Part shown: positions 1 through 64,000 of the stretch, in pieces
How positions within the stretch are numbered: the stretch's first letter is position 1
Layout: each line of letters begins with the position of its first letter
Assembly: GCF_000522985.1 (NCBI RefSeq)
Contig: NZ_CP007128.1
Coordinates: forward strand, 2,960,220-3,024,219
Direction: 5' to 3'
DNA: 64,000 nt
Origin: Gemmatirosa kalamazoonensis
Lineage (GTDB): Bacteria > Gemmatimonadota > Gemmatimonadetes > Gemmatimonadales > Gemmatimonadaceae
The notes under the pieces: model-generated
Seen by the model: the letters and a program-made list of their open reading frames with translations, nothing else
The model's database searches: none
What the model was told of the DNA's origin: nothing
Program-made: the position numbers and the translations under genes

Positions 1-912
1 CCGCACGCGTGGGTCGGCCTTCGCGTACGCGACGTCGGTGAGCAGGTTGACGAGCACGAACACGGCGCTCAGGAACAGCACCGACCCCTGGATGGCGGGC
101 AGATCGCGGCGGCTGATGGCGTTCACCACGTAGCGTCCGAGCCCCGGCCACGAGAAGATGGTCTCCGTCAGGATGCTGCCCGTGAGGTAGTACCCGAAGT
201 CGAGGCCGAGCACCGTGATGACGGGGATCAGCGCGTTGCGCAGGCCGTGGCGCATGACGACGGTGCGCTCCGCCAGGCCCTTCGCGCGCGCGGTGCGCAC
301 GAAGTCGCCGCCGAGCACTTCGAGCATCGCGGAGCGCGTGACGCGGGCGAGGAACGCGACCGACCGCATGCCCAACGCGAGCGCGGGGAGCACGAGGTAC
401 TTCACGCCGCCGTAGCCGCTCGGCGGCAGCCAGCGCAGCGTGACGGCGAACAGCAGCACGAACAGCAGCCCGACCCAGTAGACGGGGAACGAGATCCCGA
501 GGTACGCGCCGCCGAGCGCGAGCCGATCGACCCAGCCGCCGGGGCGGCGCGCGCTCAGCACGCCCAACGCGATGCCACTGATCGCGGCGAGCGTCATCGC
601 GGCGCCGGCGAGGAGCAGCGTCTTCGGGAACCGCTCCAGGACGTCGGCGGCGATGGGGCGGTTCGTGATGAACGACCGACCGAGGTCCCCGCGCACGACG
701 CCGCCGGCGTAGTGCGCGAACTGCTTCGGCAGCGGCTCGTCGAGATGCAGCTCGTGGCGCAGGCGCGCGATGGTCGCCGCGTCGGCGCGCTCGCCGACCA
801 TCTCCTGCACCGGGTCGCCGGGTGCGACGTAGAGCAGGAGGAAGACGACGATCAGGACGCCGATCAACGTCGGGATGGCGAGCAGCAGGCGCCGGAGCAG
901 GACGCCGAGCAT
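1..912 (-). CDS. DppB/GsiC-type ABC transporter permease (runs off left edge)
   Basis: This is an inner-membrane permease of a dipeptide/oligopeptide/nickel-type ABC importer (BPD_transp_1 family). The 304 visible residues start with a hydrophobic helix (residues 9-29). They include the family's cytoplasmic EAA-like loop at about 207-231 (RTARAKGLAERTVVMRHGLR), which docks on the ATPase. They reach the typical C-terminal DPRVR, so only a few residues can be missing beyond base 1. The ATG start lies 3 bases after the stop of the binding-protein gene, so the two are one transcription unit. The next genes of the operon, normally a DppC permease and ATPases, would lie outside the window. Substrate cannot be read from sequence. 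Confidence 0.93.
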   Translation of the reverse strand, partial: MLGVLLRRLLLAIPTLIGVLIVVFLLLYVAPGDPVQEMVGERADAATIARLRHELHLDEPLPKQFAHYAGGVVRGDLGRSFITNRPIAADVLERFPKTLLLAGAAMTLAAISGIALGVLSARRPGGWVDRLALGGAYLGISFPVYWVGLLFVLLFAVTLRWLPPSGYGGVKYLVLPALALGMRSVAFLARVTRSAMLEVLGGDFVRTARAKGLAERTVVMRHGLRNALIPVITVLGLDFGYYLTGSILTETIFSWPGLGRYVVNAISRRDLPAIQGSVLFLSAVFVLVNLLTDVAYAKADPRVR

Positions 913-915
913 CGG

Positions 916-2490
916 TCAGCGCGTACCCGCCGTCTCGATCCGCACGGCGTTGAGGGGCTGTCCGTTGAAGATCTGCGGCACCTGGAAGCCGCGGATCCAC
1001 GGCTGGATGGCGTACAGCTCGTTGTAGAAGAACAGGTACGCCATCGGCGCGTCGGCGAACGCGACGGAGTCGGCCTGGCGCGCGAGCCGCATGCGGAACG
1101 TCTCGTCCTGCGTGTGGCGCGCCGTCGTGACGAGCGAGTCGAACGTCGCGTTTCCATAGAACGAGACGTTGCCGCCGACGCCCTTGCTGGCCGAGTGCAG
1201 CAGCGGATAGAGGAAGGCGTCCGGGTCCGGGTAGTCGGCCCACCAGTCCTTCATGTACAGGTCGACCTGTCCGTTGCGCGCCGCCTCGCGCACGCTCGAC
1301 GCGTCGCGCTGCACGATCTTCGCGCGGATGCCGACCTTCGCGAGATAGCCCTGGATCGTCTGCGCGAGCCGCGCGAACGTGGCGTCCTGCGACGACCACA
1401 GCTCGACGTCGATCCCGTTCGCGTGGCCGGCGGCGGCGAGCAGCTGCTTCGCCTTCACCGTGTCGTACGGGTACGGGTCGCGCTGCGGGCCGCCGGAGTC
1501 GAGCGCCGGCGGGATGACGCCCGCGGCGAGGCGGCCGCGCCCCGCGATGAGGCGGTCGAGGATCGTCTTGCGGTCGATCGCGAGGTTGATCGCCTGCCTA
1601 ACGCGCGCGTCGGCGAGCGGGCCGCGCGTGGTGTTGATGGCGAGATAGTACAGGCGCAGCGCCGGCGCGCTCTGGAGCCGCGCGGCCTTGTCGTCGGTCT
1701 GCTCCCAGTTGCGCGTCTCCCCCTCGGCCACGGCGAGGATGTCGACGTTGCCGCTCTCGAACTCGGCCTGCGCCGTGCTCGGCTCGGGGATGATGCGCGC
1801 GATGAGCGTGTCGATGCCCGGCGCGCCGCCGAAGTAGCTCGCATTCTTCGCGAACTTCAGGTAGTCGTCGTGCTTCCACTCCACGAACTTCCACGGCCCC
1901 GTGCCGATCGGGTGCTGGCCGAAGTCGGCGCCCGCGTTCTCCGGCACGATCGACGCGACGGGCATGGCGAGGAACTTCGGGAAGATCGACAGCGGCTCGT
2001 GCAGCGTCACCTTCACCGTGCTGTCGTCGACCGCGGCGACGCCCTCGAGCGCCTTGGACTTGCCGCCGAGGAACGCGGCGGCGCCCTCGATCGGCTGCAG
2101 CGGCCAGGTCCGGCCGGCCGTCGAGCCAGGGGCGAGCACGCGGCGGAACGTCGCCACCACGGCGCGCGCCGTGAGCGGCGTGCCGTCGTGGAACTTGACC
2201 CCGGGCCGCAGGTGGAACGTGTACGTGCGCCCGTCGGGGCTGACCTCCCAGCGGGTGGCGAGCCCGGGGACGACGCGTGCGTCGGGCGTGAAGCGCGTGA
2301 GGCCGTCGAACACGTAGCTCACCGCGCGCCCCGTAGGCACGTCGGTGGAGAGCGACGGGTCGAGCGAGCGCGGGTCGTAGGTGTCGCGCGAGTCGACGAT
2401 GCTGCGCCGGTTCGCGGCGTCGGCGGTCCCGCCGCGGCAGCCGGCGAGGGTCGCGAGGGACAGGCCGGTGAGGACGAGGAGCCGACGCAT
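916..2490 (-). CDS. ABC peptide-importer substrate-binding lipoprotein (SBP_bac_5 family)
   Basis: This is a periplasmic solute-binding protein that delivers peptides or similar ligands to the DppB-type permease directly downstream. I chose the ATG at 2490 because it starts a clean lipoprotein signal: MRRLLVLTGLSLATLAGC puts the lipobox Cys at residue 18. A longer frame to 2631 would add 47 arginine-rich residues ahead of the signal and is rejected. The mature chain of about 506 residues carries the family hallmark around WEVSPDGRTYTFHLRPG and ...KFHDGTPL, and length is normal (524 aa). The family binds oligopeptides, heme, nickel chelates or sugars, so the ligand is unknown. The 208-bp region upstream is divergent from the GGDEF regulator. 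Confidence 0.93.
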   Translation of the reverse strand: MRRLLVLTGLSLATLAGCRGGTADAANRRSIVDSRDTYDPRSLDPSLSTDVPTGRAVSYVFDGLTRFTPDARVVPGLATRWEVSPDGRTYTFHLRPGVKFHDGTPLTARAVVATFRRVLAPGSTAGRTWPLQPIEGAAAFLGGKSKALEGVAAVDDSTVKVTLHEPLSIFPKFLAMPVASIVPENAGADFGQHPIGTGPWKFVEWKHDDYLKFAKNASYFGGAPGIDTLIARIIPEPSTAQAEFESGNVDILAVAEGETRNWEQTDDKAARLQSAPALRLYYLAINTTRGPLADARVRQAINLAIDRKTILDRLIAGRGRLAAGVIPPALDSGGPQRDPYPYDTVKAKQLLAAAGHANGIDVELWSSQDATFARLAQTIQGYLAKVGIRAKIVQRDASSVREAARNGQVDLYMKDWWADYPDPDAFLYPLLHSASKGVGGNVSFYGNATFDSLVTTARHTQDETFRMRLARQADSVAFADAPMAYLFFYNELYAIQPWIRGFQVPQIFNGQPLNAVRIETAGTR

Positions 2491-2536
2491 CGGGTCTTGG
2501 CGGATCACGGCGGAGCGGGGCGGGTACGCGGGTGAC

Positions 2537-2562
2537 GCGGACTGCGCGGACTGCGCGGACTG
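2537..2562. repeat. Short tandem repeat, 9-bp unit GCGGACTGC, about 2.9 copies
   Basis: Three near-perfect copies of GCGGACTGC lie in the divergent spacer between the binding-protein gene (start 2490, -) and the regulator gene (start 2699, +). No matching inverted arm is present, unlike the larger spacer elements of this window. It may be a relic of such an element or a binding-site array; nothing in sequence decides. Confidence 0.6.
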
Positions 2563-2635
2563 AATGGTGCTGAACGTGCCGTGCGCGGCGTCACGGCGTG
2601 ACGCACGACGCCTCGTCCGCAACTCCCGCACCCGG

Positions 2636-2664
2636 TTGACATAACCCGATCGGGCGCGAGAACT
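2636..2664 (+). promoter_or_regulatory. Possible sigma-70 promoter for the GGDEF regulator
   Basis: A perfect TTGACA stands at 2636-2641. The -10 region 17 bases on (2659-2664, AGAACT) is poor, so only the -35 element is persuasive. A short dyad, CGTCAC-GGC-GTGACG, lies about 45 bases upstream near 2590-2605 and could be an operator. The gene starts with GTG at 2699. Confidence 0.35.
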
Positions 2665-2698
2665 TACCCGCTCTTACATCAGGCCGTCAACGAGCGAC

Positions 2699-3619
2699 GT
2701 GAGCTTTCTCCTCTACGCCGACGACCATGAGCACATGCGGCTCATGGTCCGCGATGTCCTGCAGGCGTCGGGTCACGAGGTCGCCCTCGCCGTCGACGGC
2801 GCGTCGGCGCTGGCATGTGTGCGCGAGCGGGAGCCCGACCTGCTCATCCTCGACGTCTCCATGCCGGGGCTCTCGGGCTACGAGGTGTGCCGTGTGGTGA
2901 AGTCCAACCCGTTCACGGCGCGCGTGCCGGTGCTCATGCTCACCGGCGAGGCCGACGTCGACGCGAAGGTCACTGGCTTCGAGGCGGGCGCCGACGACTA
3001 TCTCACGAAGCCGTTCGACCCGCGCGAGCTGCGGGCGCGCGTCGGCGCGCTGCTGCGCATCGTGCAGCGCGAGGGGGAGCGCAACCCGACGAGCGGGCTC
3101 CCCGGCGGCCGCGCGATCGAGGAGGCGATCACCCGCCGCATCGACGCGGACCAGGCGTTCGCGGTCGGCTATCTCGACATCGACCACTTCAAGCCGTTCA
3201 ACGACGTGTTCGGGTTCGCGGCCGCCGACGCCGTCATCCGCGCGACCGGCGAGGCGCTGCGCGACGTGGTGCGCGACGCGGGCGGGGCGGGGGACTTCGT
3301 GGGCCACATCGGCGGCGACGACTTCCTGCTCGTGACCGAGGCGGACCGCGGCGAGGCGATGGCGCGGCTGTGCGTGCGCCGCTTCCGCGCGCTCGTGCGT
3401 CGGATCGTCGGCCCCGACGTCGCCGCGCGCGGCTCGTTCACCGCGGCGGACCGCGACGGCGCCGAGCGGACGTTCCGGCTGTCGAGCCTCTCGGCGGCGG
3501 TGCTCGTCGTCGCGCCGGCGCGCTACGAGTCGGCCGTCGCGCTCGGGGAGCGCGCCGCGGAGCTGAAGCGCCGCGCGAAGCATGCGGGCGGCGACACCGT
3601 GCTCGTCGACACTCTCTAG
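2699..3619 (+). CDS. Response regulator with GGDEF (diguanylate cyclase) output domain
   Basis: The protein is a receiver domain fused to a GGDEF domain, 306 aa. REC (about 3-120) has the acidic pair D8-D9, phospho-acceptor D52 in LILDVSMPGLSG and the Lys of LTKPFDP (K104). The GGDEF part (about 130-300) has the substrate-binding stretch DIDHFKPFND and the active-site motif GGDDF at 205-209. That form keeps the two acidic positions, so c-di-GMP synthesis is plausible. No RxxD inhibitory site is evident immediately upstream of the motif. The partner kinase is unknown. The gene is single, with a weak promoter in the upstream spacer, and is followed 9 bases later by a small membrane-protein gene. 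Confidence 0.9.
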   Translation: MSFLLYADDHEHMRLMVRDVLQASGHEVALAVDGASALACVREREPDLLILDVSMPGLSGYEVCRVVKSNPFTARVPVLMLTGEADVDAKVTGFEAGADDYLTKPFDPRELRARVGALLRIVQREGERNPTSGLPGGRAIEEAITRRIDADQAFAVGYLDIDHFKPFNDVFGFAAADAVIRATGEALRDVVRDAGGAGDFVGHIGGDDFLLVTEADRGEAMARLCVRRFRALVRRIVGPDVAARGSFTAADRDGAERTFRLSSLSAAVLVVAPARYESAVALGERAAELKRRAKHAGGDTVLVDTL

Positions 3620-3628
3620 ATTCCTCAC

Positions 3629-3955
3629 GTGCCTTCGCGTTCCGTTCCTCCGTCCGCCGACCGCGCCGCGCGTCCGGCGCTTCCGTCCGCCCCCGCCGAG
3701 TCGGCGGTGCGCGCACGTCGCGCCGTGCGCGGCGAGTTCGAGCCGGCGTACGTCACGCGCAAGCGCCTAACGCCGCGCGAGCTGATCGCCGCCGCGGGCG
3801 TGGGGCTCGGGCTGGGGCTCGCCTGCTTCTACGTGGCGAAGGTGTGGATCGAGCGCTCCGACGTGCTGCCACCGCCGCCGCCCCCGCCGGCCGACGACGA
3901 CGCGCCGCGCGGCGCGATGAACCGTACGGTCACGCCGCGGCGCGCGGCGCCGTGA
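3629..3955 (+). CDS. Small single-span membrane protein, unknown
   Basis: I do not recognise this 108-aa protein. It has an Ala/Pro/Arg-rich N-terminal arm (1-50) and one hydrophobic helix (about 53-70, ELIAAAGVGLGLGLACFYVA). A run of seven prolines follows at about 80-87, then an acidic/basic tail. The layout suggests one membrane pass with a short periplasmic tail. The GTG start at 3629 fits right after the regulator's stop. Its TGA overlaps the GTG start of the Omp85 gene (GTGA at 3952-3955), so translation of the two is probably coupled. That suggests, but does not show, a role in outer-membrane assembly. Confidence 0.7.
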   Translation: MPSRSVPPSADRAARPALPSAPAESAVRARRAVRGEFEPAYVTRKRLTPRELIAAAGVGLGLGLACFYVAKVWIERSDVLPPPPPPPADDDAPRGAMNRTVTPRRAAP

Positions 3956-6198
3956 GGCAGCGCCGCCGCGGCGCGCTGCGGCTCGCGCATTCTGCGCTCT
4001 TCGCGCACCTCGCGCTCGGGTCGCTGGCGACGCTCGCCGGCACGCGCGCGGTCGCGGCACAGGACATCACCTGCCAGCCCGGCGACCGCGAGGTGCGCTC
4101 GCTGCGCTTCGCCGGCAACCGCGCGTTCTCCGACGTCGAGCTGTCGCGCGTCGTCGTCACCACGCCCTCGTCGGCGGCGAGCCGGCTGCGCGTCATCGGC
4201 ACGCGCCACTGCCTGGACCCCGACGAGTTCCCGCGCGACGTCATCCGCCTGGAGGCGTACTATCGAAAGCGCGGCTACACGCAGGCGACGGTGGACACGA
4301 CCGTGCGCACCGTGAACGGCGATGCGCGGCGCGTCGACGTCACGTTCCGCGTGGCCGAGGGCACGCCGCTGCGGCTGGACCGTCTCACGATCACCGGGAT
4401 GGCCGGCGTGCGCGACTCCGCGCGCGCGCTGCGCAACGTGCCGGTGCAGCCGGGCGAGCCGTTCGACCGCGCGGCGCTCGAAGCGTTCCGCGACACGATC
4501 GTGCAGCGCCTGCACAACAGCGGCTACCTGCGCGCCGACGCGCTGTTCTCGTGGAGCACGATCGACTCCATCACGGCGCGCATCGACGTGCAGCCCGGCC
4601 CGTTCACGCGCATCGGCGCGGTGGTCGTGCGCTTCGACACGGCGGCCGGCGGTCGGCCGCACATCCCGGAGAGCGTCGTGCGACGCACGATCGGCGTGCG
4701 CCCCGGCGATCCGTACAGCGCCTCCGACATCATCGCCGCGCAGCGGGCGCTCTATCAGACCGACGCGTACCGCCGCGTCGAGGTGCGCGTCGACACCGTG
4801 GGGCAGCCGGACACGCTCGTCACGCTCGTCGTCGGGCTGCAGGAGGGCGATCTGTACGCGGCGCGTCTCTCCGCGGGATGGGCGACGCTCGACTGCTTCC
4901 GCACGCAGGCCGACTTCACCGACCGCTACTTCGTGCCGTACGCGCAGCACCTCGACCTGCAGGCGCGGCTGTCGAAGATCGGCAAGGGCGAGCCGCTCGG
5001 CTTCGCCCCGGATCTGTGCCCGCAGGCGCGGAGCGATCCGTTCAGCGACAAGGTGAACTACTATCTCGGCGCGACGCTCGCGCAGCCGACGTTCTTCCGC
5101 CTCAATCGCGTGCCGACGCTCACGCTGTTCTCGTCGCGCACGTCGGAGTACAAGGCGTACCGGCGCGAGACGACGGTCGGCGCGCTGTTCTCGCTCGCGA
5201 GCCGCACGGGCACGCGCCTGCCGAGCACTCTCACGTACCAGTTCGAGGTCGGACGCACGGAGGCGGATCCGGCGCTGTTCTGCCAGGTGTTCTCGGCCTG
5301 CAACGCGGCGGCGCGCGACGCGCTGTCGGGGAACCGGCCGCTCGGCGCGTTGGGCTACACCATCCTGCGCGACCGCACCGACGACGCGCTCGCGCCGACG
5401 CGCGGCTCGCTGCAGCGGCTGAACGTGCGGCACTCGTCGATGTTCACCGGCTCCGACGTGACGCAGCGGTTCACGAAGCTCGTCACCGACGCGAGCTGGT
5501 ACTGGAACCTCGGCGACCAGAACCAGCTCATCGCGCACGTGCAGCTCGGGAGCCTGCTGGGGCAGGAGCGCAACCGCGCGCCGCAGCAGGAGCGGCTCTA
5601 CGCCGGCGGGCCGACGTCGGTGCGCGGCTTCCGGCAGAACGAGCTCGGGCCGGCGGTCTATCTGCTGGACGTGAACGCGGCCTACGACACCGTGCGCGTG
5701 CACGCCGACACGGTGTACCTGCGCGACACGCTGCCCGCGCGCCCCGAGCGCACCATCCCGACGGGGGGCAACTCGCTCGTCGTGGGGAACCTGGAGCTCC
5801 AGCTCAGGAGCCCGGTGCTGCCGGAGCTCCTGCAGCTCGCACTGTTCACCGACGCCGGGGAAGTGTGGGACCGCGGGAACTCGGCGGCCGCGTTCCGCGG
5901 GCTCCGCGTGACCCCGGGCTTGGGCGTGCGGGTGAAGTCGCTCTTCGGTGTCATCCGACTCGATCTGGGGTACAACCCGTACGCCCTGCGCGAGGGGCCG
6001 GCGTACGTCATCAAGCCGACGGAGCGAGGGCAGGGGCTGTACTGCGTGAGCCCCGGCAACACGATCCCGGTCACGAACGTCGGCGCCGAGCTGCCGACGG
6101 AGGGTCCCGGCACCTGCCCGGCGACCTTCCAGCCGATCGCCGAGCGGGGTTTCTTGAAGAGGCTCAACCCCAGCATCTGGATCGGGAACGCGTTCTAG
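3952..6198 (+). CDS. Omp85/TamA-like outer-membrane assembly protein (POTRA plus barrel)
   Basis: This is an Omp85-superfamily protein that inserts or exports proteins at the outer membrane. The 748-aa product starts at a GTG that overlaps the previous stop. It begins with a signal peptide ending at ...AVAAQ (about residue 37). Several POTRA-like repeats follow (about 40-330, e.g. VRSLRFAGNRAFSD and LRLDRLTITGM), then a 16-strand-type surface-antigen barrel with the VRGFRQNELGP turn. The chain ends in Phe (WIGNAF), the usual barrel signal. The giant TamB gene follows directly, so it most likely acts as the TamA partner rather than as the main BamA. That is inference from gene order. Confidence 0.88.
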   Translation: MRQRRRGALRLAHSALFAHLALGSLATLAGTRAVAAQDITCQPGDREVRSLRFAGNRAFSDVELSRVVVTTPSSAASRLRVIGTRHCLDPDEFPRDVIRLEAYYRKRGYTQATVDTTVRTVNGDARRVDVTFRVAEGTPLRLDRLTITGMAGVRDSARALRNVPVQPGEPFDRAALEAFRDTIVQRLHNSGYLRADALFSWSTIDSITARIDVQPGPFTRIGAVVVRFDTAAGGRPHIPESVVRRTIGVRPGDPYSASDIIAAQRALYQTDAYRRVEVRVDTVGQPDTLVTLVVGLQEGDLYAARLSAGWATLDCFRTQADFTDRYFVPYAQHLDLQARLSKIGKGEPLGFAPDLCPQARSDPFSDKVNYYLGATLAQPTFFRLNRVPTLTLFSSRTSEYKAYRRETTVGALFSLASRTGTRLPSTLTYQFEVGRTEADPALFCQVFSACNAAARDALSGNRPLGALGYTILRDRTDDALAPTRGSLQRLNVRHSSMFTGSDVTQRFTKLVTDASWYWNLGDQNQLIAHVQLGSLLGQERNRAPQQERLYAGGPTSVRGFRQNELGPAVYLLDVNAAYDTVRVHADTVYLRDTLPARPERTIPTGGNSLVVGNLELQLRSPVLPELLQLALFTDAGEVWDRGNSAAAFRGLRVTPGLGVRVKSLFGVIRLDLGYNPYALREGPAYVIKPTERGQGLYCVSPGNTIPVTNVGAELPTEGPGTCPATFQPIAERGFLKRLNPSIWIGNAF

Positions 6199-6203
6199 CT
6201 GCC

Positions 6204-6261
6204 TGGCTGCGTGGCTGCGTGGACGTGTCGTTACGCAGCCACGCAGCCACGCAGCCACGCA
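6204..6261. repeat. Spacer palindrome of 8-bp words (TGGCTGCG)
   Basis: The gap between the Omp85 gene and tamB holds TGGCTGCG-type tandem words (6204-6222) facing their reverse complement (6233-6261). In RNA this folds into a long GC-rich stem with a loop of about 10 bases. It ends ten bases before the tamB ATG, and no Shine-Dalgarno sequence is visible between. It belongs to the architecture seen in many spacers here. Confidence 0.85.
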
Positions 6262-6271
6262 CCATTCATTC

Positions 6272-9200
6272 ATGTCGCGCCGCAAGCTCGTCGCCCTCGT
6301 CAGCGCCGCCTTCCTCCTCGCCGTGTTGGTCGGTGTGGTGGCGCTCGTCGTGGGCGTGACGCAGACGGGGACGGGGCAGGACTACATCCGCCACGTCGTC
6401 ACCGACCAGATCGCGCCGCGGCTGCAGGGGAAGCTGTACGTCGGCCGCATCAGCGGCAGCTTCTTCGACGGCGTGACGGTGGACTCGGTGGAGCTGCGCG
6501 GGCCCGACGACTCGCTCGTCGCGGCGGTGGGGCGCATCCGCGTGTGGTACGACGTGCGCGACCTCGTGGACAAGCGCGTGCTCGTGAAGCGGCTGGAGCT
6601 CGACCGCCCGGTCGTGCACCTCACGCAGTACGAGGACATGAGCTGGAACTACAAGACCGTGCTCAAGCCGCAGCCCGCCGGCCCGAAGCGGACGCAGCGC
6701 GGATGGGGCGACTTCATCGTCGCCGACTCGGTGCGCATCCGCGGCGGCCAGTTCCTCCTCACGCTGCCGTGGCATCCGGCGGACTCGCTCAGGGGCACGC
6801 GTCGCGACTCGGCGATCGCGTACAACACGCGCCGTAGGGACGCCGAGATCCGGCGCCGCGCCGACGGCTTCGGGCGCACCTACCGGTGGACCGGCATCGA
6901 CCTCGCGCTGTCGCACATGAGCCTCGCGGAGCCCGACAGCGCCGCGAAGACGTTCGCCGTGGAGCGGCTGAACGTGGACGAGAGCGATCCGCCGTTCGTG
7001 TGGCGCGACGTGCGCGGCGCGGTGCGGATCGAGCAGGACACACTGCGCGCGCGCATCGCGCACTTCGATCTCCCGGGCTCCACGGGCAGTGGCACGGCGC
7101 ACGTGGTGTGGGGGAGCGGGCTGCCGACGCGCTACGACATCCGCGTCGTCGGCGACTCGGTGTCGCTGCAGGACGTCGCGTGGGTGTACCCGACGCTCCC
7201 GCGCACGGGCGGCGGCTCGATGCTGCTGCGCATCGTGAACGACCCGAAGAACCTCCGCGTACTGCAGTACGCCGTGTCGAAGATGGACGTGCGCACGACG
7301 AAGTCGCACCTCACCGGCGACGTCACGTTCGCCGTGGGCGGCCCGGTGCTCGGCGTGAAGGACGTCGTGATGACCGCGCAGCCGGTGAACTGGGACCTGC
7401 TGCGCGTCATCAACGGCAAGCCGTTCCCGTACGACTTCCAGGGGAACCTCACGGGCACGGTGCGCGCGCGCGGCGGGCCGGTGAACCGGTTCAACATCGA
7501 CGACGCGCGCCTGGCGTACGACGACGCACACGTGCCCGGCGCGGTGTCGCGGTTCACGGGGCGCGGGCAGGTGGACATCCTGTTCCCCGCGTTCACCGTG
7601 TTCCGCGGCTTCGACCTGAACGTCGACCGGCTCGACCTGCGGACGCCGCGCGCGCTGAACAAGAGCTTCCCGCCGTTAGGCGGCTGGGTGGAGGGGCGCG
7701 CGCGGCTCGACTCGCTGTGGCTCGACGTGCGCGTCTCGAACGCGGACGTCACGCACCACGATGGGCCGGCACCGCCGAACCACTTCACCGGCGGCGGGCG
7801 TGTCACGATCGGCGACAAGTTCCTCACCTACGATCTCGCGCTGCAGGCCGCGCCGCTGTCGCTCACGACGCTCGCCCGTTCGTATCCCACGCTGCCCGCG
7901 CGCGGCCTGCTCACCGGGCCCATGGAGCTGAAGGGGACGGTGGACGACCTGTACGTGAAGACGACGCTCACCGGCGACGCCGGCACGCTCGCGTACGAGG
8001 GGATGGTGGACTCGTTCGAGCCGTCGTACGCGCTGCGCGGACGCGGCACGGCGACGGGGCTCGACCTGCGCACGCTGCTCGGCGCCGCGTCGGCGCCCGC
8101 GGGATCGGCCGCGAGCCGCACGCCGGCGACGTCGCTCACGTTCGGCTACGACGCCGACGTGCGCGGCAGCAGCCTCGCCGACCTCGCCGGCTCGCTCACG
8201 ATGGACCTGTCGCGGTCGCGCATCGACAGCCTGCGCCTGCGCAGCGGCATCGCGCGCCTCGGGTTCGGCGACGGGCGGCTGCGCGTCGACTCGCTGGCGC
8301 TCGAGTCGGCGGCGTTCGACCTCTCGGCGCGCGGCGCGCTCGGGCTCGCGCCGGGCGCGCGCGACTCGCTCCGCTTCACCGCGTCGGCCGACTCGTTAGG
8401 CGGCCTGCGACGCTACCTCGTCTCCGGCCCGACGGCGGCGGAGGACTCGCTCGCCGGCTCGCTCTCCGTCGCCGGCACGGCGGTCGGGACGATCGACACG
8501 AGCGCGGCGTCGCTCGGGCTCGTGGTCGACGCGCGGGTGCGCGGGCGCGGGCTCGCGCGCCGCACGTTCTTCGCCTCGTCGCTCGATGGGCGCGTGCGCG
8601 TGGACGACGCGATGCGGCATCCGTTCGTCGACGCGCGCTTCGACGCCGACTCGGTGGGGCTCGGGAAGCTGCGGCTCGGGTTCGCGCAGGCGACGTACGT
8701 GACGGACACCAGCGCCTCGGCGCCGCGGGAATGCACCGTCGCGCGTTCGATCGGTGCGGCGGGTCGGTCGCCGCTGCCGAACCTTGGGCGAAGGGGGGGG
8801 GCCCTCCCCAGGGAACTACGATCCGCGACGACCGCGAACGCCGCGTCGCCGGCCGAGCCGGCCGAGCCGGCCGTCCAGTGCGGGCGGTTCGCGGTGCGCG
8901 CGCTCTCCGACTCCGGGCCCGCCGTCGCCGTCGCCGGCAGCACCGCGATCGGCGACGACACGACGCGCGTCGTCGTCGACTCGGCGCGGCTCGGCCTCAC
9001 GCCGGGGCACGCCTACCGCCTGACCGCGCCGGCGCGCGTCGTCATGACGACGGCGGGGAACACGACGGCGCTCGACACGCTGACGCTGCGCGACGAGATC
9101 GGCGCGCAGCTCTCGGTGGCGGGGCTGCTGCAGGACACCGGCGCGGTGTACGGGCTGCTCGCCGTCGAGCGCGTGCCGCTCGGTGATCTGCTGCAGCTCG

Positions 9201-11020
9201 GCCAGCTCGCCGGCGTGCGCGCCGCGGCGGACGTCCAGGGGCGGCTGAACGGACGCCTCACGCTCGGCGGCACGCGCGTCGCGCCGGTCGTCGACGTGCG
9301 CGCGTACACCGACGCGCTGCGCGTCGCGAGCGCGCCGGTCGATTCGTTAGGCCTCTCGGCGCGCTACGCGGCGCGGCGGCTCGACGGTGACCTCACGCTG
9401 TTCCGCGCCGGCGCGCCGCTGCTCACGGCGACGGCGGCACTGCCGCTGGACCTCGCGCTCACCCCCGTCGCGAACCGGCAGCTCCCGGACACGCTGCACG
9501 GCGCGCTCCGCGCCGACTCGCTCGACCTCGCGCTGCTTGCCGCGCTCATGCCCGGTGTGCAGAACGTCGCCGGCAACGTGCGCGCGACGGCGGATCTGCG
9601 CGGCACGTGGGAGCACCCGCTGCTGTTCGGCGCGCTGCGGCTGCGCGGCGGCGCGGCGAACGTCCTGCCTGGTGGACTGAAGTTGCAGGACATGGTGGCC
9701 GACGTCGCGCTCTCCGGCGACACGCTGCGCATCGACAGCGTCTCCGTGCGCAGCACCGGTACGGCGCGGCTGAGCGGGCTCGTGACGTTCGCGCCGCTCC
9801 GCAACCCGGGGCTCGACCTCCGCTTCACGGCGCACAACTTCCTCGCCATCGACCGCCCGCGCCTCGCCACGCTGTGGCTCTCGACGCCGCAGACGGTGAC
9901 GCTCACCGGCCCGTACCTCGGCGCGACGCTGCGCGGCGCGGTGCGCGCGGACCGCGGCCGCATCTACATCCCGGAGCTGATCGAGAAGCGCGTCGTCGAC
10001 CTGAACGAGTACAAGGACGTCGTCGACACGTCGGCGCTCGCGACGCGGTCGCTGCTGCCCGGCGCGCCGAGCGCGTTCGTGGAGAACCTCGCGGTGGAGG
10101 ACGTGAGCGTCGGCGTGGGCGACGACGTGTGGCTGCGCTCCCCGGAAGCGAACATCAAGCTCGGCGGATCGCTCGCCGTGACGCGCGCGCGCGCCGCGCT
10201 GCTCGGCGGGCGCACCCGCGAGCAGCTCGCGCTGCGCGGCAGCCTCGCGGTGGAGCGCGGCACGTACCGGCTCAGCCTCCCGCCGATCGCGGCGCCGATC
10301 TTCGACGTGCAGCCCGGGACGCTCCGCTTCTTCGGCACGCCCGATCTCAACCCGACGCTCGACATCCGCGCCATCCACACCGTCAGGCAGGTGCGGCACG
10401 GCACGAACCGCCCCGACGTGCGCGTGCAGGTCGCCATCGGCGGCACGCTGAACAGCCCCTCGCTCACGCTGTCGAGCCCCGACGATCCGTCGATCGCGAC
10501 GACGGATCTCATCAGCTACCTCGTCACCGGCGAGCCCGCGGCGGTCGTCCTCGGCCAGCAGGGCGGGACGTCCGGCGCGGAGCAGGCGGTCGCGTTAGGC
10601 CTGCGCCTGGTCGGCAGCTACGCGTCGGGCGCGCTCTCGGCGGGCGGACCGTTCGACGTCGTGCAGGTCGAGACCGTGTCGTCGTCCGACCCGGGCAGCA
10701 CGAGCATCCTCAGCTCCGGCCGCTCGATCCTCGAGCGCACCCGACTCGGCGTCGGCGGGCAGTTCGGCGAGAAGACGTTCTACACGTTCAGCACGGGCAT
10801 CTGCGGCCTCGGCCTCGGCGGCTCGCCCACCGACTTCCGGCTCTTCCGGCGCAACCTCGGGTTCAAGGTGGAGCACCGCCTCACGCCGATGTTCAGCGTG
10901 CAGTTCGGCATCGAGCCCGGCTCGCAGACGCAGGCCTGCAACGCGAGCATCTCGTCCACGTCCATCCTCCAGACGCCCCCGCAGGGCGGGTTCGACTTCC
11001 TGCGTCAGTGGTCGTTCTGA
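6272..11020 (+). CDS. tamB: TamB-like translocation/assembly module protein (AsmA-like/DUF490)
   Basis: TamB is a very long periplasm-spanning protein, anchored in the inner membrane, that works with TamA-type Omp85 proteins and in lipid transport to the outer membrane. The 1582-aa chain has one N-terminal helix (about 5-29). A long repetitive beta-rich body follows (many GxL/xDSLxL strands), then the conserved DUF490 C-terminal region (about 1200-1582, e.g. RGxxxLSLPPIAAPIFDVQPG). It follows the Omp85 gene, the usual tamA-tamB order. Around residues 815-865 an Arg/Pro/Ala-rich segment interrupts the strands; it contains a run of nine G bases (8793-8801) and is bracketed by two cysteines. Two of the four in-gene GTTAGGC words are read as Leu-Gly using the rare TTA codon in plainly visible PLGG and SLGG contexts. 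Confidence 0.9.
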   Translation: MSRRKLVALVSAAFLLAVLVGVVALVVGVTQTGTGQDYIRHVVTDQIAPRLQGKLYVGRISGSFFDGVTVDSVELRGPDDSLVAAVGRIRVWYDVRDLVDKRVLVKRLELDRPVVHLTQYEDMSWNYKTVLKPQPAGPKRTQRGWGDFIVADSVRIRGGQFLLTLPWHPADSLRGTRRDSAIAYNTRRRDAEIRRRADGFGRTYRWTGIDLALSHMSLAEPDSAAKTFAVERLNVDESDPPFVWRDVRGAVRIEQDTLRARIAHFDLPGSTGSGTAHVVWGSGLPTRYDIRVVGDSVSLQDVAWVYPTLPRTGGGSMLLRIVNDPKNLRVLQYAVSKMDVRTTKSHLTGDVTFAVGGPVLGVKDVVMTAQPVNWDLLRVINGKPFPYDFQGNLTGTVRARGGPVNRFNIDDARLAYDDAHVPGAVSRFTGRGQVDILFPAFTVFRGFDLNVDRLDLRTPRALNKSFPPLGGWVEGRARLDSLWLDVRVSNADVTHHDGPAPPNHFTGGGRVTIGDKFLTYDLALQAAPLSLTTLARSYPTLPARGLLTGPMELKGTVDDLYVKTTLTGDAGTLAYEGMVDSFEPSYALRGRGTATGLDLRTLLGAASAPAGSAASRTPATSLTFGYDADVRGSSLADLAGSLTMDLSRSRIDSLRLRSGIARLGFGDGRLRVDSLALESAAFDLSARGALGLAPGARDSLRFTASADSLGGLRRYLVSGPTAAEDSLAGSLSVAGTAVGTIDTSAASLGLVVDARVRGRGLARRTFFASSLDGRVRVDDAMRHPFVDARFDADSVGLGKLRLGFAQATYVTDTSASAPRECTVARSIGAAGRSPLPNLGRRGGALPRELRSATTANAASPAEPAEPAVQCGRFAVRALSDSGPAVAVAGSTAIGDDTTRVVVDSARLGLTPGHAYRLTAPARVVMTTAGNTTALDTLTLRDEIGAQLSVAGLLQDTGAVYGLLAVERVPLGDLLQLGQLAGVRAAADVQGRLNGRLTLGGTRVAPVVDVRAYTDALRVASAPVDSLGLSARYAARRLDGDLTLFRAGAPLLTATAALPLDLALTPVANRQLPDTLHGALRADSLDLALLAALMPGVQNVAGNVRATADLRGTWEHPLLFGALRLRGGAANVLPGGLKLQDMVADVALSGDTLRIDSVSVRSTGTARLSGLVTFAPLRNPGLDLRFTAHNFLAIDRPRLATLWLSTPQTVTLTGPYLGATLRGAVRADRGRIYIPELIEKRVVDLNEYKDVVDTSALATRSLLPGAPSAFVENLAVEDVSVGVGDDVWLRSPEANIKLGGSLAVTRARAALLGGRTREQLALRGSLAVERGTYRLSLPPIAAPIFDVQPGTLRFFGTPDLNPTLDIRAIHTVRQVRHGTNRPDVRVQVAIGGTLNSPSLTLSSPDDPSIATTDLISYLVTGEPAAVVLGQQGGTSGAEQAVALGLRLVGSYASGALSAGGPFDVVQVETVSSSDPGSTSILSSGRSILERTRLGVGGQFGEKTFYTFSTGICGLGLGGSPTDFRLFRRNLGFKVEHRLTPMFSVQFGIEPGSQTQACNASISSTSILQTPPQGGFDFLRQWSF

Positions 11021-11075
11021 AGACGGCGGCGGTGTGGCGGCGCGGGGTCCCGCGCGCATGTCGAGCTGCTCGTCG

Positions 11076-11163
11076 GTTGGACGCGGATCGCGCGGATGGC
11101 GCGGATAGGTTGCCGCCTAACGTCTCCGGTCTATCCGCGTCATCCGCGCGATCCGCGTCCAAC
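11076..11163. repeat. 33-bp inverted repeat with GCCTAAC in its loop
   Basis: The arms 11076-11108 and 11131-11163 are complementary over 33 bases, with one G-U-compatible mismatch. They are built of 9-bp words of the form GCGGATCGC/GCGGATGGC. The 22-base loop holds the recurrent word GCCTAACG (11115-11122). The element fills the spacer between tamB and the lipid-kinase gene. No T-run follows, so it is not a classical intrinsic terminator. Confidence 0.93.
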
Positions 11164-11174
11164 GGCAGCCGCCC

Positions 11175-12092
11175 GTGAGCGGTTCCCTCATCCGACGCGC
11201 CTTGCTCGTCGTGAATCCCGCGGCTCGGAAGGCGGCGAGCCGCGAGGCCGACGCGGTGCGCGCGTTCGGCGAGCTGGGCGTCGCGATCGACGTCAGACAC
11301 ACGCACCGCGCCGGCGACGCGGCGGACATCGCGGCCGCCGCCGTCGGCGACGGGGCGATCGACGCGGTGTTCACGCTCGGCGGCGACGGCACGGCGATGG
11401 AGGTCGTGGGCGCGCTCGCGGGTGGGAACGTCCCCGTCGGCATCCTGCCGGGCGGCACGGGCAACCTCATCGCGCGCACGCTCGGCACGCCGCTCGGCGT
11501 CGCGAAGGCGGTGCGCGCGCTCGTCGGCGGCGACGCGGCGCGGATCGACCTCGGCGTGGTGGAAGGGAGCGGCATCCCCGCGCGCCACTTCGCGTTCGCG
11601 GCCGGCGTCGGCATCGACGCGCGCATGATCGAGGAGACGCCGGCCCGGCTCAAGCGGCGGCTCGGCGTGCTCGCGTACGCGCTCACGGCGAGCCGCGCGA
11701 TCCTCGCCGGCGACCGCTTTCCCGTGCGCGTGGTGGTCGACGGCGAGGAGATCCGGCGCGACGCGGCGGCGGTCATGATCGTGAACTTCGGCGCCGTGCT
11801 CGGGGACCTGTTCCGCTTCGGGCCAGGGATCCGCCACGACGACGGGCTGCTCGACCTCTGCCTGTTCGCGCCGCGCTCGGCCACGGACGCCGTGCGCGTG
11901 CTGTGGCGCCTCGTGCGGAAGGACTTCCGCGACGACGCGTCGCTCGTCTATCGCGCCGGCCGCGAGTTCCTCGTCGAACCGGCGGAGCCGCGCGCGGCGC
12001 AGGCCGACGGCGAGCTGCTGGGCCGGACGCCGATCGCGGTGCGCGTGGTGCCGCTGGCCGCCACGCTGCTCGTTCCCGCCTCCGGGCGTTAG
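11175..12092 (+). CDS. Diacylglycerol/lipid kinase family protein (YegS/BmrU type)
   Basis: The enzyme transfers phosphate from ATP or CTP to a lipid hydroxyl and is cytoplasmic or membrane-associated. The 305-aa chain opens with the DAGK catalytic domain: VVNPAARKA near residue 12, then the nucleotide-binding GGDGTAMEV at about 73-81 and the glycine-rich PGGTGN at about 95-100. The C-terminal half has the usual sandwich fold region (FAFAAGVGIDARM, about 135-147; DDGLLDLCLF). The GTG start at 11175 sits just after the palindromic spacer. Family members act on diacylglycerol, phosphatidylglycerol or sphingoid bases, and the substrate cannot be named. It ends 12 bases before the kinase gene. 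Confidence 0.88.
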   Translation: MSGSLIRRALLVVNPAARKAASREADAVRAFGELGVAIDVRHTHRAGDAADIAAAAVGDGAIDAVFTLGGDGTAMEVVGALAGGNVPVGILPGGTGNLIARTLGTPLGVAKAVRALVGGDAARIDLGVVEGSGIPARHFAFAAGVGIDARMIEETPARLKRRLGVLAYALTASRAILAGDRFPVRVVVDGEEIRRDAAAVMIVNFGAVLGDLFRFGPGIRHDDGLLDLCLFAPRSATDAVRVLWRLVRKDFRDDASLVYRAGREFLVEPAEPRAAQADGELLGRTPIAVRVVPLAATLLVPASGR

Positions 12093-12104
12093 CTTCCGCG
12101 CCGC

Positions 12105-15100
12105 ATGGCCGCTCCGTCGTCGCCCGTCGATTCGCTCGTCGTCCTGCAGGACGCCCTTCTCGCCGCCGGCCGCGCCGCGGAGCTCGGCGAGCAGCTGCGC
12201 GTGCTCGCGACCGCGCTCGCGACGCTCGCCGGCGGCCAGACGACGATCGTCGTGCGCGACGAGTCGCTCGCCGCGATCCGCACCGTGCAGGTCCGGCCCG
12301 CCGGGGGCGGCGTCGAGGACGTGCCCGCCGCCGACCGATCGACGATCGCCGCTCCCGTGTGGCGGCGGTGGCTCCGGCTGCTGAAGGCGCGGCGCGCGCA
12401 GCTCGCGGCGCCGGGCGCCACGGGTCCGGTCTACGCCCTCGACCTCTCCGACCAGTGGGCGCGCAGCGAGTTCGGTCAGGCGCTGGCCGGACTGCCGCCG
12501 GAGAGCACCATGGGCGCCGCGCCGACGGCGGAGCGCGTCGGCCCCGCCGGGCTGCTCGTCGCGCCGATCCTCGCGCGCGACGGCGCGGTGCTCGCCACGC
12601 TCGTGCAGGAGCTGCCCGACCGGTGGCCGCCCTCACCCGACGTGGTGCGCGCCGTGGAGCTGCTCGGCCAGCAGATCGGGCACCACGTGGCGGAGGCGCG
12701 GCTCGCCGCGCTCGCCGGGCGCCGCGCCGAGCGGCTGCAGCGGCTGCAGGAGGCCGGGGCCGCGCTCACCCGCTCGCTCGACGAGGGCGAGATCGTGCGC
12801 GAGCTGGCGAAGCAGGTGAGCCGCGTCGTCCCCGCCGACGGCATCGTCGTCGCGCACCCGGACCTCGAGAGCGGCGTGGTGCGCACCGCGCTGCGCCTCG
12901 TGCGCGGGCTGTCGCGTCCACGCGCCGACCAGCCGTTAGGCGCGGGCCCGCTCGCCGAAGCGGCGCGCAGCGGCGAGACCGTGCGCGTCGACGACTACGA
13001 TCCGTCGCAGTCGCCGCTCGCCGCCGCCGACGACGTGGTCGGCGACGCGGGACCCGCCGGCTCGGTGCTCGTCATGCCGATGCGCGTCGGCACGCAGCTC
13101 GTCGGCGTCGTCGCCGTGCACGCCGCGGCGCCGCGCGCGTATCGCGCGGAGGACGAGGAGCTGCTCCGCGCGGTGACCGCGCAGGCCGGCACCGCGATCG
13201 CGAACGCGCGGCTGTTCGCGGAGAGCGAGGCGGAGCGTCGACAGAGCGAGGCGCTCGCCGAGGTGGCGCGCGCGGTCGGCGGCTCGCTCCGCTTCGGCGA
13301 GGTGCTGCGCCTCATCCTCCGCCACACGTCGGCGCTGCTGAAGGCGGGCGGCGCGTGCGTCGCGCTGAGGCGCGACGACTACCTGCACATCGTCGCCGGC
13401 GTCGGCGCGGCGAGCCTGCTCTCCGGCGTGCACGTGCCGGCGGGAGCGAGCATGATGGGGCGCTCGATGCAGGACGGCCGCCCGTACATCTCGAACGATG
13501 TCCCGCAGGACGAAGGCTACTACGCGCCGCTGCGCCGGGTCGCGCCGATCGAGAAGGCGGTGCTCGTGCCGCTCGTCGGCGCCGAAGGCCCGATCGGCGT
13601 GATCGTCGCCATCAACCGCGAGGCCGACTTCACCGATCTCGATGCGCGCGTGCTGCAGCGGCTCGCCGACCACGTCGCCGTCGCGATCGTGAACGCGCGT
13701 CTGTTCGAGGAGGTCACGTCGGCGACGCGCGAGTGGAAGGTCGCCTTCGACGCGGTGGCGGCGGGGCTCGTGGTGCTCGATGACCAGGGGCGCGTACGGC
13801 GATGCAACCAGCGCGCGGCGGAGCTGGCGGGCGCGCCCGGCCCGAAGGCGCTGCTCGGCCGCGGCTTCCGCGACGCGTTGGGCATCGCGCCCGCCGGCCG
13901 TCCGTCGCTCGACGCGCCCGCGTTCGACGTCATCGACCGCGCGCTGGCCCTCGGCGAGGAGGCGCGCGACATCGTGCGCGCGGCCACGCGCGGCGTGTGG
14001 CTCGACGTGCTCGCCTCGCCGCACCCCGACGGCGGCACGGTCGTGACGTTCCACGACGTCACCGCCGACCGCGAGCGCGCCGCGGCCCTCGCGCGCTCCG
14101 AGGCGCGCTACGAGCGCCTCGTCGAGTCCGCGACCGACGCGATCTTCACCGTCGACGCCGACGGGCGCATCACGTCGGTGAACCACGCCGTGGAGCGCGC
14201 GACGGGCCGCGAGCGCGAGGATCTCATCGGCGAGCGGTACGACGCGCTCCTCGCGAGCGCCGACGCGCGCGAGGTGGCGGCGGAGCTGCTCGCCGCGGCG
14301 CTGCGCGGCGAGCGTGTGCGGCGCGAGGTGCGCTTCCTCGACGCCGCGGGCGGCGCGCACACCGGGTCGCTCGTCGCCGCGCCGATCGTCGAGGACGCGA
14401 TGGTGGTCGGCGTGCTCGGCGTCATGCGCGACGTGACCGACGAGCGACGGCTCTCCGATCAGCTCATGCAGCGCGAGAAGCTCGCGACGGTGGGCCGTCT
14501 CGTGCGCGGCATCGCGCACGAGCTGAACAACCCGCTCACGAGCGTGCTGACGCTCGCCGACCTGCTCGTCGGCGACGGCGCGGCGCCGGCCGATGACGAC
14601 GAGCACACGCCCGATCCCGCCGACGTCCGCGACGCGGCGCTCGCCATCCGCGCCGAGGCGCGCCGCGCGGCGCGCATCATGGGGAAGCTGCACGCGTTCG
14701 CGCGTCAGCGCGCGCCCGAGCGCACGAGCACCGACGTGAATCGCGTCGTGCTCGACGCGCTCGAGCTGCGCCGCTACGCGCTGCGCATGCAGGAGGTCGA
14801 CATCGACGTGGATCTCGACTACGAGCTGCCCGTGACGTGGGCCGACGCGAACCAGCTCCAGCAGGTGTTCCTGCAGATCGTCACCGCGTCGGAGCAGTCG
14901 CTCGCCGACGTGCCCGCGGGCAGCCGCCGCCTCGCGCTGCGCACGCGCCGCGTCGGCGACGCGATCGAGGCGGCGTTCGTCGACAGCGGACGCGGGTACA
15001 GCGACGAGCGCGCGGCACGGCTGCTCGAACCGTTCGGCGCGGGCGACGACACCGAGCACGACGCCGACCTCGCGGTGTCGAGCGAGATCGTGCGCGCGCA

Positions 15101-15233
15101 CGGCGGCCGCATCCGCGTGGAGCGCGTGCCCGACGGCGGCGCCGCGGTGGTCGTCGAGCTCCCGTACGTGCCGCCCCCGGCGCTGAGCGCCGACGCGGGC
15201 GCGCTGCCGTTAGGCGCGGCGGGCGACGGGTGA
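12105..15233 (+). CDS. Multi-GAF/PAS sensor histidine kinase with degenerate ATPase domain
   Basis: This is a soluble sensor of 1042 aa without membrane segments. In order it has a GAF-like region (about 20-190), two clear GAF domains (about 205-370 and 390-540), two PAS domains (about 550-660 and 668-790), HisKA with H805 in GIAHELNNPLTS, and a HATPase domain (about 900-1030). The ATPase domain is odd. The N box, normally NLLxNA, reads LQIVTASE (about 920-927) and lacks the Mg-binding Asn. The G2 loop, normally GTGLGL, reads EHDADLAVS (about 985-993). The DSGRG of G1 survives. It may have lost kinase activity and act as phosphatase, scaffold or partner of another kinase. Its TGA overlaps the next gene's GTG. 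Confidence 0.87.
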   Translation: MAAPSSPVDSLVVLQDALLAAGRAAELGEQLRVLATALATLAGGQTTIVVRDESLAAIRTVQVRPAGGGVEDVPAADRSTIAAPVWRRWLRLLKARRAQLAAPGATGPVYALDLSDQWARSEFGQALAGLPPESTMGAAPTAERVGPAGLLVAPILARDGAVLATLVQELPDRWPPSPDVVRAVELLGQQIGHHVAEARLAALAGRRAERLQRLQEAGAALTRSLDEGEIVRELAKQVSRVVPADGIVVAHPDLESGVVRTALRLVRGLSRPRADQPLGAGPLAEAARSGETVRVDDYDPSQSPLAAADDVVGDAGPAGSVLVMPMRVGTQLVGVVAVHAAAPRAYRAEDEELLRAVTAQAGTAIANARLFAESEAERRQSEALAEVARAVGGSLRFGEVLRLILRHTSALLKAGGACVALRRDDYLHIVAGVGAASLLSGVHVPAGASMMGRSMQDGRPYISNDVPQDEGYYAPLRRVAPIEKAVLVPLVGAEGPIGVIVAINREADFTDLDARVLQRLADHVAVAIVNARLFEEVTSATREWKVAFDAVAAGLVVLDDQGRVRRCNQRAAELAGAPGPKALLGRGFRDALGIAPAGRPSLDAPAFDVIDRALALGEEARDIVRAATRGVWLDVLASPHPDGGTVVTFHDVTADRERAAALARSEARYERLVESATDAIFTVDADGRITSVNHAVERATGREREDLIGERYDALLASADAREVAAELLAAALRGERVRREVRFLDAAGGAHTGSLVAAPIVEDAMVVGVLGVMRDVTDERRLSDQLMQREKLATVGRLVRGIAHELNNPLTSVLTLADLLVGDGAAPADDDEHTPDPADVRDAALAIRAEARRAARIMGKLHAFARQRAPERTSTDVNRVVLDALELRRYALRMQEVDIDVDLDYELPVTWADANQLQQVFLQIVTASEQSLADVPAGSRRLALRTRRVGDAIEAAFVDSGRGYSDERAARLLEPFGAGDDTEHDADLAVSSEIVRAHGGRIRVERVPDGGAAVVVELPYVPPPALSADAGALPLGAAGDG

Positions 15234-16237
15234 GCGCGATCGACTCGCCGGTCGATCTGGCGCCGTTCGGTCTCGCGCTCGGCCACGCGACCGACGCCGA
15301 CGGCGCCACGGGGCTCACCGTCGTACGCGGCATCGATGCGTCGTTCCGCGCCGCGGCGGCCATCGTCGGCCGCGCGACCGGCACGCGCGAGCTGCATGCC
15401 GCGTCGCCCGCGCATCTCGTCGACCGCGTCGACGCGATCCTGCTCACCGGCGGCTCCGCGTACGGCCTCGACGCCGCGGCCGGTGTGATGCGCTGGATGG
15501 AGGAGCGAGGGCGCGGCTTTCCGGTCGGCGCCGGCGTCGTGCCGATCGTCCCCGCGGCGGTGCTGTTCGACCTCGGACCGTTAGGCCGCTTCGACGCGCG
15601 TCCCACGCCGGCGATGGCGTACGACGCCTGCGACCGCGCGGCGCCGCTCGTCACGGAGCAGGGCAGCGTCGGCGCCGGCACCGGCGCCACCGTCGGCAAG
15701 GCGCTCGGCGCCGCGCGCGCGATGAAGGGGGGCGTCGGCTGCGTCGTCGTCGAGGGCGGTGGGATGCGCGCCACGGGCGTCGCGGCGGTGAACGCGTTCG
15801 GCGACGTGCGCGACGCGGACGGCCGCATCGTCGCCGGCGCGCGCGGGGAGAACGGGTTCGCGGACACGGCGGCGATGCTCGCGGCCGGCGTGGGCGGCGC
15901 CTCGCGCTTCGGTGCCGCGAGCGCGGCGTCGCCCGATGCGCTGCAGCACACGACGCTCTGCCTCGTCGCCGTCGACGCGCCGCTCGGCCGGCAGGCGCTC
16001 GCGCAGCTCGCGCGCGCCGCCACCGCCGCGCTCTATCGCCGCATCACGCCGTGCGGCACGACGTTCGACGGGGACACGGTGTTCGCCGTCTCGCCGCTCG
16101 GCACGCCGATCGACGATCCCGCGCTCGCGCTGCGCGCCGAGTCGCTCGCCGTGCGCGCGCTCGAGGCGGCGATCGAGCGCGCGGTGCGCGAGGCCGTCGG
16201 CCGCGACGGGATCCCGGGTCTCGCGGACGGCTCGTGA
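15230..16237 (+). CDS. P1 family peptidase (DmpA/NylC-type Ntn hydrolase)
   Basis: The protein is a member of the S58/P1 family, whose precursors self-cleave to expose an N-terminal Ser or Thr nucleophile. The 335-aa chain shows LTGGSAYGLDAAAGVMRW (about 65-82), EQGSVGAGTGATVGK (about 143-157) and the cleavage region QHTTLCLVAVDAPLG with candidate nucleophile Thr241, then FDGDTVFAVS. Relatives I know have Asn just before this Thr (NTT); here it is His240. The GTG start overlaps the histidine-kinase stop (GTGA), so the genes are coupled. Known family activities include beta-aminopeptidase and nylon-oligomer hydrolase; the real substrate is unknown. There is no signal peptide, so it is cytoplasmic. 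Confidence 0.87.
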   Translation: MSAIDSPVDLAPFGLALGHATDADGATGLTVVRGIDASFRAAAAIVGRATGTRELHAASPAHLVDRVDAILLTGGSAYGLDAAAGVMRWMEERGRGFPVGAGVVPIVPAAVLFDLGPLGRFDARPTPAMAYDACDRAAPLVTEQGSVGAGTGATVGKALGAARAMKGGVGCVVVEGGGMRATGVAAVNAFGDVRDADGRIVAGARGENGFADTAAMLAAGVGGASRFGAASAASPDALQHTTLCLVAVDAPLGRQALAQLARAATAALYRRITPCGTTFDGDTVFAVSPLGTPIDDPALALRAESLAVRALEAAIERAVREAVGRDGIPGLADGS

Positions 16238-16281
16238 ACTCCGGGCTTGACTGAACGCGCCGCCTCCGAAGGATTACGCAG

Positions 16282-17223
16282 ATGACCAGCCCCCCACCGC
16301 TCGTCGCCGCCCCCGCCTTCGCGCTCGTCCGCGCGCCGATCGCTCCGATGCACGCCGAGCCGAGCGTGCAGAGCATCCAGGTCACGCAGACGCTGTTCGG
16401 CCACGCGCCGAGCGTCGTCGATACCGACGGCGACTGGCATCGGCTGCGCACGCTGGACGGCTACGAGGGGTGGACGCACGTCGGCTACCTCGCCGTGCTC
16501 GACACGCCGACGCCGATCGCGGTGTCGGAGGCGTCGCTGCGCGACCTGCTCGCCGAGGACGTCACGCCGCCGCCGAAGAACGGCAACGCGACGAACGGCA
16601 ACGCGACGAACGGCGCGAACGGCGGCGCGACCGGCGGCCGGTTCGATCCGACGCGACTCCAGAACCTGCTCGGCGGCGATGCGGTGCCGCGCTTCTCGCT
16701 CGGCTGCACGGTGCTCGCCGGCGAGCGTCGGCTGCGGCTTCCGCTCGGCGCGTGGGTGCACTCGGCGCAGACCCTGCTCGACGGGCAGGTGATCGGGCTC
16801 GACGAGCTCGCGGTGCGCTTCCCGACCGAGCGCGATCAGCTCGTGCGCACCGCGGCGCGCTGGTTCGAGGGCACGAGCTACCAGTGGGGCGGCGTGACGC
16901 CGTGGGGCGCCGACTGCTCGGGGCTCGCCCAGACCGTGTTCGGCATGCACGGCATCTCGCTCCCGCGCGACGCGTGGATGCAGGCGAAGACGGGGCGCGA
17001 CGCGGGTCACGACCTCGCGGCGCTGGAGCCGGCCGACCTGCTGTTCTTCTCCGACCGGCCCGACCGGCTCGTCACGCACGTCGCGATCTCCGCGGGCGCC
17101 GGCCGCGTGGTGCATCTCGCGCTCGGCCGCGGCGGCTTCGCGTACGACGACCTGCTCGACGAGAACGATCCGTACGCGCGCAAGCTCGCGCAGCGGTTCG
17201 TCTGCGCGCGCCGCTACTTCTAG
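16282..17223 (+). CDS. NlpC/P60 (C40) cysteine peptidase with SH3-like domains
   Basis: This is a gamma-D-glutamyl-diamino-acid endopeptidase type enzyme acting on peptidoglycan peptides. The 313-aa chain has an SH3-like domain (about 15-75, WHRLRTLDGYEGWTHVGYL). A low-complexity Asn/Gly/Ala/Thr linker follows (about 97-116, from tandem AACGGCAACGCG words), then a second SH3-like region (about 128-175). The catalytic domain has Cys212 in WGADCSGLAQ and His266 in LVTHVAIS. No secretion signal is visible, which is unusual unless the substrates are recycled muropeptides as for YkfC-type enzymes. A GAAGGA ribosome site lies 8 bases before the ATG. Confidence 0.9.
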   Translation: MTSPPPLVAAPAFALVRAPIAPMHAEPSVQSIQVTQTLFGHAPSVVDTDGDWHRLRTLDGYEGWTHVGYLAVLDTPTPIAVSEASLRDLLAEDVTPPPKNGNATNGNATNGANGGATGGRFDPTRLQNLLGGDAVPRFSLGCTVLAGERRLRLPLGAWVHSAQTLLDGQVIGLDELAVRFPTERDQLVRTAARWFEGTSYQWGGVTPWGADCSGLAQTVFGMHGISLPRDAWMQAKTGRDAGHDLAALEPADLLFFSDRPDRLVTHVAISAGAGRVVHLALGRGGFAYDDLLDENDPYARKLAQRFVCARRYF

Positions 17224-17229
17224 CGCGCG

Positions 17230-18165
17230 ATGCCGGAGCTGCCGGACGTCACGGTATACATCGAGTCGCTGCGTCCGCGCGTCGTGGGGCAGGTGCTGGA
17301 GAAGGTGCGCGTCGCGAACCCGTTCGTGCTGCGCTCGGTCGATCCGCCGCTCGCGGAGCTGGAAGGCAAGCAGGTCACGGGCGTGCGGCGCATGGGCAAG
17401 CGCATCGTCCTCGAGCTGGAGGGGGAGCTGTTCCTCGTCGTGCACCTCATGATCGCCGGTCGGCTGCGGTGGAAGCCGCTCGGCGGCAAGGTGAAGGTGC
17501 CGCCGTCGCTCGTGCTCGCCGAGCTCGCGTTCCCCACGGGCACGCTCGTGCTCACGGAGGCGGGCAGCAAGCGCCGCGCGTCGCTGCACGCGGTGCGCGG
17601 CACCGACGGCCTAACGCCGTTCGACCGCGGCGGCCTGGAGCCGCTCGACGCGACGCGCGACGCGTTCGCCAGTCGGCTGCGTCTCGAGAACCACACGCTG
17701 AAGCGCGCGCTCACCGATCCGCGGCTGTTCAGCGGCATCGGCAACGCCTACTCGGACGAGATCCTGCACCGCGCGCGGCTCTCGCCGCTCGCCCTCACCG
17801 CGCGGCTCACCGACGACGACGTCGACCGGCTGCACACCGCGACGTCGCACACGCTCGCCGAGTGGACGCGGCGGCTCCGCGCCGAGGTGGGCGACGGCTT
17901 CCCCGAGAAGGTCACCGCGTTCCGCGCGGACTTCGCGGTGCACGGCCGCTATCGCCTGCCGTGTCCGGACTGCGGGGCGCCGGTGCAGCGCATCCGGTAC
18001 GCGGAGAACGAGACGAACTACTGCGCGACGTGTCAGACCGGCGGCCGCCTGCTTGCCGACCGCGCGATGTCGCGCCTGCTGCGACAGGACTGGCCGCGGT
18101 CGCTGGCCGCGCTGGAGGAGCACGTGGAGTCGCGCACGGTTCGCCGGGAGGGTGGGCCCGGTTAG
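17230..18165 (+). CDS. Fpg/Nei family DNA glycosylase
   Basis: This is a base-excision repair glycosylase/AP lyase. The start MPELPDVTVY supplies the catalytic Pro2 and Glu3 after Met removal. A helix-two-turn-helix region with the binding Asn (RLFSGIGNAYSDEIL, about 158-172) and a C-terminal zinc finger (Cys245, Cys248, Cys265, Cys268) complete the fold. In classical MutM the finger carries an Arg just before the third Cys (RTTxYC); here it reads NETNYC. This and the 40-residue tail after the finger mark a divergent subfamily, so lesion preference (8-oxoG or oxidised pyrimidines) is uncertain. The gene follows the NlpC gene by 6 bases and precedes an EamA exporter. Confidence 0.9.
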   Translation: MPELPDVTVYIESLRPRVVGQVLEKVRVANPFVLRSVDPPLAELEGKQVTGVRRMGKRIVLELEGELFLVVHLMIAGRLRWKPLGGKVKVPPSLVLAELAFPTGTLVLTEAGSKRRASLHAVRGTDGLTPFDRGGLEPLDATRDAFASRLRLENHTLKRALTDPRLFSGIGNAYSDEILHRARLSPLALTARLTDDDVDRLHTATSHTLAEWTRRLRAEVGDGFPEKVTAFRADFAVHGRYRLPCPDCGAPVQRIRYAENETNYCATCQTGGRLLADRAMSRLLRQDWPRSLAALEEHVESRTVRREGGPG

Positions 18166-18173
18166 CTTCCGGC

Positions 18174-19097
18174 ATGGCTTCAACGTTTCGGAGTGAGTGG
18201 GCGCCCGACCGGTCGGAGAGTGCTCCGCGGTCGGGCGTCTGGCTCACGGAAGTGATGCTCGTCGGGATGGCGCTCGCGTGGGGCATCAATTACAGCGTCG
18301 TGAAGGTCGCGACGCACCACTTCGAGCCGCTCGTCTTCAACGCGATCCGGATCGCGCTCGCGTTCGTCGTGCTCGGTGCGATGGCGTACGGTCTGCGCGA
18401 CCAACTGCCCACGTGGCGCGACCGGCGGCGGCTCGCCGTGCTCGGCGTGCTCGGACACGGCGTCTACCAGGTCGGCTTCGTCGAGGGCGTGGCGCGCTCG
18501 AAGGTGGGCACGGCGGCGCTCGTGTTCGCGGCGAGCCCCGCGTTCATCGGCATCGTGGGACGCATGCTCGGCACGGAGCATCCGAGCCGGCGTGCGTGGT
18601 TCGGCATCGCGCTGCAGCTCGCGGGCATGGCGGGCGTGGTGCTCGGCAGCGCGACCGCGGCGGCGGGAGAGGGATCGCTTTCGGGCACGCTGTTCATCCT
18701 CGGTGCGTGCGCGGCGTGGGCGTTCTACAGCGCGCTGCTGAAGCGGTACGCGCAGCGCGTGCACCCCGTACAGCTCGCCGCCTGGACGCTCGTCGGCGGC
18801 GTCGCGGTGTACGCCGTGGTCGCGTTCCCGGGGCTCCTGCGACTCGACGCGTCGACGCTGCCGCCGGTGGCGTGGGCCGCGGCGATCTACAGCGGCATCG
18901 TGGCGCTCGTCATCGGGTACCTGTTCTACTACCGCGGCGTGCGCGTGCTGGGCCCCGTGAAGACCGCGATGTTCAGCAACCTGCAGCCGATCATCGCGCT
19001 CGTCGTCGCATACTTCGCGTTCCACGAGGTGCCGACGGCGCTGCAGCTGGGCGGTGCGTCGCTCATCATGACCGGCCTCGTGGTGTCGCGCGCATGA
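18174..19097 (+). CDS. EamA-family (DMT superfamily) transporter
   Basis: This is a ten-helix inner-membrane exporter of the drug/metabolite transporter superfamily, 307 aa. Two EamA repeats are visible. The first starts near residue 22 (MLVGMALAWGINYSVVKVA). The second starts near 165 (LFILGACAAWAFYSALLKRY), with the repeat-end helix at LGGASLIMTGLVVSRA. The ATG at 18174 was chosen because it gives a normal short N-terminal arm. Its TGA overlaps the ATG of the HAD gene (ATGA). Family members export amino acids, nucleosides or drugs; nothing here fixes the substrate. Confidence 0.9.
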   Translation: MASTFRSEWAPDRSESAPRSGVWLTEVMLVGMALAWGINYSVVKVATHHFEPLVFNAIRIALAFVVLGAMAYGLRDQLPTWRDRRRLAVLGVLGHGVYQVGFVEGVARSKVGTAALVFAASPAFIGIVGRMLGTEHPSRRAWFGIALQLAGMAGVVLGSATAAAGEGSLSGTLFILGACAAWAFYSALLKRYAQRVHPVQLAAWTLVGGVAVYAVVAFPGLLRLDASTLPPVAWAAAIYSGIVALVIGYLFYYRGVRVLGPVKTAMFSNLQPIIALVVAYFAFHEVPTALQLGGASLIMTGLVVSRA

Positions 19098-19795
19098 CCG
19101 CGGGGGACCGTCTCGTCCTGTTCGACATCGACGGCACGCTGCTGTGGGGCGACGGCGTCGGCCGCCGCGCGATGGAGGGCGCGCTCACGCGCGTGTTCGG
19201 CTCGACCGGCGATCCGCGCTACCGCTACGACGGCAAGACCGACATCCAGATCGCGCGCGAGCTGATGCGGCAGGAAGGGCACGCGGACCACGCGATCGAC
19301 GCGCGGCTCGACGAGCTGTTCGCGCTGTATCTCGCGGGGCTGCGCGAGGAGCTCGCGTCGGGCACGCGCCACGTCCGCCGTCTCCCCGGCGTGGGCGAGC
19401 TGCTCGACGCGCTCGAGCGCCGCTCCGACGTCGTGCTCGGGCTCCTCACCGGCAACGTGGCAGAGGGCGCCGCGGCGAAGCTCCACGCGGCGGGGATCGA
19501 CTTCTCGCGCTTCCGCGTGAACGCGTTCGGCTCCGACCACGAGCATCGCCCGCGGCTGCCCGAGATCGCGCAGCGGCGCGCGCGCGAGTCGCTCGGCGTC
19601 GACCTCACCGGCCACGCGATCGTCGTCATCGGCGACACGCCGGCCGACATCGACTGCGCGCGCTCGGTGGGCGCTCGCACCATCGCGGTCGCCACCGGCC
19701 GCTACTCCGTCGAGGAGCTGGCCGCGCACGGGCCGAGCGCCGTGTTCGCCGACCTCTCCGACACCGACGCCGTGATCGCGGCGATCATGGGTTAG
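19094..19795 (+). CDS. HAD-superfamily phosphatase
   Basis: This is a cytoplasmic phosphohydrolase of 233 aa with all HAD motifs. Motif I is LFDIDGTLL with nucleophile D11 and acid D13. Motif II Thr is in LLTGNVAEGA. Lys/Arg follows in the HRPRLP stretch, and motif IV is IGDTPADIDCA. A helical cap between motifs I and II (about 17-95) resembles phosphoglycolate phosphatase/beta-phosphoglucomutase types. It is coupled to the EamA transporter by an ATGA overlap. Its TAG stop lies inside the recurrent word GGTTAGGC (19790-19797). The substrate is not predictable. Confidence 0.88.
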   Translation: MTAGDRLVLFDIDGTLLWGDGVGRRAMEGALTRVFGSTGDPRYRYDGKTDIQIARELMRQEGHADHAIDARLDELFALYLAGLREELASGTRHVRRLPGVGELLDALERRSDVVLGLLTGNVAEGAAAKLHAAGIDFSRFRVNAFGSDHEHRPRLPEIAQRRARESLGVDLTGHAIVVIGDTPADIDCARSVGARTIAVATGRYSVEELAAHGPSAVFADLSDTDAVIAAIMG

Positions 19796-19808
19796 GCACC
19801 AGACGCGC

Positions 19809-20402
19809 ATGCTCGAGCTGGAGCTGAAGGCCGTCGTGGACGACGTGGACGCGGTCCGCCGCCGGGTGGAGCTCGCCGGTGGCCGACTGCTGCTCGAGGG
19901 GCGCATGATCGACCGCCGCTTCGACGCGCCCGACGGCTCGATGACCGCGCGCGACGAGGTGCTGCGCACGCGCCGCATCGAGCACCGCGACGGCTCCGTC
20001 GAGGGCTCGCTCGACTGGAAGGGACCCACGCGCACGCTCGACGGCTACAAGGCGCGCGAGGAGCGCAGTGCGCGGGTCGACGCCGAATCGGTGGAGATCG
20101 TGCTCACGCGGCTCGGCTACGTGCGCACGCGCGAAGTGGAGCGCGACGTCGCGATGTACGCGCTCGGTGACGCGACCGTGCGCTTCGAGCGTTATCCGCG
20201 CATGGACACGCTCGTGGAGGTCGAGGGAGACGGCCCGGCGATCGAGCGCGCGATCGTGGCGCTCGGCATGCCGCGCGATCGCTTCACCGACACGCGTCTC
20301 TCCGCGCTCGCCGCCGAGTACGAGCGGCGCACCGGCCAGCGCGCCGCGCTGTCCGCGCGCGACCTCGATCCATCGGAGTCCGACGACGATGACCGCGACT
20401 GA
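19809..20402 (+). CDS. CYTH-domain protein (class IV adenylate cyclase/triphosphatase fold)
   Basis: The 197-aa protein has the CYTH signature ExExK at the very N-terminus (ELELK, residues 3-7). Strands rich in Arg/Glu follow (VLRTRRIEHRDG; SLDWKGPTR; GYKAREER; VRFERYPRMDTLVEVEG) and would line the triphosphate tunnel. The family includes thiamine triphosphatase, inorganic triphosphatase and CyaB-type cyclases, and many members only cleave tripolyphosphate or ATP. An acidic tail (SESDDDDRD) ends the chain. The gene's last 14 bases overlap the following unknown gene. Confidence 0.87.
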   Translation: MLELELKAVVDDVDAVRRRVELAGGRLLLEGRMIDRRFDAPDGSMTARDEVLRTRRIEHRDGSVEGSLDWKGPTRTLDGYKAREERSARVDAESVEIVLTRLGYVRTREVERDVAMYALGDATVRFERYPRMDTLVEVEGDGPAIERAIVALGMPRDRFTDTRLSALAAEYERRTGQRAALSARDLDPSESDDDDRD

Positions 20403-21153
20403 CGGCGCGCCGGTGCACGTGGAGGGGATCGGCCCCGCGACGATGCGGGTCGAGCCCGAGCGCCGCGTCGTGCTCGCGCGCACGACGGGGAGGGACGTCG
20501 AGGTGCGGTACGCGCGGATCGTCGGCGTCGCGGTCACGCGCGGCGCGGACGGGCTGCTCGTCGTGCTGCATCTCGTGAACGGCGGCGCGCTGCGCCTCAC
20601 GGCGGCCGGCGCGCCCGAGTCGTTCGACGCCGAGGCCGCGCGTCTCGTCGCCGACGTGTTCTCGCTCCCCGAGCTGATGCGCGGCATGCGCGCCTACGGC
20701 GCCGGACGCGCGCTGCCCGGCTCCGATCACGACCGCTTCTTCGCGCCGCTCGTCGAGCCGCTTCGCGCGCTGCGCGCGTCGCACGAGCGCGCGCTCGGCG
20801 CCGGCGCGACGGCGGCGCCGTGGCGCGTGGCCGAGTCGGTGGGCGCCACGCGCGCGGCGGCCGAGATCCGCGCCGCGCTCGGCGCGCTCGCGGCGTCGCG
20901 CTATCCCGCGTCGGCGCCCGACCGGCGCGCGCTCGAGGCCGAGCTGCTCGACGAGACCGAGCCGCTGTTCGCCGCGCTCGACGAGCTCACCGCGGCGGCC
21001 CAACGACTCGGCGTCGCATCGGAGCGCGACCGCGTGGCGGCGTGGCGCGCGTGGTGCTCCGCGCTCGGTGCGACGTTCGTGGCCGCCGACCGCTGCTGGG
21101 CGGCCGTGCTGCCGGCGCTCAACGAGGCGCCGTCGCCGCGCGCGCCGCGTTAG
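20389..21153 (+). CDS. Hypothetical protein, 254 aa
   Basis: I do not recognise this protein. It starts at the ATG inside the end of the CYTH gene (overlap 14 bases), which argues for a shared message. The first 80 residues look like a small beta-barrel (RMVxPERRVVLARTTGRDVEVRYARI type strands). The rest is Ala/Arg/Leu-rich and helical (for example RAAAEIRAALGALAASRYP), without signal peptide or membrane helix. The end at 21153 (TAG within CGTTAGGC) overlaps by 35 bases, tail to tail, with the convergent gene on the other strand. Confidence 0.65.
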   Translation: MTATDGAPVHVEGIGPATMRVEPERRVVLARTTGRDVEVRYARIVGVAVTRGADGLLVVLHLVNGGALRLTAAGAPESFDAEAARLVADVFSLPELMRGMRAYGAGRALPGSDHDRFFAPLVEPLRALRASHERALGAGATAAPWRVAESVGATRAAAEIRAALGALAASRYPASAPDRRALEAELLDETEPLFAALDELTAAAQRLGVASERDRVAAWRAWCSALGATFVAADRCWAAVLPALNEAPSPRAPR

Positions 21154-21805
21154 GCGCCACGCGCGGCATCCACTCGACGCCGAGCTGCAGCGTGGTGTGG
21201 TGCGTGGGAAGGCGACGGATCTCCGAGCGCGGCGTCGGGCTCATCGCCGCCTGGCCGACGACCGGCAGCTGGTACCACCAGCGTTCGAGTGCCGCCGACC
21301 AGAGCAGGCGCTCGGAGCCGAGGAGCGACGCGAACCGGAGTGTGCGGAACGGCACGCCGATGCCCCACATCCGACCCGCGCCGGCGGTCACGCGCACCAC
21401 GGTTCCGTCGCTCCACTCGCGCGGGGTCTCCAGCCCGGCGCGAGCGACCGTCGACACGAACGGGTGGCGCGAGGGATCGTGCTCCGCGACGACGTTCAGC
21501 GGCTCGAACGCGCTGACGATCGGCGGCGGGTATACGATGCCGTAGCTGCACGAGGTCAGTCGCACGGTGCCGTGCGCGGCGGCGCTCCCCTCGAGCACGA
21601 CGACGCGCGCGAGGTGCTTCACGATCGACCCACCACCGCTCAGCGACACGCGCCAGCTGCACGATTGATCGAGCGCGCCGCCGAGCGAGCCGCCGAGCCC
21701 CAGCTCGGCGCCGAACGTCGTGCGCGGGAGCGGCGGCGCGTGCTGCGCCGGTGCGGCGCGCGCAGCGAGTGCGGCGCCTAACGCGACGACCGCGACGACC
21801 CGCAC
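21119..21805 (-). CDS. Secreted/outer-membrane hypothetical protein
   Basis: I do not recognise the family. From a GTG at 21805 the 228-aa chain starts with a signal peptide (MRVVAVVALGAALAARAAPAQ). It continues with Gly/Ser-rich alternating strands typical of small outer-membrane barrels (TFGAELGLGGSLGGAL; RVSLSGGGSIV; TTLQLGVEWMPRV). A longer frame back to 21871 would add 22 arginine-rich residues and hide the signal. It lies 10 bases after the Cys-rich FeoB-associated gene and may be read from the feo promoter. Its 3' end overlaps the convergent 20389-21153 gene by 35 bases. Confidence 0.65.
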   Translation of the reverse strand: MRVVAVVALGAALAARAAPAQHAPPLPRTTFGAELGLGGSLGGALDQSCSWRVSLSGGGSIVKHLARVVVLEGSAAAHGTVRLTSCSYGIVYPPPIVSAFEPLNVVAEHDPSRHPFVSTVARAGLETPREWSDGTVVRVTAGAGRMWGIGVPFRTLRFASLLGSERLLWSAALERWWYQLPVVGQAAMSPTPRSEIRRLPTHHTTLQLGVEWMPRVAPNAARAATAPR

Positions 21806-21815
21806 CGGCCCCGAC

Positions 21816-21983
21816 TCAGGTCTTGGCCCAGTCGTTCGACGCCGACTCGCCGCCGCAGCCGCACCCCGCATCGCACCCCGCCGCCTTCACGGGGTGCAGC
21901 GTGCGCCACAGCCGGCGGCCCGCGTAGCCGAGTGCCGCGAGCACGATCGCCGCCACGATCAACGTCTGCACGAGAGAGCTCAC
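21816..21983 (-). CDS. FeoB-associated Cys-rich small membrane protein
   Basis: This is a 55-aa protein with one membrane helix (about 3-22, LVQTLIVAAIVLAALGYAGR) and a short cytoplasmic tail with a clustered Cys/Gly motif (GCDAGCGCGG). That is the form of the FeoB-associated Cys-rich family, thought to assist ferrous iron uptake. The GTG start at 21983 is set by a strong GGAGG seven bases upstream. It follows feoB by 13 bases, making feoA-feoB-small protein one operon. Confidence 0.88.
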   Translation of the reverse strand: MSSLVQTLIVAAIVLAALGYAGRRLWRTLHPVKAAGCDAGCGCGGESASNDWAKT

Positions 21984-21996
21984 GAACCCACCTCCA

Positions 21997-24210
21997 TCAT
22001 CCGAGGCCGAGCAGCCGCCCGCCCTGATACACCAGCAGCGCCGCGCCGTACGCGAGCGCGAGCATGTACGCGAATTGGATCGCCGCCCACCGCCAGCCCT
22101 CGCGCCCGCCCCCCGTCTCACGCACCGTCACGGCGACGGTGCTCATGCACATCAGCGCGTACACGTAGAACACCATGAGCGCGACCGCGACGAGCGGCGT
22201 GTAGGCCGCCTGTCCGGTGCGCGGGTCGCGCTCGTCGCGCAGCTTCGCGCGCAGCGCGGTCACGTCGTTGCCGGCCTCGCCCACGCCGTAGATCGTGCCC
22301 ATCGTCGACACGAACACCTCGCGCGCGGCGAACGACGCGCCGATCGACACGCCGATCTTCCAGTCGAAGCCGAGCGGGCGCACGGCGGGCTCGATGAGAT
22401 GGCCGATGCGTCCCAGCGCGGAGTGCTCCAGCGCCTGCTCCTGCTGCACCTCGGGCGCGAGCCCCGGGTTCGGCGTCGCGCGCGGATACGTCGCGAGCGC
22501 CCACAGCACCACCGAGAGCGCGAGGATCACCGTGCCCGCCTTGCGCAGGAACAGCTTCGCCCGCCCCGTCACGCCGATCAGCAGGTTGCGCGCGCTCGGC
22601 CACCGGTACGGCGGCAGCTCGAGGATCATCGGTCGCATGGGCCCGCGCAGCAGCGTGCGCTTGAACAGCGCCGCGACGCCGAGCGCGGTGACGGTGCCTA
22701 ACAGATACATGGCGAGCATCGTGAGCCCCTGCAGGCTCAGGATGCCGCCGAGCAGCGCCGTCGCCGGCACGAACGCGCCGATCAGCAGCGTGTAGACCGG
22801 GAGCCGCGCCGAGCAGCTCATGAGCGGCACGACCATGATCGTCGCCAGCCGGTCCTCGGGGTTCTCCACCGTGCGCGCGGCCATGATCCCCGGCACCGCG
22901 CAGGCGTAGCCCGAGAGCATCGGGATGAAGCTCTTGCCGTGCAGCCCCACTCGGCGCATGAGCGCGTCCATGAGGAACGCGGCGCGCGCCATGTAGCCCG
23001 AGTCCTCGAGCAGGCCGATGAACAGGAACAGGAGCGCGATCTGCGGCAGGAACACCAGCACGCTCCCCACGCCCGCGATCACGCCGTCGACGACGAGGCT
23101 CCGGAGATCGCCCGCCGGCAGCCCCGAGCCCAGCGTCTGGCCGAGCCACGAGATCGCACCCTCGATCGCGTCCTGCACCGGCGTCGCCCACGTGAAGATC
23201 GACTGGAAGACGACCGCCATGAGCGCGAGGAAGATCACCCACCCCCACACGCGGTGCAGCACGACGGCGTCGATCCGGTCGCTCGCGGTGCGCGCGCGCC
23301 GCTCCGCCCGCGTCACGACGCGCGACAGCACGCCGCCGATCCAATCGTAGCGCAGCTCCGCCTCGAGCCGTTCCGGCGCGTGCCCGGCGCGGCGCAGCTG
23401 GTCGCGCGCCGCCTCCAGCCGCGGCCGCAGATCCGTCGCCGCCGCGAGGTGCGACTCGGGACGCGTCACGGCGAGCAGGCGCAGCGCCTCCATCGCCGCC
23501 GGCATCGGGTCGAAGCCGGCCGCCTCCAGCACCGCCGTCACCGGCGCGAGCGCGTCCGCGGCCGCGGGCGGCATCGCGAACAGCCGCTGCGGGCGGGGAA
23601 GCGACGTCGCGCGCGAGATCGCGAGCTTCAAACGCTCGACCCCCTCGCCGCGCTTCGCCACCGTCGGGATCACCGTGACGCCGAGCTCGTGGATCAGCTC
23701 GGGCACGTCGATGCGGATCCCCGCGGCCTCGGCCGCGTCCATCTGGTTCAGCGCCAGCACCACCGGACGCCCGAGCTCCAGGAGCTGGCTCGTGAAGAAC
23801 AGGTTGCGCTCGAGGTGCTGCGCATCGGCGACGCAGACGATGACGTCGGGGAGCGGCGTGTCCCGGCCGCGGCCGAGCAGGACCTCCAGGGCGATCGCCT
23901 CGTCGGGCGACCCGGCAGAGAGCGAGTAGCTGCCCGGCAGGTCGAGGACGCTGACGCGGGTGCCGTCGGAGCCGCGGTAGCTGCCCTCGTGCCGCTCCAC
24001 CGTGACGCCGGCAAAGTTGCCGACCTTCTGGCGCAGCCCGGTGAGCGCGTTGAACAGCGTGCTCTTGCCCGTGTTCGGGTTCCCGACCAGGGCCACCCGG
24101 AGGACGGCGGGGGTCGCCGCGGGGGCGACGAGCGGCGGGACCGCGGAAGCGTCGGGCGCCGCGTCGGCGCTCGACCGGCGCCGGCCCGCCGCGGCTGGCG
24201 GGGGGGACAC
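21997..24210 (-). CDS. feoB: FeoB ferrous iron transporter
   Basis: This is the inner-membrane Fe(II) transporter with an N-terminal GTPase. From the GTG at 24210 (2 bases after the feoA stop) the 737-aa chain has a 40-residue Ala/Pro arm. G boxes follow: GNPNTGKST (G1), Thr in the FAGVTVE loop (G2), DLPGSYSLS (G3) and NQMDAAE (G4). Then come the helical switch region and two Gate modules with the conserved LLEDSGYMARAAFLMD and SGYACAVPGIM, where the family Cys is kept. Length is typical. A Fur-like box lies upstream of feoA, so iron repression is expected. Confidence 0.95.
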   Translation of the reverse strand: MSPPPAAAGRRRSSADAAPDASAVPPLVAPAATPAVLRVALVGNPNTGKSTLFNALTGLRQKVGNFAGVTVERHEGSYRGSDGTRVSVLDLPGSYSLSAGSPDEAIALEVLLGRGRDTPLPDVIVCVADAQHLERNLFFTSQLLELGRPVVLALNQMDAAEAAGIRIDVPELIHELGVTVIPTVAKRGEGVERLKLAISRATSLPRPQRLFAMPPAAADALAPVTAVLEAAGFDPMPAAMEALRLLAVTRPESHLAAATDLRPRLEAARDQLRRAGHAPERLEAELRYDWIGGVLSRVVTRAERRARTASDRIDAVVLHRVWGWVIFLALMAVVFQSIFTWATPVQDAIEGAISWLGQTLGSGLPAGDLRSLVVDGVIAGVGSVLVFLPQIALLFLFIGLLEDSGYMARAAFLMDALMRRVGLHGKSFIPMLSGYACAVPGIMAARTVENPEDRLATIMVVPLMSCSARLPVYTLLIGAFVPATALLGGILSLQGLTMLAMYLLGTVTALGVAALFKRTLLRGPMRPMILELPPYRWPSARNLLIGVTGRAKLFLRKAGTVILALSVVLWALATYPRATPNPGLAPEVQQEQALEHSALGRIGHLIEPAVRPLGFDWKIGVSIGASFAAREVFVSTMGTIYGVGEAGNDVTALRAKLRDERDPRTGQAAYTPLVAVALMVFYVYALMCMSTVAVTVRETGGGREGWRWAAIQFAYMLALAYGAALLVYQGGRLLGLG

Positions 24211-24212
24211 GC

Positions 24213-24527
24213 TCAGACCGGCAGCGGCCGGACCGTGATGCCCGCCGTGAGCGCCTTGCCGAGGGCGATGCGCGTGCCGCGCACGTCGAGGACCATGGCG
24301 TGCCGCGCGTCGAGCACGGAGACGCACGCGCCCTCGCAGACGCCGAGCGCGCGCAGCCGGCACGCCTGCACGTCGTCGCAGCGCATCTCGAGCACCGTCG
24401 CCCGGTCCCCGACGGCGCACGACGCCAGCAGGCAGTCACGCGCCACCTCGGTCACCGGCGCTGCCGGCTCCGAGAGCACGTTGAGCTGCCGCGCGGTGGC
24501 GGCCTTGGGACGCAGGAAGCGGAACAC
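24213..24527 (-). CDS. feoA: FeoA domain protein
   Basis: FeoA is a small cytoplasmic SH3-like partner of FeoB. The 104-aa chain has a 30-residue N-terminal arm and then the FeoA fold (about 35-104: VGDRATVLEMRC; CRLRALGVCEGACVSVL; VRGTRIALGKALTAGITVRPL). The GTG at 24527 is the first in-frame start after the regulatory region. It is a little longer than the common 75-85 aa form because of the arm. The gene is first in the feo operon, about 25 bases after the Fur-like site. Confidence 0.9.
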   Translation of the reverse strand: MFRFLRPKAATARQLNVLSEPAAPVTEVARDCLLASCAVGDRATVLEMRCDDVQACRLRALGVCEGACVSVLDARHAMVLDVRGTRIALGKALTAGITVRPLPV

Positions 24528-24552
24528 GAGTCGCGGTGCGGTCGAGAGCTAA

Positions 24553-24569
24553 TTGAGAATCGTTCTCAA
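24553..24569 (-). promoter_or_regulatory. Fur-box-like palindrome upstream of feoA
   Basis: TTGAGAATCGTTCTCAA is a perfect dyad (7-3-7). Its core TGAGAAT-C-GTTCTCA matches the 7-1-7 Fur consensus TGATAATNATTATCA at most positions. It is AT-rich in a GC-rich genome. It lies just downstream of the predicted feoA promoter, where a bound repressor would block transcription. Iron-dependent repression by Fur is the natural reading. Confidence 0.78.
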
Positions 24570-24582
24570 CTAGGCTGTTGTA

Positions 24583-24611
24583 ATCTTATACTGGCTGCGA
24601 ATCAGGTCAAC
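24583..24611 (-). promoter_or_regulatory. Sigma-70-type promoter of the feo operon
   Basis: Reading the minus strand, TTGACC (24611-24606) is followed after 17 bases by TAAGAT (24588-24583). The expected start point lies near 24576, so the Fur-like dyad would cover about +7 to +23. The -10 is only a 4/6 match, but the local AT-richness supports it. Confidence 0.55.
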
Positions 24612-24670
24612 CACACTCGGAATTACACCGCGAACCTGCCAGGTATTCCCCGGCGCGCGCAGGCCGCGCC

Positions 24671-25510
24671 TCAGGCCGCGGCGTAGGCCGGCGGGGCGAG
24701 CTCGCGGCCGCGGCGCGACCACATGATCAGCACCCCCACGACGGTGATCGTCAGCGCGATGAGCTGCGCCGTCGACAGCGGCCCGGCGAACCGGTCGTCC
24801 TTCGCGCGCAGGAACTCCACGACGAACCGTTCCAGGCCGGCCAGCACGCAGTAGACACCGAACAGCCAGCCCTCCCTGTGCGTGTGCGCGCGGAGCCGCC
24901 ACAGCACGAGGAACATCACGAAGCCGAGCACTACCTCGAGAAGCTGCGTCGGGTAGACGCCGATGACCTCCCACGGCGGCACCGTGGCCGGCAGCTGGGC
25001 GCCGAACTGTCGGATCATGTTCTCCGCCGTCGACGGCGGGAACCCGTGCGGGAACTTCACCGCCAGGAAGCCGTCCCACGGCTTGCCGTAGTCGTCGCCC
25101 ACGGCCCAGCAGCCGCTGCGCCCCACCGAGTAGCCGGCCGCGATGGCGATCCCCGCGACGTCGGCGAAGCGCAGGAAGGAGAACCCCTTCCGCCGGATGA
25201 CGAGCCAGCAGGCGAGCACCGACCCGATGAACCCGCCCCAGAACACGAACCCGCCGCGGCTGAAGATGGCGCCGAAGTCGCGCGTCAGGATCACGAAGTA
25301 GAGCTTCGCGCCGACGAGCGTGCCGATGAGCGCCGCGGTCACGAGGTCCGGGATCGCGGCCGCCTCCGCCAGGTGCCCGCGTCGCGCCAGCTCGCGCTGC
25401 GAGATGATGTGCGCGATGGCGAACGCCAGCAGCACCGCCAGCCCGAACCCCGTGAGGGAGAGGGGGCCGACCTGCAGCGTGGCGGGCTCGATGGTGAAGG
25501 GAGCGGACAA
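24671..25510 (-). CDS. lgt: Prolipoprotein diacylglyceryl transferase Lgt
   Basis: Lgt moves diacylglyceryl from phosphatidylglycerol to the lipobox Cys of prolipoproteins in the inner membrane. The 279-aa chain has about seven helices. The family motif region is GYSVGRSGCWAVGDDYG (about 133-149), a divergent form of GRxGNFxNxE. The conserved YPTQLLE and FVVEFLR segments also appear. The only sensible start is TTG at 25510, because an inverted repeat begins 4 bases upstream and no Shine-Dalgarno motif is visible. The gene fits the many lipoproteins in this window. It is last in the queA-to-lgt run. Confidence 0.9.
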   Translation of the reverse strand: MSAPFTIEPATLQVGPLSLTGFGLAVLLAFAIAHIISQRELARRGHLAEAAAIPDLVTAALIGTLVGAKLYFVILTRDFGAIFSRGGFVFWGGFIGSVLACWLVIRRKGFSFLRFADVAGIAIAAGYSVGRSGCWAVGDDYGKPWDGFLAVKFPHGFPPSTAENMIRQFGAQLPATVPPWEVIGVYPTQLLEVVLGFVMFLVLWRLRAHTHREGWLFGVYCVLAGLERFVVEFLRAKDDRFAGPLSTAQLIALTITVVGVLIMWSRRGRELAPPAYAAA

Positions 25511-25513
25511 GGT

Positions 25514-25622
25514 CGGGACTCGGGACTCGGGACTCGGGACTCGGGACTCGGGACTCGGGACTCGGGACTCGGAAGGTGAAAGTACGTTAACCGAGTCCCG
25601 AGTTCCGAGTCCCGAGTCCCGG
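25514..25622. repeat. GGGACTC-heptamer palindrome (family 1, copy 1)
   Basis: Eight tandem copies of CGGGACT (25514-25569) face a 32-base complementary arm (25591-25622) with one deviation. The loop of about 18 bases contains GTTAAC. The element separates tsaD from lgt. Its right arm is read as the last residues of TsaD, and its left arm stops 4 bases before the lgt TTG. The same word builds elements at 28439-28540 and 32304-32408. Confidence 0.95.
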
Positions 25623-26669
25623 CAGCGGCTGCGCCGCGTAGGCGTTCAACGACCAGTCGGAGCGCTCGCCGCGCGCGAGACGCCACGCGCCGGCGGCGGC
25701 GATCATCGCGGCGTTGTCCGTCGCGAGCCGCGGCGTAGGTGCGTACACGCGAACGCCGCGCGGGTTCGCGCGAGACTGCATCGCCTCCGCCAGCGCGCGG
25801 TTGCACGCCACGCCGCCGCCGAGGACGATCCGCTCGCGGCCGAACGCGCGCGCCGCGCGATCCGTCTTCTCGACCAGCGTGTCGACGAGCGCGTCCTGGA
25901 AGCCGCGCGCGAGGTGCGCGCGCTCCGTCTCCAGCGTGCCCGCCGACTCGGCGCGCCGCACGGCGTGGAGCAGCGCCGTCTTCAGCCCGCTGAACGAGAC
26001 GTCGAAGTAGTCGGCGTCGCCGAGCGTCTGGTTCGCCCGCACCATCGGCCGCGCGAAGCGGTGGCGCGCCGGATCGCCGTCGCGCGCGAGCTGCTCGATG
26101 AGCCGCCCGCCGGGGTAGGGGAGCCCCATGAGCTTCGCGACCTTGTCGAACGCCTCGCCCGCCGCGTCGTCGCGCGTCGCGCCCAACAGCCGGTAGCTCC
26201 CCCACGCTTCCACGTCGAGCAGCAGCGTGTGGCCGCCCGACACGAGCAGCGCGGTGAACGGCGGCACCGCGTCCGGGTGCTCGAGCGCCGTCGCGAACAG
26301 GTGCCCCTCCATGTGGTGCACGCCGAGCACGGGGATGCCCGCCGCGTACGCGAGCGCCTTGCCGTAGCTCATGCCCACGAGCAGCGCGCCGACGAGCCCC
26401 GGCGCGTGCGTCACCGCGACCGCATCGATCGGGCGTCCGTCGCCGGTGCCTAACGACGCGCCGGCGTCGGCGAGCGCGCGGCGCGTGACCGGCACCACGC
26501 TCGTGAGATGCGCGCGGCTCGCGATCTCCGGCACGACGCCGCCGAACAGCCGGTGCACGTCCTGCGAGAGGATGACGAGCGAGCGGAGCGCGAACGCGTC
26601 GCCGAGCTCCACCACCGCGGCCGACGTCTCGTCGCACGACGTCTCGATGCCCAGTACCAGCGTGCTCAC
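25587..26669 (-). CDS. tsaD: tRNA threonylcarbamoyltransferase TsaD (Kae1/YgjD)
   Basis: TsaD is the catalytic subunit that makes t6A37 in ANN-decoding tRNAs, with TsaB, TsaE and TsaC. The 360-aa chain starts at a GTG that overlaps the ybbR stop (GTGA). It shows LGIETSCDETS (5-15), the metal-binding HHMEGH (118-123), LLVSGGHT, and DVSFSGLKTA. The third metal ligand Asp is in LATDNAAMIA. The last 11 residues (PGLGTRNSGLG) are encoded by one arm of the spacer palindrome, and the TAA lies in its loop. A normal C-terminus would end near YAAQPLPG. Confidence 0.94.
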   Translation of the reverse strand: MSTLVLGIETSCDETSAAVVELGDAFALRSLVILSQDVHRLFGGVVPEIASRAHLTSVVPVTRRALADAGASLGTGDGRPIDAVAVTHAPGLVGALLVGMSYGKALAYAAGIPVLGVHHMEGHLFATALEHPDAVPPFTALLVSGGHTLLLDVEAWGSYRLLGATRDDAAGEAFDKVAKLMGLPYPGGRLIEQLARDGDPARHRFARPMVRANQTLGDADYFDVSFSGLKTALLHAVRRAESAGTLETERAHLARGFQDALVDTLVEKTDRAARAFGRERIVLGGGVACNRALAEAMQSRANPRGVRVYAPTPRLATDNAAMIAAAGAWRLARGERSDWSLNAYAAQPLPGLGTRNSGLG

Positions 26670-27094
26670 CGGGATGCCGCGCTCCGGTCGGCCGCCGTAT
26701 CGAAGCGGAGCACGAGCACGTGCGGCTGCACGTCGCGCACGGTCACGCCGTCGAGCCCCGTCGGCAGGTCGACGTCGCTCGCGCGCAGCTCCACGGTGAG
26801 CGAGGTCGGGGTCGCCGGACCGAACGTGCGATGCACCGTCGGTGGATCGCGGTAGAGCTTCAGCAGCTGCCGCGTGGGGCCCTCGACGAGCGCGCGCACG
26901 TGCGGCGCGTCGCCCACCATGCGCACCGCGCTGTCGACGACGGGCGCGAAGTGCACGGGCACGTACTGCGACGCGGTCTCCTCGCCGCTCGCGACGACCC
27001 ACAGCGCCAGCGCGAAGAACAGTGCCGCGAACTTGTAGCCGAGCCGCTCGGTGAACGCCTCGGTGACCGCGTCGGTCCAGGGCGCGCTCGCCAT
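26666..27094 (-). CDS. YbbR-domain membrane protein
   Basis: This is a short (142 aa) YbbR-like protein. An N-terminal helix (about 19-36, LGYKFAALFFALALWVVAS) is followed by GEE and a single beta-rich YbbR repeat with the C-terminal ...VRDVQPHVLVLRFD. In Firmicutes YbbR (CdaR) has three or four repeats and regulates the diadenylate cyclase CdaA encoded beside it. Here only one full repeat is present and no CdaA gene is adjacent, so the role is open. It starts directly after the TlpA-like gene (ATG next to TAG), and its stop overlaps tsaD. Confidence 0.85.
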   Translation of the reverse strand: MASAPWTDAVTEAFTERLGYKFAALFFALALWVVASGEETASQYVPVHFAPVVDSAVRMVGDAPHVRALVEGPTRQLLKLYRDPPTVHRTFGPATPTSLTVELRASDVDLPTGLDGVTVRDVQPHVLVLRFDTAADRSAASR

Positions 27095-27769
27095 CTACCG
27101 CCGCGCTCCCGCGCGGGGCGGCGTCGCGGCCGCCGTGTCGGGCACGACCTCCACCGACATGCCCGCGCGCTCCACCACCGGCGTCGGCGTGTGCGGCTTG
27201 ATGGTGGCGGTCGCCGCCGGCGGCGCGCCCGCCTCGTCGAGCAGCCGCGCGACCAGCGCGCGGTTCGTCTCCGAGTTCCAGTCCTGCGTGTACGACTTCT
27301 TGCGGATCACGCCGTCCGCGCCGACGAGGAAGTTCTCCGGCACGCCCGTCGTCATGTACGTCTTCTGGATGGCGCCCGTGGGGTCGTGCAGCACGTCGAA
27401 CGTGATGCCGAACTCCTGCAGGAAGTCGCGCACCTTCTGCTCCTGCCCCGCGTCGTCGATGCTGACAGCGACGATCTTGAAGCCGCGGGGCGCGAAGTCC
27501 TTGTACATCGCCTCCATGCTCGGCATCTCCTGCCGGCACGGCGCGCACCACGTGGCCCACACGTTCACGAGCACGACCTTCCCCTTGTACGCGTCGAACG
27601 ACCGCGTCGCGGGCTCGGGATCGAGCGTGCGCGCGGCGAACGTGGGCGCCTTCGTGCCCACCGTGACCTCGAACAGCTCGTCGCCGAGGAAGTGCGTCGC
27701 CGCCCACAGCGCGACGGCGAGCGCGGCGACGACGCCGAGCACCGTGAGCCACTGCGCGCGCGCCGTCAT
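27095..27769 (-). CDS. TlpA-like thioredoxin-fold thiol-disulfide protein
   Basis: This is a membrane-anchored periplasmic reductase. The 224-aa chain has one helix (about 7-27), then an AhpC/TSA-type thioredoxin domain with WCAPC at 74-78 and the cis-Pro in TGVPENFLV. A Pro/Thr/Ala-rich tail (about 190-224) follows. Family members reduce disulfides in cytochrome c or copper-centre maturation, or act in general periplasmic redox. No cytochrome genes are next to it. ATG 27769 overlaps the rpe stop (ATGA), so it is coupled to rpe. Confidence 0.9.
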   Translation of the reverse strand: MTARAQWLTVLGVVAALAVALWAATHFLGDELFEVTVGTKAPTFAARTLDPEPATRSFDAYKGKVVLVNVWATWCAPCRQEMPSMEAMYKDFAPRGFKIVAVSIDDAGQEQKVRDFLQEFGITFDVLHDPTGAIQKTYMTTGVPENFLVGADGVIRKKSYTQDWNSETNRALVARLLDEAGAPPAATATIKPHTPTPVVERAGMSVEVVPDTAAATPPRAGARR

Positions 27770-28434
27770 ACCGTCACCGTCGTCGCGAGGTCGCGCAGCG
27801 CGGCGATCTCCGCGCGCGGGTCGGCCGCCGTGAACACCGCGTTGCCGGCGACGAACGTGTCGGCGCCCGCGCGGTGGCAGCGCGCGACGGTCGCGCGGTT
27901 GATGCCGCCGTCGACCTCGAGCCATGCGCCGCTGCGCGCCTCGTCGAGCATCGCGCGCGCGCGCGCGATCTTGCCGACGCAGTACTCGAGGAACCGCTGC
28001 GCGCCGAAGCCGGGGTTCACGGTCATCACGAGCAGCAGGTCGAGCTCGTGCGCGATCTCCTCGACGAACGCGAGCGGCGTGGCGGGATTCACGGCGACGC
28101 CGGCGCGGCAGCCGAGCTCCTTGATGCGCGCGATCTGCCGGTCGAGGTGCGGCGCGACCTCGGCGTGGATCGTCATGCCGCTCGCGCCGGCGGCGGCGAA
28201 GTCGTCGAACCACCGCTCGGGCTCGACGACCATCATGTGCACGTCGAGCGGCAGCGACGTCACGCGGCGCACGGCCTCGATGATCTTCGCGCCGAACGTG
28301 AGGTTGGGCACGAAGCGTCCGTCCATGACGTCGACGTGGATCACGTCCGCGCCCCCCGCCTCGCACATGGCGATGTCGTCGGCGAGGCGCGCGAAGTCGG
28401 CGCTGAGGATGGACGGGGCTATGCGGACGGGCAC
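27766..28434 (-). CDS. rpe: Ribulose-phosphate 3-epimerase
   Basis: Rpe interconverts ribulose-5-P and xylulose-5-P in the pentose phosphate and Calvin pathways. The 222-aa TIM barrel is standard: IAPSILSADFA at the start, metal ligands in HVDVMDGRFVPN and HMMV, the second acid in EVDGGINRAT, and the phosphate-binding loop VNPGFGAQ. The GTG start lies 5 bases from the end of a heptamer palindrome (28439-28540), and no Shine-Dalgarno is visible. Its position after rsmB and a PASTA protein mirrors the rsmB-prpC-prkC-rsgA-rpe order of Firmicutes. Confidence 0.95.
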   Translation of the reverse strand: MPVRIAPSILSADFARLADDIAMCEAGGADVIHVDVMDGRFVPNLTFGAKIIEAVRRVTSLPLDVHMMVVEPERWFDDFAAAGASGMTIHAEVAPHLDRQIARIKELGCRAGVAVNPATPLAFVEEIAHELDLLLVMTVNPGFGAQRFLEYCVGKIARARAMLDEARSGAWLEVDGGINRATVARCHRAGADTFVAGNAVFTAADPRAEIAALRDLATTVTV

Positions 28435-28438
28435 GCGT

Positions 28439-28540
28439 CGGGACTCGGGACTCGGGACTCGGGACTCGGGACTCGGGACTCGGGACTCGAGACTCGTTAG
28501 GCCCGAGACGCGAGTCTCGAGTCCCGAGTCCCGAGTCCCG
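28439..28540. repeat. GGGACTC-heptamer palindrome (family 1, copy 2)
   Basis: Seven copies of CGGGACT (28439-28487), then CGAGACTCG, face a complementary arm at 28504-28540. The loop carries the word CGTTAGGC (28495-28502). It fills the spacer between the PASTA gene and rpe, ending 5 bases from each. The arms differ from perfect pairing only near the loop, as if the inner part had diverged. Confidence 0.94.
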
Positions 28541-28545
28541 GCTGT

Positions 28546-28953
28546 TCAGGGACTAGCGGCGATGTCGATGATCACCGTGGTGTTGGGCGGCTTCATGGTG
28601 GTGGCCGGCGGCGTCTGCGCGACGACCGTCTCCGGCGGCACCGACGCGTTCACGCGCCGCTCGCCCTGCTGCGGCTGGAACCCCGCGTCGCGCAGCGCCC
28701 GCTCGGCGTCGACCTGCAGCATACCGACGACGTTAGGCACCGGGCGGTCGTTCGGCACCAGCCGCGACGGGAAGACGAATAGGTAGACGACGAGGTAGGC
28801 GAGCAGGAACCCCGCGCCGCCGACCACGAAGTACGGCAGCACGCGCCGCGCGCGGCTGCGCCACGGGCTGCCGTGCGGCGCCTCGGGGCGCGGCGGCTGC
28901 GCGCGCGGCGGCTGGGCGCGCGGCGGGGTCTCCGGCGGCACGCCCGCGCTCAC
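28546..28953 (-). CDS. Membrane-anchored single-PASTA-domain protein
   Basis: The 135-aa protein has a cytoplasmic Pro/Arg-rich arm (1-42), one helix (about 45-67, RVLPYFVVGGAGFLLAYLVVYLF) and one PASTA repeat (about 75-134: VPNVVGMLQVDAERALRDAG, then VVAQTPPATT and TVIIDIA). PASTA domains bind muropeptides or lipid II. The layout equals the end of a PrkC/StkP kinase (arm, helix, PASTA) without the kinase domain. The gene also sits between rsmB and rpe, where Firmicutes keep prkC. The GTG start overlaps the rsmB stop (GTGA). Confidence 0.88.
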   Translation of the reverse strand: MSAGVPPETPPRAQPPRAQPPRPEAPHGSPWRSRARRVLPYFVVGGAGFLLAYLVVYLFVFPSRLVPNDRPVPNVVGMLQVDAERALRDAGFQPQQGERRVNASVPPETVVAQTPPATTMKPPNTTVIIDIAASP

Positions 28954-30332
28954 GCGGCCACCTCGTCCGAGCGACGCAGCCGCGCGGCGAACGCGCCGTC
29001 GACGCCGTGCCGGTGCGGCAGCACGCGCAGGCGATCGCCGTCGAGCACCGCGGCGGGCACGGCACCGTCGGGCGGCGGCTCCGGCGTGAACTCGGGATGC
29101 TCGGCGAGGAACGCGTCGACCTGCGCGTCGTTCTCCTCGGGCTCGAGGGAGCACGTGCTGTACACGAGCAGCCCGCCCGGGCGCACGATCGACGCCGCGC
29201 CGCGCAGCACGGCGCGCTGGAGCGACGCCATCACCGCGAGGTCGGAGATCTTCAGGCGCCACCGCGCGTCCGGGTGCCGACGGAACGTGCCGGTGCCGGT
29301 GCACGGCGCGTCGACGAGCACCGCGTCCACCGGACGCACCGCCGGGTTGCGCGCGTCGGCGGCGAGGACGTGCACGCGGTCGGCGTGCAGCCGCTCGACG
29401 TTCGCGACGACGCGTCGCAGCCGAGACGTGGAGACGTCGCTCGCGTACACGGCGCGCGCCGTGCGCGACAGTTCGAGCGCCTTGCCGCCGGGCGCCGTGC
29501 ACACGTCGGCGACGTCGGCGCCCTCCGGCACCGCGGCATACTGCACGACGAGCGTCGAGGCCGGATCCTGCACGAAGAACTGGCCCTGGCGGAACGCGCC
29601 TAACGCCGTGAGCTGCGTGCCCGACGCGAGCTGCACGCTGTCGCGCGCCCAGGTCACGTCGCGCCCCGGGTCGGCCAGGCCGACGCCCGCCCCGGCGAGC
29701 GCGGCCACGAGCTCGTCGCGCGTCACGCCGAACGGACGCACGACCACCGGCGCCTCGGCGTCGTTCGCGGCGAGCAGCCGCGCCGTCTCCACGAGGCCGA
29801 AGCGCTCGGCCCACCGCGCGACGAGCCACCGCGGGTGCGAGTGCCGGAGCGCGAGCGCGTCGATCGGATCGTCGGGGAGCATCGGCGCGAGCCCGGTGTC
29901 CGCCGCATCCTGCCGGTCGCGGTCGATGCGGCGGAGCACCGCGTTCGCGAGCTTGCTCGCGCCGAGCCCGTGACGGCGCTTCGCCAGCTCCACCGTCTGG
30001 CCGATCGCCGCGTACGCCGGCACGCTCCCCATGTACAGCAGCTGGTACGCGCCGAGCCGCAGCAGGTCGGTGACGTCGGCGTCGAGGCGCGCGAGGCCGC
30101 CGCGCACGCGCTCCGTCAGCAGCGCGTCGAGCCACCCCCGGCGCCGCAGCATCTCCCACAGCAGCTCGTGGAGCCAGCGGCGGTCGCGCGCCTCGAGCCC
30201 CGCGGTGCGACGCTCGAACGCGTGGTCGAGCAGGGCGCCGCCGCGCAGGTCCGCGAGCACGTCGGCCGCGAGGATGCGCGTGGGCGTGATGCTCGGCGTC
30301 GCCGGGCGGGGCTGCGGAGGGGAGTGCGGCAT
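28950..30332 (-). CDS. rsmB: 16S rRNA m5C967 methyltransferase RsmB
   Basis: RsmB is an AdoMet-dependent rRNA cytosine-C5 methyltransferase, 460 aa. An N-terminal NusB-like helical domain (about 18-150) is followed by the Rossmann catalytic domain. It has VCTAPGGKALEL (AdoMet loop), motif IV with its Cys in DAPCTGTGTFRRHPD, and the catalytic Cys of motif VI in YSTCSLEPEEN. Gene order fmt-rsmB is the common one. The C-terminus includes a Pro-rich insert (EPPPDGAVP) but otherwise length is normal. The ATG at 30332 gives a short Pro-rich leader before the NusB domain. Confidence 0.95.
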   Translation of the reverse strand: MPHSPPQPRPATPSITPTRILAADVLADLRGGALLDHAFERRTAGLEARDRRWLHELLWEMLRRRGWLDALLTERVRGGLARLDADVTDLLRLGAYQLLYMGSVPAYAAIGQTVELAKRRHGLGASKLANAVLRRIDRDRQDAADTGLAPMLPDDPIDALALRHSHPRWLVARWAERFGLVETARLLAANDAEAPVVVRPFGVTRDELVAALAGAGVGLADPGRDVTWARDSVQLASGTQLTALGAFRQGQFFVQDPASTLVVQYAAVPEGADVADVCTAPGGKALELSRTARAVYASDVSTSRLRRVVANVERLHADRVHVLAADARNPAVRPVDAVLVDAPCTGTGTFRRHPDARWRLKISDLAVMASLQRAVLRGAASIVRPGGLLVYSTCSLEPEENDAQVDAFLAEHPEFTPEPPPDGAVPAAVLDGDRLRVLPHRHGVDGAFAARLRRSDEVAA

Positions 30333-30360
30333 GATCGAAAGATAGCCACCCGCCCAACCC

Positions 30361-31299
30361 TCAGGCGAAGACGTCCCCGAGCTCGATCCCGCGCCCGCGC
30401 GCCCAGTCGCCCGGGGTCATGCGCGCCTTGCCCGCCGGCTGGACGATCGCGACGCGCACCGCGTCCTCGCCGCACTTCACCGTGAGCCCGTCGCCGCCTA
30501 ACGCGAGCACCTCGCCCGGCGCCGCGTCGGGACGCTCCTCCACCGGCACGGCGCGCGCGCCGAACAGCTTCACGTCGGCGCCGCGGAGCGTGGCGTAGGC
30601 GCCCGGGCGCGGGTCGTAGGCGCGGATCGCGCGCGCGACGTCCTCGGCCGGCGCGCTCCAGCGCACGCGTGCGTGCTCGCGCTCGGTCTTCGGCGCGTAC
30701 GTCGCGAGCGCGTCGTCCTGCGGCGTCTCGTGCGCGGCGCCGGTCTCCAGGAGCGCGAGCGCTTCGATGAGGCCGAGCGCGCCGAGCTCCGAGAGGCGCA
30801 GCTCCAGCTCGCCGAACGTCTCGTCGGACGAGATGGGGGTGCGCAGCACGTGGAGCACCGGCCCGGCGTCGAGCGCGGGGACCATGCGCATGATCGACAC
30901 GCCGGTCTCGGCGAGCCCCTGCCGCACCGCGGCCCGGATCGGGTCGGCGCCGCGCAGGGCGGGGAGGACGGACGCGTGGATGTTGATCGTGCCGCGCGCC
31001 GGCAGGTCGATCGCCGCCTTCGGCAGGATGTGCCCGTACGCGACGACCACCGAGAGGTCGGGCGCGAGCGCGCGCAGCTCGTCGAGGAACGCGTCGCCGC
31101 GCGGGCGCTCGGGCTGCAGCACGGGCAGCCCTTCGGCGGCCGCGATCTCCTTCACGGGCGACGGCTCGAGACGCGACCGGCTGCGCCCGCGCGGGCGATC
31201 GGGCTGCGTGACCACGCCCACGACGTCGAACCCCTCGCCTAACAGCGCGCGCAGCGGCGGCGTCGCGAAATCGGGAGTCCCCCAAAACAGAATCCGCAC
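30361..31299 (-). CDS. fmt: Methionyl-tRNA formyltransferase
   Basis: Fmt formylates initiator Met-tRNA using 10-formyl-THF. The 312-aa chain has LFWGTPDFATPPLRAL at the start. The catalytic Asn/His are in NIHASVLPALRGADPI (usual SLLPRWRGAAPI) and the Asp in ALDAGPVL. A smaller C-terminal tRNA-binding domain starts near 205. The start is GTG at 31299. The only Shine-Dalgarno-like GGAG (8 bases upstream) lies inside a heptamer-repeat stem (31299-31377), so initiation may depend on opening that stem. It follows def, the usual pair. Confidence 0.94.
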   Translation of the reverse strand: MRILFWGTPDFATPPLRALLGEGFDVVGVVTQPDRPRGRSRSRLEPSPVKEIAAAEGLPVLQPERPRGDAFLDELRALAPDLSVVVAYGHILPKAAIDLPARGTINIHASVLPALRGADPIRAAVRQGLAETGVSIMRMVPALDAGPVLHVLRTPISSDETFGELELRLSELGALGLIEALALLETGAAHETPQDDALATYAPKTEREHARVRWSAPAEDVARAIRAYDPRPGAYATLRGADVKLFGARAVPVEERPDAAPGEVLALGGDGLTVKCGEDAVRVAIVQPAGKARMTPGDWARGRGIELGDVFA

Positions 31300-31377
31300 G
31301 CTCTACGCTCCACGCGCCACGGTCCCCGCTCGCTCCGCCAGTCGACGAACCGAGCGGGGAGCGTGGAGCGTGGAGCG
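31299..31377. repeat. GCGTGGA-heptamer palindrome (family 2, copy 1)
   Basis: The left arm 31299-31332 (34 bases) and right arm 31351-31377 (27 bases) are complementary series of the 7-bp word CGCTCCA/TGGAGCG. The length difference is exactly one word, as if a unit had been gained or lost. The stem begins at the fmt GTG and ends two bases from the def stop, so it fills the whole def-fmt spacer. Confidence 0.9.
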
Positions 31378-31378
31378 T

Positions 31379-31939
31379 TCACAGGGCTTCTTCATTGTGC
31401 TGCTCGGCGAGATCCTTCGCGGCGACGAGCGTGCGGCGCAGCGCGGGATACTTCGCCTTCTCGCGCTCCCACGCCGCCATGGCCGACCGCTTCTTGAACA
31501 TGCTGAAGTAGTCGATGAACAGCCGGCCGTGCAGGTGGTCGATCTCGTGCTGGAAGCAGCGGCCGAGCAGGTCGGACGCCTCCAGCTCGAGTGGCTGGCC
31601 GTTCGGGTCGAGGCCCCGCACGGTGACGACGGGCGGGCGCTCGACGTCGCCGTAGATGTCCGGGATGGAGAGGCATCCCTCCTCGGCCTTCACCGGCTTG
31701 CCCGTCGCGTCGACGATCTCGGGGTTGAAGATCGCCACGCGCACCTCGTCGACCTCGGCGACGAACAGCCGCTCGAGGCGGCCGACCTGCGGCGCGGCGA
31801 GACCGATCCCCTTCGCGGCGTGCATCGTCTCGAACATGTCGTCGACGAGGCGGCGCAGGTCGTCGGTCACGCGCTCGACCGGCTTCGTCGGCTCGCGCAG
31901 CACCGGCGAGCCGAGGACGTGGATGTCCAGCAGGGCCAC
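31379..31939 (-). CDS. def: Peptide deformylase
   Basis: Def removes the N-formyl group from nascent proteins. The 186-aa chain has all three metal motifs: GIGLAAPQVG (about 44-53), EEGCLSIP with the metal Cys, and QHEIDHLHG with two metal His and catalytic Glu. The C-terminal 35 residues are a charged helix. The GTG start at 31939 has a GAGGA site about 7 bases upstream that overlaps the yajC stop, so the genes are probably coupled. Def and fmt lie together as expected for a formylation cycle. Confidence 0.95.
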   Translation of the reverse strand: MALLDIHVLGSPVLREPTKPVERVTDDLRRLVDDMFETMHAAKGIGLAAPQVGRLERLFVAEVDEVRVAIFNPEIVDATGKPVKAEEGCLSIPDIYGDVERPPVVTVRGLDPNGQPLELEASDLLGRCFQHEIDHLHGRLFIDYFSMFKKRSAMAAWEREKAKYPALRRTLVAAKDLAEQHNEEAL

Positions 31940-31949
31940 GCGCCGTTCC

Positions 31950-32279
31950 TCAGCCGTTCGCCGCCGTCGACGCGGGCGCCGCCGTCGCCGACGCGACGCG
32001 CGCGATGCTCCGCCGCTCGACGATGAGCCGCGAGTCGCCGGAGCGGATGGTGATGCGGTCGTCGGACGTGGGGCGGCCGGCCGTCAGCTCCTGGATGTGC
32101 TCCACCTTGCCGAGCACCCCACCGGCGGTCACGACCTCGTCGCCCCGCTTGAGCTGCTGGATGAGCTGCTCGTGCCGCTTGCGCTGCTGCGCCTGGGGGC
32201 GCCACAGGATGAAGTAGAAGATCGCCGCGAACGCGACGTACATGAACAGCGTGGGGGCCCACGTCGGGGTTCCCTGCAT
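31950..32279 (-). CDS. yajC: YajC preprotein-translocase auxiliary subunit
   Basis: YajC accompanies SecDF at the Sec translocon. The 109-aa chain has one helix (about 8-25, PTLFMYVAFAAIFYFILW) followed by the diagnostic RPQAQQRKRHEQL and LKRGDEVVTAGGVLGKV. An Ala/Thr-rich tail ends it. GGAG lies 6 bases before the ATG. Order queA-tgt-yajC is widely conserved. No secD/secF follows here, because def-fmt takes the place. Confidence 0.93.
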   Translation of the reverse strand: MQGTPTWAPTLFMYVAFAAIFYFILWRPQAQQRKRHEQLIQQLKRGDEVVTAGGVLGKVEHIQELTAGRPTSDDRITIRSGDSRLIVERRSIARVASATAAPASTAANG

Positions 32280-32294
32280 CTATCGCTCCGGTGC

Positions 32295-33766
<1,472 letters not shown>

Positions 33767-33777
33767 CGCCCGGCGCA

Positions 33778-34827
33778 TCACAGGATCACCATGGCGTCGC
33801 CGTACGAGTAGAAGCGATAGCCCTCCTCGACCGCGACCCGGTACGCGTGCATCGCGAGGTCGTAGCCGACCATCGCGGCGACGAGCATGAGCAGGGTGGA
33901 GCGGGGGAGGTGGAAGTTCGTGATCAGGCGGTCGACGGCCTTGAACCGGTAGCCGGGCCGGATGAACAGCGCGGTGTCGCGCGACTCGGCGCGCACGGTA
34001 CCGTCGTCGTTCGCCGCGCTCTCCAGCGTGCGCGCCGACGTCGTGCCCACGGCCCACACACGGCCGCCCGCGGCGCGCGCCGCGTTCACCGCGGCGGCCG
34101 CGGCGGCGCTCACCGCGTACCACTCGCTGTGCATCACGTGCTCCGCGGGGTCCTCGACGGCGACGGGCTTGAACGTTCCCGCGCCGACGTGCAGCACGAC
34201 GTCCACGCGACGCACGCCGCGCGCGGCGATCGCGTCGAGCAGCTCGGGCGTGAAGTGCAGCCCTGCCGTGGGCGCGGCGACGGAGCCGCGCTCGCGCGCG
34301 TAGACGGTCTGGTACCGCTGCACGTCGGCAGTGGCGTCGGTGCGGTGGATGTACGGCGGCAGCGGCACGTGGCCGTTGCGCTCGACCGCCTCCATCGGAT
34401 CGCCGTGCGCGTGCAGTCGGACGAACCGCGTGCCGCGCCCCGAGGTCCCGAGGATCTCGACCTCGAGATCGTCCGCGACGACGACGCGGCGCCCCGGCTT
34501 CAGCTTCGCGCCCGGATGCACCATCGCCTCGAACACCGCGGGGTCGTCGTCCTGCGCGCGGAGCAGCATCACCTCCGCCGGCGCCCCCGAGTCGCGGCGG
34601 CCGAGCAGCCGGGCGCGGAAGACGCGCGTCGTGTTCAGCACCAGCGCGTCGCCCGCCGCCATGAGCGACGGCAGGTCGGCGAACGTGCGATGCGCGATCG
34701 TGCCCGCGGCGCGGTCGACGACCATCAAGCGGCTCGCGTCGCGGCGCTCGAGCGGGGTCTGCGCGACGAGCCGCTCGGGGAGCTCGAAGTCGAAGTCGGA
34801 CGTGCGGTTACCGGGGCGCTCGGGCAT
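33778..34827 (-). CDS. queA: S-adenosylmethionine:tRNA ribosyltransferase-isomerase QueA
   Basis: QueA builds the cyclopentane-diol epoxide of queuosine from preQ1-tRNA and AdoMet, the step after Tgt encoded next to it. The 349-aa chain starts MPERPGNRTSDFDFELPERL. It contains the conserved LVLNTTRVFRARLLGRR, YQTVYARERGSVAAPTAGLHF and the C-terminal ITNFHLPRSTLLMLVAAM. Length and motifs are normal. A longer open frame upstream to 35790 is antisense to the lipoprotein gene and was rejected. It is first in the queA-tgt-yajC-def-fmt run, with its promoter expected in the 103-bp divergent spacer. Confidence 0.96.
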   Translation of the reverse strand: MPERPGNRTSDFDFELPERLVAQTPLERRDASRLMVVDRAAGTIAHRTFADLPSLMAAGDALVLNTTRVFRARLLGRRDSGAPAEVMLLRAQDDDPAVFEAMVHPGAKLKPGRRVVVADDLEVEILGTSGRGTRFVRLHAHGDPMEAVERNGHVPLPPYIHRTDATADVQRYQTVYARERGSVAAPTAGLHFTPELLDAIAARGVRRVDVVLHVGAGTFKPVAVEDPAEHVMHSEWYAVSAAAAAAVNAARAAGGRVWAVGTTSARTLESAANDDGTVRAESRDTALFIRPGYRFKAVDRLITNFHLPRSTLLMLVAAMVGYDLAMHAYRVAVEEGYRFYSYGDAMVIL

Positions 34828-34930
34828 CCCCCAACCTAATCGTCGAGAGAACGACCCCTCCTGCCGATACTCGACCGCAGCGCCTGGCCAGTCCGCCGGC
34901 GCGTCCTCTCTCCTGCCCACCTCCCCCCTG

Positions 34931-35959
34931 ATGTCGCGTCGAGTCCTTCCCGTCCTCGCGCTCGCCCTGCTCGCCGGCTGCGAGATCCCGAGCGGTGTCC
35001 CGAGCTGGGACACGACCTGGAACGTCCCGAGCCAGAGCCTCTCCGTCGGCGTGAGCCAGGTGCTCCCGAGCGGCGTGACGGTGTCCCCCGACGGCGCCGC
35101 GTTCCTCGTGAGCCTGTCGCCCGTGTCCCTGTCGAAGCGCGTCGGCGACGACTGCGCGCAGTGCGTGGCGCTCGCCGGGACGGTCTCGCCGAAGCCGGCG
35201 TTCGAGGCGCACGTGAGCGCGAGCACCGCGCTGCCGGGCGACGTGCAGGGCGGCGCGCTCGCTCCCGGCGGCCGGACCGACGTGCGCGTGGTGAACGGCA
35301 ACGGCTTCGATCCGCTGCGCCCCGGCGCGGGCGCGTTCGGATGGGCGACGATCGTCGTGCGCAACGGCGCGACGGTGCTGGCGCGCGACTCGGTGAACGG
35401 CGCGACGACGGCGATGCCGGCGGGCGGGCAGCTCGTGCGCTCGCTCACGCTCGGCGGCGCGACGGTGAGCGGCGCGGTGACGGTCGACGTCACGCTGAGC
35501 TCCCCCACCGGCGCCGCGGCGCCGATCGACCCGAGCCGCACGTTCGACGTGACGGCGACGCCGTCGCCGCTGCGCGTGACGCAGGCGACGGTGATGGTGC
35601 GCGGCGCGCAGGTGCGGCAGTCGACGAGCGCGGACCTCGACGTGTCGAGCTCCATCGGTGACCGCGTGCAGAGCGGCCGGCTGCTGCTCTCGGTGAAGGA
35701 CCCGTTCGCGGTCCGCGGCGCGCTCGGCGTGCGGCTCTCGGCGCCGGGCGTCGCGCTCACGAAGTCGGTCGACGTCACGGGCGGCGACAAGGGCTACACG
35801 ATCGAGTTCACGCGCGACGAGGTGCGGTCGCTGCTCGGCCACAGCGTGAGCATCGAGCTCTCGGGGCCGCTCAGCGTCGCCGGGCCGGTGACGGTGACGC
35901 CGGCGCAGACGATCGGCATCGCCACGCGGTTCGAGCTCGTGATCAACTCCACCAACTGA
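34931..35959 (+). CDS. Lipoprotein, unknown function
   Basis: The 342-aa protein begins MSRRVLPVLALALLAGC, a textbook lipoprotein signal with Cys17. The rest is beta-rich and Ser/Thr/Val-rich, with no Cys except one CAQC pair (about 77-80). It resembles extracellular beta-sandwich proteins but I cannot name the family. Strands such as GRLLLSVKDPFAV and VRLSAPGVAL near the C-terminus suggest one conserved domain. The next gene, an outer-membrane barrel, follows by 12 bases, so the two may form a surface pair. The spacer upstream (34828-34930) is shared with queA; no clear promoter is visible. Confidence 0.82.
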   Translation: MSRRVLPVLALALLAGCEIPSGVPSWDTTWNVPSQSLSVGVSQVLPSGVTVSPDGAAFLVSLSPVSLSKRVGDDCAQCVALAGTVSPKPAFEAHVSASTALPGDVQGGALAPGGRTDVRVVNGNGFDPLRPGAGAFGWATIVVRNGATVLARDSVNGATTAMPAGGQLVRSLTLGGATVSGAVTVDVTLSSPTGAAAPIDPSRTFDVTATPSPLRVTQATVMVRGAQVRQSTSADLDVSSSIGDRVQSGRLLLSVKDPFAVRGALGVRLSAPGVALTKSVDVTGGDKGYTIEFTRDEVRSLLGHSVSIELSGPLSVAGPVTVTPAQTIGIATRFELVINSTN

Positions 35960-35971
35960 CGGACGCCTCCC

Positions 35972-37237
35972 ATGACGACGCAGCAGACTTTCCGGGCGGC
36001 GCTCGCCGCGTGCACGACCCTCGTCGCCGCGACCGCGGGCGCGCAGCTGCCTAACGGCAGCGCCGCCGCGGCGGGGATGGCGGGCAGCTTCACGGCCGCC
36101 GCGCGCGGCGCCGACGCCGCGACGTGGAACCCGGCGAACCTCGGCCTGCCGGGGAACCCGACGTTCTCGCTCCGCGCGCTCTCCGCGGGCGGCGTATCGG
36201 GGCTCGATCCGGTGTCGTGGGGCGACTTCGTCGGCTACGGCGACGGCACCATCCCGCGCGACGTACGCCTGCAGTGGGTCGACCGCGTCGCGGCGAGCGG
36301 TGCGCAGTCGGGCGCGGTGGAGGGCGGGGCGACGGCGGTCGCGTTCAACGTCGGCCGCCTCGGCGTGCACGTGGGCAGCGTGGGCTACGCGACGGCGAGC
36401 CTGAGCCCCGACGCGGTGGAGGCGCTGTTCTTCGGCAACGCCGGCCGCACCGGCCAGCCGCGCGACCTCGCGCTCGCGGGCTCGTCGCTGCGCGCGGGCG
36501 CGTTCGCGACGGCCGCGGCGAGCTACGCGCACCCGCTCGGCGAGGTCGCCGGCGGACGCGCGGCGCTCGGCGTCACGGCGAAGCTGGTGCGCGGCGTCGC
36601 CTCGCTCCGCGCGCAGGACGCCGGCTCGTCGGTGACGGCGTCGGACATCGCGGTGCGCTTCCCGGTCGTCGTGTCGCATGGCACCGACGCGGGCAGCGGC
36701 ACGGGCGTGGACGTCGGCGCGGCGTGGCAGGGCGAGCGCGTGACGTTAGGCGCACGCGTGGAGAACGTCGTGAACACGTTCCGCTGGGACGAGACCGCGC
36801 TCAGCTTCCGCGCCGGCTCGGCGTCGTTCGACGGTACGACGAGCAGCTCCGACTTCGACGAGCGCCCGTACGCCGACGCCCCGCAGCCGCTGCGCGACGC
36901 GATCGCGGCCGAGCGGTTCGCGCCCGCGATCGGCGCGGGACTCGCGTTCCGCGGCGCGCACGCGCTCACCGTGACGGCCGACGCGCGCCACCAGCTCGGC
37001 GGCGACGACGCGATCGTCATCGGCCCGCGCACGCACGTGGGTGTGGGCGTGGAGTCGCGCGCGCTGACGGCGCTCCCGCTCCGCGCCGGCGCGGCGTACG
37101 TCACCGGCGGCTGGCAGGCGGCGGCCGGTCTCGGGCTGCGGTTGGGCGCGTTCGAGATCGCCGGCGCGTACACGCTGCGCGACGCGGCGGCGGGACGCGC
37201 GTCGGGCGTCATGCTGAACATCGTCGGCGTGCGGTGA
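35972..37237 (+). CDS. PorV/TraF-like outer-membrane barrel protein
   Basis: The 421-aa protein has a signal peptide (about 1-24, ending TAGAQ). It then shows GMAGSFTAAARGADAATWNPANLGL, a start typical of FadL/PorV/UPF0164-like barrels in which an N-terminal plug follows the signal. Alternating strands run to the end (...GASGVMLNIVGVR), compatible with 12-14 strands. The exact family (DUF5723, PorV or TraF-like) cannot be settled by eye. It shares an operon with the preceding lipoprotein. CCT AAC at 36050-36055 reads Pro-Asn within the GCCTAACG word. Confidence 0.8.
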   Translation: MTTQQTFRAALAACTTLVAATAGAQLPNGSAAAAGMAGSFTAAARGADAATWNPANLGLPGNPTFSLRALSAGGVSGLDPVSWGDFVGYGDGTIPRDVRLQWVDRVAASGAQSGAVEGGATAVAFNVGRLGVHVGSVGYATASLSPDAVEALFFGNAGRTGQPRDLALAGSSLRAGAFATAAASYAHPLGEVAGGRAALGVTAKLVRGVASLRAQDAGSSVTASDIAVRFPVVVSHGTDAGSGTGVDVGAAWQGERVTLGARVENVVNTFRWDETALSFRAGSASFDGTTSSSDFDERPYADAPQPLRDAIAAERFAPAIGAGLAFRGAHALTVTADARHQLGGDDAIVIGPRTHVGVGVESRALTALPLRAGAAYVTGGWQAAAGLGLRLGAFEIAGAYTLRDAAAGRASGVMLNIVGVR

Positions 37238-37261
37238 CGGCAGATCGTTGCCGTTCGAGTT

Positions 37262-37431
37262 GAACCGCAAAGGGCCGCAGAGGGCCGCAGAGAACGACAA
37301 CTGCTTTCTTACCACAGAGGACGCAGAGGACACGGAGGAAATCAACTCTCTTGAAAGGGTTCTCCTCTGCGTCCTCTGTGTCCTCTGTGGTTCAACACAA
37401 AGAGGCAGTCCTCTGCGGCCCTCTGCGGTTC
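37262..37431. repeat. Nested palindrome: CCGCAGAGGG outer arms, ACAGAGGACGCAG inner arms
   Basis: Two stems are stacked in one spacer of 268 bp. The outer arms 37262-37293 and 37411-37431 repeat GGGCCGCAGA. The inner arms 37311-37339 and 37363-37391 repeat CACAGAGGACGCAGAGGA, complementary apart from G-U-type exchanges. The result is a cross- or three-way-like fold of about 170 bases between the barrel gene and the DUF3667-like gene. The rest of the spacer (37432-37505) shows nothing I can name. Confidence 0.9.
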
Positions 37432-37505
37432 GAGCCGTTCCCACCGCCTCGGCACCCGGTGCCGCTGCCCTGGCGTGCTCCGCTTCACCGGCGTATCCGT
37501 TGCCC

Positions 37506-38480
37506 ATGGCCGTGTCCGAGATCCGCGCCGAGCCCTCGTACTCGCCCGCCGCCGACGTCGAGCGGTGCGTGACGTGCGGCGAACCGGCCGGCACGCCGTA
37601 CTGCGCGTCGTGCGGCGAGCGGCGGGCCGCGGACCGTCCGCGGTCGCTCGCCGCGCTCGGCGAGGAGATCTGGGACGCGTTCTCGCCGGTCGACGGGCGC
37701 ATCGGTCGCACGCTCTGGTCGCTCGTGCGGCGGCCCGGAGAGCTCACCGTCGCCTACATGCGCGGCGTGCGTCTCACGTACCTGCCGCCGCTTCGGCTGT
37801 TCCTGATCGTGAACGTGCTGTTCTTCCTGCACGCGTCGCTGTCGCTGTCGACGCGCGTGTCTGTGCCCGGCGCCGGGCGCGTGCGGCTCTCGTTCGGCGG
37901 CAACCGGATGCTCGACACGCCGCTCGCGGTGCACACCAACGGCGTGGCGCACCGATACGTGGCGCGGCGCTTCCTCAGGCGGCGCGTGCCGCCACGAGCC
38001 GGCGAGGACAGCGCTGCGTACTCGGCGCGCATCACGCGCGACTACGCGCCGGCGTTCGACCGCAACAGCACGACGCAGGCGAAGTCGCTCGTCGTCGCCA
38101 TGGTGCCGATGTTCGCGCTGCTCGTCGCCGCGCTCGAGTGGCGCAGGCGGCGCTTCGCACTGCAGGACGTCGTGTTCGCCACCCACACGATGGCGTTCCT
38201 GCTGCTCCTCGTCATCGTGGCGCAGTACGTCGTGGGGTTCCCCGTCGGCATCGCCCTCGTCGCCATGCACACACGCCCGACGGCTGGAGACATCGACTCG
38301 GTGCTCTCGGTCGGCGTCGGGGCGCCGCTCATGATCTGGCTGACGCTCGGGCTGCGGCGCGCGTACGGCGACGGCCGCCTCGCCGCGGCGGCGAAGGCGC
38401 TGCTGCTCGTCTTCGGGTTGATGTTCGTGCTCGCCGCGTACCGGGCGCTGCTCTTCTTCACCGTGCTGTTCACGACCTGA
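37506..38480 (+). CDS. DUF3667-like zinc-ribbon membrane protein
   Basis: The 324-aa protein opens with a zinc ribbon (CVTCGEPAGTPYCASCGERR, about 21-40). An amphipathic stretch follows (SPVDGRIGRTLWSLVRRPGEL, about 60-82). Hydrophobic helices occur near 95-112, 198-213, 227-250, 262-275 and 300-320. This is the form of DUF3667/YckC-like proteins of unknown role. ATG 37506 was preferred because the zinc ribbon starts soon after; upstream in-frame codons run into the spacer palindrome. No partner gene is evident. Confidence 0.8.
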   Translation: MAVSEIRAEPSYSPAADVERCVTCGEPAGTPYCASCGERRAADRPRSLAALGEEIWDAFSPVDGRIGRTLWSLVRRPGELTVAYMRGVRLTYLPPLRLFLIVNVLFFLHASLSLSTRVSVPGAGRVRLSFGGNRMLDTPLAVHTNGVAHRYVARRFLRRRVPPRAGEDSAAYSARITRDYAPAFDRNSTTQAKSLVVAMVPMFALLVAALEWRRRRFALQDVVFATHTMAFLLLLVIVAQYVVGFPVGIALVAMHTRPTAGDIDSVLSVGVGAPLMIWLTLGLRRAYGDGRLAAAAKALLLVFGLMFVLAAYRALLFFTVLFTT

Positions 38481-38564
38481 GCGGCGTCTGGGTCATTCGA
38501 CCCGGGTGCGCGCGATCGCCGCGCCTAACTTCCCGGCACATCACCTCACCGGGGAGCGGGGACC

Positions 38565-39533
38565 ATGCGGAGGATCATCGGCGCGGCAGTGGCACTCGCC
38601 GCGATGGCGCGCGGCGCGGCCGCGCAGAACGAGGCGGCCTTGCGTCAGGCGTTCGAGGGACGCACGGTCGCCGTGAAGATCGACATGCCGGCGACGAGCC
38701 AGGGGGTCAACGTCTACCCGCAGGACGGCATGCCGCTCGACTACCGCGAGCTCGCGCAGCGGCTCAAGGACAACGGCACCGCGCTGAAGATGGGCACCTC
38801 GATCATGGTCACGAAGGTGGTCGTGAAGAAGGACCACATCGAGTTCCAGCTCGGCGGCGGCGGCTACGGCACGTTCGGCGACTGGATGACGAGCCCCTCC
38901 AGCGTGAACAGCATCTCCGAGGGGGAGTCGCAGCGCGAGAAGGACCTCAAGTCGGCGATCAAGAACAGCAGCGGCGACGAGAAGAAGCGGCTCGAGCGCG
39001 AGCTTTCCAGCGAGCGCTCGTCGCGCGAGCGCGAGAACTCCAAGGCGCAGGCCGAGGCGGCGCAGGCGAACATGGCGCGCGAGGCGAACATCCGCACGAA
39101 GCGCCTCGACGCGGGGAGCCGCTTCAACATCTACTACCGGCAGGGCATCCCGCCCGAGGCGCTCACGGCCGACGGCGTGGTGAAGGCGCTCGAGAAGTTC
39201 GTGACGTTCCCCGACGCGCCGGCCGCCGTCGCGACGAGCCCCGCGCCCGCCGCGCCGCGCGCTTCGTTCGTGTCGAACCCGGCTCCCGCGTCTGCTGCGC
39301 CCGCCGCAGCGCCGCCGGTCGACGCGGCGCCGAGTGCGGGCGGTGTCGCGGCGCTCAAGAAGGGGATGTCGCTGAAGGACGTCGAGACGCTGCTCGGTCC
39401 CGCCTCGACGGCGTCGGAGACGAAGAACGGCACCATGACCGTCGCGAAGCGCACCTACCGCAAGGACGGCCTCGAGGTCGCCGCGAGCTTCGTGGGCGGG
39501 GTGCTGATCGACTTCGCGATCAAGCCCATCTGA
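38565..39533 (+). CDS. Secreted protein with coiled coil and BamE/SmpA-like C-terminal domain
   Basis: The 322-aa protein has a signal peptide (1-21, ending GAAAQ) and an N-terminal beta domain (about 25-110). A charged coiled coil follows (about 122-180, KKRLERELSSERSSRERENS). Then come a Pro/Ala linker (about 225-265) and a C-terminal domain starting LKKGMSLKDVETLLGPAS, which is the SmpA/OmlA fold seen in BamE. GGGGAG lies about 10 bases before the ATG. It may attach to outer-membrane assembly, but no Bam gene is adjacent. The function is unknown. Confidence 0.78.
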   Translation: MRRIIGAAVALAAMARGAAAQNEAALRQAFEGRTVAVKIDMPATSQGVNVYPQDGMPLDYRELAQRLKDNGTALKMGTSIMVTKVVVKKDHIEFQLGGGGYGTFGDWMTSPSSVNSISEGESQREKDLKSAIKNSSGDEKKRLERELSSERSSRERENSKAQAEAAQANMAREANIRTKRLDAGSRFNIYYRQGIPPEALTADGVVKALEKFVTFPDAPAAVATSPAPAAPRASFVSNPAPASAAPAAAPPVDAAPSAGGVAALKKGMSLKDVETLLGPASTASETKNGTMTVAKRTYRKDGLEVAASFVGGVLIDFAIKPI

Positions 39534-39534
39534 C

Positions 39535-39619
39535 GGGCGAGGGCAGGAGGGCAGGAGGGCAAGAGGGCAGGAGCGCCTAACAGCCCTCCTGCCCTCCTGC
39601 CCTCCTGTCCTCCTGCCCT
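39535..39619. repeat. GGGCAGGA-octamer palindrome between convergent genes
   Basis: Tandem GGGCAGGA words (39535-39573) face CCCTCCTG words (39584-39619). The ten-base loop contains GCCTAAC (39575-39581). The stem starts right after the stop of the + gene and ends at the ruvB stop, so it can act as a two-way terminator or end-stabilising hairpin. No T-run follows on either side. Confidence 0.93.
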
Positions 39620-40700
39620 AGAACAACGACGGCTGCGGCGCCGGTGGAGGCGTGACGACGGGCGGCGTGTACCCGAAGTGGCGGTAGGCCTGACCCGTCG
39701 CGACGCGCCCGCGGGGCGTGCGCTGCAGGAAGCCGTGCTGCACGAGGAACGGCTCGTAGACCTCCTCGATCGTGCCGGCGTCCTCGCCGACCGCCGCGGC
39801 GATCGTGCTGATCCCCACCGGGCCGCCGTCGAACTTCTCGATGATCGCGCGCAGCACGCGCGCGTCCATGTCGTCGAGCCCGAACTCGTCGACGTCGAGC
39901 CGGCGCAGCGCCTCGTCGGCGATCGCCTTCGTGATGCGCCCCTCGCCCTCCACCTGCGCGAAGTCGCGCACGCGCTTGAGCAGTCGGTTCGCGATGCGCG
40001 GCGTGCCCCGCGAGCGGCGCGCGATCTCCGACGCGCCGTCGACGTCGCACGGCACCTGGAGCACCTCCGCCGTGCGCCGCACGATCAGCTCGAGCGCGTC
40101 GTCCGGGTAGTAGTTCAGCCGCTCCACGATCCCGAACCGCGCGCGCATCGGCGACGTGAGCATGCCGAACCGCGTCGTCGCGCCGACGAGCGTGAACCGC
40201 TCGATCGGCATCGTGATCGTCGTCGCCTTCGGCCCCTCGCTCAGGCGGATGTCGATCTTGTAATCCTCCATCGCCGGATAGAGGAACTCCTCGATGACGG
40301 GGCGCAGCCGATGGATCTCGTCGATGAAGAGGATGTCCCCCTCGCGCATGTTCGTCAGCTTGCCGACGAGGTCTCCCGGCTTCTCGATCGCCGGGCCGCT
40401 GGTCGTGTGGATGTTCACGCCCAGCTCGCGCGCGATGAGCTCCGCGAGCGTCGTCTTGCCGAGCCCCGGCGGGCCGTGGAACAGGATGTGGTCGAGCGGC
40501 TCCTTGCGCGCGAGCGCCGCGGCGATCGCGATGCGGAGGTTGCTCTTCACCTTCTCCTGGCCGATGAACTCGACCAGCCGCTGTGGGCGCAGCGAGAGCT
40601 CGATGACGCTCTCCTCGCTCAGCACTTCGGGCGTCGTGATCTCGGCGCGCGTCGGGGCGGGAACCGCAGGACGCGGGGGGCGGGGGGGGCGAGAGGCCAT
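39618..40700 (-). CDS. ruvB: Holliday-junction branch-migration ATPase RuvB
   Basis: RuvB is the hexameric motor that drives branch migration with RuvA. The 360-aa chain has Walker A GPPGLGKT (76-83), Walker B with FIDEIHR, sensor 1 in [10 protein letters not shown], the arginine finger region [10 protein letters not shown], and a C-terminal winged helix ([21 protein letters not shown]). A 20-residue Pro/Arg-rich leader precedes the fold, as in other long-leader RuvBs. It is separated from ruvA-ruvC (43.7-44.8 kb) by three unrelated genes. Confidence 0.96.
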
Positions 40701-40844
40701 GCTTCAGACTACCTGCGCTCTAGGGATCAGCCAACCGTTCGAGAACCCTGAAATCTACCCCGAAGATCGACCGAAGTCACGGCCACGGGTGGCGGGATCG
40801 CGCCGTGGCCCGCACCGTTGCGGCACCTCGACCCGGAGCCCGTC

Positions 40845-41645
40845 ATGACCTCGCCGCTCACCGCCGTCGGCGGCACCCCGTTCACGGCACCGCTCGCGAC
40901 CCCGCTGCCGAAGGAGGCGACGTACCAGGGCGACATCGCCCGCGGCAGCCCGACGGCGCGCGTGCGGCTCGTCCAGGAGTGGCTGTCGCTGTACGGCATC
41001 CGCACGAGCGTGGACGGCGACTACGGCGGCGCGACGTCGGCGGCGGTGAAGCTGTTCCAGACGCGCAACGTGCTTCCGGTCACGGGCATCGTCGACCGCG
41101 CGACGTTCGACCGGCTCGTCGCGCCGATGCTCGCCGCGCTCCACACGATCGCGCCCCCGCCCGGCGCCACGCTCGGCGCGATGACCGTCGCCTACGCGCG
41201 CCAGCACCTCGCGCAGAAGCCGCGCGAGGTCGGCGGCGAGAACATGGGGCCGTGGGTGCGGCTCTACATGGACGGCAACCAGGGCGCCGAGTGGCTCTGG
41301 TGCTCGGGGTTCGCGACGTTCTGCCAGCGCCAGGCGGCGACGACGTTGGGCGTGCAGGTTCCGGTCGCGCGCACGTTCTCGTGCGACGACATGGCCCGCG
41401 GCGCCAAGCGCGCCGCGTGCTTCGTCGCCGGCTGCCCCGACTTCCGCGCGATCACCCCGGGCTCGCTGTTCCTCGTCCGCAAGACCGCCGACGACTGGCA
41501 GCACATCGGCATCGTGACGTCGGCCGAGCGCGACGCGTTCCACACGATCGAGGGGAACACGAACGACGACGGCTCGCGCGAGGGCTACGAGGTGTGCGAG
41601 CGCGTGCGGGCGTACGACGGGAAGGACTTCGTCGTCGTCCACTGA
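40845..41645 (+). CDS. Peptidoglycan-binding protein with CHAP/NlpC-like domain
   Basis: The 266-aa protein carries a peptidoglycan-binding type 1 domain (about 25-90: VRLVQEWLSLYG, VDGDYGGATSAAVKLFQ, VTGIVDRATF). A C-terminal papain-like domain follows, with Cys in WLWCSGFATF (about 152) and His in WQHIGIVT (about 225), and a run of extra cysteines (SCDDMARGAKRAACFVAGC). The ATG at 40845 with GGAG 7 bases upstream is preferred over an in-frame TTG at 40818. There is no signal peptide, so export is unexplained; holin-like or specialised secretion would be needed. It resembles amidase/endolysin-type enzymes. Confidence 0.8.
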   Translation: MTSPLTAVGGTPFTAPLATPLPKEATYQGDIARGSPTARVRLVQEWLSLYGIRTSVDGDYGGATSAAVKLFQTRNVLPVTGIVDRATFDRLVAPMLAALHTIAPPPGATLGAMTVAYARQHLAQKPREVGGENMGPWVRLYMDGNQGAEWLWCSGFATFCQRQAATTLGVQVPVARTFSCDDMARGAKRAACFVAGCPDFRAITPGSLFLVRKTADDWQHIGIVTSAERDAFHTIEGNTNDDGSREGYEVCERVRAYDGKDFVVVH

Positions 41646-41680
41646 CGCGCCAGCTCGGGACTCCTTCCCGAGCTGGCGCG
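41646..41680. terminator. Perfect 15-bp hairpin between convergent genes
   Basis: The arms 41646-41660 and 41666-41680 (CGCGCCAGCTCGGGA and its complement) pair perfectly over 15 bases with a CTCCT loop. The hairpin lies immediately after the stop of the + gene and 16 bases from the aminotransferase stop. There is no U-tract on either strand, so it is more likely a two-way transcript end or a Rho-linked barrier than a classical intrinsic terminator. Confidence 0.75.
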
Positions 41681-41695
41681 ACGAATGTAGGCGCC

Positions 41696-42856
41696 TCACA
41701 CCGCCGCGCGCAGGTTCGCCAACCGCTCCACCGCCTGCTCCAGCGTCTCGCGCCGCTTGCAGAACGCGAAGCGCACCAGCCCGCGCCCGTCGGCCGCGTC
41801 GCGATAGAAGCTCGATCCCGGCACCGTCGCCACGCCGACGTCCGACGCGAGCCAGCGCGCGAACGAGACGTCGTCCTTGTCGCTCAGATCCTGGAAGCCG
41901 GTGAGCACGTAGTACGCGCCCTCCGGCGGCGTGAGCGTGAATCCCGCTTCGACGAGCGCGCCGCACAGCAGGTCGCGGCGCGCGCGGTAGTCCATCATGA
42001 GGTGGTTGTAGTAGTCGGCGTCGAACGCCATGCCCACCGCGGCCGCCGCCTGCAGCGGCGCCGGCGCGCCGACGGTGAGGAAGTCGTGCACCTTGCGGAT
42101 CGCGTTCGACGCCGCTTCCGGCGCGATGGCGTAGCCGAGCCGCCAGCCCGTGCAGCTGTAGGTCTTCGACAGGCCGCTGATCGTCACGGTGCGCTCGCGC
42201 AGACCGGGCCACGTCGCGATCGGATGATGATGGCCGGCGTAGACGATGTGCTCGTAGATCTCGTCGGTGATCACCCACCGCACGTCGTGCTCGAGCACGA
42301 GCCGCGCGATGAGATCGATCTCTGCGCGCGTGAACACCTTGCCGCTCGGGTTGTGCGGCGTGTTCAGGACGATCGCCTTCGGCCGCCGGGCCATCGCCGC
42401 CGTTAGGCGCTCCTCGTCGACGCGCCAGTCGGGCGCGAGCAGCGGCACGAACACCGGCGTCGCGCCGGCGAGGATCGCGTCCGGGCCGTAGTTCTCGTAG
42501 AACGGCTCGAACACCACGACTTCCTCGCCCGGATCGATCAGCGCGAGGAACACCGACGCCATCGCCTCCGTCGCGCCGCACGTCACCGTGACGTCGCGAT
42601 CCGGGTCGACGTCCATCTGGTACCAGCGGTGGTACTTCTCCGCGATCGCGAGGCGCAGCGCCGGCGCGCCCCACGTCACCGCGTACTGGTTGATGTCGCC
42701 GTGGATCGCCGCGCACGCCGCGTCCTTCATCGGCTCCGGCATCGGGAAGTCGGGAAAGCCCTGGGCGAGATTGATCGCGCCGTGCTGCTGGGCGACGCGG
42801 GTCATCTCGCGGATGACCGACTCGGTGAACGTCCGGGCACGTGCGGCGATCGGCAT
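41696..42856 (-). CDS. Class I/II PLP-dependent aminotransferase
   Basis: The 386-aa enzyme matches the KAT/methionine-type aminotransferases (YbdL-like). It has INLAQGFPDFPMPE (about 28-41), NQYAVTWGAPALR, VTCGATEAM, the NTPHNPSGKVF loop, and the PLP Lys in SGLSKTYSCTGWRLGY (about 227-242). The substrate Arg is in LVRFAFCKR near the end. Likely reactions are transamination of methionine, glutamine or aromatic amino acids with 2-oxo acids. The motif at 42402 (CTA ACG in the coding sense) reads Leu-Thr with a rare Leu codon. Confidence 0.93.
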   Translation of the reverse strand: MPIAARARTFTESVIREMTRVAQQHGAINLAQGFPDFPMPEPMKDAACAAIHGDINQYAVTWGAPALRLAIAEKYHRWYQMDVDPDRDVTVTCGATEAMASVFLALIDPGEEVVVFEPFYENYGPDAILAGATPVFVPLLAPDWRVDEERLTAAMARRPKAIVLNTPHNPSGKVFTRAEIDLIARLVLEHDVRWVITDEIYEHIVYAGHHHPIATWPGLRERTVTISGLSKTYSCTGWRLGYAIAPEAASNAIRKVHDFLTVGAPAPLQAAAAVGMAFDADYYNHLMMDYRARRDLLCGALVEAGFTLTPPEGAYYVLTGFQDLSDKDDVSFARWLASDVGVATVPGSSFYRDAADGRGLVRFAFCKRRETLEQAVERLANLRAAV

Positions 42857-42959
42857 CGCGGGGTCGGGTGCGGAGTGCGACAGGGGCGGCTCGGGACGGA
42901 CGGAAGAACACGACGCGGGCGCGTCGCCGTCAAGGCGCCGCGTGCCCGGCCGCCCCCGC

Positions 42960-43577
42960 TCAGTCCGCCCGCCGGAACGACGACCGGTTCTCCGTCGTCC
43001 CGTTCGGCCCGATCATCAGGTAGACCTTGCCGTCGCTCGCGTTCCGCTCGAACGCCCACGAGTACAGGTCGCCCTGCTTGCGTGCGATGTCGTCCGCGCG
43101 GTCGAAGTTGAACTGCGCGTTGCAGGTGTCGCTCGACCGCACGCGTCCCGTCGTCGGATACACGCGGAACTCCGAGGCGCCCCACTTCACGGTGCCGGCG
43201 TTGTAGACCCACACCTTGGTGTGACAGCTGTACGTCGTCGCCTCGATGTAGATCGACTGCTCGTACTTGCCGTCGGCGGTGAACTTGAACAGCACCGACG
43301 TGCCGTAGCCGTTGCCGACGTACGAGCCGTTCTGGACGTTGTAGTAGTCGTTCATCGACAGCACGCCGTAGACCCAGTTGCCGGGGATGTTCGCCGGCGC
43401 GGCGGTGCCGCTCTGGGTCGGTGTGCCGGTCGGCGTGCCGGTCGGCGTGCCGGTCGGCGTCCCCGGTGTCTCGCCGGCGGACGCGGGCTCGGTGGCAGAG
43501 TCGCTGCACGCCGCGGCGGCGAGCAGCATCGCGGCCGCGATGGCGCGGCGCGAGATGGCGGTGAGCGAGCGCAGCAT
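42960..43577 (-). CDS. Lipoprotein with GTPT tandem repeat
   Basis: The 205-aa protein starts MLRSLTAISRRAIAAAMLLAAAAC, a lipoprotein signal. After the Cys comes a short linker and a GTPT repeat (four copies from 12-bp units at 43417-43464). A beta-rich domain of about 150 residues follows, with paired cysteines (TYSCHTKVW and SDTCNAQF). GAGGAG lies 8 bases before the ATG. I do not recognise the family. The repeat is a likely length-variable tether. It is separated from ruvA by 116 bp. Confidence 0.82.
   Translation of the reverse strand: MLRSLTAISRRAIAAAMLLAAAACSDSATEPASAGETPGTPTGTPTGTPTGTPTQSGTAAPANIPGNWVYGVLSMNDYYNVQNGSYVGNGYGTSVLFKFTADGKYEQSIYIEATTYSCHTKVWVYNAGTVKWGASEFRVYPTTGRVRSSDTCNAQFNFDRADDIARKQGDLYSWAFERNASDGKVYLMIGPNGTTENRSSFRRAD
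43417..43464. repeat. 12-bp in-frame tandem repeat, four copies
   Basis: Units of GTCGGCGTGCCG (43417-43464, first and last copies slightly diverged) encode the GTPT repeats of the lipoprotein linker. Because 12 is a multiple of three, copy-number change keeps the frame. Confidence 0.85.
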
Positions 43578-43693
43578 GGTCCGTTCTCCTCGTGTGGGAA
43601 GTCGGACCGATGATGCGCGCGCCCGCTGCGAGCCGCGTGAGCCGAACGACCCGGGTCGGACGACCCGCGGGTGCCTAACGCGCGGCTGGCGCG

Positions 43694-44296
43694 CTACCGC
43701 GTGCCGACCTTGCCGAGGGCCGCGCGGATCAGCTCCGGCGCGGTCAGCTTGCCCCCGCCGCCGTCGATCGCCGCCTTCACGTAGCGCTCCGCATCGCCCG
43801 TCGTGTAGCCGAGCGACACGAGCGCGCGGATCGCGTCGTCGGCCGACCCGCCGGCGGGGCGCGGGCCGCCGGCGCCGGTGTCGACCTGCACGTCGTCCAT
43901 CTTGTCCGCGAGGTCGAGGATGAGCTGCTCGGCCTTCTTCCGCCCCATGCGCGGCACGCTCTGGAGCGTCGCGAGATCCTTCTCCCGCACCGCGCGCACC
44001 ACGCGCTCCGCGCTCAGCGTGGAGAGCATGCCGAGCGCCAGCGCGGGGCCGACGCCCTTCGCGCCGAGCAGCCGCTGGAACACGCGCCGCTCGAACGGCG
44101 TCGAGAAGCCGAACAGCTGCCAGCCGTCCTCCTTCACGACGAGGTGCGTGTGCAGCGCCGCATCCTCGCCGAGCTTCGGCAGCGACTCGTAGACGGAGAG
44201 GGGGATCAGCAGCTCGTAGCCGACGCCCCCCTTGGTGAGGATCTCGACGCGGTCGAGCTCCTTGGCGACGACGCGGCCGGCGACGTGAACGATCAC
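43694..44296 (-). CDS. ruvA: Holliday-junction DNA helicase subunit RuvA
   Basis: RuvA binds four-way junctions and loads RuvB. The 200-aa chain has the OB-fold domain (1-62, VIVHVAGRVVAKELDRVEI). Two helix-hairpin-helix motifs follow (LLGAKGVGPALALGMLS and LQSVPRMGRKKAEQLIL), then a flexible Gly/Pro linker and the RuvB-binding domain III (ADDAIRALVSLGYTTGDAERYV). The start is GTG at 44296, overlapping the ruvC stop (GTGA), so ruvC and ruvA are coupled. Confidence 0.95.
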   Translation of the reverse strand: MIVHVAGRVVAKELDRVEILTKGGVGYELLIPLSVYESLPKLGEDAALHTHLVVKEDGWQLFGFSTPFERRVFQRLLGAKGVGPALALGMLSTLSAERVVRAVREKDLATLQSVPRMGRKKAEQLILDLADKMDDVQVDTGAGGPRPAGGSADDAIRALVSLGYTTGDAERYVKAAIDGGGGKLTAPELIRAALGKVGTR

Positions 44297-44808
44297 GGAA
44301 CGAGGAGGCGCGAGGAGGGACGGGCGCGGGAGGCGAGGTTCGGCGCCATGCAGTACGTGAGCGCGGCCGCGACACCGTCGGCGGCGTCGGACGGCTGCGG
44401 CACGGCCTTCAGTCGGAGCAGCCGCGTGAGCATGAACTGCACCTGCTCCTTCGTCGCCGCGCCCGTGCCGACGACGGCCTTCTTGATCTCCGCCGGGGGG
44501 AACTCGTGCACCTGCAGGTGAGCGAGCTCGCCGGCGAGGAGGATCACGCCGCGCGCGTGGCCGAGCGTGACGGTGGTGCGGACGTTCTTCGCGTAGAAGA
44601 TGCTCTCGACCGCGAGCACGTCGGGGTGGTGGCGCGCGATGAGCTCCTGCACGCCCTCGAAGATCTCGCGCAGCCGCGCCGGGAGCGGATCGCGCGCGCG
44701 GGTGCGCACCACGCCGCATTCCACGAGCTGCGTGAGCCCGCGGTCGTCGCGTCGCACCACGCCGTAGCCCGTGGTCGCCGTGCCCGGATCAATTCCCAGA
44801 ACGAGCAC
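44293..44808 (-). CDS. ruvC: Holliday-junction resolvase RuvC
   Basis: RuvC nicks Holliday junctions symmetrically. The 171-aa chain has the RNase H-fold acids: the first Asp in LGIDPGTATTGYG, the Glu in LAVESIFYAKN and the two Asp in SDAADGVAAAL. The GTG at 44808 is chosen because GGAGG lies 4 bases upstream at the edge of the heptamer-repeat stem (44819-44890). An upstream extension would only translate repeat words (GAWSVE). The gene is between yebC and ruvA, the common order. Confidence 0.95.
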   Translation of the reverse strand: MLVLGIDPGTATTGYGVVRRDDRGLTQLVECGVVRTRARDPLPARLREIFEGVQELIARHHPDVLAVESIFYAKNVRTTVTLGHARGVILLAGELAHLQVHEFPPAEIKKAVVGTGAATKEQVQFMLTRLLRLKAVPQPSDAADGVAAALTYCMAPNLASRARPSSRLLVP

Positions 44809-44818
44809 GGCTCCTCCA

Positions 44819-44890
44819 CGCTCCACGCTCCACGCGCCACGCTCGCCTCGCCGGTCCACGAAGCGAGCGTGGCGCGTGGAGCGTGGAGCG
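44819..44890. repeat. GCGTGGA-heptamer palindrome (family 2, copy 2)
   Basis: The arms 44819-44846 and 44863-44890 are perfectly complementary over 28 bases, with a 16-base loop. They consist of the 7-bp word CGCTCCA with one CGCGCCA variant, which is matched in both arms. The element fills the spacer between yebC (stop at 44895) and ruvC (start at 44808). The ruvC GGAGG lies just outside the stem. Confidence 0.95.
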
Positions 44891-44894
44891 GGCG

Positions 44895-45638
44895 TCAGGC
44901 CTCGGCAAGAGCTTCGGCGTCGATGTCGAAGTTCCCTTCGACCTTCTGCACGTCGTCGAGATCCTCGAGCGCCTCGATGAGCTTCACGAGCGCCGACGCG
45001 TCGGCGCCCTCGACGCGCACGGTGCTCTTCGGCACCCAGTTCAGCGCCGCCTCGGTCGTCTCGATCCCCTTCGCGTGCAGCCCCTCGCGCACCGCGTGCA
45101 GCGCCGCCGGCTCGGTGGTCACGACCCACACGTCCTCGTCGCGCGTCACGTCCTCGGCTCCCACCTCGAGCGCGGCCTCCATCACCGCGTCCTCGTCCCA
45201 CCGGTTCGCGTCGACCTGCATCTGTCCCTTGCGGTCGAACAGGAACGCGACGGAGCCCGAGGTGCCCATGTTGCCGCCGTTGCGTGAGAGCTTGTGGCGG
45301 ACGTCGGCGACGGTGCGCGTGGGGTTGTCGGTCAGCGTCTGGATCATGAGGGCGACGCCGCCCGGGCCGTACGCCTCGTACATGACCTCGACGTAGTCGA
45401 CGCCTTCGAGCTCACCCGTCCCCTTCTTGATCGCGCGCTCGATGTTCTCCTTCGGCATCGAGTTCTGCTTCGCGGTGTCGATCGCGAGTCGCAGCCGCGC
45501 GTTGTGCTCGGGGTCGCCGCCGCCCGCCTTCGCCGCGACGGTGATCTCGCGGATGAGCTTCGTGAACAGCGCGCCGCGCTTCGCGTCGGTCGCCGCCTTG
45601 TAGTGCTTGATCTGCTTCCACTTACTGTGACCAGCCAT
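44895..45638 (-). CDS. yebC: YebC/PmpR-family transcriptional regulator
   Basis: The family (TACO1) includes DNA-binding regulators and ribosome-associated factors that ease translation of proline-rich stretches. The 247-aa chain has the conserved start MAGHSKWKQIKHYKAATDAK. It also has NARLRLAIDTAKQNSMPKEN, YEAYGPGGVA and NGGNMGTSGSVAFLFDRKG. ATG 45638 is fixed by the conserved start; a longer frame to 45701 is rejected. A TATATT box lies 41 bases upstream. The yebC-ruvC-ruvA order is widely conserved. Confidence 0.95.
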   Translation of the reverse strand: MAGHSKWKQIKHYKAATDAKRGALFTKLIREITVAAKAGGGDPEHNARLRLAIDTAKQNSMPKENIERAIKKGTGELEGVDYVEVMYEAYGPGGVALMIQTLTDNPTRTVADVRHKLSRNGGNMGTSGSVAFLFDRKGQMQVDANRWDEDAVMEAALEVGAEDVTRDEDVWVVTTEPAALHAVREGLHAKGIETTEAALNWVPKSTVRVEGADASALVKLIEALEDLDDVQKVEGNFDIDAEALAEA

Positions 45639-45678
45639 ATCTCGGACCTGAGGAGGGGACAAGTCGGTGCAGTCGAAC

Positions 45679-45684
45679 AATATA
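45679..45684 (-). promoter_or_regulatory. Possible -10 element (TATATT) of yebC-ruvC-ruvA
   Basis: TATATT on the minus strand is conspicuous in this GC-rich sequence and lies about 41 bases upstream of the yebC ATG. A -35 at the proper distance would fall inside the heptamer palindrome 45688-45771 (TGGAGC, weak). The repeat would then form part of the promoter. Confidence 0.4.
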
Positions 45685-45687
45685 GAG

Positions 45688-45771
45688 CCTCTGCGCTCCA
45701 CGCTCCACGCTCCCCGCTCACTTCCACGTCCGCCGGAGCGAGCGTGGAGCGGGGAGCGTGGAGCGCGGAGG
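45688..45771. repeat. GCGTGGA-heptamer palindrome (family 2, copy 3)
   Basis: The arms near 45688-45719 and 45740-45771 share the 7-bp word CGCTCCA with CGCTCCC variants. The order of variants differs between the arms and leaves two mismatches. The element lies in the divergent spacer between yebC (-) and the PorX-like gene (+). That excludes a pure terminator role for this copy. GGTTAGGTTAGGG (45778-45790) follows directly before the + gene. Confidence 0.88.
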
Positions 45772-45791
45772 GCCTCTGGTTAGGTTAGGGC

Positions 45792-47348
45792 ATGCCCAAG
45801 TCCCTCCTCTGGGTCGACGACGAAGCCGACCTGCTCGAGCCGCACCGGATCTTTCTCCGGGAGCGCGGCTACGACGTCGAGCTCGCGTCGAACGCCGACG
45901 ACGCGCTCGACCTCGTGCGCAGCCGGCCGTTCGACCTCGTCCTCCTCGACGAGCAGATGCCGGGCAAGCGCGGGCTGGAGGTCTACCGCGAGCTGCGCGA
46001 GCTCGCCCCGAACCTCCCCGTCGTCATGGTCACGAAGAGCGAGGAGGACGCCACGTTCCGCGAGGCGATCGGCGCGAACGTCCGCGACTACCTCGTGAAG
46101 CCGATCAACCCGCGCCAGGTCCTCACCGCCGTCGCCCGACTGCTCGAGGGGCCCACGATTCGCCAGCAGGCCGTCGCCCGCGCGTTCGTCGAGCGGTTCC
46201 GCGCCCTCGAGCTGGAGCGCGACACGGACCTCGACTGGCGCGGCTGGATCGACCGCTACGCGGAGCTCACGCGCTGGGACGTCGACCTCGCGAACGCCGG
46301 CGAGAGCGGCCTGTACGACTCGCTCCGCTCGCTCTATCCCGACATGCACCGCGAGTTCGCCGCGTTCATGCGCACGGCGTACCCGGCGTGGCTCAAGAAC
46401 CTCGACGGGCCCCGCCCGCCGCTCTCGGTCGACGTGGTGAGCGAGTTCCTGCTCCCCATCATCGAGGAGAAGCGGCCGGCCGCGTTCATCGTCGTCGACT
46501 GCCTGCGCCTCGACCAGTGGCTCGTGCTCGAGCCGCTGCTCGCGCCCTTCTTCGACGTCGAGACCACGCACTACTACGCGGTGCTGCCGACCGCCACGCC
46601 GTACTCGCGCAACGCGCTGTTCAGCGGGCTCTTTCCCGGCGAGCTCGCCGCGCGGTTCCCTGACTGGTGGGGCGAGCGCGAGGACGAGACGCTGAACGCG
46701 CACGAGCGCGAGCTGCTCACCGCGCACCTCGAGGGCGTTCGCGGCGCGACGAACGTGCGCTACCAGAAGGTCTCCAACGCGCTCGACTCGGACGACCTCG
46801 AGCGGCACCTCCCGGGGCTGCTCGTCGGCGAGGGCGTCTCCGCGTTCGTGTTCAACTTCATCGACCTGCTCACGCACGGCCGATCGGAGTCGATGATCCT
46901 CTACGAGGTGGCGCGCGACGAGGTGGCGCTGCGCCAGCTCACGCTGCAGTGGTTCCAGCGCTCGGCGCTGTTCACGCTCCTCAAGGAAGCGTCGCGCCGC
47001 AAAGTCAAAGTCGTCATCACGAGCGACCACGGCTCCATCCACTGCAACACGCCGGCGACGGTGTTCGCGAAGCGCGACGCGACCGCGAACCTCCGATACA
47101 AGTTCGGCGAGGACCTGCGCGCCGAGCGGCCCGAGCACGCGCTGTCGTTCGCGAACGCGGACGACCTCAAGCTGCCGCGCCGCGGATGGGGCGGCGGCGC
47201 GAACACGCTCATGGCGGTCGGCGACACGTTCTTCGTCTACCCGACCAAGCTGCGCGAGTACCAGGGCCGCTACCGCGGCTCGTTCCTGCACGGCGGCGTG
47301 ACGCCCGAGGAGTGCATCCTGCCGCTCGCGCTGCTGACGCCGAGATGA
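45792..47348 (+). CDS. PorX-like response regulator with PglZ phosphodiesterase domain
   Basis: The 518-aa protein joins a receiver domain (1-118; LLWVDDEADLLEPHRIFL, phospho-acceptor D53 in LLDEQMPGKRG, Lys in YLVKPINP) to a helical linker. An alkaline-phosphatase-fold PglZ domain follows (about 225-500). Its metal-site residues appear as VVDCLRLDQW, TATPYSRNALFSG and TSDHGSIHCNTP. The architecture equals PorX of Bacteroidota, which controls type IX secretion and whose PglZ domain is a zinc phosphodiesterase on oligonucleotides. The sensor kinase PorY is not in the window. An MsbA-like exporter follows after a palindrome. Whether type IX secretion exists here is unknown. Confidence 0.9.
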   Translation: MPKSLLWVDDEADLLEPHRIFLRERGYDVELASNADDALDLVRSRPFDLVLLDEQMPGKRGLEVYRELRELAPNLPVVMVTKSEEDATFREAIGANVRDYLVKPINPRQVLTAVARLLEGPTIRQQAVARAFVERFRALELERDTDLDWRGWIDRYAELTRWDVDLANAGESGLYDSLRSLYPDMHREFAAFMRTAYPAWLKNLDGPRPPLSVDVVSEFLLPIIEEKRPAAFIVVDCLRLDQWLVLEPLLAPFFDVETTHYYAVLPTATPYSRNALFSGLFPGELAARFPDWWGEREDETLNAHERELLTAHLEGVRGATNVRYQKVSNALDSDDLERHLPGLLVGEGVSAFVFNFIDLLTHGRSESMILYEVARDEVALRQLTLQWFQRSALFTLLKEASRRKVKVVITSDHGSIHCNTPATVFAKRDATANLRYKFGEDLRAERPEHALSFANADDLKLPRRGWGGGANTLMAVGDTFFVYPTKLREYQGRYRGSFLHGGVTPEECILPLALLTPR

Positions 47349-47357
47349 GCGCGTCCG

Positions 47358-47440
47358 CTCCACGCTCCACGCTCCACGCTCCACGCTCACCATGACTCGC
47401 GAACACGTCGAGCGTGGAGCGTGGAGCGTGGAGCGTGGAG
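47358..47440. repeat. Perfect 31-bp GCGTGGA-heptamer palindrome (family 2, copy 4)
   Basis: The arms 47358-47388 and 47410-47440 are perfect complements over 31 bases, each more than four copies of the 7-bp word. The loop is 21 bases. The right arm ends two bases before the ATG of the MsbA-like gene, and the only suitable GGAG (47430-47433, spacing 9) is inside the stem. A folded leader would hide the ribosome site. Confidence 0.97.
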
Positions 47441-47442
47441 GA

Positions 47443-49257
47443 ATGTACGGCCGGCTGCTGCCGTTCCTCCGCCCCCACGTCTCTCGGCTCGTCGGCGCGA
47501 TCGGCAGCTCGCTGCTCGCCGCGGTGTTCGACGCGTTCACGCTCGCGCTGCTCATCCCGTTCCTCGGCGCGCTGTTCCAGGAGCCGCGCTACGGCGTGAC
47601 CGGCACCGACCTCGTGAGCCGCGTCCTCCGCGCGACGGTCAGCACGCTGCTCGTGCCGGGCGACCAGATGGCGTCGCTGCAGCGCGTCGTGCTCGTGATC
47701 ATCGCCGCGGTGCTCGTGAAGAACGTGTTCGTGTGGCTCGCCGGCCACCTCGGCGCGCAGCTGCAGGAGTACGTCACGCGCGACCTCCGCGACGCCGTCT
47801 ACGCGCATCTCGCCCGGCTGCCGCTCGGCTACTTCCTCTCGACGAAGACGGGGCAGATCCTCGCCCGCGTGCTGACCGACACGGCGCAGGCGAAGCAGCT
47901 CGTCGTCGAGGTGGTCACGCGGTCGCTGCAGAGCGCGGCGCAGGTGCTCGTCACCGTCGCGCTCATGATCGCGATCTCGTGGCGGCTGTCGCTCATCATC
48001 CCCGTCGCCGCGGTGGCGCTCGTCGGCGCGCTGAACCCGCTGCTGCGCAAGCTGCGCAAGCGGCACCGCAGCCAGAGCGCGCAGTACGGTGAGATCACGA
48101 GCGTCGCGCAGGAGACCGTGAACGGCGTGCGGCTCGTGAAGTCGTTCGGCGGCGAGCGCTACGAGATCGAGCGCTTCCGTTCGGCCAGTCACGACTTCGC
48201 GAAGGGCGGCGTGCGCGCGGCGCGTCTCGCGACGATGGCCCAGCCGGTGACGGAGGTGGTGTCGACGGGGATCGCGGTCGCGGTGCTCTGGTACGGCGCG
48301 CGGCTCGTCATCGTCGACCACACGCTCGGCGCCTCGGCGCTGATCCTGTTCCTCGTCTACGTCATGAACATGCTGCGGCCGCTGAAGCAGCTCTCGCAGG
48401 TGCCGACCACGGCGCAGCAGGCGCTCGCGGCGGCCGAGCGGCTGTTCGACGTGCTCGACCGGCCGACGGAGCAGGCTCTCGACCGCGGCACGATCGCCCC
48501 GGCACGCTTCGAGCGTTCGTTGACGTTCGACCGCGTGACGTTCGCGTACGGGGGCGACCCCGTGCTGCGCGACGTCTCGCTCACGGCGCGCCGCGGCCAG
48601 GTGGTCGCGCTCGTCGGCCCGAGCGGGGCGGGGAAGAGCACGCTCGTCGACCTCATCCCCCGCTTCCACGAGCCGACCGCCGGCCGCGTGCTGCTCGACG
48701 GCGTGGACACGCGCGAGTTCCGCCTCGATGCCCTGCGCGCGCTGATCGGGATCGTCAGTCAGGACACGGTGCTCTTCAACGACACGGTGCGGAACAACAT
48801 CGCCTACGGCGCGGGCGACCGCTTCACCGACGCGCAGGTGGAGGCCGCCGCCCGCGCCGCGAACGCGCACGGCTTCGTGGCCGAGCTGCCGCACGGCTAC
48901 GACACCGTGCTCGGCGAGCGCGGCGCGCGACTCTCCGGCGGCCAGCGCCAGCGCATCGCGATCGCGCGCGCGCTGCTCGTCGACCCGCCGATCCTCGTCC
49001 TCGACGAGGCCACCTCCGCGCTCGACACGGAGAGCGAGCGCCTCGTGCAGGAGGCGATCGACCGGCTGCTCGCGAACCGCACCGTGTTCGTGATCGCGCA
49101 CCGACTCAGCACGGTCGTGCACGCCGACCAGATCCTCGTCCTCGACCGCGGGGCGATCGTCGAGCGCGGCACGCACGCGGAGCTGCTCGCCATCGGCGGC
49201 ATGTACGCGCGGCTGCACGCGCTGCAGTTCAGAGCCGCGGGGGAGGAGGCGGCGTAG
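47443..49257 (+). CDS. MsbA-like ABC exporter (permease-ATPase fusion)
   Basis: This is a homodimeric lipid/drug exporter, here probably for lipid A-core or glycolipid, given its neighbours. The 604-aa chain has a six-helix transmembrane domain (about 1-300, with [21 protein letters not shown]) and an ATPase domain. That domain has Walker [11 protein letters not shown]-loop [12 protein letters not shown], signature [10 protein letters not shown], Walker [12 protein letters not shown] and H-loop AHRLST. The ATG at 47443 is preferred; an ATG at 47392 lies in the hairpin loop and would only add repeat-encoded residues (HVERGAWSVERGG). The stop TAG is directly followed by the GTG of the glycosyltransferase gene. 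Confidence 0.93.
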
Positions 49258-50352
49258 GTGGACGCGATCTTTCTGCACGAGTCGGAGCGATGGTCCGGCG
49301 GCGCGCGCGCGTTCCTCGCCGCGGCGCGCGGGCTCACCGCGCGCGGCTGGCGCGTCGCGTTCGCCTGTCTCGCCGACGGCGTGGTGCAGCAGCGCGTGGC
49401 GGAGGCGGGGCTGGAGGTCGTCCCTCTGCCGTCGCGCCCGTCGTTCTTCGGGGAGGCCGACCGGCTGCGCCGCGCCCTGCTCGACCGCGAGGTCGACGTC
49501 GTGTATGTGCACGGCGAGCAGGAGCAGGTCGCCGCGGCCAACGCGGTGCGACGGTCGCGGCGCGGCGTCGTCGTGCGCCGCGTGTGCGCGGGCGAGTCGT
49601 TCGTCGCCGGCCGACCGACGCGCGCCGCGCTCCGCACGGCGCCCACCACGCTGCTCCTCACCTCCACCGACCAGACGAAGCTCCCGTCGGACCTCGGTCC
49701 CGTGCCGACCGTCGTCGCCGACCTCGGCGTCGACGTCCCGGCCGAGCCGCCGACCGCGCTCCCCGACGCGGAGGCGTGGCCCGGTGAGAAGCGGCTCGTC
49801 TGCGTGTGCGACCGCGGGAATCGCGCGCGCACCGCGGTGGTGCTGCGCGCCGTCGCCATGCTCGCGCCGCGTCACCGCGACCTGCGTCTCGTGCTCGTCG
49901 GCCCGGGCGCCGACGACGAGGAGCTGCGGCTGCACGCGGCGGCGCTCGGCATCCACCGCTTCGTGCGCTCGGCGCACACGCGCGACGAGGACGTCGCGCA
50001 CCGTCGCGCGGCGCACGTCGGATGGGTGACCGCCGCGGGCGACGACGGCGCGTTCGGCGCGCTCGACTTCATGGCGTCCAGCGTGCCGGTGCTCGTCGAC
50101 CGCGGGTCGATCGGCGCGCGCTACGTCGCCGACGCGATCACCGGCGCGCACATCACGCCGGGCGACGTGCCAGACACCGCCGCCACGCTCGCCACGCTGC
50201 TCGCGCGCGACGAGACGCGGCAGGCCATGGGCAACGCGGGGCGTGCACGCGTCGCGCGCACGTTCGGCGAGGCCGGCATGATCGACGGCTTCGCGCGCGC
50301 GGCTGCCGCCACCCAGCAGCGCGCCGCCACGCCGCGCGTCGCGCCTCGTTAG
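49258..50352 (+). CDS. Glycosyltransferase family 4-like protein
   Basis: The 364-aa protein has a GT-B fold. The N-terminal half has SERWSGGARAFLAAARGLTARGW, the usual donor-side glycine loop near residue 14. The C-terminal half shows LRLVLVGPGADDEELRLHAA and the catalytic-loop remnant DGAFGALDFMASSVPVLV, where GT4 members normally have EGFG...EAMA...PV. The changed loop suggests altered donor use or weak activity. Its place between an MsbA-like exporter and an acyltransferase suggests LPS core sugar addition. It starts with GTG touching the previous stop, and its TAG lies in CGTTAGGC. Confidence 0.82.
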   Translation: MDAIFLHESERWSGGARAFLAAARGLTARGWRVAFACLADGVVQQRVAEAGLEVVPLPSRPSFFGEADRLRRALLDREVDVVYVHGEQEQVAAANAVRRSRRGVVVRRVCAGESFVAGRPTRAALRTAPTTLLLTSTDQTKLPSDLGPVPTVVADLGVDVPAEPPTALPDAEAWPGEKRLVCVCDRGNRARTAVVLRAVAMLAPRHRDLRLVLVGPGADDEELRLHAAALGIHRFVRSAHTRDEDVAHRRAAHVGWVTAAGDDGAFGALDFMASSVPVLVDRGSIGARYVADAITGAHITPGDVPDTAATLATLLARDETRQAMGNAGRARVARTFGEAGMIDGFARAAAATQQRAATPRVAPR

Positions 50353-50354
50353 GC

Positions 50355-51230
50355 ATGGTGCCGGGTCCCGCGATGTACGCTCCCGTCCCCATCACCGTCG
50401 TCATCGCCGCGCGCGACGCGGCCGCCCACATCGGGCGCTGCGTCGCGAGCGCGGCATGGGCCGCCGAGACGCTCGTCGTCGAGGGCGGCTCGTCGGACGA
50501 CACGCGGCTGCTCGCGCTCTCCGAGGGCGCGACGGTGTTCACGCACCCGTTCTCCACCATCGGCCGGCAGCGCAACCTCGCGGTCGAGCGTGCGCGCCAC
50601 GAGTGGGTGCTCGTGCTCGATGCCGAAGAGCGATGCACGCCGCAGCTCGCGACGGAGGTCCGCGACCTCGTCGCCTCCGCGCTCCCCGGCGCCCCGGTGA
50701 TGCTCGGCGGCGCCGCACGCGACGCGTTCGCCGTGCCGCGCACGAGCCTGTTCGACGGACGCGCGCTGCGCGGTGGCCGGTGGCGCCCCGACGCGCCGGT
50801 GCGACTGTTCCGTCGCCGGCTGCGGTTCGACGAGATCCCCGGCGCCGACCGGCTCGACACCGAGCACGCGGCCGTCGGCACGCTCTCGTCGACGCTCGTG
50901 CGAGAGGTCGACGTCGCGCACGACGCGGTGGCCGAGCGCATGGTGCGCGCGGCACGCGACTGGGCGCTGCAGCAGTTCACGCGCGGGGAGCGCGCGTCGT
51001 CGTTCGCCGTGGTGCGCCACTTCGTGGGCCAGTTCTTCGCGTCGTTCGTGTGGCGCGGCGGCTGGCGCGACGGACGCGCGGGCCTCGGTCTCGCGTCGCT
51101 CGACGCGACCGAGATGGCGCTCCGCTGGTCGCAGCTCTGGGCGCTCTCGCGGCGCGACCGCTCGTACGCGGTGCGCGGCGGTCCGCGCGCGTCCGAGCCG
51201 GCGGAGCTCCGCACGCGCAACGCGCGCTGA
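50355..51230 (+). CDS. Glycosyltransferase family 2 (WaaE/KdtX-like)
   Basis: The 291-aa protein has a GT-A fold: ITVVIAARDAAAHIGRCVAS at the start, LVVEGGSSDDT (about 37-47) and the nucleotide-sugar acid motif VLVLDAEERC (about 88-97). FRRRLRFDEIPGADR follows, as in LPS core beta-1,4-glucosyltransferases. The C-terminal 90 residues are helical and basic, able to sit on the membrane. The ATG at 50355 lies 2 bases after the previous stop; a second ATG at 50373 is possible. Likely substrate is a lipid-linked core oligosaccharide; the sugar is unknown. Confidence 0.85.
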   Translation: MVPGPAMYAPVPITVVIAARDAAAHIGRCVASAAWAAETLVVEGGSSDDTRLLALSEGATVFTHPFSTIGRQRNLAVERARHEWVLVLDAEERCTPQLATEVRDLVASALPGAPVMLGGAARDAFAVPRTSLFDGRALRGGRWRPDAPVRLFRRRLRFDEIPGADRLDTEHAAVGTLSSTLVREVDVAHDAVAERMVRAARDWALQQFTRGERASSFAVVRHFVGQFFASFVWRGGWRDGRAGLGLASLDATEMALRWSQLWALSRRDRSYAVRGGPRASEPAELRTRNAR

Positions 51231-51233
51231 CCG

Positions 51234-52226
51234 ATGGGCGCCTCCGCTCCGCTCCACTCCGCACCGCCGTCGGCCGCTGCCGAGGTGTCGCCCGTCGACC
51301 GCGAGCGCGCGGCGCCGACCGCCGCGCACCGCGCGGAGTACTACGCGCTGCGCGCCGCGCTCGCGGGACTCGATCGCTTGAGCTGGCGCCGAGCGACGGC
51401 GATCGGTGCGCGGCTCGGACGCCTCGGCTACGCGCCGTTCGGCATCCGTCGCGAGGTCGTCGAGCGGCAGATCGCCGCCGCGTTCCCCGAGTTCGACGCG
51501 GCGCGCGTGCGTCAGGTCGCGGTCGCGTCGTTCGAGTCGCTCGGCCGCACGACGGTCGAGGCGGCGCTGCTGCCGTCGCTCGGCAAGAAGGGCGTGCTCG
51601 ACCTGTTCGAGCGCGTCGACGGGTGGGACGTGCTGGAGGCCGCGCGCGCCGAAGGGAAGGGCGTCATCATCGTCACCGGCCATCTCGGCAACTGGGAGAT
51701 CGGCGGCTCGTACGTCGCCGCGCGCGGCGTGCCGATCGACGGCATCGCGCGCGGCATGGCGAACCCGCTGTTCGACCGCTACCTGACGGAGACCCGCGAG
51801 CGGCTCGGCATGCGCATCGTGCACGACGCCGACGCGGTGCGGCGCACGCCGCGCGCGCTGCGGCAGGGGCGCGCCGTCGCGTTCCTCGCCGACCAGGGCG
51901 CGCTCGGCCTTGCGTCGACGTACGTGCCGTTCTTCGGCCGGCTCGCGAAGACGCCGCGCGGGCCGGCCGTGTTCGCGCTGCGCCTCGGCGCGCCGACGCT
52001 GTTCGCAGTGTCGCTGCGCCAGCCTAACGGGCGGTTCGTCCTCACGTTCGAGCGCGTGCCCATCGTCGACACGGGCGACCGCGAGCGCGACGTCGACGCC
52101 ACCGTCACGCGCTACACGCAGGCGCTCGAGGCGTGGGTACGACGCGTGCCGGAGCAGTACTTCTGGCAGCACCGCCGCTGGCGCCACCAGCCGCCGGACA
52201 CGCCGGCGCACCTGCGCGAGCCATGA
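51234..52226 (+). CDS. Lysophospholipid/lipid A acyltransferase (LpxL/HtrB family)
   Basis: The enzyme transfers a secondary acyl chain from acyl-ACP to lipid A at the inner-membrane inner face. The 330-aa chain shows the family HX4E dyad in VTGHLGNWEIGG (about 145-156). It also has PLFDRYLTETRERLG, VAFLADQGALG and the late YFWQHRRWR. It lacks the usual N-terminal membrane helix and instead has a 30-residue Ala/Pro arm. The neighbours, an exporter and two glycosyltransferases, support LPS assembly. Its TGA overlaps the next ATG (ATGA at 52223). Confidence 0.92.
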   Translation: MGASAPLHSAPPSAAAEVSPVDRERAAPTAAHRAEYYALRAALAGLDRLSWRRATAIGARLGRLGYAPFGIRREVVERQIAAAFPEFDAARVRQVAVASFESLGRTTVEAALLPSLGKKGVLDLFERVDGWDVLEAARAEGKGVIIVTGHLGNWEIGGSYVAARGVPIDGIARGMANPLFDRYLTETRERLGMRIVHDADAVRRTPRALRQGRAVAFLADQGALGLASTYVPFFGRLAKTPRGPAVFALRLGAPTLFAVSLRQPNGRFVLTFERVPIVDTGDRERDVDATVTRYTQALEAWVRRVPEQYFWQHRRWRHQPPDTPAHLREP

Positions 52227-53236
52227 CCCATCCGACTCCGTACAACAGCCAACCCGCGCAGGCCGGCACGCCGCGCGCCGACCTCCCGTCGACGAACGCG
52301 CCCGCCGCGCAGATCGGCGAGTCGGGCCTCTCGCGCCCGTCCGGCCGCGTGTGGCCGCTGCTGCGCCGCGACGGACGCGCGCGATTCGGCGTCGCGGTGG
52401 TGCTGATCCTCGGGCTCGGCGCGTTGCTCGCGCCGCTCATCGCGCGCCACGACCCGACCACGATCGACCTCACGAACACCCTCGCCGCCCCCTCGGGGGT
52501 CCACTGGCTCGGGACCGACGTGCAGGGACGCGACGTGTGGGCGCGGCTCGTCTACGGCGCGCGCGTGTCGCTCACCGTCGGCGTGGTGTCGCAGGCGCTC
52601 GCGCTCGTCCTCGGCGTCGGCGCGGGGCTCGTCTCCGGCTTCTACGGCAAGTGGGTCGACGACGTCGTCATGCGGCTCGCCGACATCACGCTCGCGTTCC
52701 CGACGTTGCTGCTGCTCATCGCGATGGCGGCCGCGCTCTCGCCGTCGTTGGGCACCGTGATGCTCACCATCGGCGTCGTCGGATGGGCGGGAATGGCGCG
52801 CCTCGTCCGCGGCCAGGTGCTCGTCGTCAGGCAGACGGAGTACGTGCAGGCCGAGCGAGCGCTCGGCGCGGGCGACACCCGCATCATGCTCCGTCACGTG
52901 CTGCCGAACGTCATCGCGCCCGTCGTCATCGCCGCCACGCTCGGCGTCGCGGGCGCCATCATGGCGGAGGCGGCGCTGTCGTTCCTCGGGCTCGGCGTGC
53001 AGCCGCCGACGCCGAGCTGGGGGGCGATGATCGCCGACGGCCGCGACCTGTCGCAGCTCCGCGGCGCGCCGTGGACGTCGCTGTTCCCGGGGCTCGCCAT
53101 CGGCGCCGCGGTGCTCGGCTTCAACCTGCTCGGCGACGCGCTGCGCGACGCGCTCGACCCGCGAGCCGCGGGGCTCCGCAAGATGCGCCGCTCCGACATG
53201 CCGACCGAAGCGGGCACCGTCCGCACCACCCGATGA
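52223..53236 (+). CDS. DppC-type ABC transporter permease
   Basis: This is a peptide/nickel-type importer permease, 337 aa. A 50-residue cytoplasmic arm precedes the first helix (about 53-73, FGVAVVLILGLGALLAPLIA). The diagnostic HWLGTDVQGRDVWARLVYGARVSL follows. The EAA loop reads EYVQAERALGAGDTRIMLRHVLPN (about 209-232), and ALSFLGLGVQPPTPSWGAMI is present. Such genes normally follow dppB, but here it follows an acyltransferase with ATGA overlap and is coupled to an aminotransferase. The dppB gene seen at 1-912 is over 50 kb away, so pairing is open. Confidence 0.92.
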   Translation: MTHPTPYNSQPAQAGTPRADLPSTNAPAAQIGESGLSRPSGRVWPLLRRDGRARFGVAVVLILGLGALLAPLIARHDPTTIDLTNTLAAPSGVHWLGTDVQGRDVWARLVYGARVSLTVGVVSQALALVLGVGAGLVSGFYGKWVDDVVMRLADITLAFPTLLLLIAMAAALSPSLGTVMLTIGVVGWAGMARLVRGQVLVVRQTEYVQAERALGAGDTRIMLRHVLPNVIAPVVIAATLGVAGAIMAEAALSFLGLGVQPPTPSWGAMIADGRDLSQLRGAPWTSLFPGLAIGAAVLGFNLLGDALRDALDPRAAGLRKMRRSDMPTEAGTVRTTR

Positions 53237-54416
53237 CCGACGTTAGGCACGTCACCGCCCCGGCGCTCGACTACGACGTCGACGCGCTGCGCGCCGCGGA
53301 GTTCCCCTGGACCGAGCGCGGCGACGTCGTGTTCCTGAACAACGCGTCCACCGGGCCGCTGCCCGAGCGCACCGTCGCGGCGGTCGCCGAGTTCACGCGC
53401 CGCCGCGCCGAGCCATGGCGCATCGGCGACACGGAGCTGTTCGACATCATGCGCCGCTCGCGCGATCTCGCCGCGCGGCTCATCGGCGCGACGAGCGACG
53501 AGATCGCGTTGATGTCGAACACGACGTACGGGATCAACGTCGCCGCGCGCGCGCGCTGCCGCTCCGCGACGGCGACGTCGTGCTGTCGTTCGATCGCGAG
53601 TTCCCGGCGAACGTGTACCCGTGGATGGCGCTCGGCTCGCGCGGCGTGCGCTTCGAGCAGCTCCCGTGCCTCGACGACCTCCCGGACGAGGCGGCACTGG
53701 AGCGCGCGCTCGATCGTCCCGAGGTGCGGGCGGTGACCGTGAGCTGGGTGCAGTTCGCCACCGGCTACTGCGTGGACCTCGCGCGGCTCGGCGCGCGCTG
53801 CCGCGAGCGCGGCAAGTTCCTCGTCGTCGACGCGATCCAGGGCGTCGGCGCGCGGCCGCTCGACGTGCGCGCCTGCAACGTCGACGTGCTGTCGTGCGGC
53901 GCGCAGAAGTGGCTGCTCTCCCCGTGGGGCTCGGGGTTCACGTACGTCCGCCGCGAGCTGATCGCCGATCTCGAGCCGTCGAGCGTCGGCTGGATGGCGG
54001 TGCGCGGCTCGGACGACTTCTCGCGCCTCGTCGACTACGACTACACGCTGCGCGACGACGCCCGGCGGTTCGAGGTGGTGACGCACGACTATCAGGCGTT
54101 CGTCGGCATGATCGCGAGCCTCGAGCTGCTGCACGGATTGGGGCTCGACGCCGTCGCGGCGCAGGTGCGCCGGCTCGGGGATCGCATCGTCGCGTGGGCG
54201 CTCGACCGCGACGACGTGCGGCTCGTGACGCCGGCCGACCCGGCGCGGCGCGCGGGCATCGTCTCCGTGGCACCGCGCGATCCGGCGGCCGCGTCGGCGC
54301 GACTCCGCGCGGCGGGAGTCATCCACTCGCTGCGCGAGGGGGCCGTGCGACTGGCCCCGCACTGTTACAATACCGACGACGAGATCGACCGCGCGCTCGA
54401 CGCCCTCGCCGGCTGA
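53233..54416 (+). pseudogene. Class-V PLP aminotransferase, frameshifted in a (CG)6 run
   Basis: Two frames together give one class-V aminotransferase of about 393 aa. The first frame (from ATG 53233) reads to NTTYGINVAARA. The second continues with LPLRDGDVVLSFDREFPANVYPW and ends at 54416. It includes the PLP Lys in DVLSCGAQKWLLSPWGSGF. The join is the run CGCGCGCGCGCGC at 53544-53556; removing one CG restores a continuous frame. The first frame alone stops at 53736 without the Lys. It is either a real frameshift, possibly phase-variable, or a sequencing error. Coding bias is normal on both sides, so any loss is recent. Confidence 0.85.
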
Positions 54417-54449
54417 CGGCGTCACTCCTCACACGAACGACGACACGCC

Positions 54450-54722
54450 ATGTCCAGGATCCGCGCCGCCGCCGCTCTGGCGCTCACGCTCACCGTGCTC
54501 GCCTCCACCGGCTGCGTCCGTGGCCGCAACGACGGAGGCCGGGACGCCGCCGGCGAGTCGGGCAACGGTGCCGGCCCCGCGCCGCAGCCCGGTCCCCTGG
54601 CCGGCCAGAACACCGACACGTCCATGATCGCCCCTGCCGCGACGAACGCCACGGCCACCCCGCCCGCCGGCGGCCAGGCGGCCACGTCGCAGGCCGCGCC
54701 CGCTGGTGCCAAGCGGCCCTGA
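54450..54722 (+). CDS. Small low-complexity lipoprotein
   Basis: The 90-aa product begins MSRIRAAAALALTLTVLASTGC with a plausible lipobox Cys22. The remainder is Gly/Ala/Pro/Thr/Asn-rich without a fold I can name. It follows the aminotransferase by 33 bases and ends before a dispersed palindrome. Codon use matches its neighbours. Function unknown. Confidence 0.68.
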   Translation: MSRIRAAAALALTLTVLASTGCVRGRNDGGRDAAGESGNGAGPAPQPGPLAGQNTDTSMIAPAATNATATPPAGGQAATSQAAPAGAKRP

Positions 54723-54743
54723 GACGAGTGGCGCGCCTTTCCC

Positions 54744-54875
54744 GGACTCCACGTACGTGTTTCTGATGGACTGAAGAAGGACTGAAGGAGGACTGAAGAA
54801 GGAACCTTTCAAGAGTCCTGCTTCAGTCCTCCTTCAGTCCTTCTTCAGTCCTTCAAGAACTTGTACGTGGAGCCC
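54744..54875. repeat. GGACTGAAGAA palindrome (family 3, copy 2)
   Basis: The outer ends CTCCACGTACGTG and TGTACGTGGAG enclose three 11-bp words (GGACTGAAGAA or GGACTGAAGGA) and their complement, with a loop of about 12 bases. It closely matches 33628-33766, including the outer ends, but its loop and some words differ. It lies between the convergent small lipoprotein gene and tyrS. Confidence 0.93.
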
Positions 54876-54890
54876 GGCCTGCCACGCCGC

Positions 54891-56165
54891 TCAGTTCACC
54901 CGCACCAGGGCGTAGTCGCGCGCGCCCTTTCGGAGCAGCAGGTACCGTCCCGCGAGGTAGTCCTCGTCGGTCACGAAGCGGGTGTCGGCCGTGAGCCGGC
55001 GCCCGCTCACCGTTAGGCCCCCCTGGTCGAGCAGCCGGCGCGCCTCGCCCTTCGACTTCACGAGCCCCGCCGTGACGAAGAGGTCCACCGCGTCGAGGGA
55101 CGTGCCGGGGTCGGGCGCGGCGACCTCCACGTACGGGATCTCCTTCGCCAGCGCGCCGAACGCCGCCGGCGACAGCCGCCGCGGGTCGCCCTTCGCGAAC
55201 AGCAGCCCCGAGACCTCCTGCGCCACGCGCGCCGCCTCCGCGCCGTGCACGCGCGCGGTGACGTCGTACGCCAGCGCGTGCTGCGCCTCGCGCCGCTCCG
55301 GCCGCTCCGCCGTCGCCTCGTCCAGCGCCTCGATCTCGTCGCGCGGCAGCAGCGTGAAGTAGCGCAGCAGCTTTCCCGCGTCGCGGTCGTCGGCGTGCAT
55401 CCAGAACTGGTAGAACTGGTACGGCGACGTGCGCTGCGGATCGAGCCACACCGCGCCCGCCTCCGTCTTGCCGAACTTCGTGCCCGACGCGGTCGTCAGC
55501 AGCGGCAGCGTGAGCGCGTGCGCCGAGCCCCCATCCATGCGGCGGATGAGGTCCGTGCCGGCCGTCATGTTCCCCCACTGGTCGCTGCCGCCGAGCTGCA
55601 GCGTCACGCCGTGGCGACGATGCATCTCGAGGTAGTCGTACGCCTGCAGGAGCATGTACGAGAACTCGGTGTACGAGATCCCCGACTCCATGCGGCCGCG
55701 CACCGACTCCTTGGCGAGCATCACGTTCACCGAGAAGTGCTTGCCGACGTCGCGCAGGAACTCGATCAGGTTCAGCTTCGCGAGCCACTCCGCGTTGTCG
55801 AGCATCATCGCGCCGTTCGGCCCCTCGAAGTCCAGAAAATGCGCGAGCTGGTCGCGGATGGCGCGCGCGTTCTGCTCCACGACCTCGCGCGGGTTGAGCT
55901 GCCGCTCGGCCGTCTTGCCGCTCGGGTCGCCGATCATTCCGGTGCCGCCGCCGACGAGGGCGACCGGGCGGTGACCGGCGAGCTGCAGATGCACGAGCCC
56001 CATCACGGGCACGAGGTTGCCGACGTGCAGGCTGGGCGCGGTCGGGTCGAACCCGCAGTACCCGCGCACCGTGCCGGCGGCGAGCGCCTCCGCGGCACCG
56101 TCGGTGGACTGGTACAGCATCCCGCGCCAGGCGAGCTCGTCGAGTAGAGATGTGGTCACGGACAT
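54891..56165 (-). CDS. tyrS: Tyrosyl-tRNA synthetase
   Basis: TyrS charges tRNA-Tyr. The 424-aa chain has the class I signatures HVGN (in PSLHVGNLVPVMGL, about 46-50; usual HIGH/HLGN) and KFGKT (about 231). Tyrosine-pocket elements are GGSDQWGNMTAG and GGGTGMIGDPSGK. A C-terminal S4 RNA-binding domain follows (about 355-424, LVKSKGEARRLLDQGGLTVSG). The CTA ACG codons at 55012-55018 lie in the recurrent word. There is a single copy in the window, with a possible promoter in the 98-bp divergent spacer. Confidence 0.96.
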   Translation of the reverse strand: MSVTTSLLDELAWRGMLYQSTDGAAEALAAGTVRGYCGFDPTAPSLHVGNLVPVMGLVHLQLAGHRPVALVGGGTGMIGDPSGKTAERQLNPREVVEQNARAIRDQLAHFLDFEGPNGAMMLDNAEWLAKLNLIEFLRDVGKHFSVNVMLAKESVRGRMESGISYTEFSYMLLQAYDYLEMHRRHGVTLQLGGSDQWGNMTAGTDLIRRMDGGSAHALTLPLLTTASGTKFGKTEAGAVWLDPQRTSPYQFYQFWMHADDRDAGKLLRYFTLLPRDEIEALDEATAERPERREAQHALAYDVTARVHGAEAARVAQEVSGLLFAKGDPRRLSPAAFGALAKEIPYVEVAAPDPGTSLDAVDLFVTAGLVKSKGEARRLLDQGGLTVSGRRLTADTRFVTDEDYLAGRYLLLRKGARDYALVRVN

Positions 56166-56263
56166 TCGCGGAAGATAGGCGGGCTGGTGACGCGTGTCAG
56201 TCGCGCGTCGGGTTCATCGACCGTTAGCTTTTCCATCTATGCAGCAACCTCCACCGTCGTCCC

Positions 56264-58702
56264 GTGGCTGATCCGGCTCCCGCGCCGGCGCCCGCGGCCG
56301 CCGCGCCGCGTCCACGCGGTCCCGCCGCGTCGCCGCCACCGCGCCGGGTCCCGTTCCGCAAGCGGCACGCGGGGGCCATCCGCGCCACGCTGCTCGTGAT
56401 GACGTTCCTTGCCGCCGGCGCCGCGGGCGGCCTGTACGCGTCGTGGGCGCTGGCGTGCCGCGGCGGCACCTGCCCGTCGGCCGACGCGCTGGAGGGCTAC
56501 GCGCCCGCGCAGACGTCCAAGCTGTTCTCCGCCGACGGCCGCTTCCTGGCCGAGATCGGCAACGAGCGCCGCACGCTCATCAAGCTCGAGGACATCCCGC
56601 CCGTCGTCCGGCAGGCGTTCCTCACCGTCGAGGACAAGCGCTTCTACCGCCACGGCGGCATCGACTGGCTGCGCATCCCTGGTGCGCTCGCCCGCGACAT
56701 CGTCTCGCGGTCGTGGAAGGAGGGCTTCTCCACGATCACGATGCAGCTCGCGCGCAACATCTTCACCGAGGATCTGACGCGCGAGAAGACGCCCGTGCGC
56801 AAGCTCCGCGAGGCGAAGGTCGCGCGCGCGATCGAGGCGCGGTATCCGAAGAACCGGATCCTCGAGCTGTACCTGAACCAGATCTACCTCGGCTCCGGCG
56901 CGTACGGCGTGGAGACGGCCGCGCAGCGCTACTTCGGCAAGAGCGTGCGCGATCTCAATCTCGCCGAGGCGGCGACGCTCGCCGCGCTGCCGAAGGGGCC
57001 CAATCGCTACGACCCGCGCCGCTATCCCGAGCGCTCGGTCCAGCGCCGCAACACCATCATCGAGCTGATGCGGAAGAATGGCGTCGTGAGCGACGCCGAC
57101 GCGTCGCTCGCGAAGGCGTACCCGCTGCAGCTCGCGAGCAAGACGGAGAGCGGCGAGATCGCGCCCTACTACGTCGAGTGGATCCGCCAGCAGCTCGAGG
57201 CGAAGTTCGGCAAGCAGCTGTACTCCGACGGTCTGAAGGTCTACACGACGCTCGACCTCGACATGCAGTCGGCGGCCGAGCGCGCGCTCGAGCGACAGCT
57301 GCGCAACATCGAGGCGGGGCGCTACGGCCCGTTCGCGCACACCACGTACGAGCAGTACGTCGCGCGCGGCCAGGAGGACCCCGAGGCGTCGCGCGCCGCG
57401 CCGAACAGCCCGTACCTGCAGGGCGCGTTCATCGCCATCGACCCGCGCACCGGGGCCGTGCGCGCGCTCGTCGGCGGCCGCGACTTCGACGACTCGAAGT
57501 TCAACCGCGCCGTGCAGGCGCAGCGGCAGCCCGGCTCCACGTTCAAGCCCATCGTCTACGCGACCGCGGTGCAGAACGGCCGCCCGCCGTCGTACATCGT
57601 CGACGACTCGCCGGTGAGCATCGACAACATGGGCGGCCAGACGTGGACGCCCGAGAACTACGACCGCAAGTTCCTCGGGCCCATGCCGATGCGCAAAGGG
57701 CTCTACACGTCGCGCAACATCATCGCCATCAAGACCGGCATGGAGCTCGGCGAGAGCGCGGTCATCGACGAGGCGCGCAAGTTCGGCATCACCACGCCCA
57801 TCCCGCCGTACCCGTCGATCTTCATCGGCTCCGCGGACGTCTACCCGCTCGAGCTCATCTCCGCCTACTCCACGTTCGCCACGTTAGGCACACGCGCGGT
57901 GCCGTTCGCCATCGCGCGCGTCGAGAACCAGCGTGGCGACGTGCTCTGGCAGCCGGAGCCGCAGCGCATGCAGATCATGTCGCCGGAGGAGTCCTACCTC
58001 ATGGTGAGCATGATGAAGGACGTGAACGTGCGCGGCACGGCGGCGGGTGCCGTCGCCGGCGCCGGCTTCGACATCCCGTCGGCGGGAAAGACCGGCACCA
58101 CGAACGACGGCACGAACGTCTGGTACGTCGGCTACACGTCCGACCTCGTCGCCGGCGTGTGGATGGGGCTCGACAAGCCGCAGAAGATCAAGAACAACGC
58201 GCAGGGCGGCGAGCTCGCGGCGCCGGCGTGGACGGCGTTCATGACGGAGGTCTACCGCCGCAAGCCGGCGCCGCCCGACTGGCCGGTCCCGCCGGGGATC
58301 GTCGAGCGGCAGCTCGTCGCGAACACGAACGTGCTGTACGACCCCGCGGCCTGTCCCGGTGCGCCCGTATCGACCGACATCTTCATCGCCGGCACCGAGC
58401 CGGTGGAGACCTGCGCCACCATGCCGTACCCCGGCTCGGGTCTCCCCGGCGACACGCTCGGCGGCGTGACGCCCGACACCGGCGCGTACCCGGCGCCGCG
58501 GCCGCTGCCGAACGCGCCGCCCCGCGCCGAGCCCGGACCGGTGCCGCGCCCCACCGTGCCGGCACCCGACTCGGCGGTGGTGCGCCGTCCGGCGCCATCG
58601 TTCCCCGGCGCCGACAGCGCGCGCCGCCCGCGTGCCGACAGCGCGCGCCGCGCCGCGACCGACAGCCTGCGGCGGCCGCGACCCGACACCATCCCGCGAT
58701 GA
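56264..58702 (+). CDS. Class A penicillin-binding protein (PBP1a-like)
   Basis: This bifunctional transglycosylase/transpeptidase builds peptidoglycan. The 812-aa chain has a Pro/Ala cytoplasmic arm and one helix (about 42-62). The GT51 domain has catalytic Glu123 in TVEDKRFYRHGGID and the ARYPKNRILELYLNQIYLG stretch. The transpeptidase domain has S425xxK428 (GSTFKP), S483-R-N485 and K609TG. A Pro/Arg/Ala tail (about 700-812) contains DSARR-type repeats. The start is GTG 56264; an ATG at 56239 is out of frame. It overlaps the PHP gene by ATGA. Confidence 0.94.
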   Translation: MADPAPAPAPAAAAPRPRGPAASPPPRRVPFRKRHAGAIRATLLVMTFLAAGAAGGLYASWALACRGGTCPSADALEGYAPAQTSKLFSADGRFLAEIGNERRTLIKLEDIPPVVRQAFLTVEDKRFYRHGGIDWLRIPGALARDIVSRSWKEGFSTITMQLARNIFTEDLTREKTPVRKLREAKVARAIEARYPKNRILELYLNQIYLGSGAYGVETAAQRYFGKSVRDLNLAEAATLAALPKGPNRYDPRRYPERSVQRRNTIIELMRKNGVVSDADASLAKAYPLQLASKTESGEIAPYYVEWIRQQLEAKFGKQLYSDGLKVYTTLDLDMQSAAERALERQLRNIEAGRYGPFAHTTYEQYVARGQEDPEASRAAPNSPYLQGAFIAIDPRTGAVRALVGGRDFDDSKFNRAVQAQRQPGSTFKPIVYATAVQNGRPPSYIVDDSPVSIDNMGGQTWTPENYDRKFLGPMPMRKGLYTSRNIIAIKTGMELGESAVIDEARKFGITTPIPPYPSIFIGSADVYPLELISAYSTFATLGTRAVPFAIARVENQRGDVLWQPEPQRMQIMSPEESYLMVSMMKDVNVRGTAAGAVAGAGFDIPSAGKTGTTNDGTNVWYVGYTSDLVAGVWMGLDKPQKIKNNAQGGELAAPAWTAFMTEVYRRKPAPPDWPVPPGIVERQLVANTNVLYDPAACPGAPVSTDIFIAGTEPVETCATMPYPGSGLPGDTLGGVTPDTGAYPAPRPLPNAPPRAEPGPVPRPTVPAPDSAVVRRPAPSFPGADSARRPRADSARRAATDSLRRPRPDTIPR

Positions 58703-59502
58703 CGGGGCGCGCGAGCCCGCCCGCCGACGCGGGTTGGCGTCCGCGCGACTGCCACGCGCACTCCACGTTCTCCGACGGCGCGCTCGAGCCGCGCGACGTC
58801 GTCGCCACGGCCCGCGCGCGCGGCGTCCGGCCGAGCATCACCGACCACCTGTCGGGCGACGTGTCGCTCAGCGTGGCCACCGTCGCGCAGGTGCGCGCCT
58901 ACCTCGGCGCGCTCGAGTCGCTCGCCGCGTCCGATGCGCCCGACCTCGCGCGCGGCGGGGAGTTCTGCTGGCACGATGCGCTGTGGCGCGAGCTCCCCGC
59001 GGAGCTGTGGGACCGCTTCACGCACACCGTCGGCTCCCTCCACGCGGTGTGGCTCGACGACGGCACGTCGCTGCACGCGTTCCAGCGTCGCTGGCCGGAC
59101 GGCCTCACCGCGGACGCGTACATGGACAGCCACGTCGAGAACCTCGAGCGCTTCGCCGTCGAGATGCCCGTCGACGTGCTCGCGCATCCGACGCTCCTGC
59201 CGCTCGCGCTGCGCAAGCGGCCGCTCGAGGAGCTGTGGACCGAGGCGCGCGAGGAGCGCGCGGTGCGCGCGCTCGCCGCGGCGGGCGTCGCGTTCGAGGT
59301 CAGCAACCGCTATCGCCCGCACGAGCGCTTCGTGCGCCGCGCCGTCGACGCCGGGGTGCGCCTCTCGCTCGGCTCCGACGGGCACACGCCGGAGCAGGTC
59401 GCCGACGTCGCGTGGCCGCTCTCGGTCGCGCGCGCGCTCGGCGTGCGCGACGAGGATCTGTACGATCCCGACGCGCACGGCCGTCGGCGTCACGACCGTT
59501 AG
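58699..59502 (+). CDS. PHP-domain metal-dependent phosphoesterase
   Basis: The 267-aa protein has the PHP motifs: RDCHAHSTFSDG (motif I, His pair and Asp), SITDHLSG (motif II, DH), VDVLAHPTL (motif III His) and SLGSDGHTPEQVAD (motif IV, D-H). That makes it a trinuclear metal enzyme, like histidinol phosphatase HisK or polymerase-type exonucleases. The substrate is not determined. The ATG at 58699 overlaps the PBP stop, and its TAG stop lies in CGTTAGGC, followed at once by the next ATG. Confidence 0.9.
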   Translation: MTGRASPPADAGWRPRDCHAHSTFSDGALEPRDVVATARARGVRPSITDHLSGDVSLSVATVAQVRAYLGALESLAASDAPDLARGGEFCWHDALWRELPAELWDRFTHTVGSLHAVWLDDGTSLHAFQRRWPDGLTADAYMDSHVENLERFAVEMPVDVLAHPTLLPLALRKRPLEELWTEAREERAVRALAAAGVAFEVSNRYRPHERFVRRAVDAGVRLSLGSDGHTPEQVADVAWPLSVARALGVRDEDLYDPDAHGRRRHDR

Positions 59503-59504
59503 GC

Positions 59505-60851
59505 ATGCGGGTCTACCACGCCCGCTGGGTCGTCCCCGTCGTCGCTCCGCCCATCGAGCACGCCGCCGTGGCGGTGAACGAGGCCGGCCGCATCGCGTAC
59601 GTCGGGTCGGCCGCCGGCGCGCCCACCGGCGAGCGCGTGGACCTCGGCGACGCCGCGCTCCTCCCCGGCCTCGTGAACGCGCACACGCACCTCGAGCTCA
59701 CCGCGATGCGCGGCTTCCTCGAGGAGCTCGACTTCGTGACGTGGATCCGCACGCTGACGCGCGCCCGCGGCGAGGTCCTCGACGACGCGCGGCTGCTCGA
59801 CGCCGCGCGGCTGGGCGTGGCCGAGGGCCTCGCCGCGGGCATCACGACGTTCGCCGACACGTCGGCCTCGGGCACGCCGATGCGCGCGCTCGTCGAGGCC
59901 GGCGCGCGCGGCATCGTCTACCAGGAAGTGTTCGGCCCCGCGCCCGAGCAGCGCGAGGCGTCGATGGCGGGCCTGCGCGAGGCCGTCGCCCGCCTCCGCG
60001 CGCTGGCGACGCCGCTCGTGCGCGTCGGCGTGTCTCCGCACGCCGTGTTCACCGTGCACGAGGATCTGCTCGTCGACGCGTGCGCGTTCGCCATGCGCGA
60101 GGGCCTCCCCGTCGCGATGCACGTCTCGGAGAGTCGGCAGGAGACCGAGTTCCTGCGCGAGGCGAGTGGCCCGTTCGCCGACGGCCTGCGCGCGCGCGGC
60201 ATCGAGGTCGTTAGGCGCGCGCACTCGCCCGTGCATCTGCTCGTGGAGCTCGGCGTCGCCGCCGTCGCGCGGCCGCTGCTCATCCACGGCGTGACGTTCG
60301 ACGCGAGCGACGTGCACTTCGTCGCCGAGTACGGCTGCCCGGTCGCGCACTGTCCCGCGTCGAACGCGAAGCTCGGCCACGGCGCCGCGCCGCTCGTCGA
60401 GCTCCTCGACGCGGGTGCGGTCGTGGGGCTCGGGAGCGACTCGGTGGCGAGCAACAACCGCATGGACATCCTCGACGAGGCGCGCCAGGCGGTGCTCGTG
60501 CAGCGCGCGCGCACCGGCCGTCACGACGCGCTCGATGCGACGCGCGCGCTCGAGCTCGCGACGTTGGGCGGCGCTCGCGCGCTGGGCCTCGCGGATCGCG
60601 TCGGATCGCTGGCGGTGGGCAAGGATGCCGACCTCGCCGCGTTCGCGCTCGACGAGCCGCGCGGCATCGCGGCCGGCGACGTCGTCGCGACGCTCGTCTA
60701 CTCGATCGCCGGCCGACGGGCCACGCTCGTCACGGTCGCCGGCCGCGAGCTCGTGCGCGATGGCCGCGTGCTCGACGCGGATCCGGAGCTTCCCGGTCGT
60801 GTCGCCGCCACGACGGACGCCCTGCGCACGTGGGCCGCGGCCCAGCGCTGA
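59505..60851 (+). CDS. Amidohydrolase (MTA/SAH deaminase-like)
   Basis: The 448-aa metal-dependent hydrolase of the SsnA/TrzN/MtaD group has NAHTHLELTAMRG (metal His pair, about 65-77). It also shows MHVSESRQETEF (metal His and Glu), LLIHGVTFDASD (metal His) and GLGSDSVASNN (metal Asp). The C-terminal small beta domain carries GSLAVGKDADLAAF. Likely reactions are deamination of 5'-methylthioadenosine/SAH or of guanine-like or aminofutalosine-type compounds. Menaquinone (MqnA pathway) deaminases belong to the same group, but no other mqn genes are visible. GTT AGG at 60210-60215 encodes Val-Arg in the recurrent word. Confidence 0.9.
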   Translation: MRVYHARWVVPVVAPPIEHAAVAVNEAGRIAYVGSAAGAPTGERVDLGDAALLPGLVNAHTHLELTAMRGFLEELDFVTWIRTLTRARGEVLDDARLLDAARLGVAEGLAAGITTFADTSASGTPMRALVEAGARGIVYQEVFGPAPEQREASMAGLREAVARLRALATPLVRVGVSPHAVFTVHEDLLVDACAFAMREGLPVAMHVSESRQETEFLREASGPFADGLRARGIEVVRRAHSPVHLLVELGVAAVARPLLIHGVTFDASDVHFVAEYGCPVAHCPASNAKLGHGAAPLVELLDAGAVVGLGSDSVASNNRMDILDEARQAVLVQRARTGRHDALDATRALELATLGGARALGLADRVGSLAVGKDADLAAFALDEPRGIAAGDVVATLVYSIAGRRATLVTVAGRELVRDGRVLDADPELPGRVAATTDALRTWAAAQR

Positions 60852-60956
60852 TCGGGGGCGGGTGACCGTGGTGGGGCAGGGGCGGGTCCTCTCGTAGCGG
60901 GAACGTCACGCGAGAAACTGCATCGGTGCCGGTGGCATCAACTTCGCGCGTGCGTT

Positions 60957-60962
60957 TATACT
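60957..60962 (+). promoter_or_regulatory. Possible -10 element (TATACT) of the HNH gene
   Basis: TATACT, followed by GTTAAG, is the most AT-rich spot in the 152-bp spacer and lies 42 bases before the chosen GTG. No convincing -35 appears at 16-18 bases. The rest of the spacer shows nothing I recognise. Confidence 0.35.
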
Positions 60963-61003
60963 GTTAAGGACGGTTCGTCAACGGTCGCACTTCGGAGGTG
61001 TGC

Positions 61004-61585
61004 GTGATCGTCGGCTGCCTGGCCCTGAACGCCTCGTTCGAGCCGCTCACCATGGTCCCCGTCCGCCGCGCGCTGCGCCTGGTGATCGACGGCAAGGCGG
61101 AGATCGTGGAGCACGACCCGGCGCGTCTCGTGCGCTCCGCGTCGTTGAGCATGCCACGTCCGGTGGTCATCCGCCTGACGAAGTTCGTGCACGTCCCGCG
61201 TCGGTTCCGCCGGCAGGTGACCAACACGTTCCTCTTCGCGCGCGACCACTACCGCTGCCAGTACTGCGGCCGGTCCGCGGCCGAGCTGAAGCCGCGCGAG
61301 GCGCTCACGCGCGACCATCTCATCCCGATGTCGCGCGGCGGCACGAACGAGTGGACGAACGTCGTGACCGCGTGCAGCACGTGCAACACGCGCAAGGCGA
61401 ACCACTTCCCGAACGAGATCGGGATGCACCCGCTCACCGTGCCGGTCGAGCCGCACTTCGTCCACCTGAGCTGGGCCGTGCGACGCCTCACCCCGACGCA
61501 GGCGAAGTACATCCGCGTCTTCTACGGGCCCGAGACGCTGCATCAGGTCGAACGCCTCGAGCGGCGGACGCATCACCATCACTGA
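61004..61585 (+). CDS. HNH endonuclease family protein
   Basis: The 193-aa protein has an N-terminal domain of about 80 residues (LALNASFEPLTMVPVRRALRL) and an HNH domain. The latter has CQYCG (zinc), the catalytic DHLIPMSRGGTNEWTNVVTA and CSTCNTRKANH (zinc and final H). This two-part form is widespread and usually chromosomal; its role, repair or restriction-like, is not established. GTG 61004 is chosen because GGAGG stands 5 bases upstream; GTG 60998 would overlap that site. The chain ends HHHH, and its TGA is the first three bases of a 14-bp repeat array. Confidence 0.85.
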   Translation: MIVGCLALNASFEPLTMVPVRRALRLVIDGKAEIVEHDPARLVRSASLSMPRPVVIRLTKFVHVPRRFRRQVTNTFLFARDHYRCQYCGRSAAELKPREALTRDHLIPMSRGGTNEWTNVVTACSTCNTRKANHFPNEIGMHPLTVPVEPHFVHLSWAVRRLTPTQAKYIRVFYGPETLHQVERLERRTHHHH

Positions 61586-61736
61586 TGCGGCGGCGCTGAT
61601 GCGGCGGCGCTGATGCGGCGGCGCTGATGCGGCGGCGCTGATGCATCGGCGCTGGACCGGCGGTCCTATGAACCGCGCGTGTCCAGCGCCGCTTTTTCGG
61701 AGCCGCCGTATCGACGCCGATGTATCAGTGCCGCCC
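61583..61736. repeat. 14-bp tandem repeat array with distal complementary arm
   Basis: Four copies of TGATGCGGCGGCGC (61583-61638) begin at the TGA of the HNH gene. The last copy and its flank (GGCGGCGCTGATGCATCGGC) pair with 61714-61736, with G-U-type exchanges only. Inside lies a second stem (61648-61657 with 61681-61690). The element fills the spacer between the convergent HNH and DUF4390-like genes. Confidence 0.9.
61648..61697 (+). terminator. Intrinsic-type terminator after the HNH gene
   Basis: GGCGCTGGAC (61648-61657) pairs with GTCCAGCGCC (61681-61690), followed after two bases by TTTTT (61693-61697). Of all hairpins in the window this is the only one I see with a T-run, so it is the best classical terminator candidate. 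Confidence 0.7.
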
Positions 61737-61738
61737 CA

Positions 61739-62416
61739 TCAAGGGCGGAAGGTCCCCGACCGCGTCTCGTAGTGCCGCGACTCCGACCCGAGCAGTCGCG
61801 TGGCCAGCGTCCGCAGCCCGCGGCCTAACGCCGTGCCTGGATTGCGCTCTCCGCGCACCGCAGGCCGCAGCTCGCCGCGCAGCCACCGCTGCACCTCGTC
61901 GAGATCGTTCAGCGAGATCGTCTCCACGTCGACCACCGCGCTGTAGTACGAGCGGCGTCCGCGCCGCGCCGTGAGCGGCACGCGGTACGGCCGCTCCGCC
62001 GCCTGCGACGCGTCCTCGTAGGAGTCGAACACGCCGAGCGGCGTGACCCGGTTGTCGACGACGCGCGCGACGCCGTACGACTTGCGCAGCGGGTCGTACT
62101 GCAGCACCACGTCCCACTCCTGGGTGCCGCGCAGGTCGTCGAACCACCCCGCGACCGTCCACAGCTCCACCCGGAAGTGCACGCGTAGCGGGAACCCGTG
62201 CTCGAGCAGGTCGCGCATCTCGCGCTCGGCGAGCACCCCCGACATCAGCACGAGCGGGCCCTCCGTCGCGCGCGACGCGGGGTCGGGCAGCCGGATCTCG
62301 ATCCCCGGCCGTCCGCCCTGCGCCGACAGCGGACGCACCACCCCCGGCGCCGTCGAGAACGCGACGACGGACGCGAGCGGGACGAGGAACCGTCGGCGGA
62401 AGCTCGCCGCGGACAT
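61739..62416 (-). CDS. Secreted DUF4390-like protein
   Basis: The 225-aa protein has a signal peptide (about 1-33, ending PLSAQ). It then has a beta-rich domain with FPLRVHFRVELWTVAGWFDDLRG and QEWDVVLQYDPLRKSYGV, which resembles DUF4390. The C-terminal third is helical and basic. ATG 62416 is used; a GTG one codon earlier is equally possible. It lies 10 bases after the barrel gene on the same strand, so the pair is probably co-expressed and envelope-related. Function unknown. Confidence 0.78.
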   Translation of the reverse strand: MSAASFRRRFLVPLASVVAFSTAPGVVRPLSAQGGRPGIEIRLPDPASRATEGPLVLMSGVLAEREMRDLLEHGFPLRVHFRVELWTVAGWFDDLRGTQEWDVVLQYDPLRKSYGVARVVDNRVTPLGVFDSYEDASQAAERPYRVPLTARRGRRSYYSAVVDVETISLNDLDEVQRWLRGELRPAVRGERNPGTALGRGLRTLATRLLGSESRHYETRSGTFRP

Positions 62417-62426
62417 CACGCGTGGG

Positions 62427-64000
62427 TCAGAAGCGGCGCCGGACGCGCACGAACACGTTCGCCGGTTGACTCGGCCGCGACACCGACTTCGCGACGTACA
62501 GGCCGAAGCTCGCCACGTCCGCCACGCCGCCGCTCCCGAAGTCGATCCCTGCGCCGACGTCGGAGAGGAAGGTGCTCAGTGGCGGGAACTTGCTCGCCGG
62601 GTACACGAGATCGCGGTATGCGTCGCCCACGAGCCACCCGCGTCCCGCGTCGGCGAACACCACCCAGCGCGCCGCCGTGTGCACCGCCACGTGCTCCCAC
62701 AGCGCGTCGCCGAACGGGAGACCGAGATGCACGGCGCCGCGCATCTCCAGCTGCGCGAGCGCCATCCGCTCGCACTGCGCGGGAGATCCCGACGGCTGCA
62801 GCCCGAGCAGGCCGCACTGACCGAGGTCCGTCGCGCTCGACGTCGGCTTGCGGAAGTCGAACCCCGGCAGCGCACCCGGCCCCGACACCGACAGTCGTCG
62901 CTCGAGCGGCAGCGGGTCGCCGGCGAGCCATCCGCCGAGTACCAGGCGCGCGTTGAGCTGCACGTCCGGCGACAGCCGGTTGTACCGCCGCGCGTCGAGG
63001 AACCCGCGCGCGTACCGGTGGCGCCCCGGCTTCGCGTCGCGCGCGCCGGGCAGCGGCACCGGCGAGAACACCGGCGATACGTCCGCCGCGACCGGCCCGA
63101 ACGTCGTCACGTCGCCGACGCCGTGCTCGTAGTCGGCGTCGAGGTACCAGCCCGCCCACGGCGTCGCCTCGTCGTTGCGCGTGTCGATGTGCACCGTCGC
63201 GTTCGCGACGTGCATGCGCGCGTCGTCCAGCTGCGGGTTCGGCCGCCACGACGCCGTGTTGCGGAACAGCGTCCACGGGTCGCGCGCGGCGCGGCTCGCC
63301 CATCGCTGGTCGCCTAACGAGAGCGTGAGCGTGCGGTCGTCGCCCGCGTGCAGCGACGCGTACGCGGTGCCGCCGTGGCGGCCGTAGTAGTCGCGGAAGT
63401 CGCGGTGCAGGAAGAACGTCGCCAGCCCCACCTCGCCGTCGCCGAGCTGCCACGACTCCACCGGCGCGATCTCGTCGTACAGCCGCGCGCCGACGCGGAT
63501 CCCGCGCGAGCGGCCGAACGCCAGCTCCGTCTTCACGAGATGCCCGACCGACGCGCTGTCCTTCGCGCCGTCGAACCCGCCGGACGTGCGGTAGATCACG
63601 AACGCGTCGATGCGCGCGCGCAGCGGGCCGCTGGAGTGCACGAGCGTGGGGCCGACCATGATCGGCAGCCCCTCGACGCGGTTGTACGTGTGCGCGGACG
63701 TCACCGTGAGCCCGGCGTAGTTGCGACGCGCGCCGCCGCTGAGCCACCGCCACCACCGCATCGTCCCTTCCTCTTCCGGCGTCTCCGCGACGATCCGCTC
63801 GCCGTCGCGGTGGAAGTAGAGCACCTGGCGATGGATCTGCAGCTCGCCGCCGATGAACGCCTGCCCGCGCCCGTCGACGATCCCGCCCACGACGGTCACG
63901 TCCCCGTCCACCCGCGCGCCGCGCTGGAACGTGACGTCCGCGTTGATCGCGAGCAGCCGTCCCGTGATGTGCCCCGCCACCGTCACCGGCCCGCCGAGCG
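62427..64000 (-). CDS. Outer-membrane protein: beta-helix stretch plus surface-antigen barrel (runs off right edge)
   Basis: The C-terminal 524 residues or so are visible, and the N-terminus is beyond base 64000. The visible start (GGPVTVAGHITGRLLAINAD, then GARVDGDVTVVGGIVDG) is a bactofilin-like right-handed beta-helix pattern. A linker follows, then an Omp85/surface-antigen type barrel (about 100-520) ending VRVRRRF with a terminal Phe. Strands such as RVVFADAGRGWLVGD and LSDVGAGIDFGSGG fit the last barrel strands. The combination of a polymer-like helix and a barrel is uncommon. It may be a surface exporter or adhesin anchor; this is inference. Confidence 0.82.
   Translation of the reverse strand, partial: LGGPVTVAGHITGRLLAINADVTFQRGARVDGDVTVVGGIVDGRGQAFIGGELQIHRQVLYFHRDGERIVAETPEEEGTMRWWRWLSGGARRNYAGLTVTSAHTYNRVEGLPIMVGPTLVHSSGPLRARIDAFVIYRTSGGFDGAKDSASVGHLVKTELAFGRSRGIRVGARLYDEIAPVESWQLGDGEVGLATFFLHRDFRDYYGRHGGTAYASLHAGDDRTLTLSLGDQRWASRAARDPWTLFRNTASWRPNPQLDDARMHVANATVHIDTRNDEATPWAGWYLDADYEHGVGDVTTFGPVAADVSPVFSPVPLPGARDAKPGRHRYARGFLDARRYNRLSPDVQLNARLVLGGWLAGDPLPLERRLSVSGPGALPGFDFRKPTSSATDLGQCGLLGLQPSGSPAQCERMALAQLEMRGAVHLGLPFGDALWEHVAVHTAARWVVFADAGRGWLVGDAYRDLVYPASKFPPLSTFLSDVGAGIDFGSGGVADVASFGLYVAKSVSRPSQPANVFVRVRRRF

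Follow-up and report, generated by a model that had tools for sequence, protein, structure and literature searches.

The locus at 37262-37431 raises the question of what a hairpin lying within the loop of another hairpin, between two co-directional genes, is and how it came to be there. We analyzed this element within the window, by which we mean the whole stretch of 64,000 nucleotides (64 kb; C2:2960220-3024219), and against the host genome of 7.48 Mb in four contigs. Gemmatirosa kalamazoonensis KBS708 has a 5,312-kb chromosome and two large plasmids of 1,106 and 1,041 kb (PMC3974934).

A nested hairpin composite and its copies in the host genome

The features of the locus are as follows.

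37262..37431, no strand: composite nested hairpin element of 170 bp, one of 40 or more such copies genome-wide
37262..37288, + strand: left outer arm, the 10-bp word CCGCAGAGGG iterated
37405..37431, - strand: right outer arm, inverted
37311..37339, + strand: left inner arm, the 9-bp word CACAGAGGA / CGCAGAGGA / CACGGAGGA iterated
37363..37391, - strand: right inner arm, inverted
37340..37362, no strand: inner core and loop, a degenerate version of the RAACCAAC...GTTGGTT core that is recognizable by eye in other copies and in three further word families of the genome
35972..37237, + strand: upstream gene, a 421-aa ORF whose stop codon lies 24 bp 5´ of the element
37506..38480, + strand: downstream gene, with a likely ATG at 37506 as the presumed start

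The outer arms (27 nt) are 89% complementary and the inner arms (29 nt) 90%, with a perfect 18-nt core, CACAGAGGACGCAGAGGA, shared by the inner arms (37313-37330 / 37363-37380). On the + strand the RNA fold reaches -118.8 kcal/mol, compared with -61.8 ± 4.7 for 200 dinucleotide shuffles (z -12.1, none as low), the DNA fold gives a z of -10.5, and the RNA fold is very stable on either strand. The nested double palindrome described in the first-pass annotation is thus confirmed, far above chance expectation. The three-way or cross structure suggested with it was not supported: the predicted minimum-energy RNA fold is a single long, nearly continuous stem, and covariation across 21 composite copies (of the 30 fetched, those with a nearly full-length match) added no support, with a term of +0.41 and a kept two-sided change in only 2 of 49 pairs. 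An Rfam 15 search with the window element returned only microRNA-hairpin look-alikes, at less than half their gathering scores. We also noted that the ORF listed from 37248 runs through the element (37248-37505), the palindrome being read as protein; spurious N-termini of this kind are likely in annotations.

The word of the inner arms, with up to two mismatches, was found 275 times on the + strand and 268 times on the - strand of the whole genome, compared with once on each strand for the reversed control. The full 170-base query gave 80 matches, corresponding to at least 40 distinct places, the window copy included; since the element is palindromic, most places were matched twice, once per strand. 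These copies are 79-100% identical across at least 133 of the 170 bases, and their number is a lower bound, since 40 of 211 candidates were scored. An apparent strand pattern among the listed inner-word matches was dismissed as an artefact of the listing, in which even the window copy is missing. The copies have GAACC...GGTTC borders, and 9 of the 30 that were fetched are framed by CGCGGAG...CTCCGCG within 90 bp, forming a third shell.

Hairpins as such are abundant in this genome. Seventeen with a score of at least 16 are found in the window, compared with none or one in each of ten order-1 Markov sequences of equal length. An 864-kb genome sample (800 kb taken at even steps plus the window) contained 132 hairpins above this threshold, which rough word rules, misfiling a few rows, sorted into ten word families with 30 left over. 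The inner core RAACCAAC...GTTGGTT is, by eye, common to the CAGAG, CGCGGAG, GGACTGAAG and CAGGAT families. In this unbiased sample, a second inverted repeat scoring at least 16 surrounds 3 of 101 classified hairpins (the window composite, L196 and L222) versus none of 306 random positions; at a score of at least 14 the counts are 10 versus 1, and most of the extra seven resemble the hairpin's own arms extended further.

Several other words are represented among the window's hairpins. Heptamer arms of (GGGACTC)n are present at 25535-25621, 28439-28540 and 32318-32408, and of (CTCCACG)n at 31305-31378, 44819-44890, 45688-45771 and 47358-47440. Arms of the 11-bp (GGACTGAAGAA)n type with CTCCACGTACGTG borders form hairpins at 33616-33776 and 54742-54877, and hairpins with GGCTGCGT, CGCGGAT, GGGCAGGA and GGCGGCGCTGAT arms are located at 6200-6261, 11076-11163, 39540-39619 and 61597-61741. 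The iterated-heptamer look of some of these hairpins is shared with cyanobacterial short tandemly repeated repetitive (STRR) sequences, and the (GGGACTC)n hairpins resemble heptamer repeats of both cyanobacteria and Xanthomonas.

Given its position 24 bp past a stop codon and its very stable RNA fold on both strands, the window hairpin could be mainly a transcription terminator or a stabilizer of mRNA 3´ ends, kept for that purpose between co-directional genes. We consider this very unlikely as the main explanation: it leaves the 170-bp copies at 40 or more places, the nesting and the arms that frame GxxExxY genes (described below) unexplained, covariation lends it no support, and no Rfam family came near its gathering score. 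Terminator or stabilizer use may come on top of mobility.

Inverted arms around GxxExxY genes

The arm words of the host repeats also occur beside genes of the GxxExxY family (TIGR04256 / PF13366 PDDEXK_3). The partner genes are members of this family: all four proteins scanned passed the TIGR04256 cut-off, and 98 of 98 matched PF13366. In the host genome the PF13366 profile gave nine matches, representing seven GxxExxY genes, with no match within the 64-kb window. Four of the seven have hairpins on both sides (L009, L011, L015, L017), two have a hairpin on one side (L010, L014), and L012 has inverted arms (score 22) with no hairpin of score 15. The L015 gene is framed by the window composite's own word. 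Since L015 and L017 match the profile in two pieces each (L013/L015 and L016/L017) and L014 matches over part of it, some of the host copies look decayed. When the flanks of the seven genes were searched for in the 864-kb sample, recurrence was clear only for L011, L015 and L017 (14-24 sites); the two flanks recurred at 4 and 6 sites for L009, 0 and 4 for L010, 0 and 4 for L012, and 5 and 3 for L014, compared with 0-13 sites for control pieces. For the GGGACTC, CTCCACG, GGGCAGGA, GGCTGCGT and GGCGGCGCTG families, the first of which includes the three (GGGACTC)n hairpins of the window, a GxxExxY partner with the same word was not seen in the host genome. L011 is framed on both sides by the same (GGACTGAAGAA)n hairpin as is found at 33616-33776 and 54742-54877 of the window, and the CGCGGAT word adjoins L010. 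A plasmid or phage vehicle was considered and rejected, relatives of the L009 protein being present in 7 of 72,556 plasmid records and 0 of 50,697 phage records.

We collected loci from one genome scan across many phyla (80 loci) and from a search of Gemmatimonadota (30 loci), in which 48 of 150 genomes have the family. A reading of the flanks of 20 loci showed that, outside the host genome, the GxxExxY gene itself sits between two arms; in Scytonema (L101), for example, AACCGCAGAGGCGCAGAGAACGCAGAG lies 5´ of the gene and its imperfect reverse complement 3´. For each locus, the 300 bp upstream were aligned to the reverse complement of the 300 bp downstream, and with a test and threshold fixed only after those 20 loci had been read, inverted arms scoring at least 16 were present at 75 of 111 usable loci, leaving 36 below the threshold, compared with 1 of 91 windows taken 1 kb out, which are mostly coding DNA. 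The same score was reached by 15 of 555 swapped pairs and none of 555 shuffles, and by direct, non-inverted flank similarity at 30 of the 111 loci. Lowering the threshold to 14 gave 84 of 111 loci, 7 of 91 far windows and 36 of 555 swapped pairs. The span from arm to arm has a median of 507 bp (quartiles 464 and 582). Loci collected later from seven whole genomes, each picked with one armed locus known, were armed in 26 of 28 cases, or 18 of 20 after removal of eight repeats of earlier loci; here 30 of 33 matches had loci, two of them unusable. At 68 of 73 loci the left arm carries the word on the strand of the gene, at four on the other strand, and at one equally on both.

Armed loci span 13 phyla, four of which are represented by a single locus each. 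They comprise 12 of 12 loci in Verrucomicrobiota, 10 of 19 in Bacteroidota, 8 of 13 in Planctomycetota, 5 of 7 in Chloroflexota, 5 of 6 in Pseudomonadota, 3 of 4 in Thermodesulfobacteriota, 3 of 3 in Acidobacteriota, 2 of 2 in Cyanobacteriota, 1 of 3 in Myxococcota, 1 of 2 in Fidelibacterota, and 1 of 1 in both Cloacimonadota and Spirochaetota, along with 17 of 29 in Gemmatimonadota, 5 of 7 in the host genome and 1 of 2 unassigned. The first-pass annotation had likened the inner word to repeats in unrelated phyla, and this was borne out: rather than being confined to close relatives, CAGAG-type words are found beside genes of Scytonema (L101), Pseudomonadota (L102), Thermodesulfobacteriota (L083) and Bacteroidota (L073). 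At two loci (L051 and L052) CAGGAT hairpins lie head to tail 3´ of the gene, about 185-200 bp apart, and contigs C4, C15, C24 and C36 of genome G174 hold long arrays of alternating CAGGAT arms.

Word, protein and genome

Paralogs within one genome can differ in word, as for G175, with CACGGAG, CACGGAT, CAGGATT, CGCAGATTA and CGCAAAG arms. We compared arm words with protein lineage using a 93-protein tree, every member of which has an arm score of at least 16; the tree was built from 119 columns, and 50 of its 90 inner branches are open. Seventy-three proteins fell into four arm classes, defined by our own regular expressions, and the 20 classless ones were left out of the counts. The classes require 18 changes on the tree versus 37.9 when shuffled, with none of 200 shuffles as low. 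As a comparison meant to separate a match between word and protein from the relatedness of the hosts, we took the nearest protein from another phylum, which shared the class in 47 of 73 cases (shuffled mean 20.2, maximum 34 in 500 shuffles). In the starred nine-protein clade, with members from Chloroflexota, Cyanobacteriota, Planctomycetota, Thermodesulfobacteriota and one unassigned deltaproteobacterium, the words are AAG-type in seven proteins and GAG-type in two. The arm word thus follows the protein lineage, even across phyla. Between the wide transfer and the convergent origin that had been offered as explanations for the shared repeats, transfer fits better because of this tracking.

An intergenic site (L138) was compared across 30 genomes of one genus related to the host's; the product of the gene that follows begins like what we take to be CinA. 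Among the sites read, the remaining genomes having longer gaps or broken contigs, six genomes (G039, G055, G079, G151, G157 and G159) carry a GxxExxY gene, two (G163 and G168) have 275 bp that include a hairpin but lack the gene, ten have a spacer of 33-78 bp (L154, L155, L157, L158, L159, L162, L164, L167, L170 and L171) and three have 1.1-1.3 kb of other DNA (L156, L169 and L172). The flanking pieces are approximately 67-89% identical, too divergent to place exact junctions. Filled and empty states at one orthologous site, as expected of a mobile element, are observed here for a gene-bearing element in a genus related to the host's and do not concern the copy in the window. Within G039, arms like those of the L138 element match at least 21 times at nine or more other loci (10 of 105 candidates scored), and five of those nine loci hold hairpins of the L138 word.

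Short repeats and gene presence also coincide within genomes. CAGGAT words were found in 6 of 6 genomes with a CAGGAT-armed locus (1 to 55 hits) versus 4 of 19 others (one-sided p 0.001), with L051 counted as CAGGAT-armed although its score is 15.5. The four exceptions each carry another GxxExxY gene with CAGGAT-like arms (L245, L249, L252, and L236, whose arms are mixed with one CAGGAT unit), and inspection of two genomes with zero hits, G180 and G194, showed no such arms. All 5 genomes whose arms carry the CGCCAAG word hold at least 18 such words, as does 1 of the 20 others (p 0.001); this exception, G193, has 109 hits, and its known GxxExxY locus (L088) has CAGAG-type arms. Among Gemmatimonadota, 12 of 48 genomes with GxxExxY are rich in CRCRRAG-type word pairs versus 1 of 102 without (p 4e-6, or 1.2e-5 without the host genome), by a rule set after the counts had been seen that drops G048 for a high control (140 vs 96). 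G049, with 48 CACGGAG-type word pairs, has no GxxExxY match, so that either its hairpins lack a visible partner or the assembly has a gap.

Gene-framing inverted repeats with dispersed copies are also the anatomy of REPtrons and TIRtrons, in which a RAYT or TIRYT tyrosine transposase gene is accompanied by REP or TIR repeats and dispersed non-autonomous copies (PMC3733652). This likeness could mean that the present repeats are REP-like sequences whose mobility depends on a Y1 tyrosine transposase, GxxExxY being no more than a passenger. We regard this as highly improbable, given that a Y1_Tnp (PF01797) profile search of the host genome gave no match despite its hundreds of repeats, while the same search was positive in 5 of 14 control genomes, and that Y1_Tnp is about as frequent in the repeat-rich (4 of 13) as in the remaining (40 of 137) of the 150 Gemmatimonadota genomes (p 1.0). 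Membership of the host repeats in the REP/RAYT (REPtron) group was rejected on the same two grounds, although they are dispersed, multicopy intergenic palindromes, as REPtron repeats are.

A candidate nuclease and its possible role in moving the repeats

Four residues (G32, E35, D74 and K86) are invariant in the 98 aligned GxxExxY proteins and five more nearly so (Y38, E84, Q98, Y102 and L103). D...ExK...QxxxY is what we take to be the pattern of RecB/Cas4-type PD-(D/E)XK nucleases. A structure model built from 98 of 107 proteins reached a pLDDT of 91.5 and a pTM of 0.83, whereas a single-sequence model (pLDDT 37) was useless. The best structural neighbors of the model are Cas4 SSO0001 (Z 10.3, rmsd 3.5, 102 aligned residues) and AF1548 (Z 8.2, rmsd 2.3, 85 aligned), followed by Hjc (7.4) and LHK-Exo (6.6), for which a Z below 8 perhaps reflects merely a common arrangement; Foldseek matches include lambda exonuclease and MGME1. 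The partner proteins thus have both the conserved D...(D/E)xK site and, as predicted, the alpha-beta core fold of the PD-(D/E)XK superfamily, and the modeled fold would fit an enzyme that cuts DNA ends, forks or hairpins. By sequence, no relative with a solved structure was found, and of two proteins scanned, one resembles Cas4 weakly (E 0.0024). A reading of GxxExxY as a defense protein was set aside, nothing beyond this weak likeness having been found for it.

We consider it probable that the window feature is a nested, non-autonomous, MITE-like copy whose autonomous partners are elements of about 0.5 kb in the order arm, GxxExxY gene, inverted arm. Computation shows how the element is built, that it is present in many copies, that arms and gene go together in 13 phyla, that arm word and protein lineage match, and that one orthologous site is filled in some genomes and empty in others. 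The first-pass annotation, right about the double palindrome, had missed both the multicopy composite and the link to the GxxExxY nuclease. The broader proposal, to which we give an even chance, is that these elements form an undescribed minimal mobile-element superfamily in at least 13 phyla, in which a lone Cas4-like nuclease of about 130 residues recognizes its own inverted arms of iterated words, mobilizes itself and gives rise to hairpin derivatives numbering from tens to hundreds, with protein and word as lock and key and with copies nesting in loops. In the preferred explanation, each GxxExxY protein would recognize the word of its own arms, probably once this has folded into a hairpin or cruciform in the course of replication, and would cut it; the strand so released or copied would then be inserted anew with the aid of host functions, in some cases within the loop of a hairpin already present, giving 'Russian doll' composites such as the window copy. 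The window having no GxxExxY match, its copy would therefore move in trans. Movement by the nuclease is what we infer from these sequence patterns. Counted against this explanation are the lack of a visible target-site duplication (in a weak test of 30 composite copies, with about eight borders badly placed, the sum was 14 versus 11.0 shuffled, and 50 of 200 shuffles were as high), the 36 of 111 loci scoring below 16, genomes G049 and G193, the word families without a partner, and the small nesting counts of the unbiased sample (3 of 101 versus none of 306).

Several of these points would also be expected if the repeats were target or binding sites rather than ends, with a third factor, such as another transposase or replication slippage together with gene conversion, making the hairpins. 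The lack of a target duplication in that weak test, the host word families without a GxxExxY partner, the repeat-rich genome G049 and a fold resembling DNA-repair nucleases and a Holliday junction resolvase (at Z below 8) all favor such sites. Against them stand the inversion of the arms on the two sides of the gene with a fixed strand (68 of 73) and the tracking of the protein by the arm word between phyla, features expected of element ends. On balance we hold the binding-site explanation to be unlikely, though worth keeping in mind; under it, GxxExxY would be a nuclease residing within or close to such DNA, for example a repair enzyme that processes hairpins or a nuclease of homing type that lands on them.

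Compared with known systems, the preferred reading, an arm-framed nuclease gene with dispersed hairpin derivatives, is closest to REPtrons and TIRtrons. Both comprise a single small gene with inverted repeats or hairpins at its sides, are intergenic and have dispersed non-autonomous copies, and in both, species with several families have repeat-specific partners (PMC3733652). The enzyme here is a PD-(D/E)XK nuclease and not HUH/Y1, the arms are iterated words of 7-12 bp, and 13 phyla are involved. By analogy, the present elements would work like REPtrons and TIRtrons, yet they are not members of that family because the Y1 enzyme is missing. Cas4 and lambda-type exonucleases share the predicted fold and the D...ExK...QxxxY pattern with GxxExxY, which, unlike Cas4, is stand-alone, has about 130 residues and shows only weak sequence likeness to it. 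Like MITEs and cyanobacterial STRR sequences, the repeats are short, multicopy, intergenic and non-coding; a typical MITE has a DDE transposase as its partner and is flanked by a target duplication, of which none was seen for the present copies in the weak test described above. Rpn / YhgA-like PD-(D/E)XK 'putative transposases' are named in PMC1913061. These nucleases are likewise suspected of moving DNA and belong, by description, to another Pfam family than GxxExxY. We know of no iterated inverted arms for Rpn/YhgA-like proteins.

In a literature search, with most subscription journals outside reach, we found no function or repeat association for the GxxExxY family, and the papers within reach left the origin of iterated intergenic hairpins unaccounted for; the passage on the family in PMC8934634 is incidental. 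Iterated intergenic CAGAG, CGAAG, CCAAG, CGGAT and CAGGAT hairpins are found in genomes of many phyla. Linking these repeats to the nuclease suggests what the GxxExxY proteins may do and what may produce the repeats, and many pairings of nuclease and word follow from it as predictions. Should the nuclease be able to move DNA by itself, this would be a route of transposition or homing by an enzyme class for which, to our knowledge, no case of its acting alone in either process is known. Word-specific nucleases of about 130 residues could also serve as tools.
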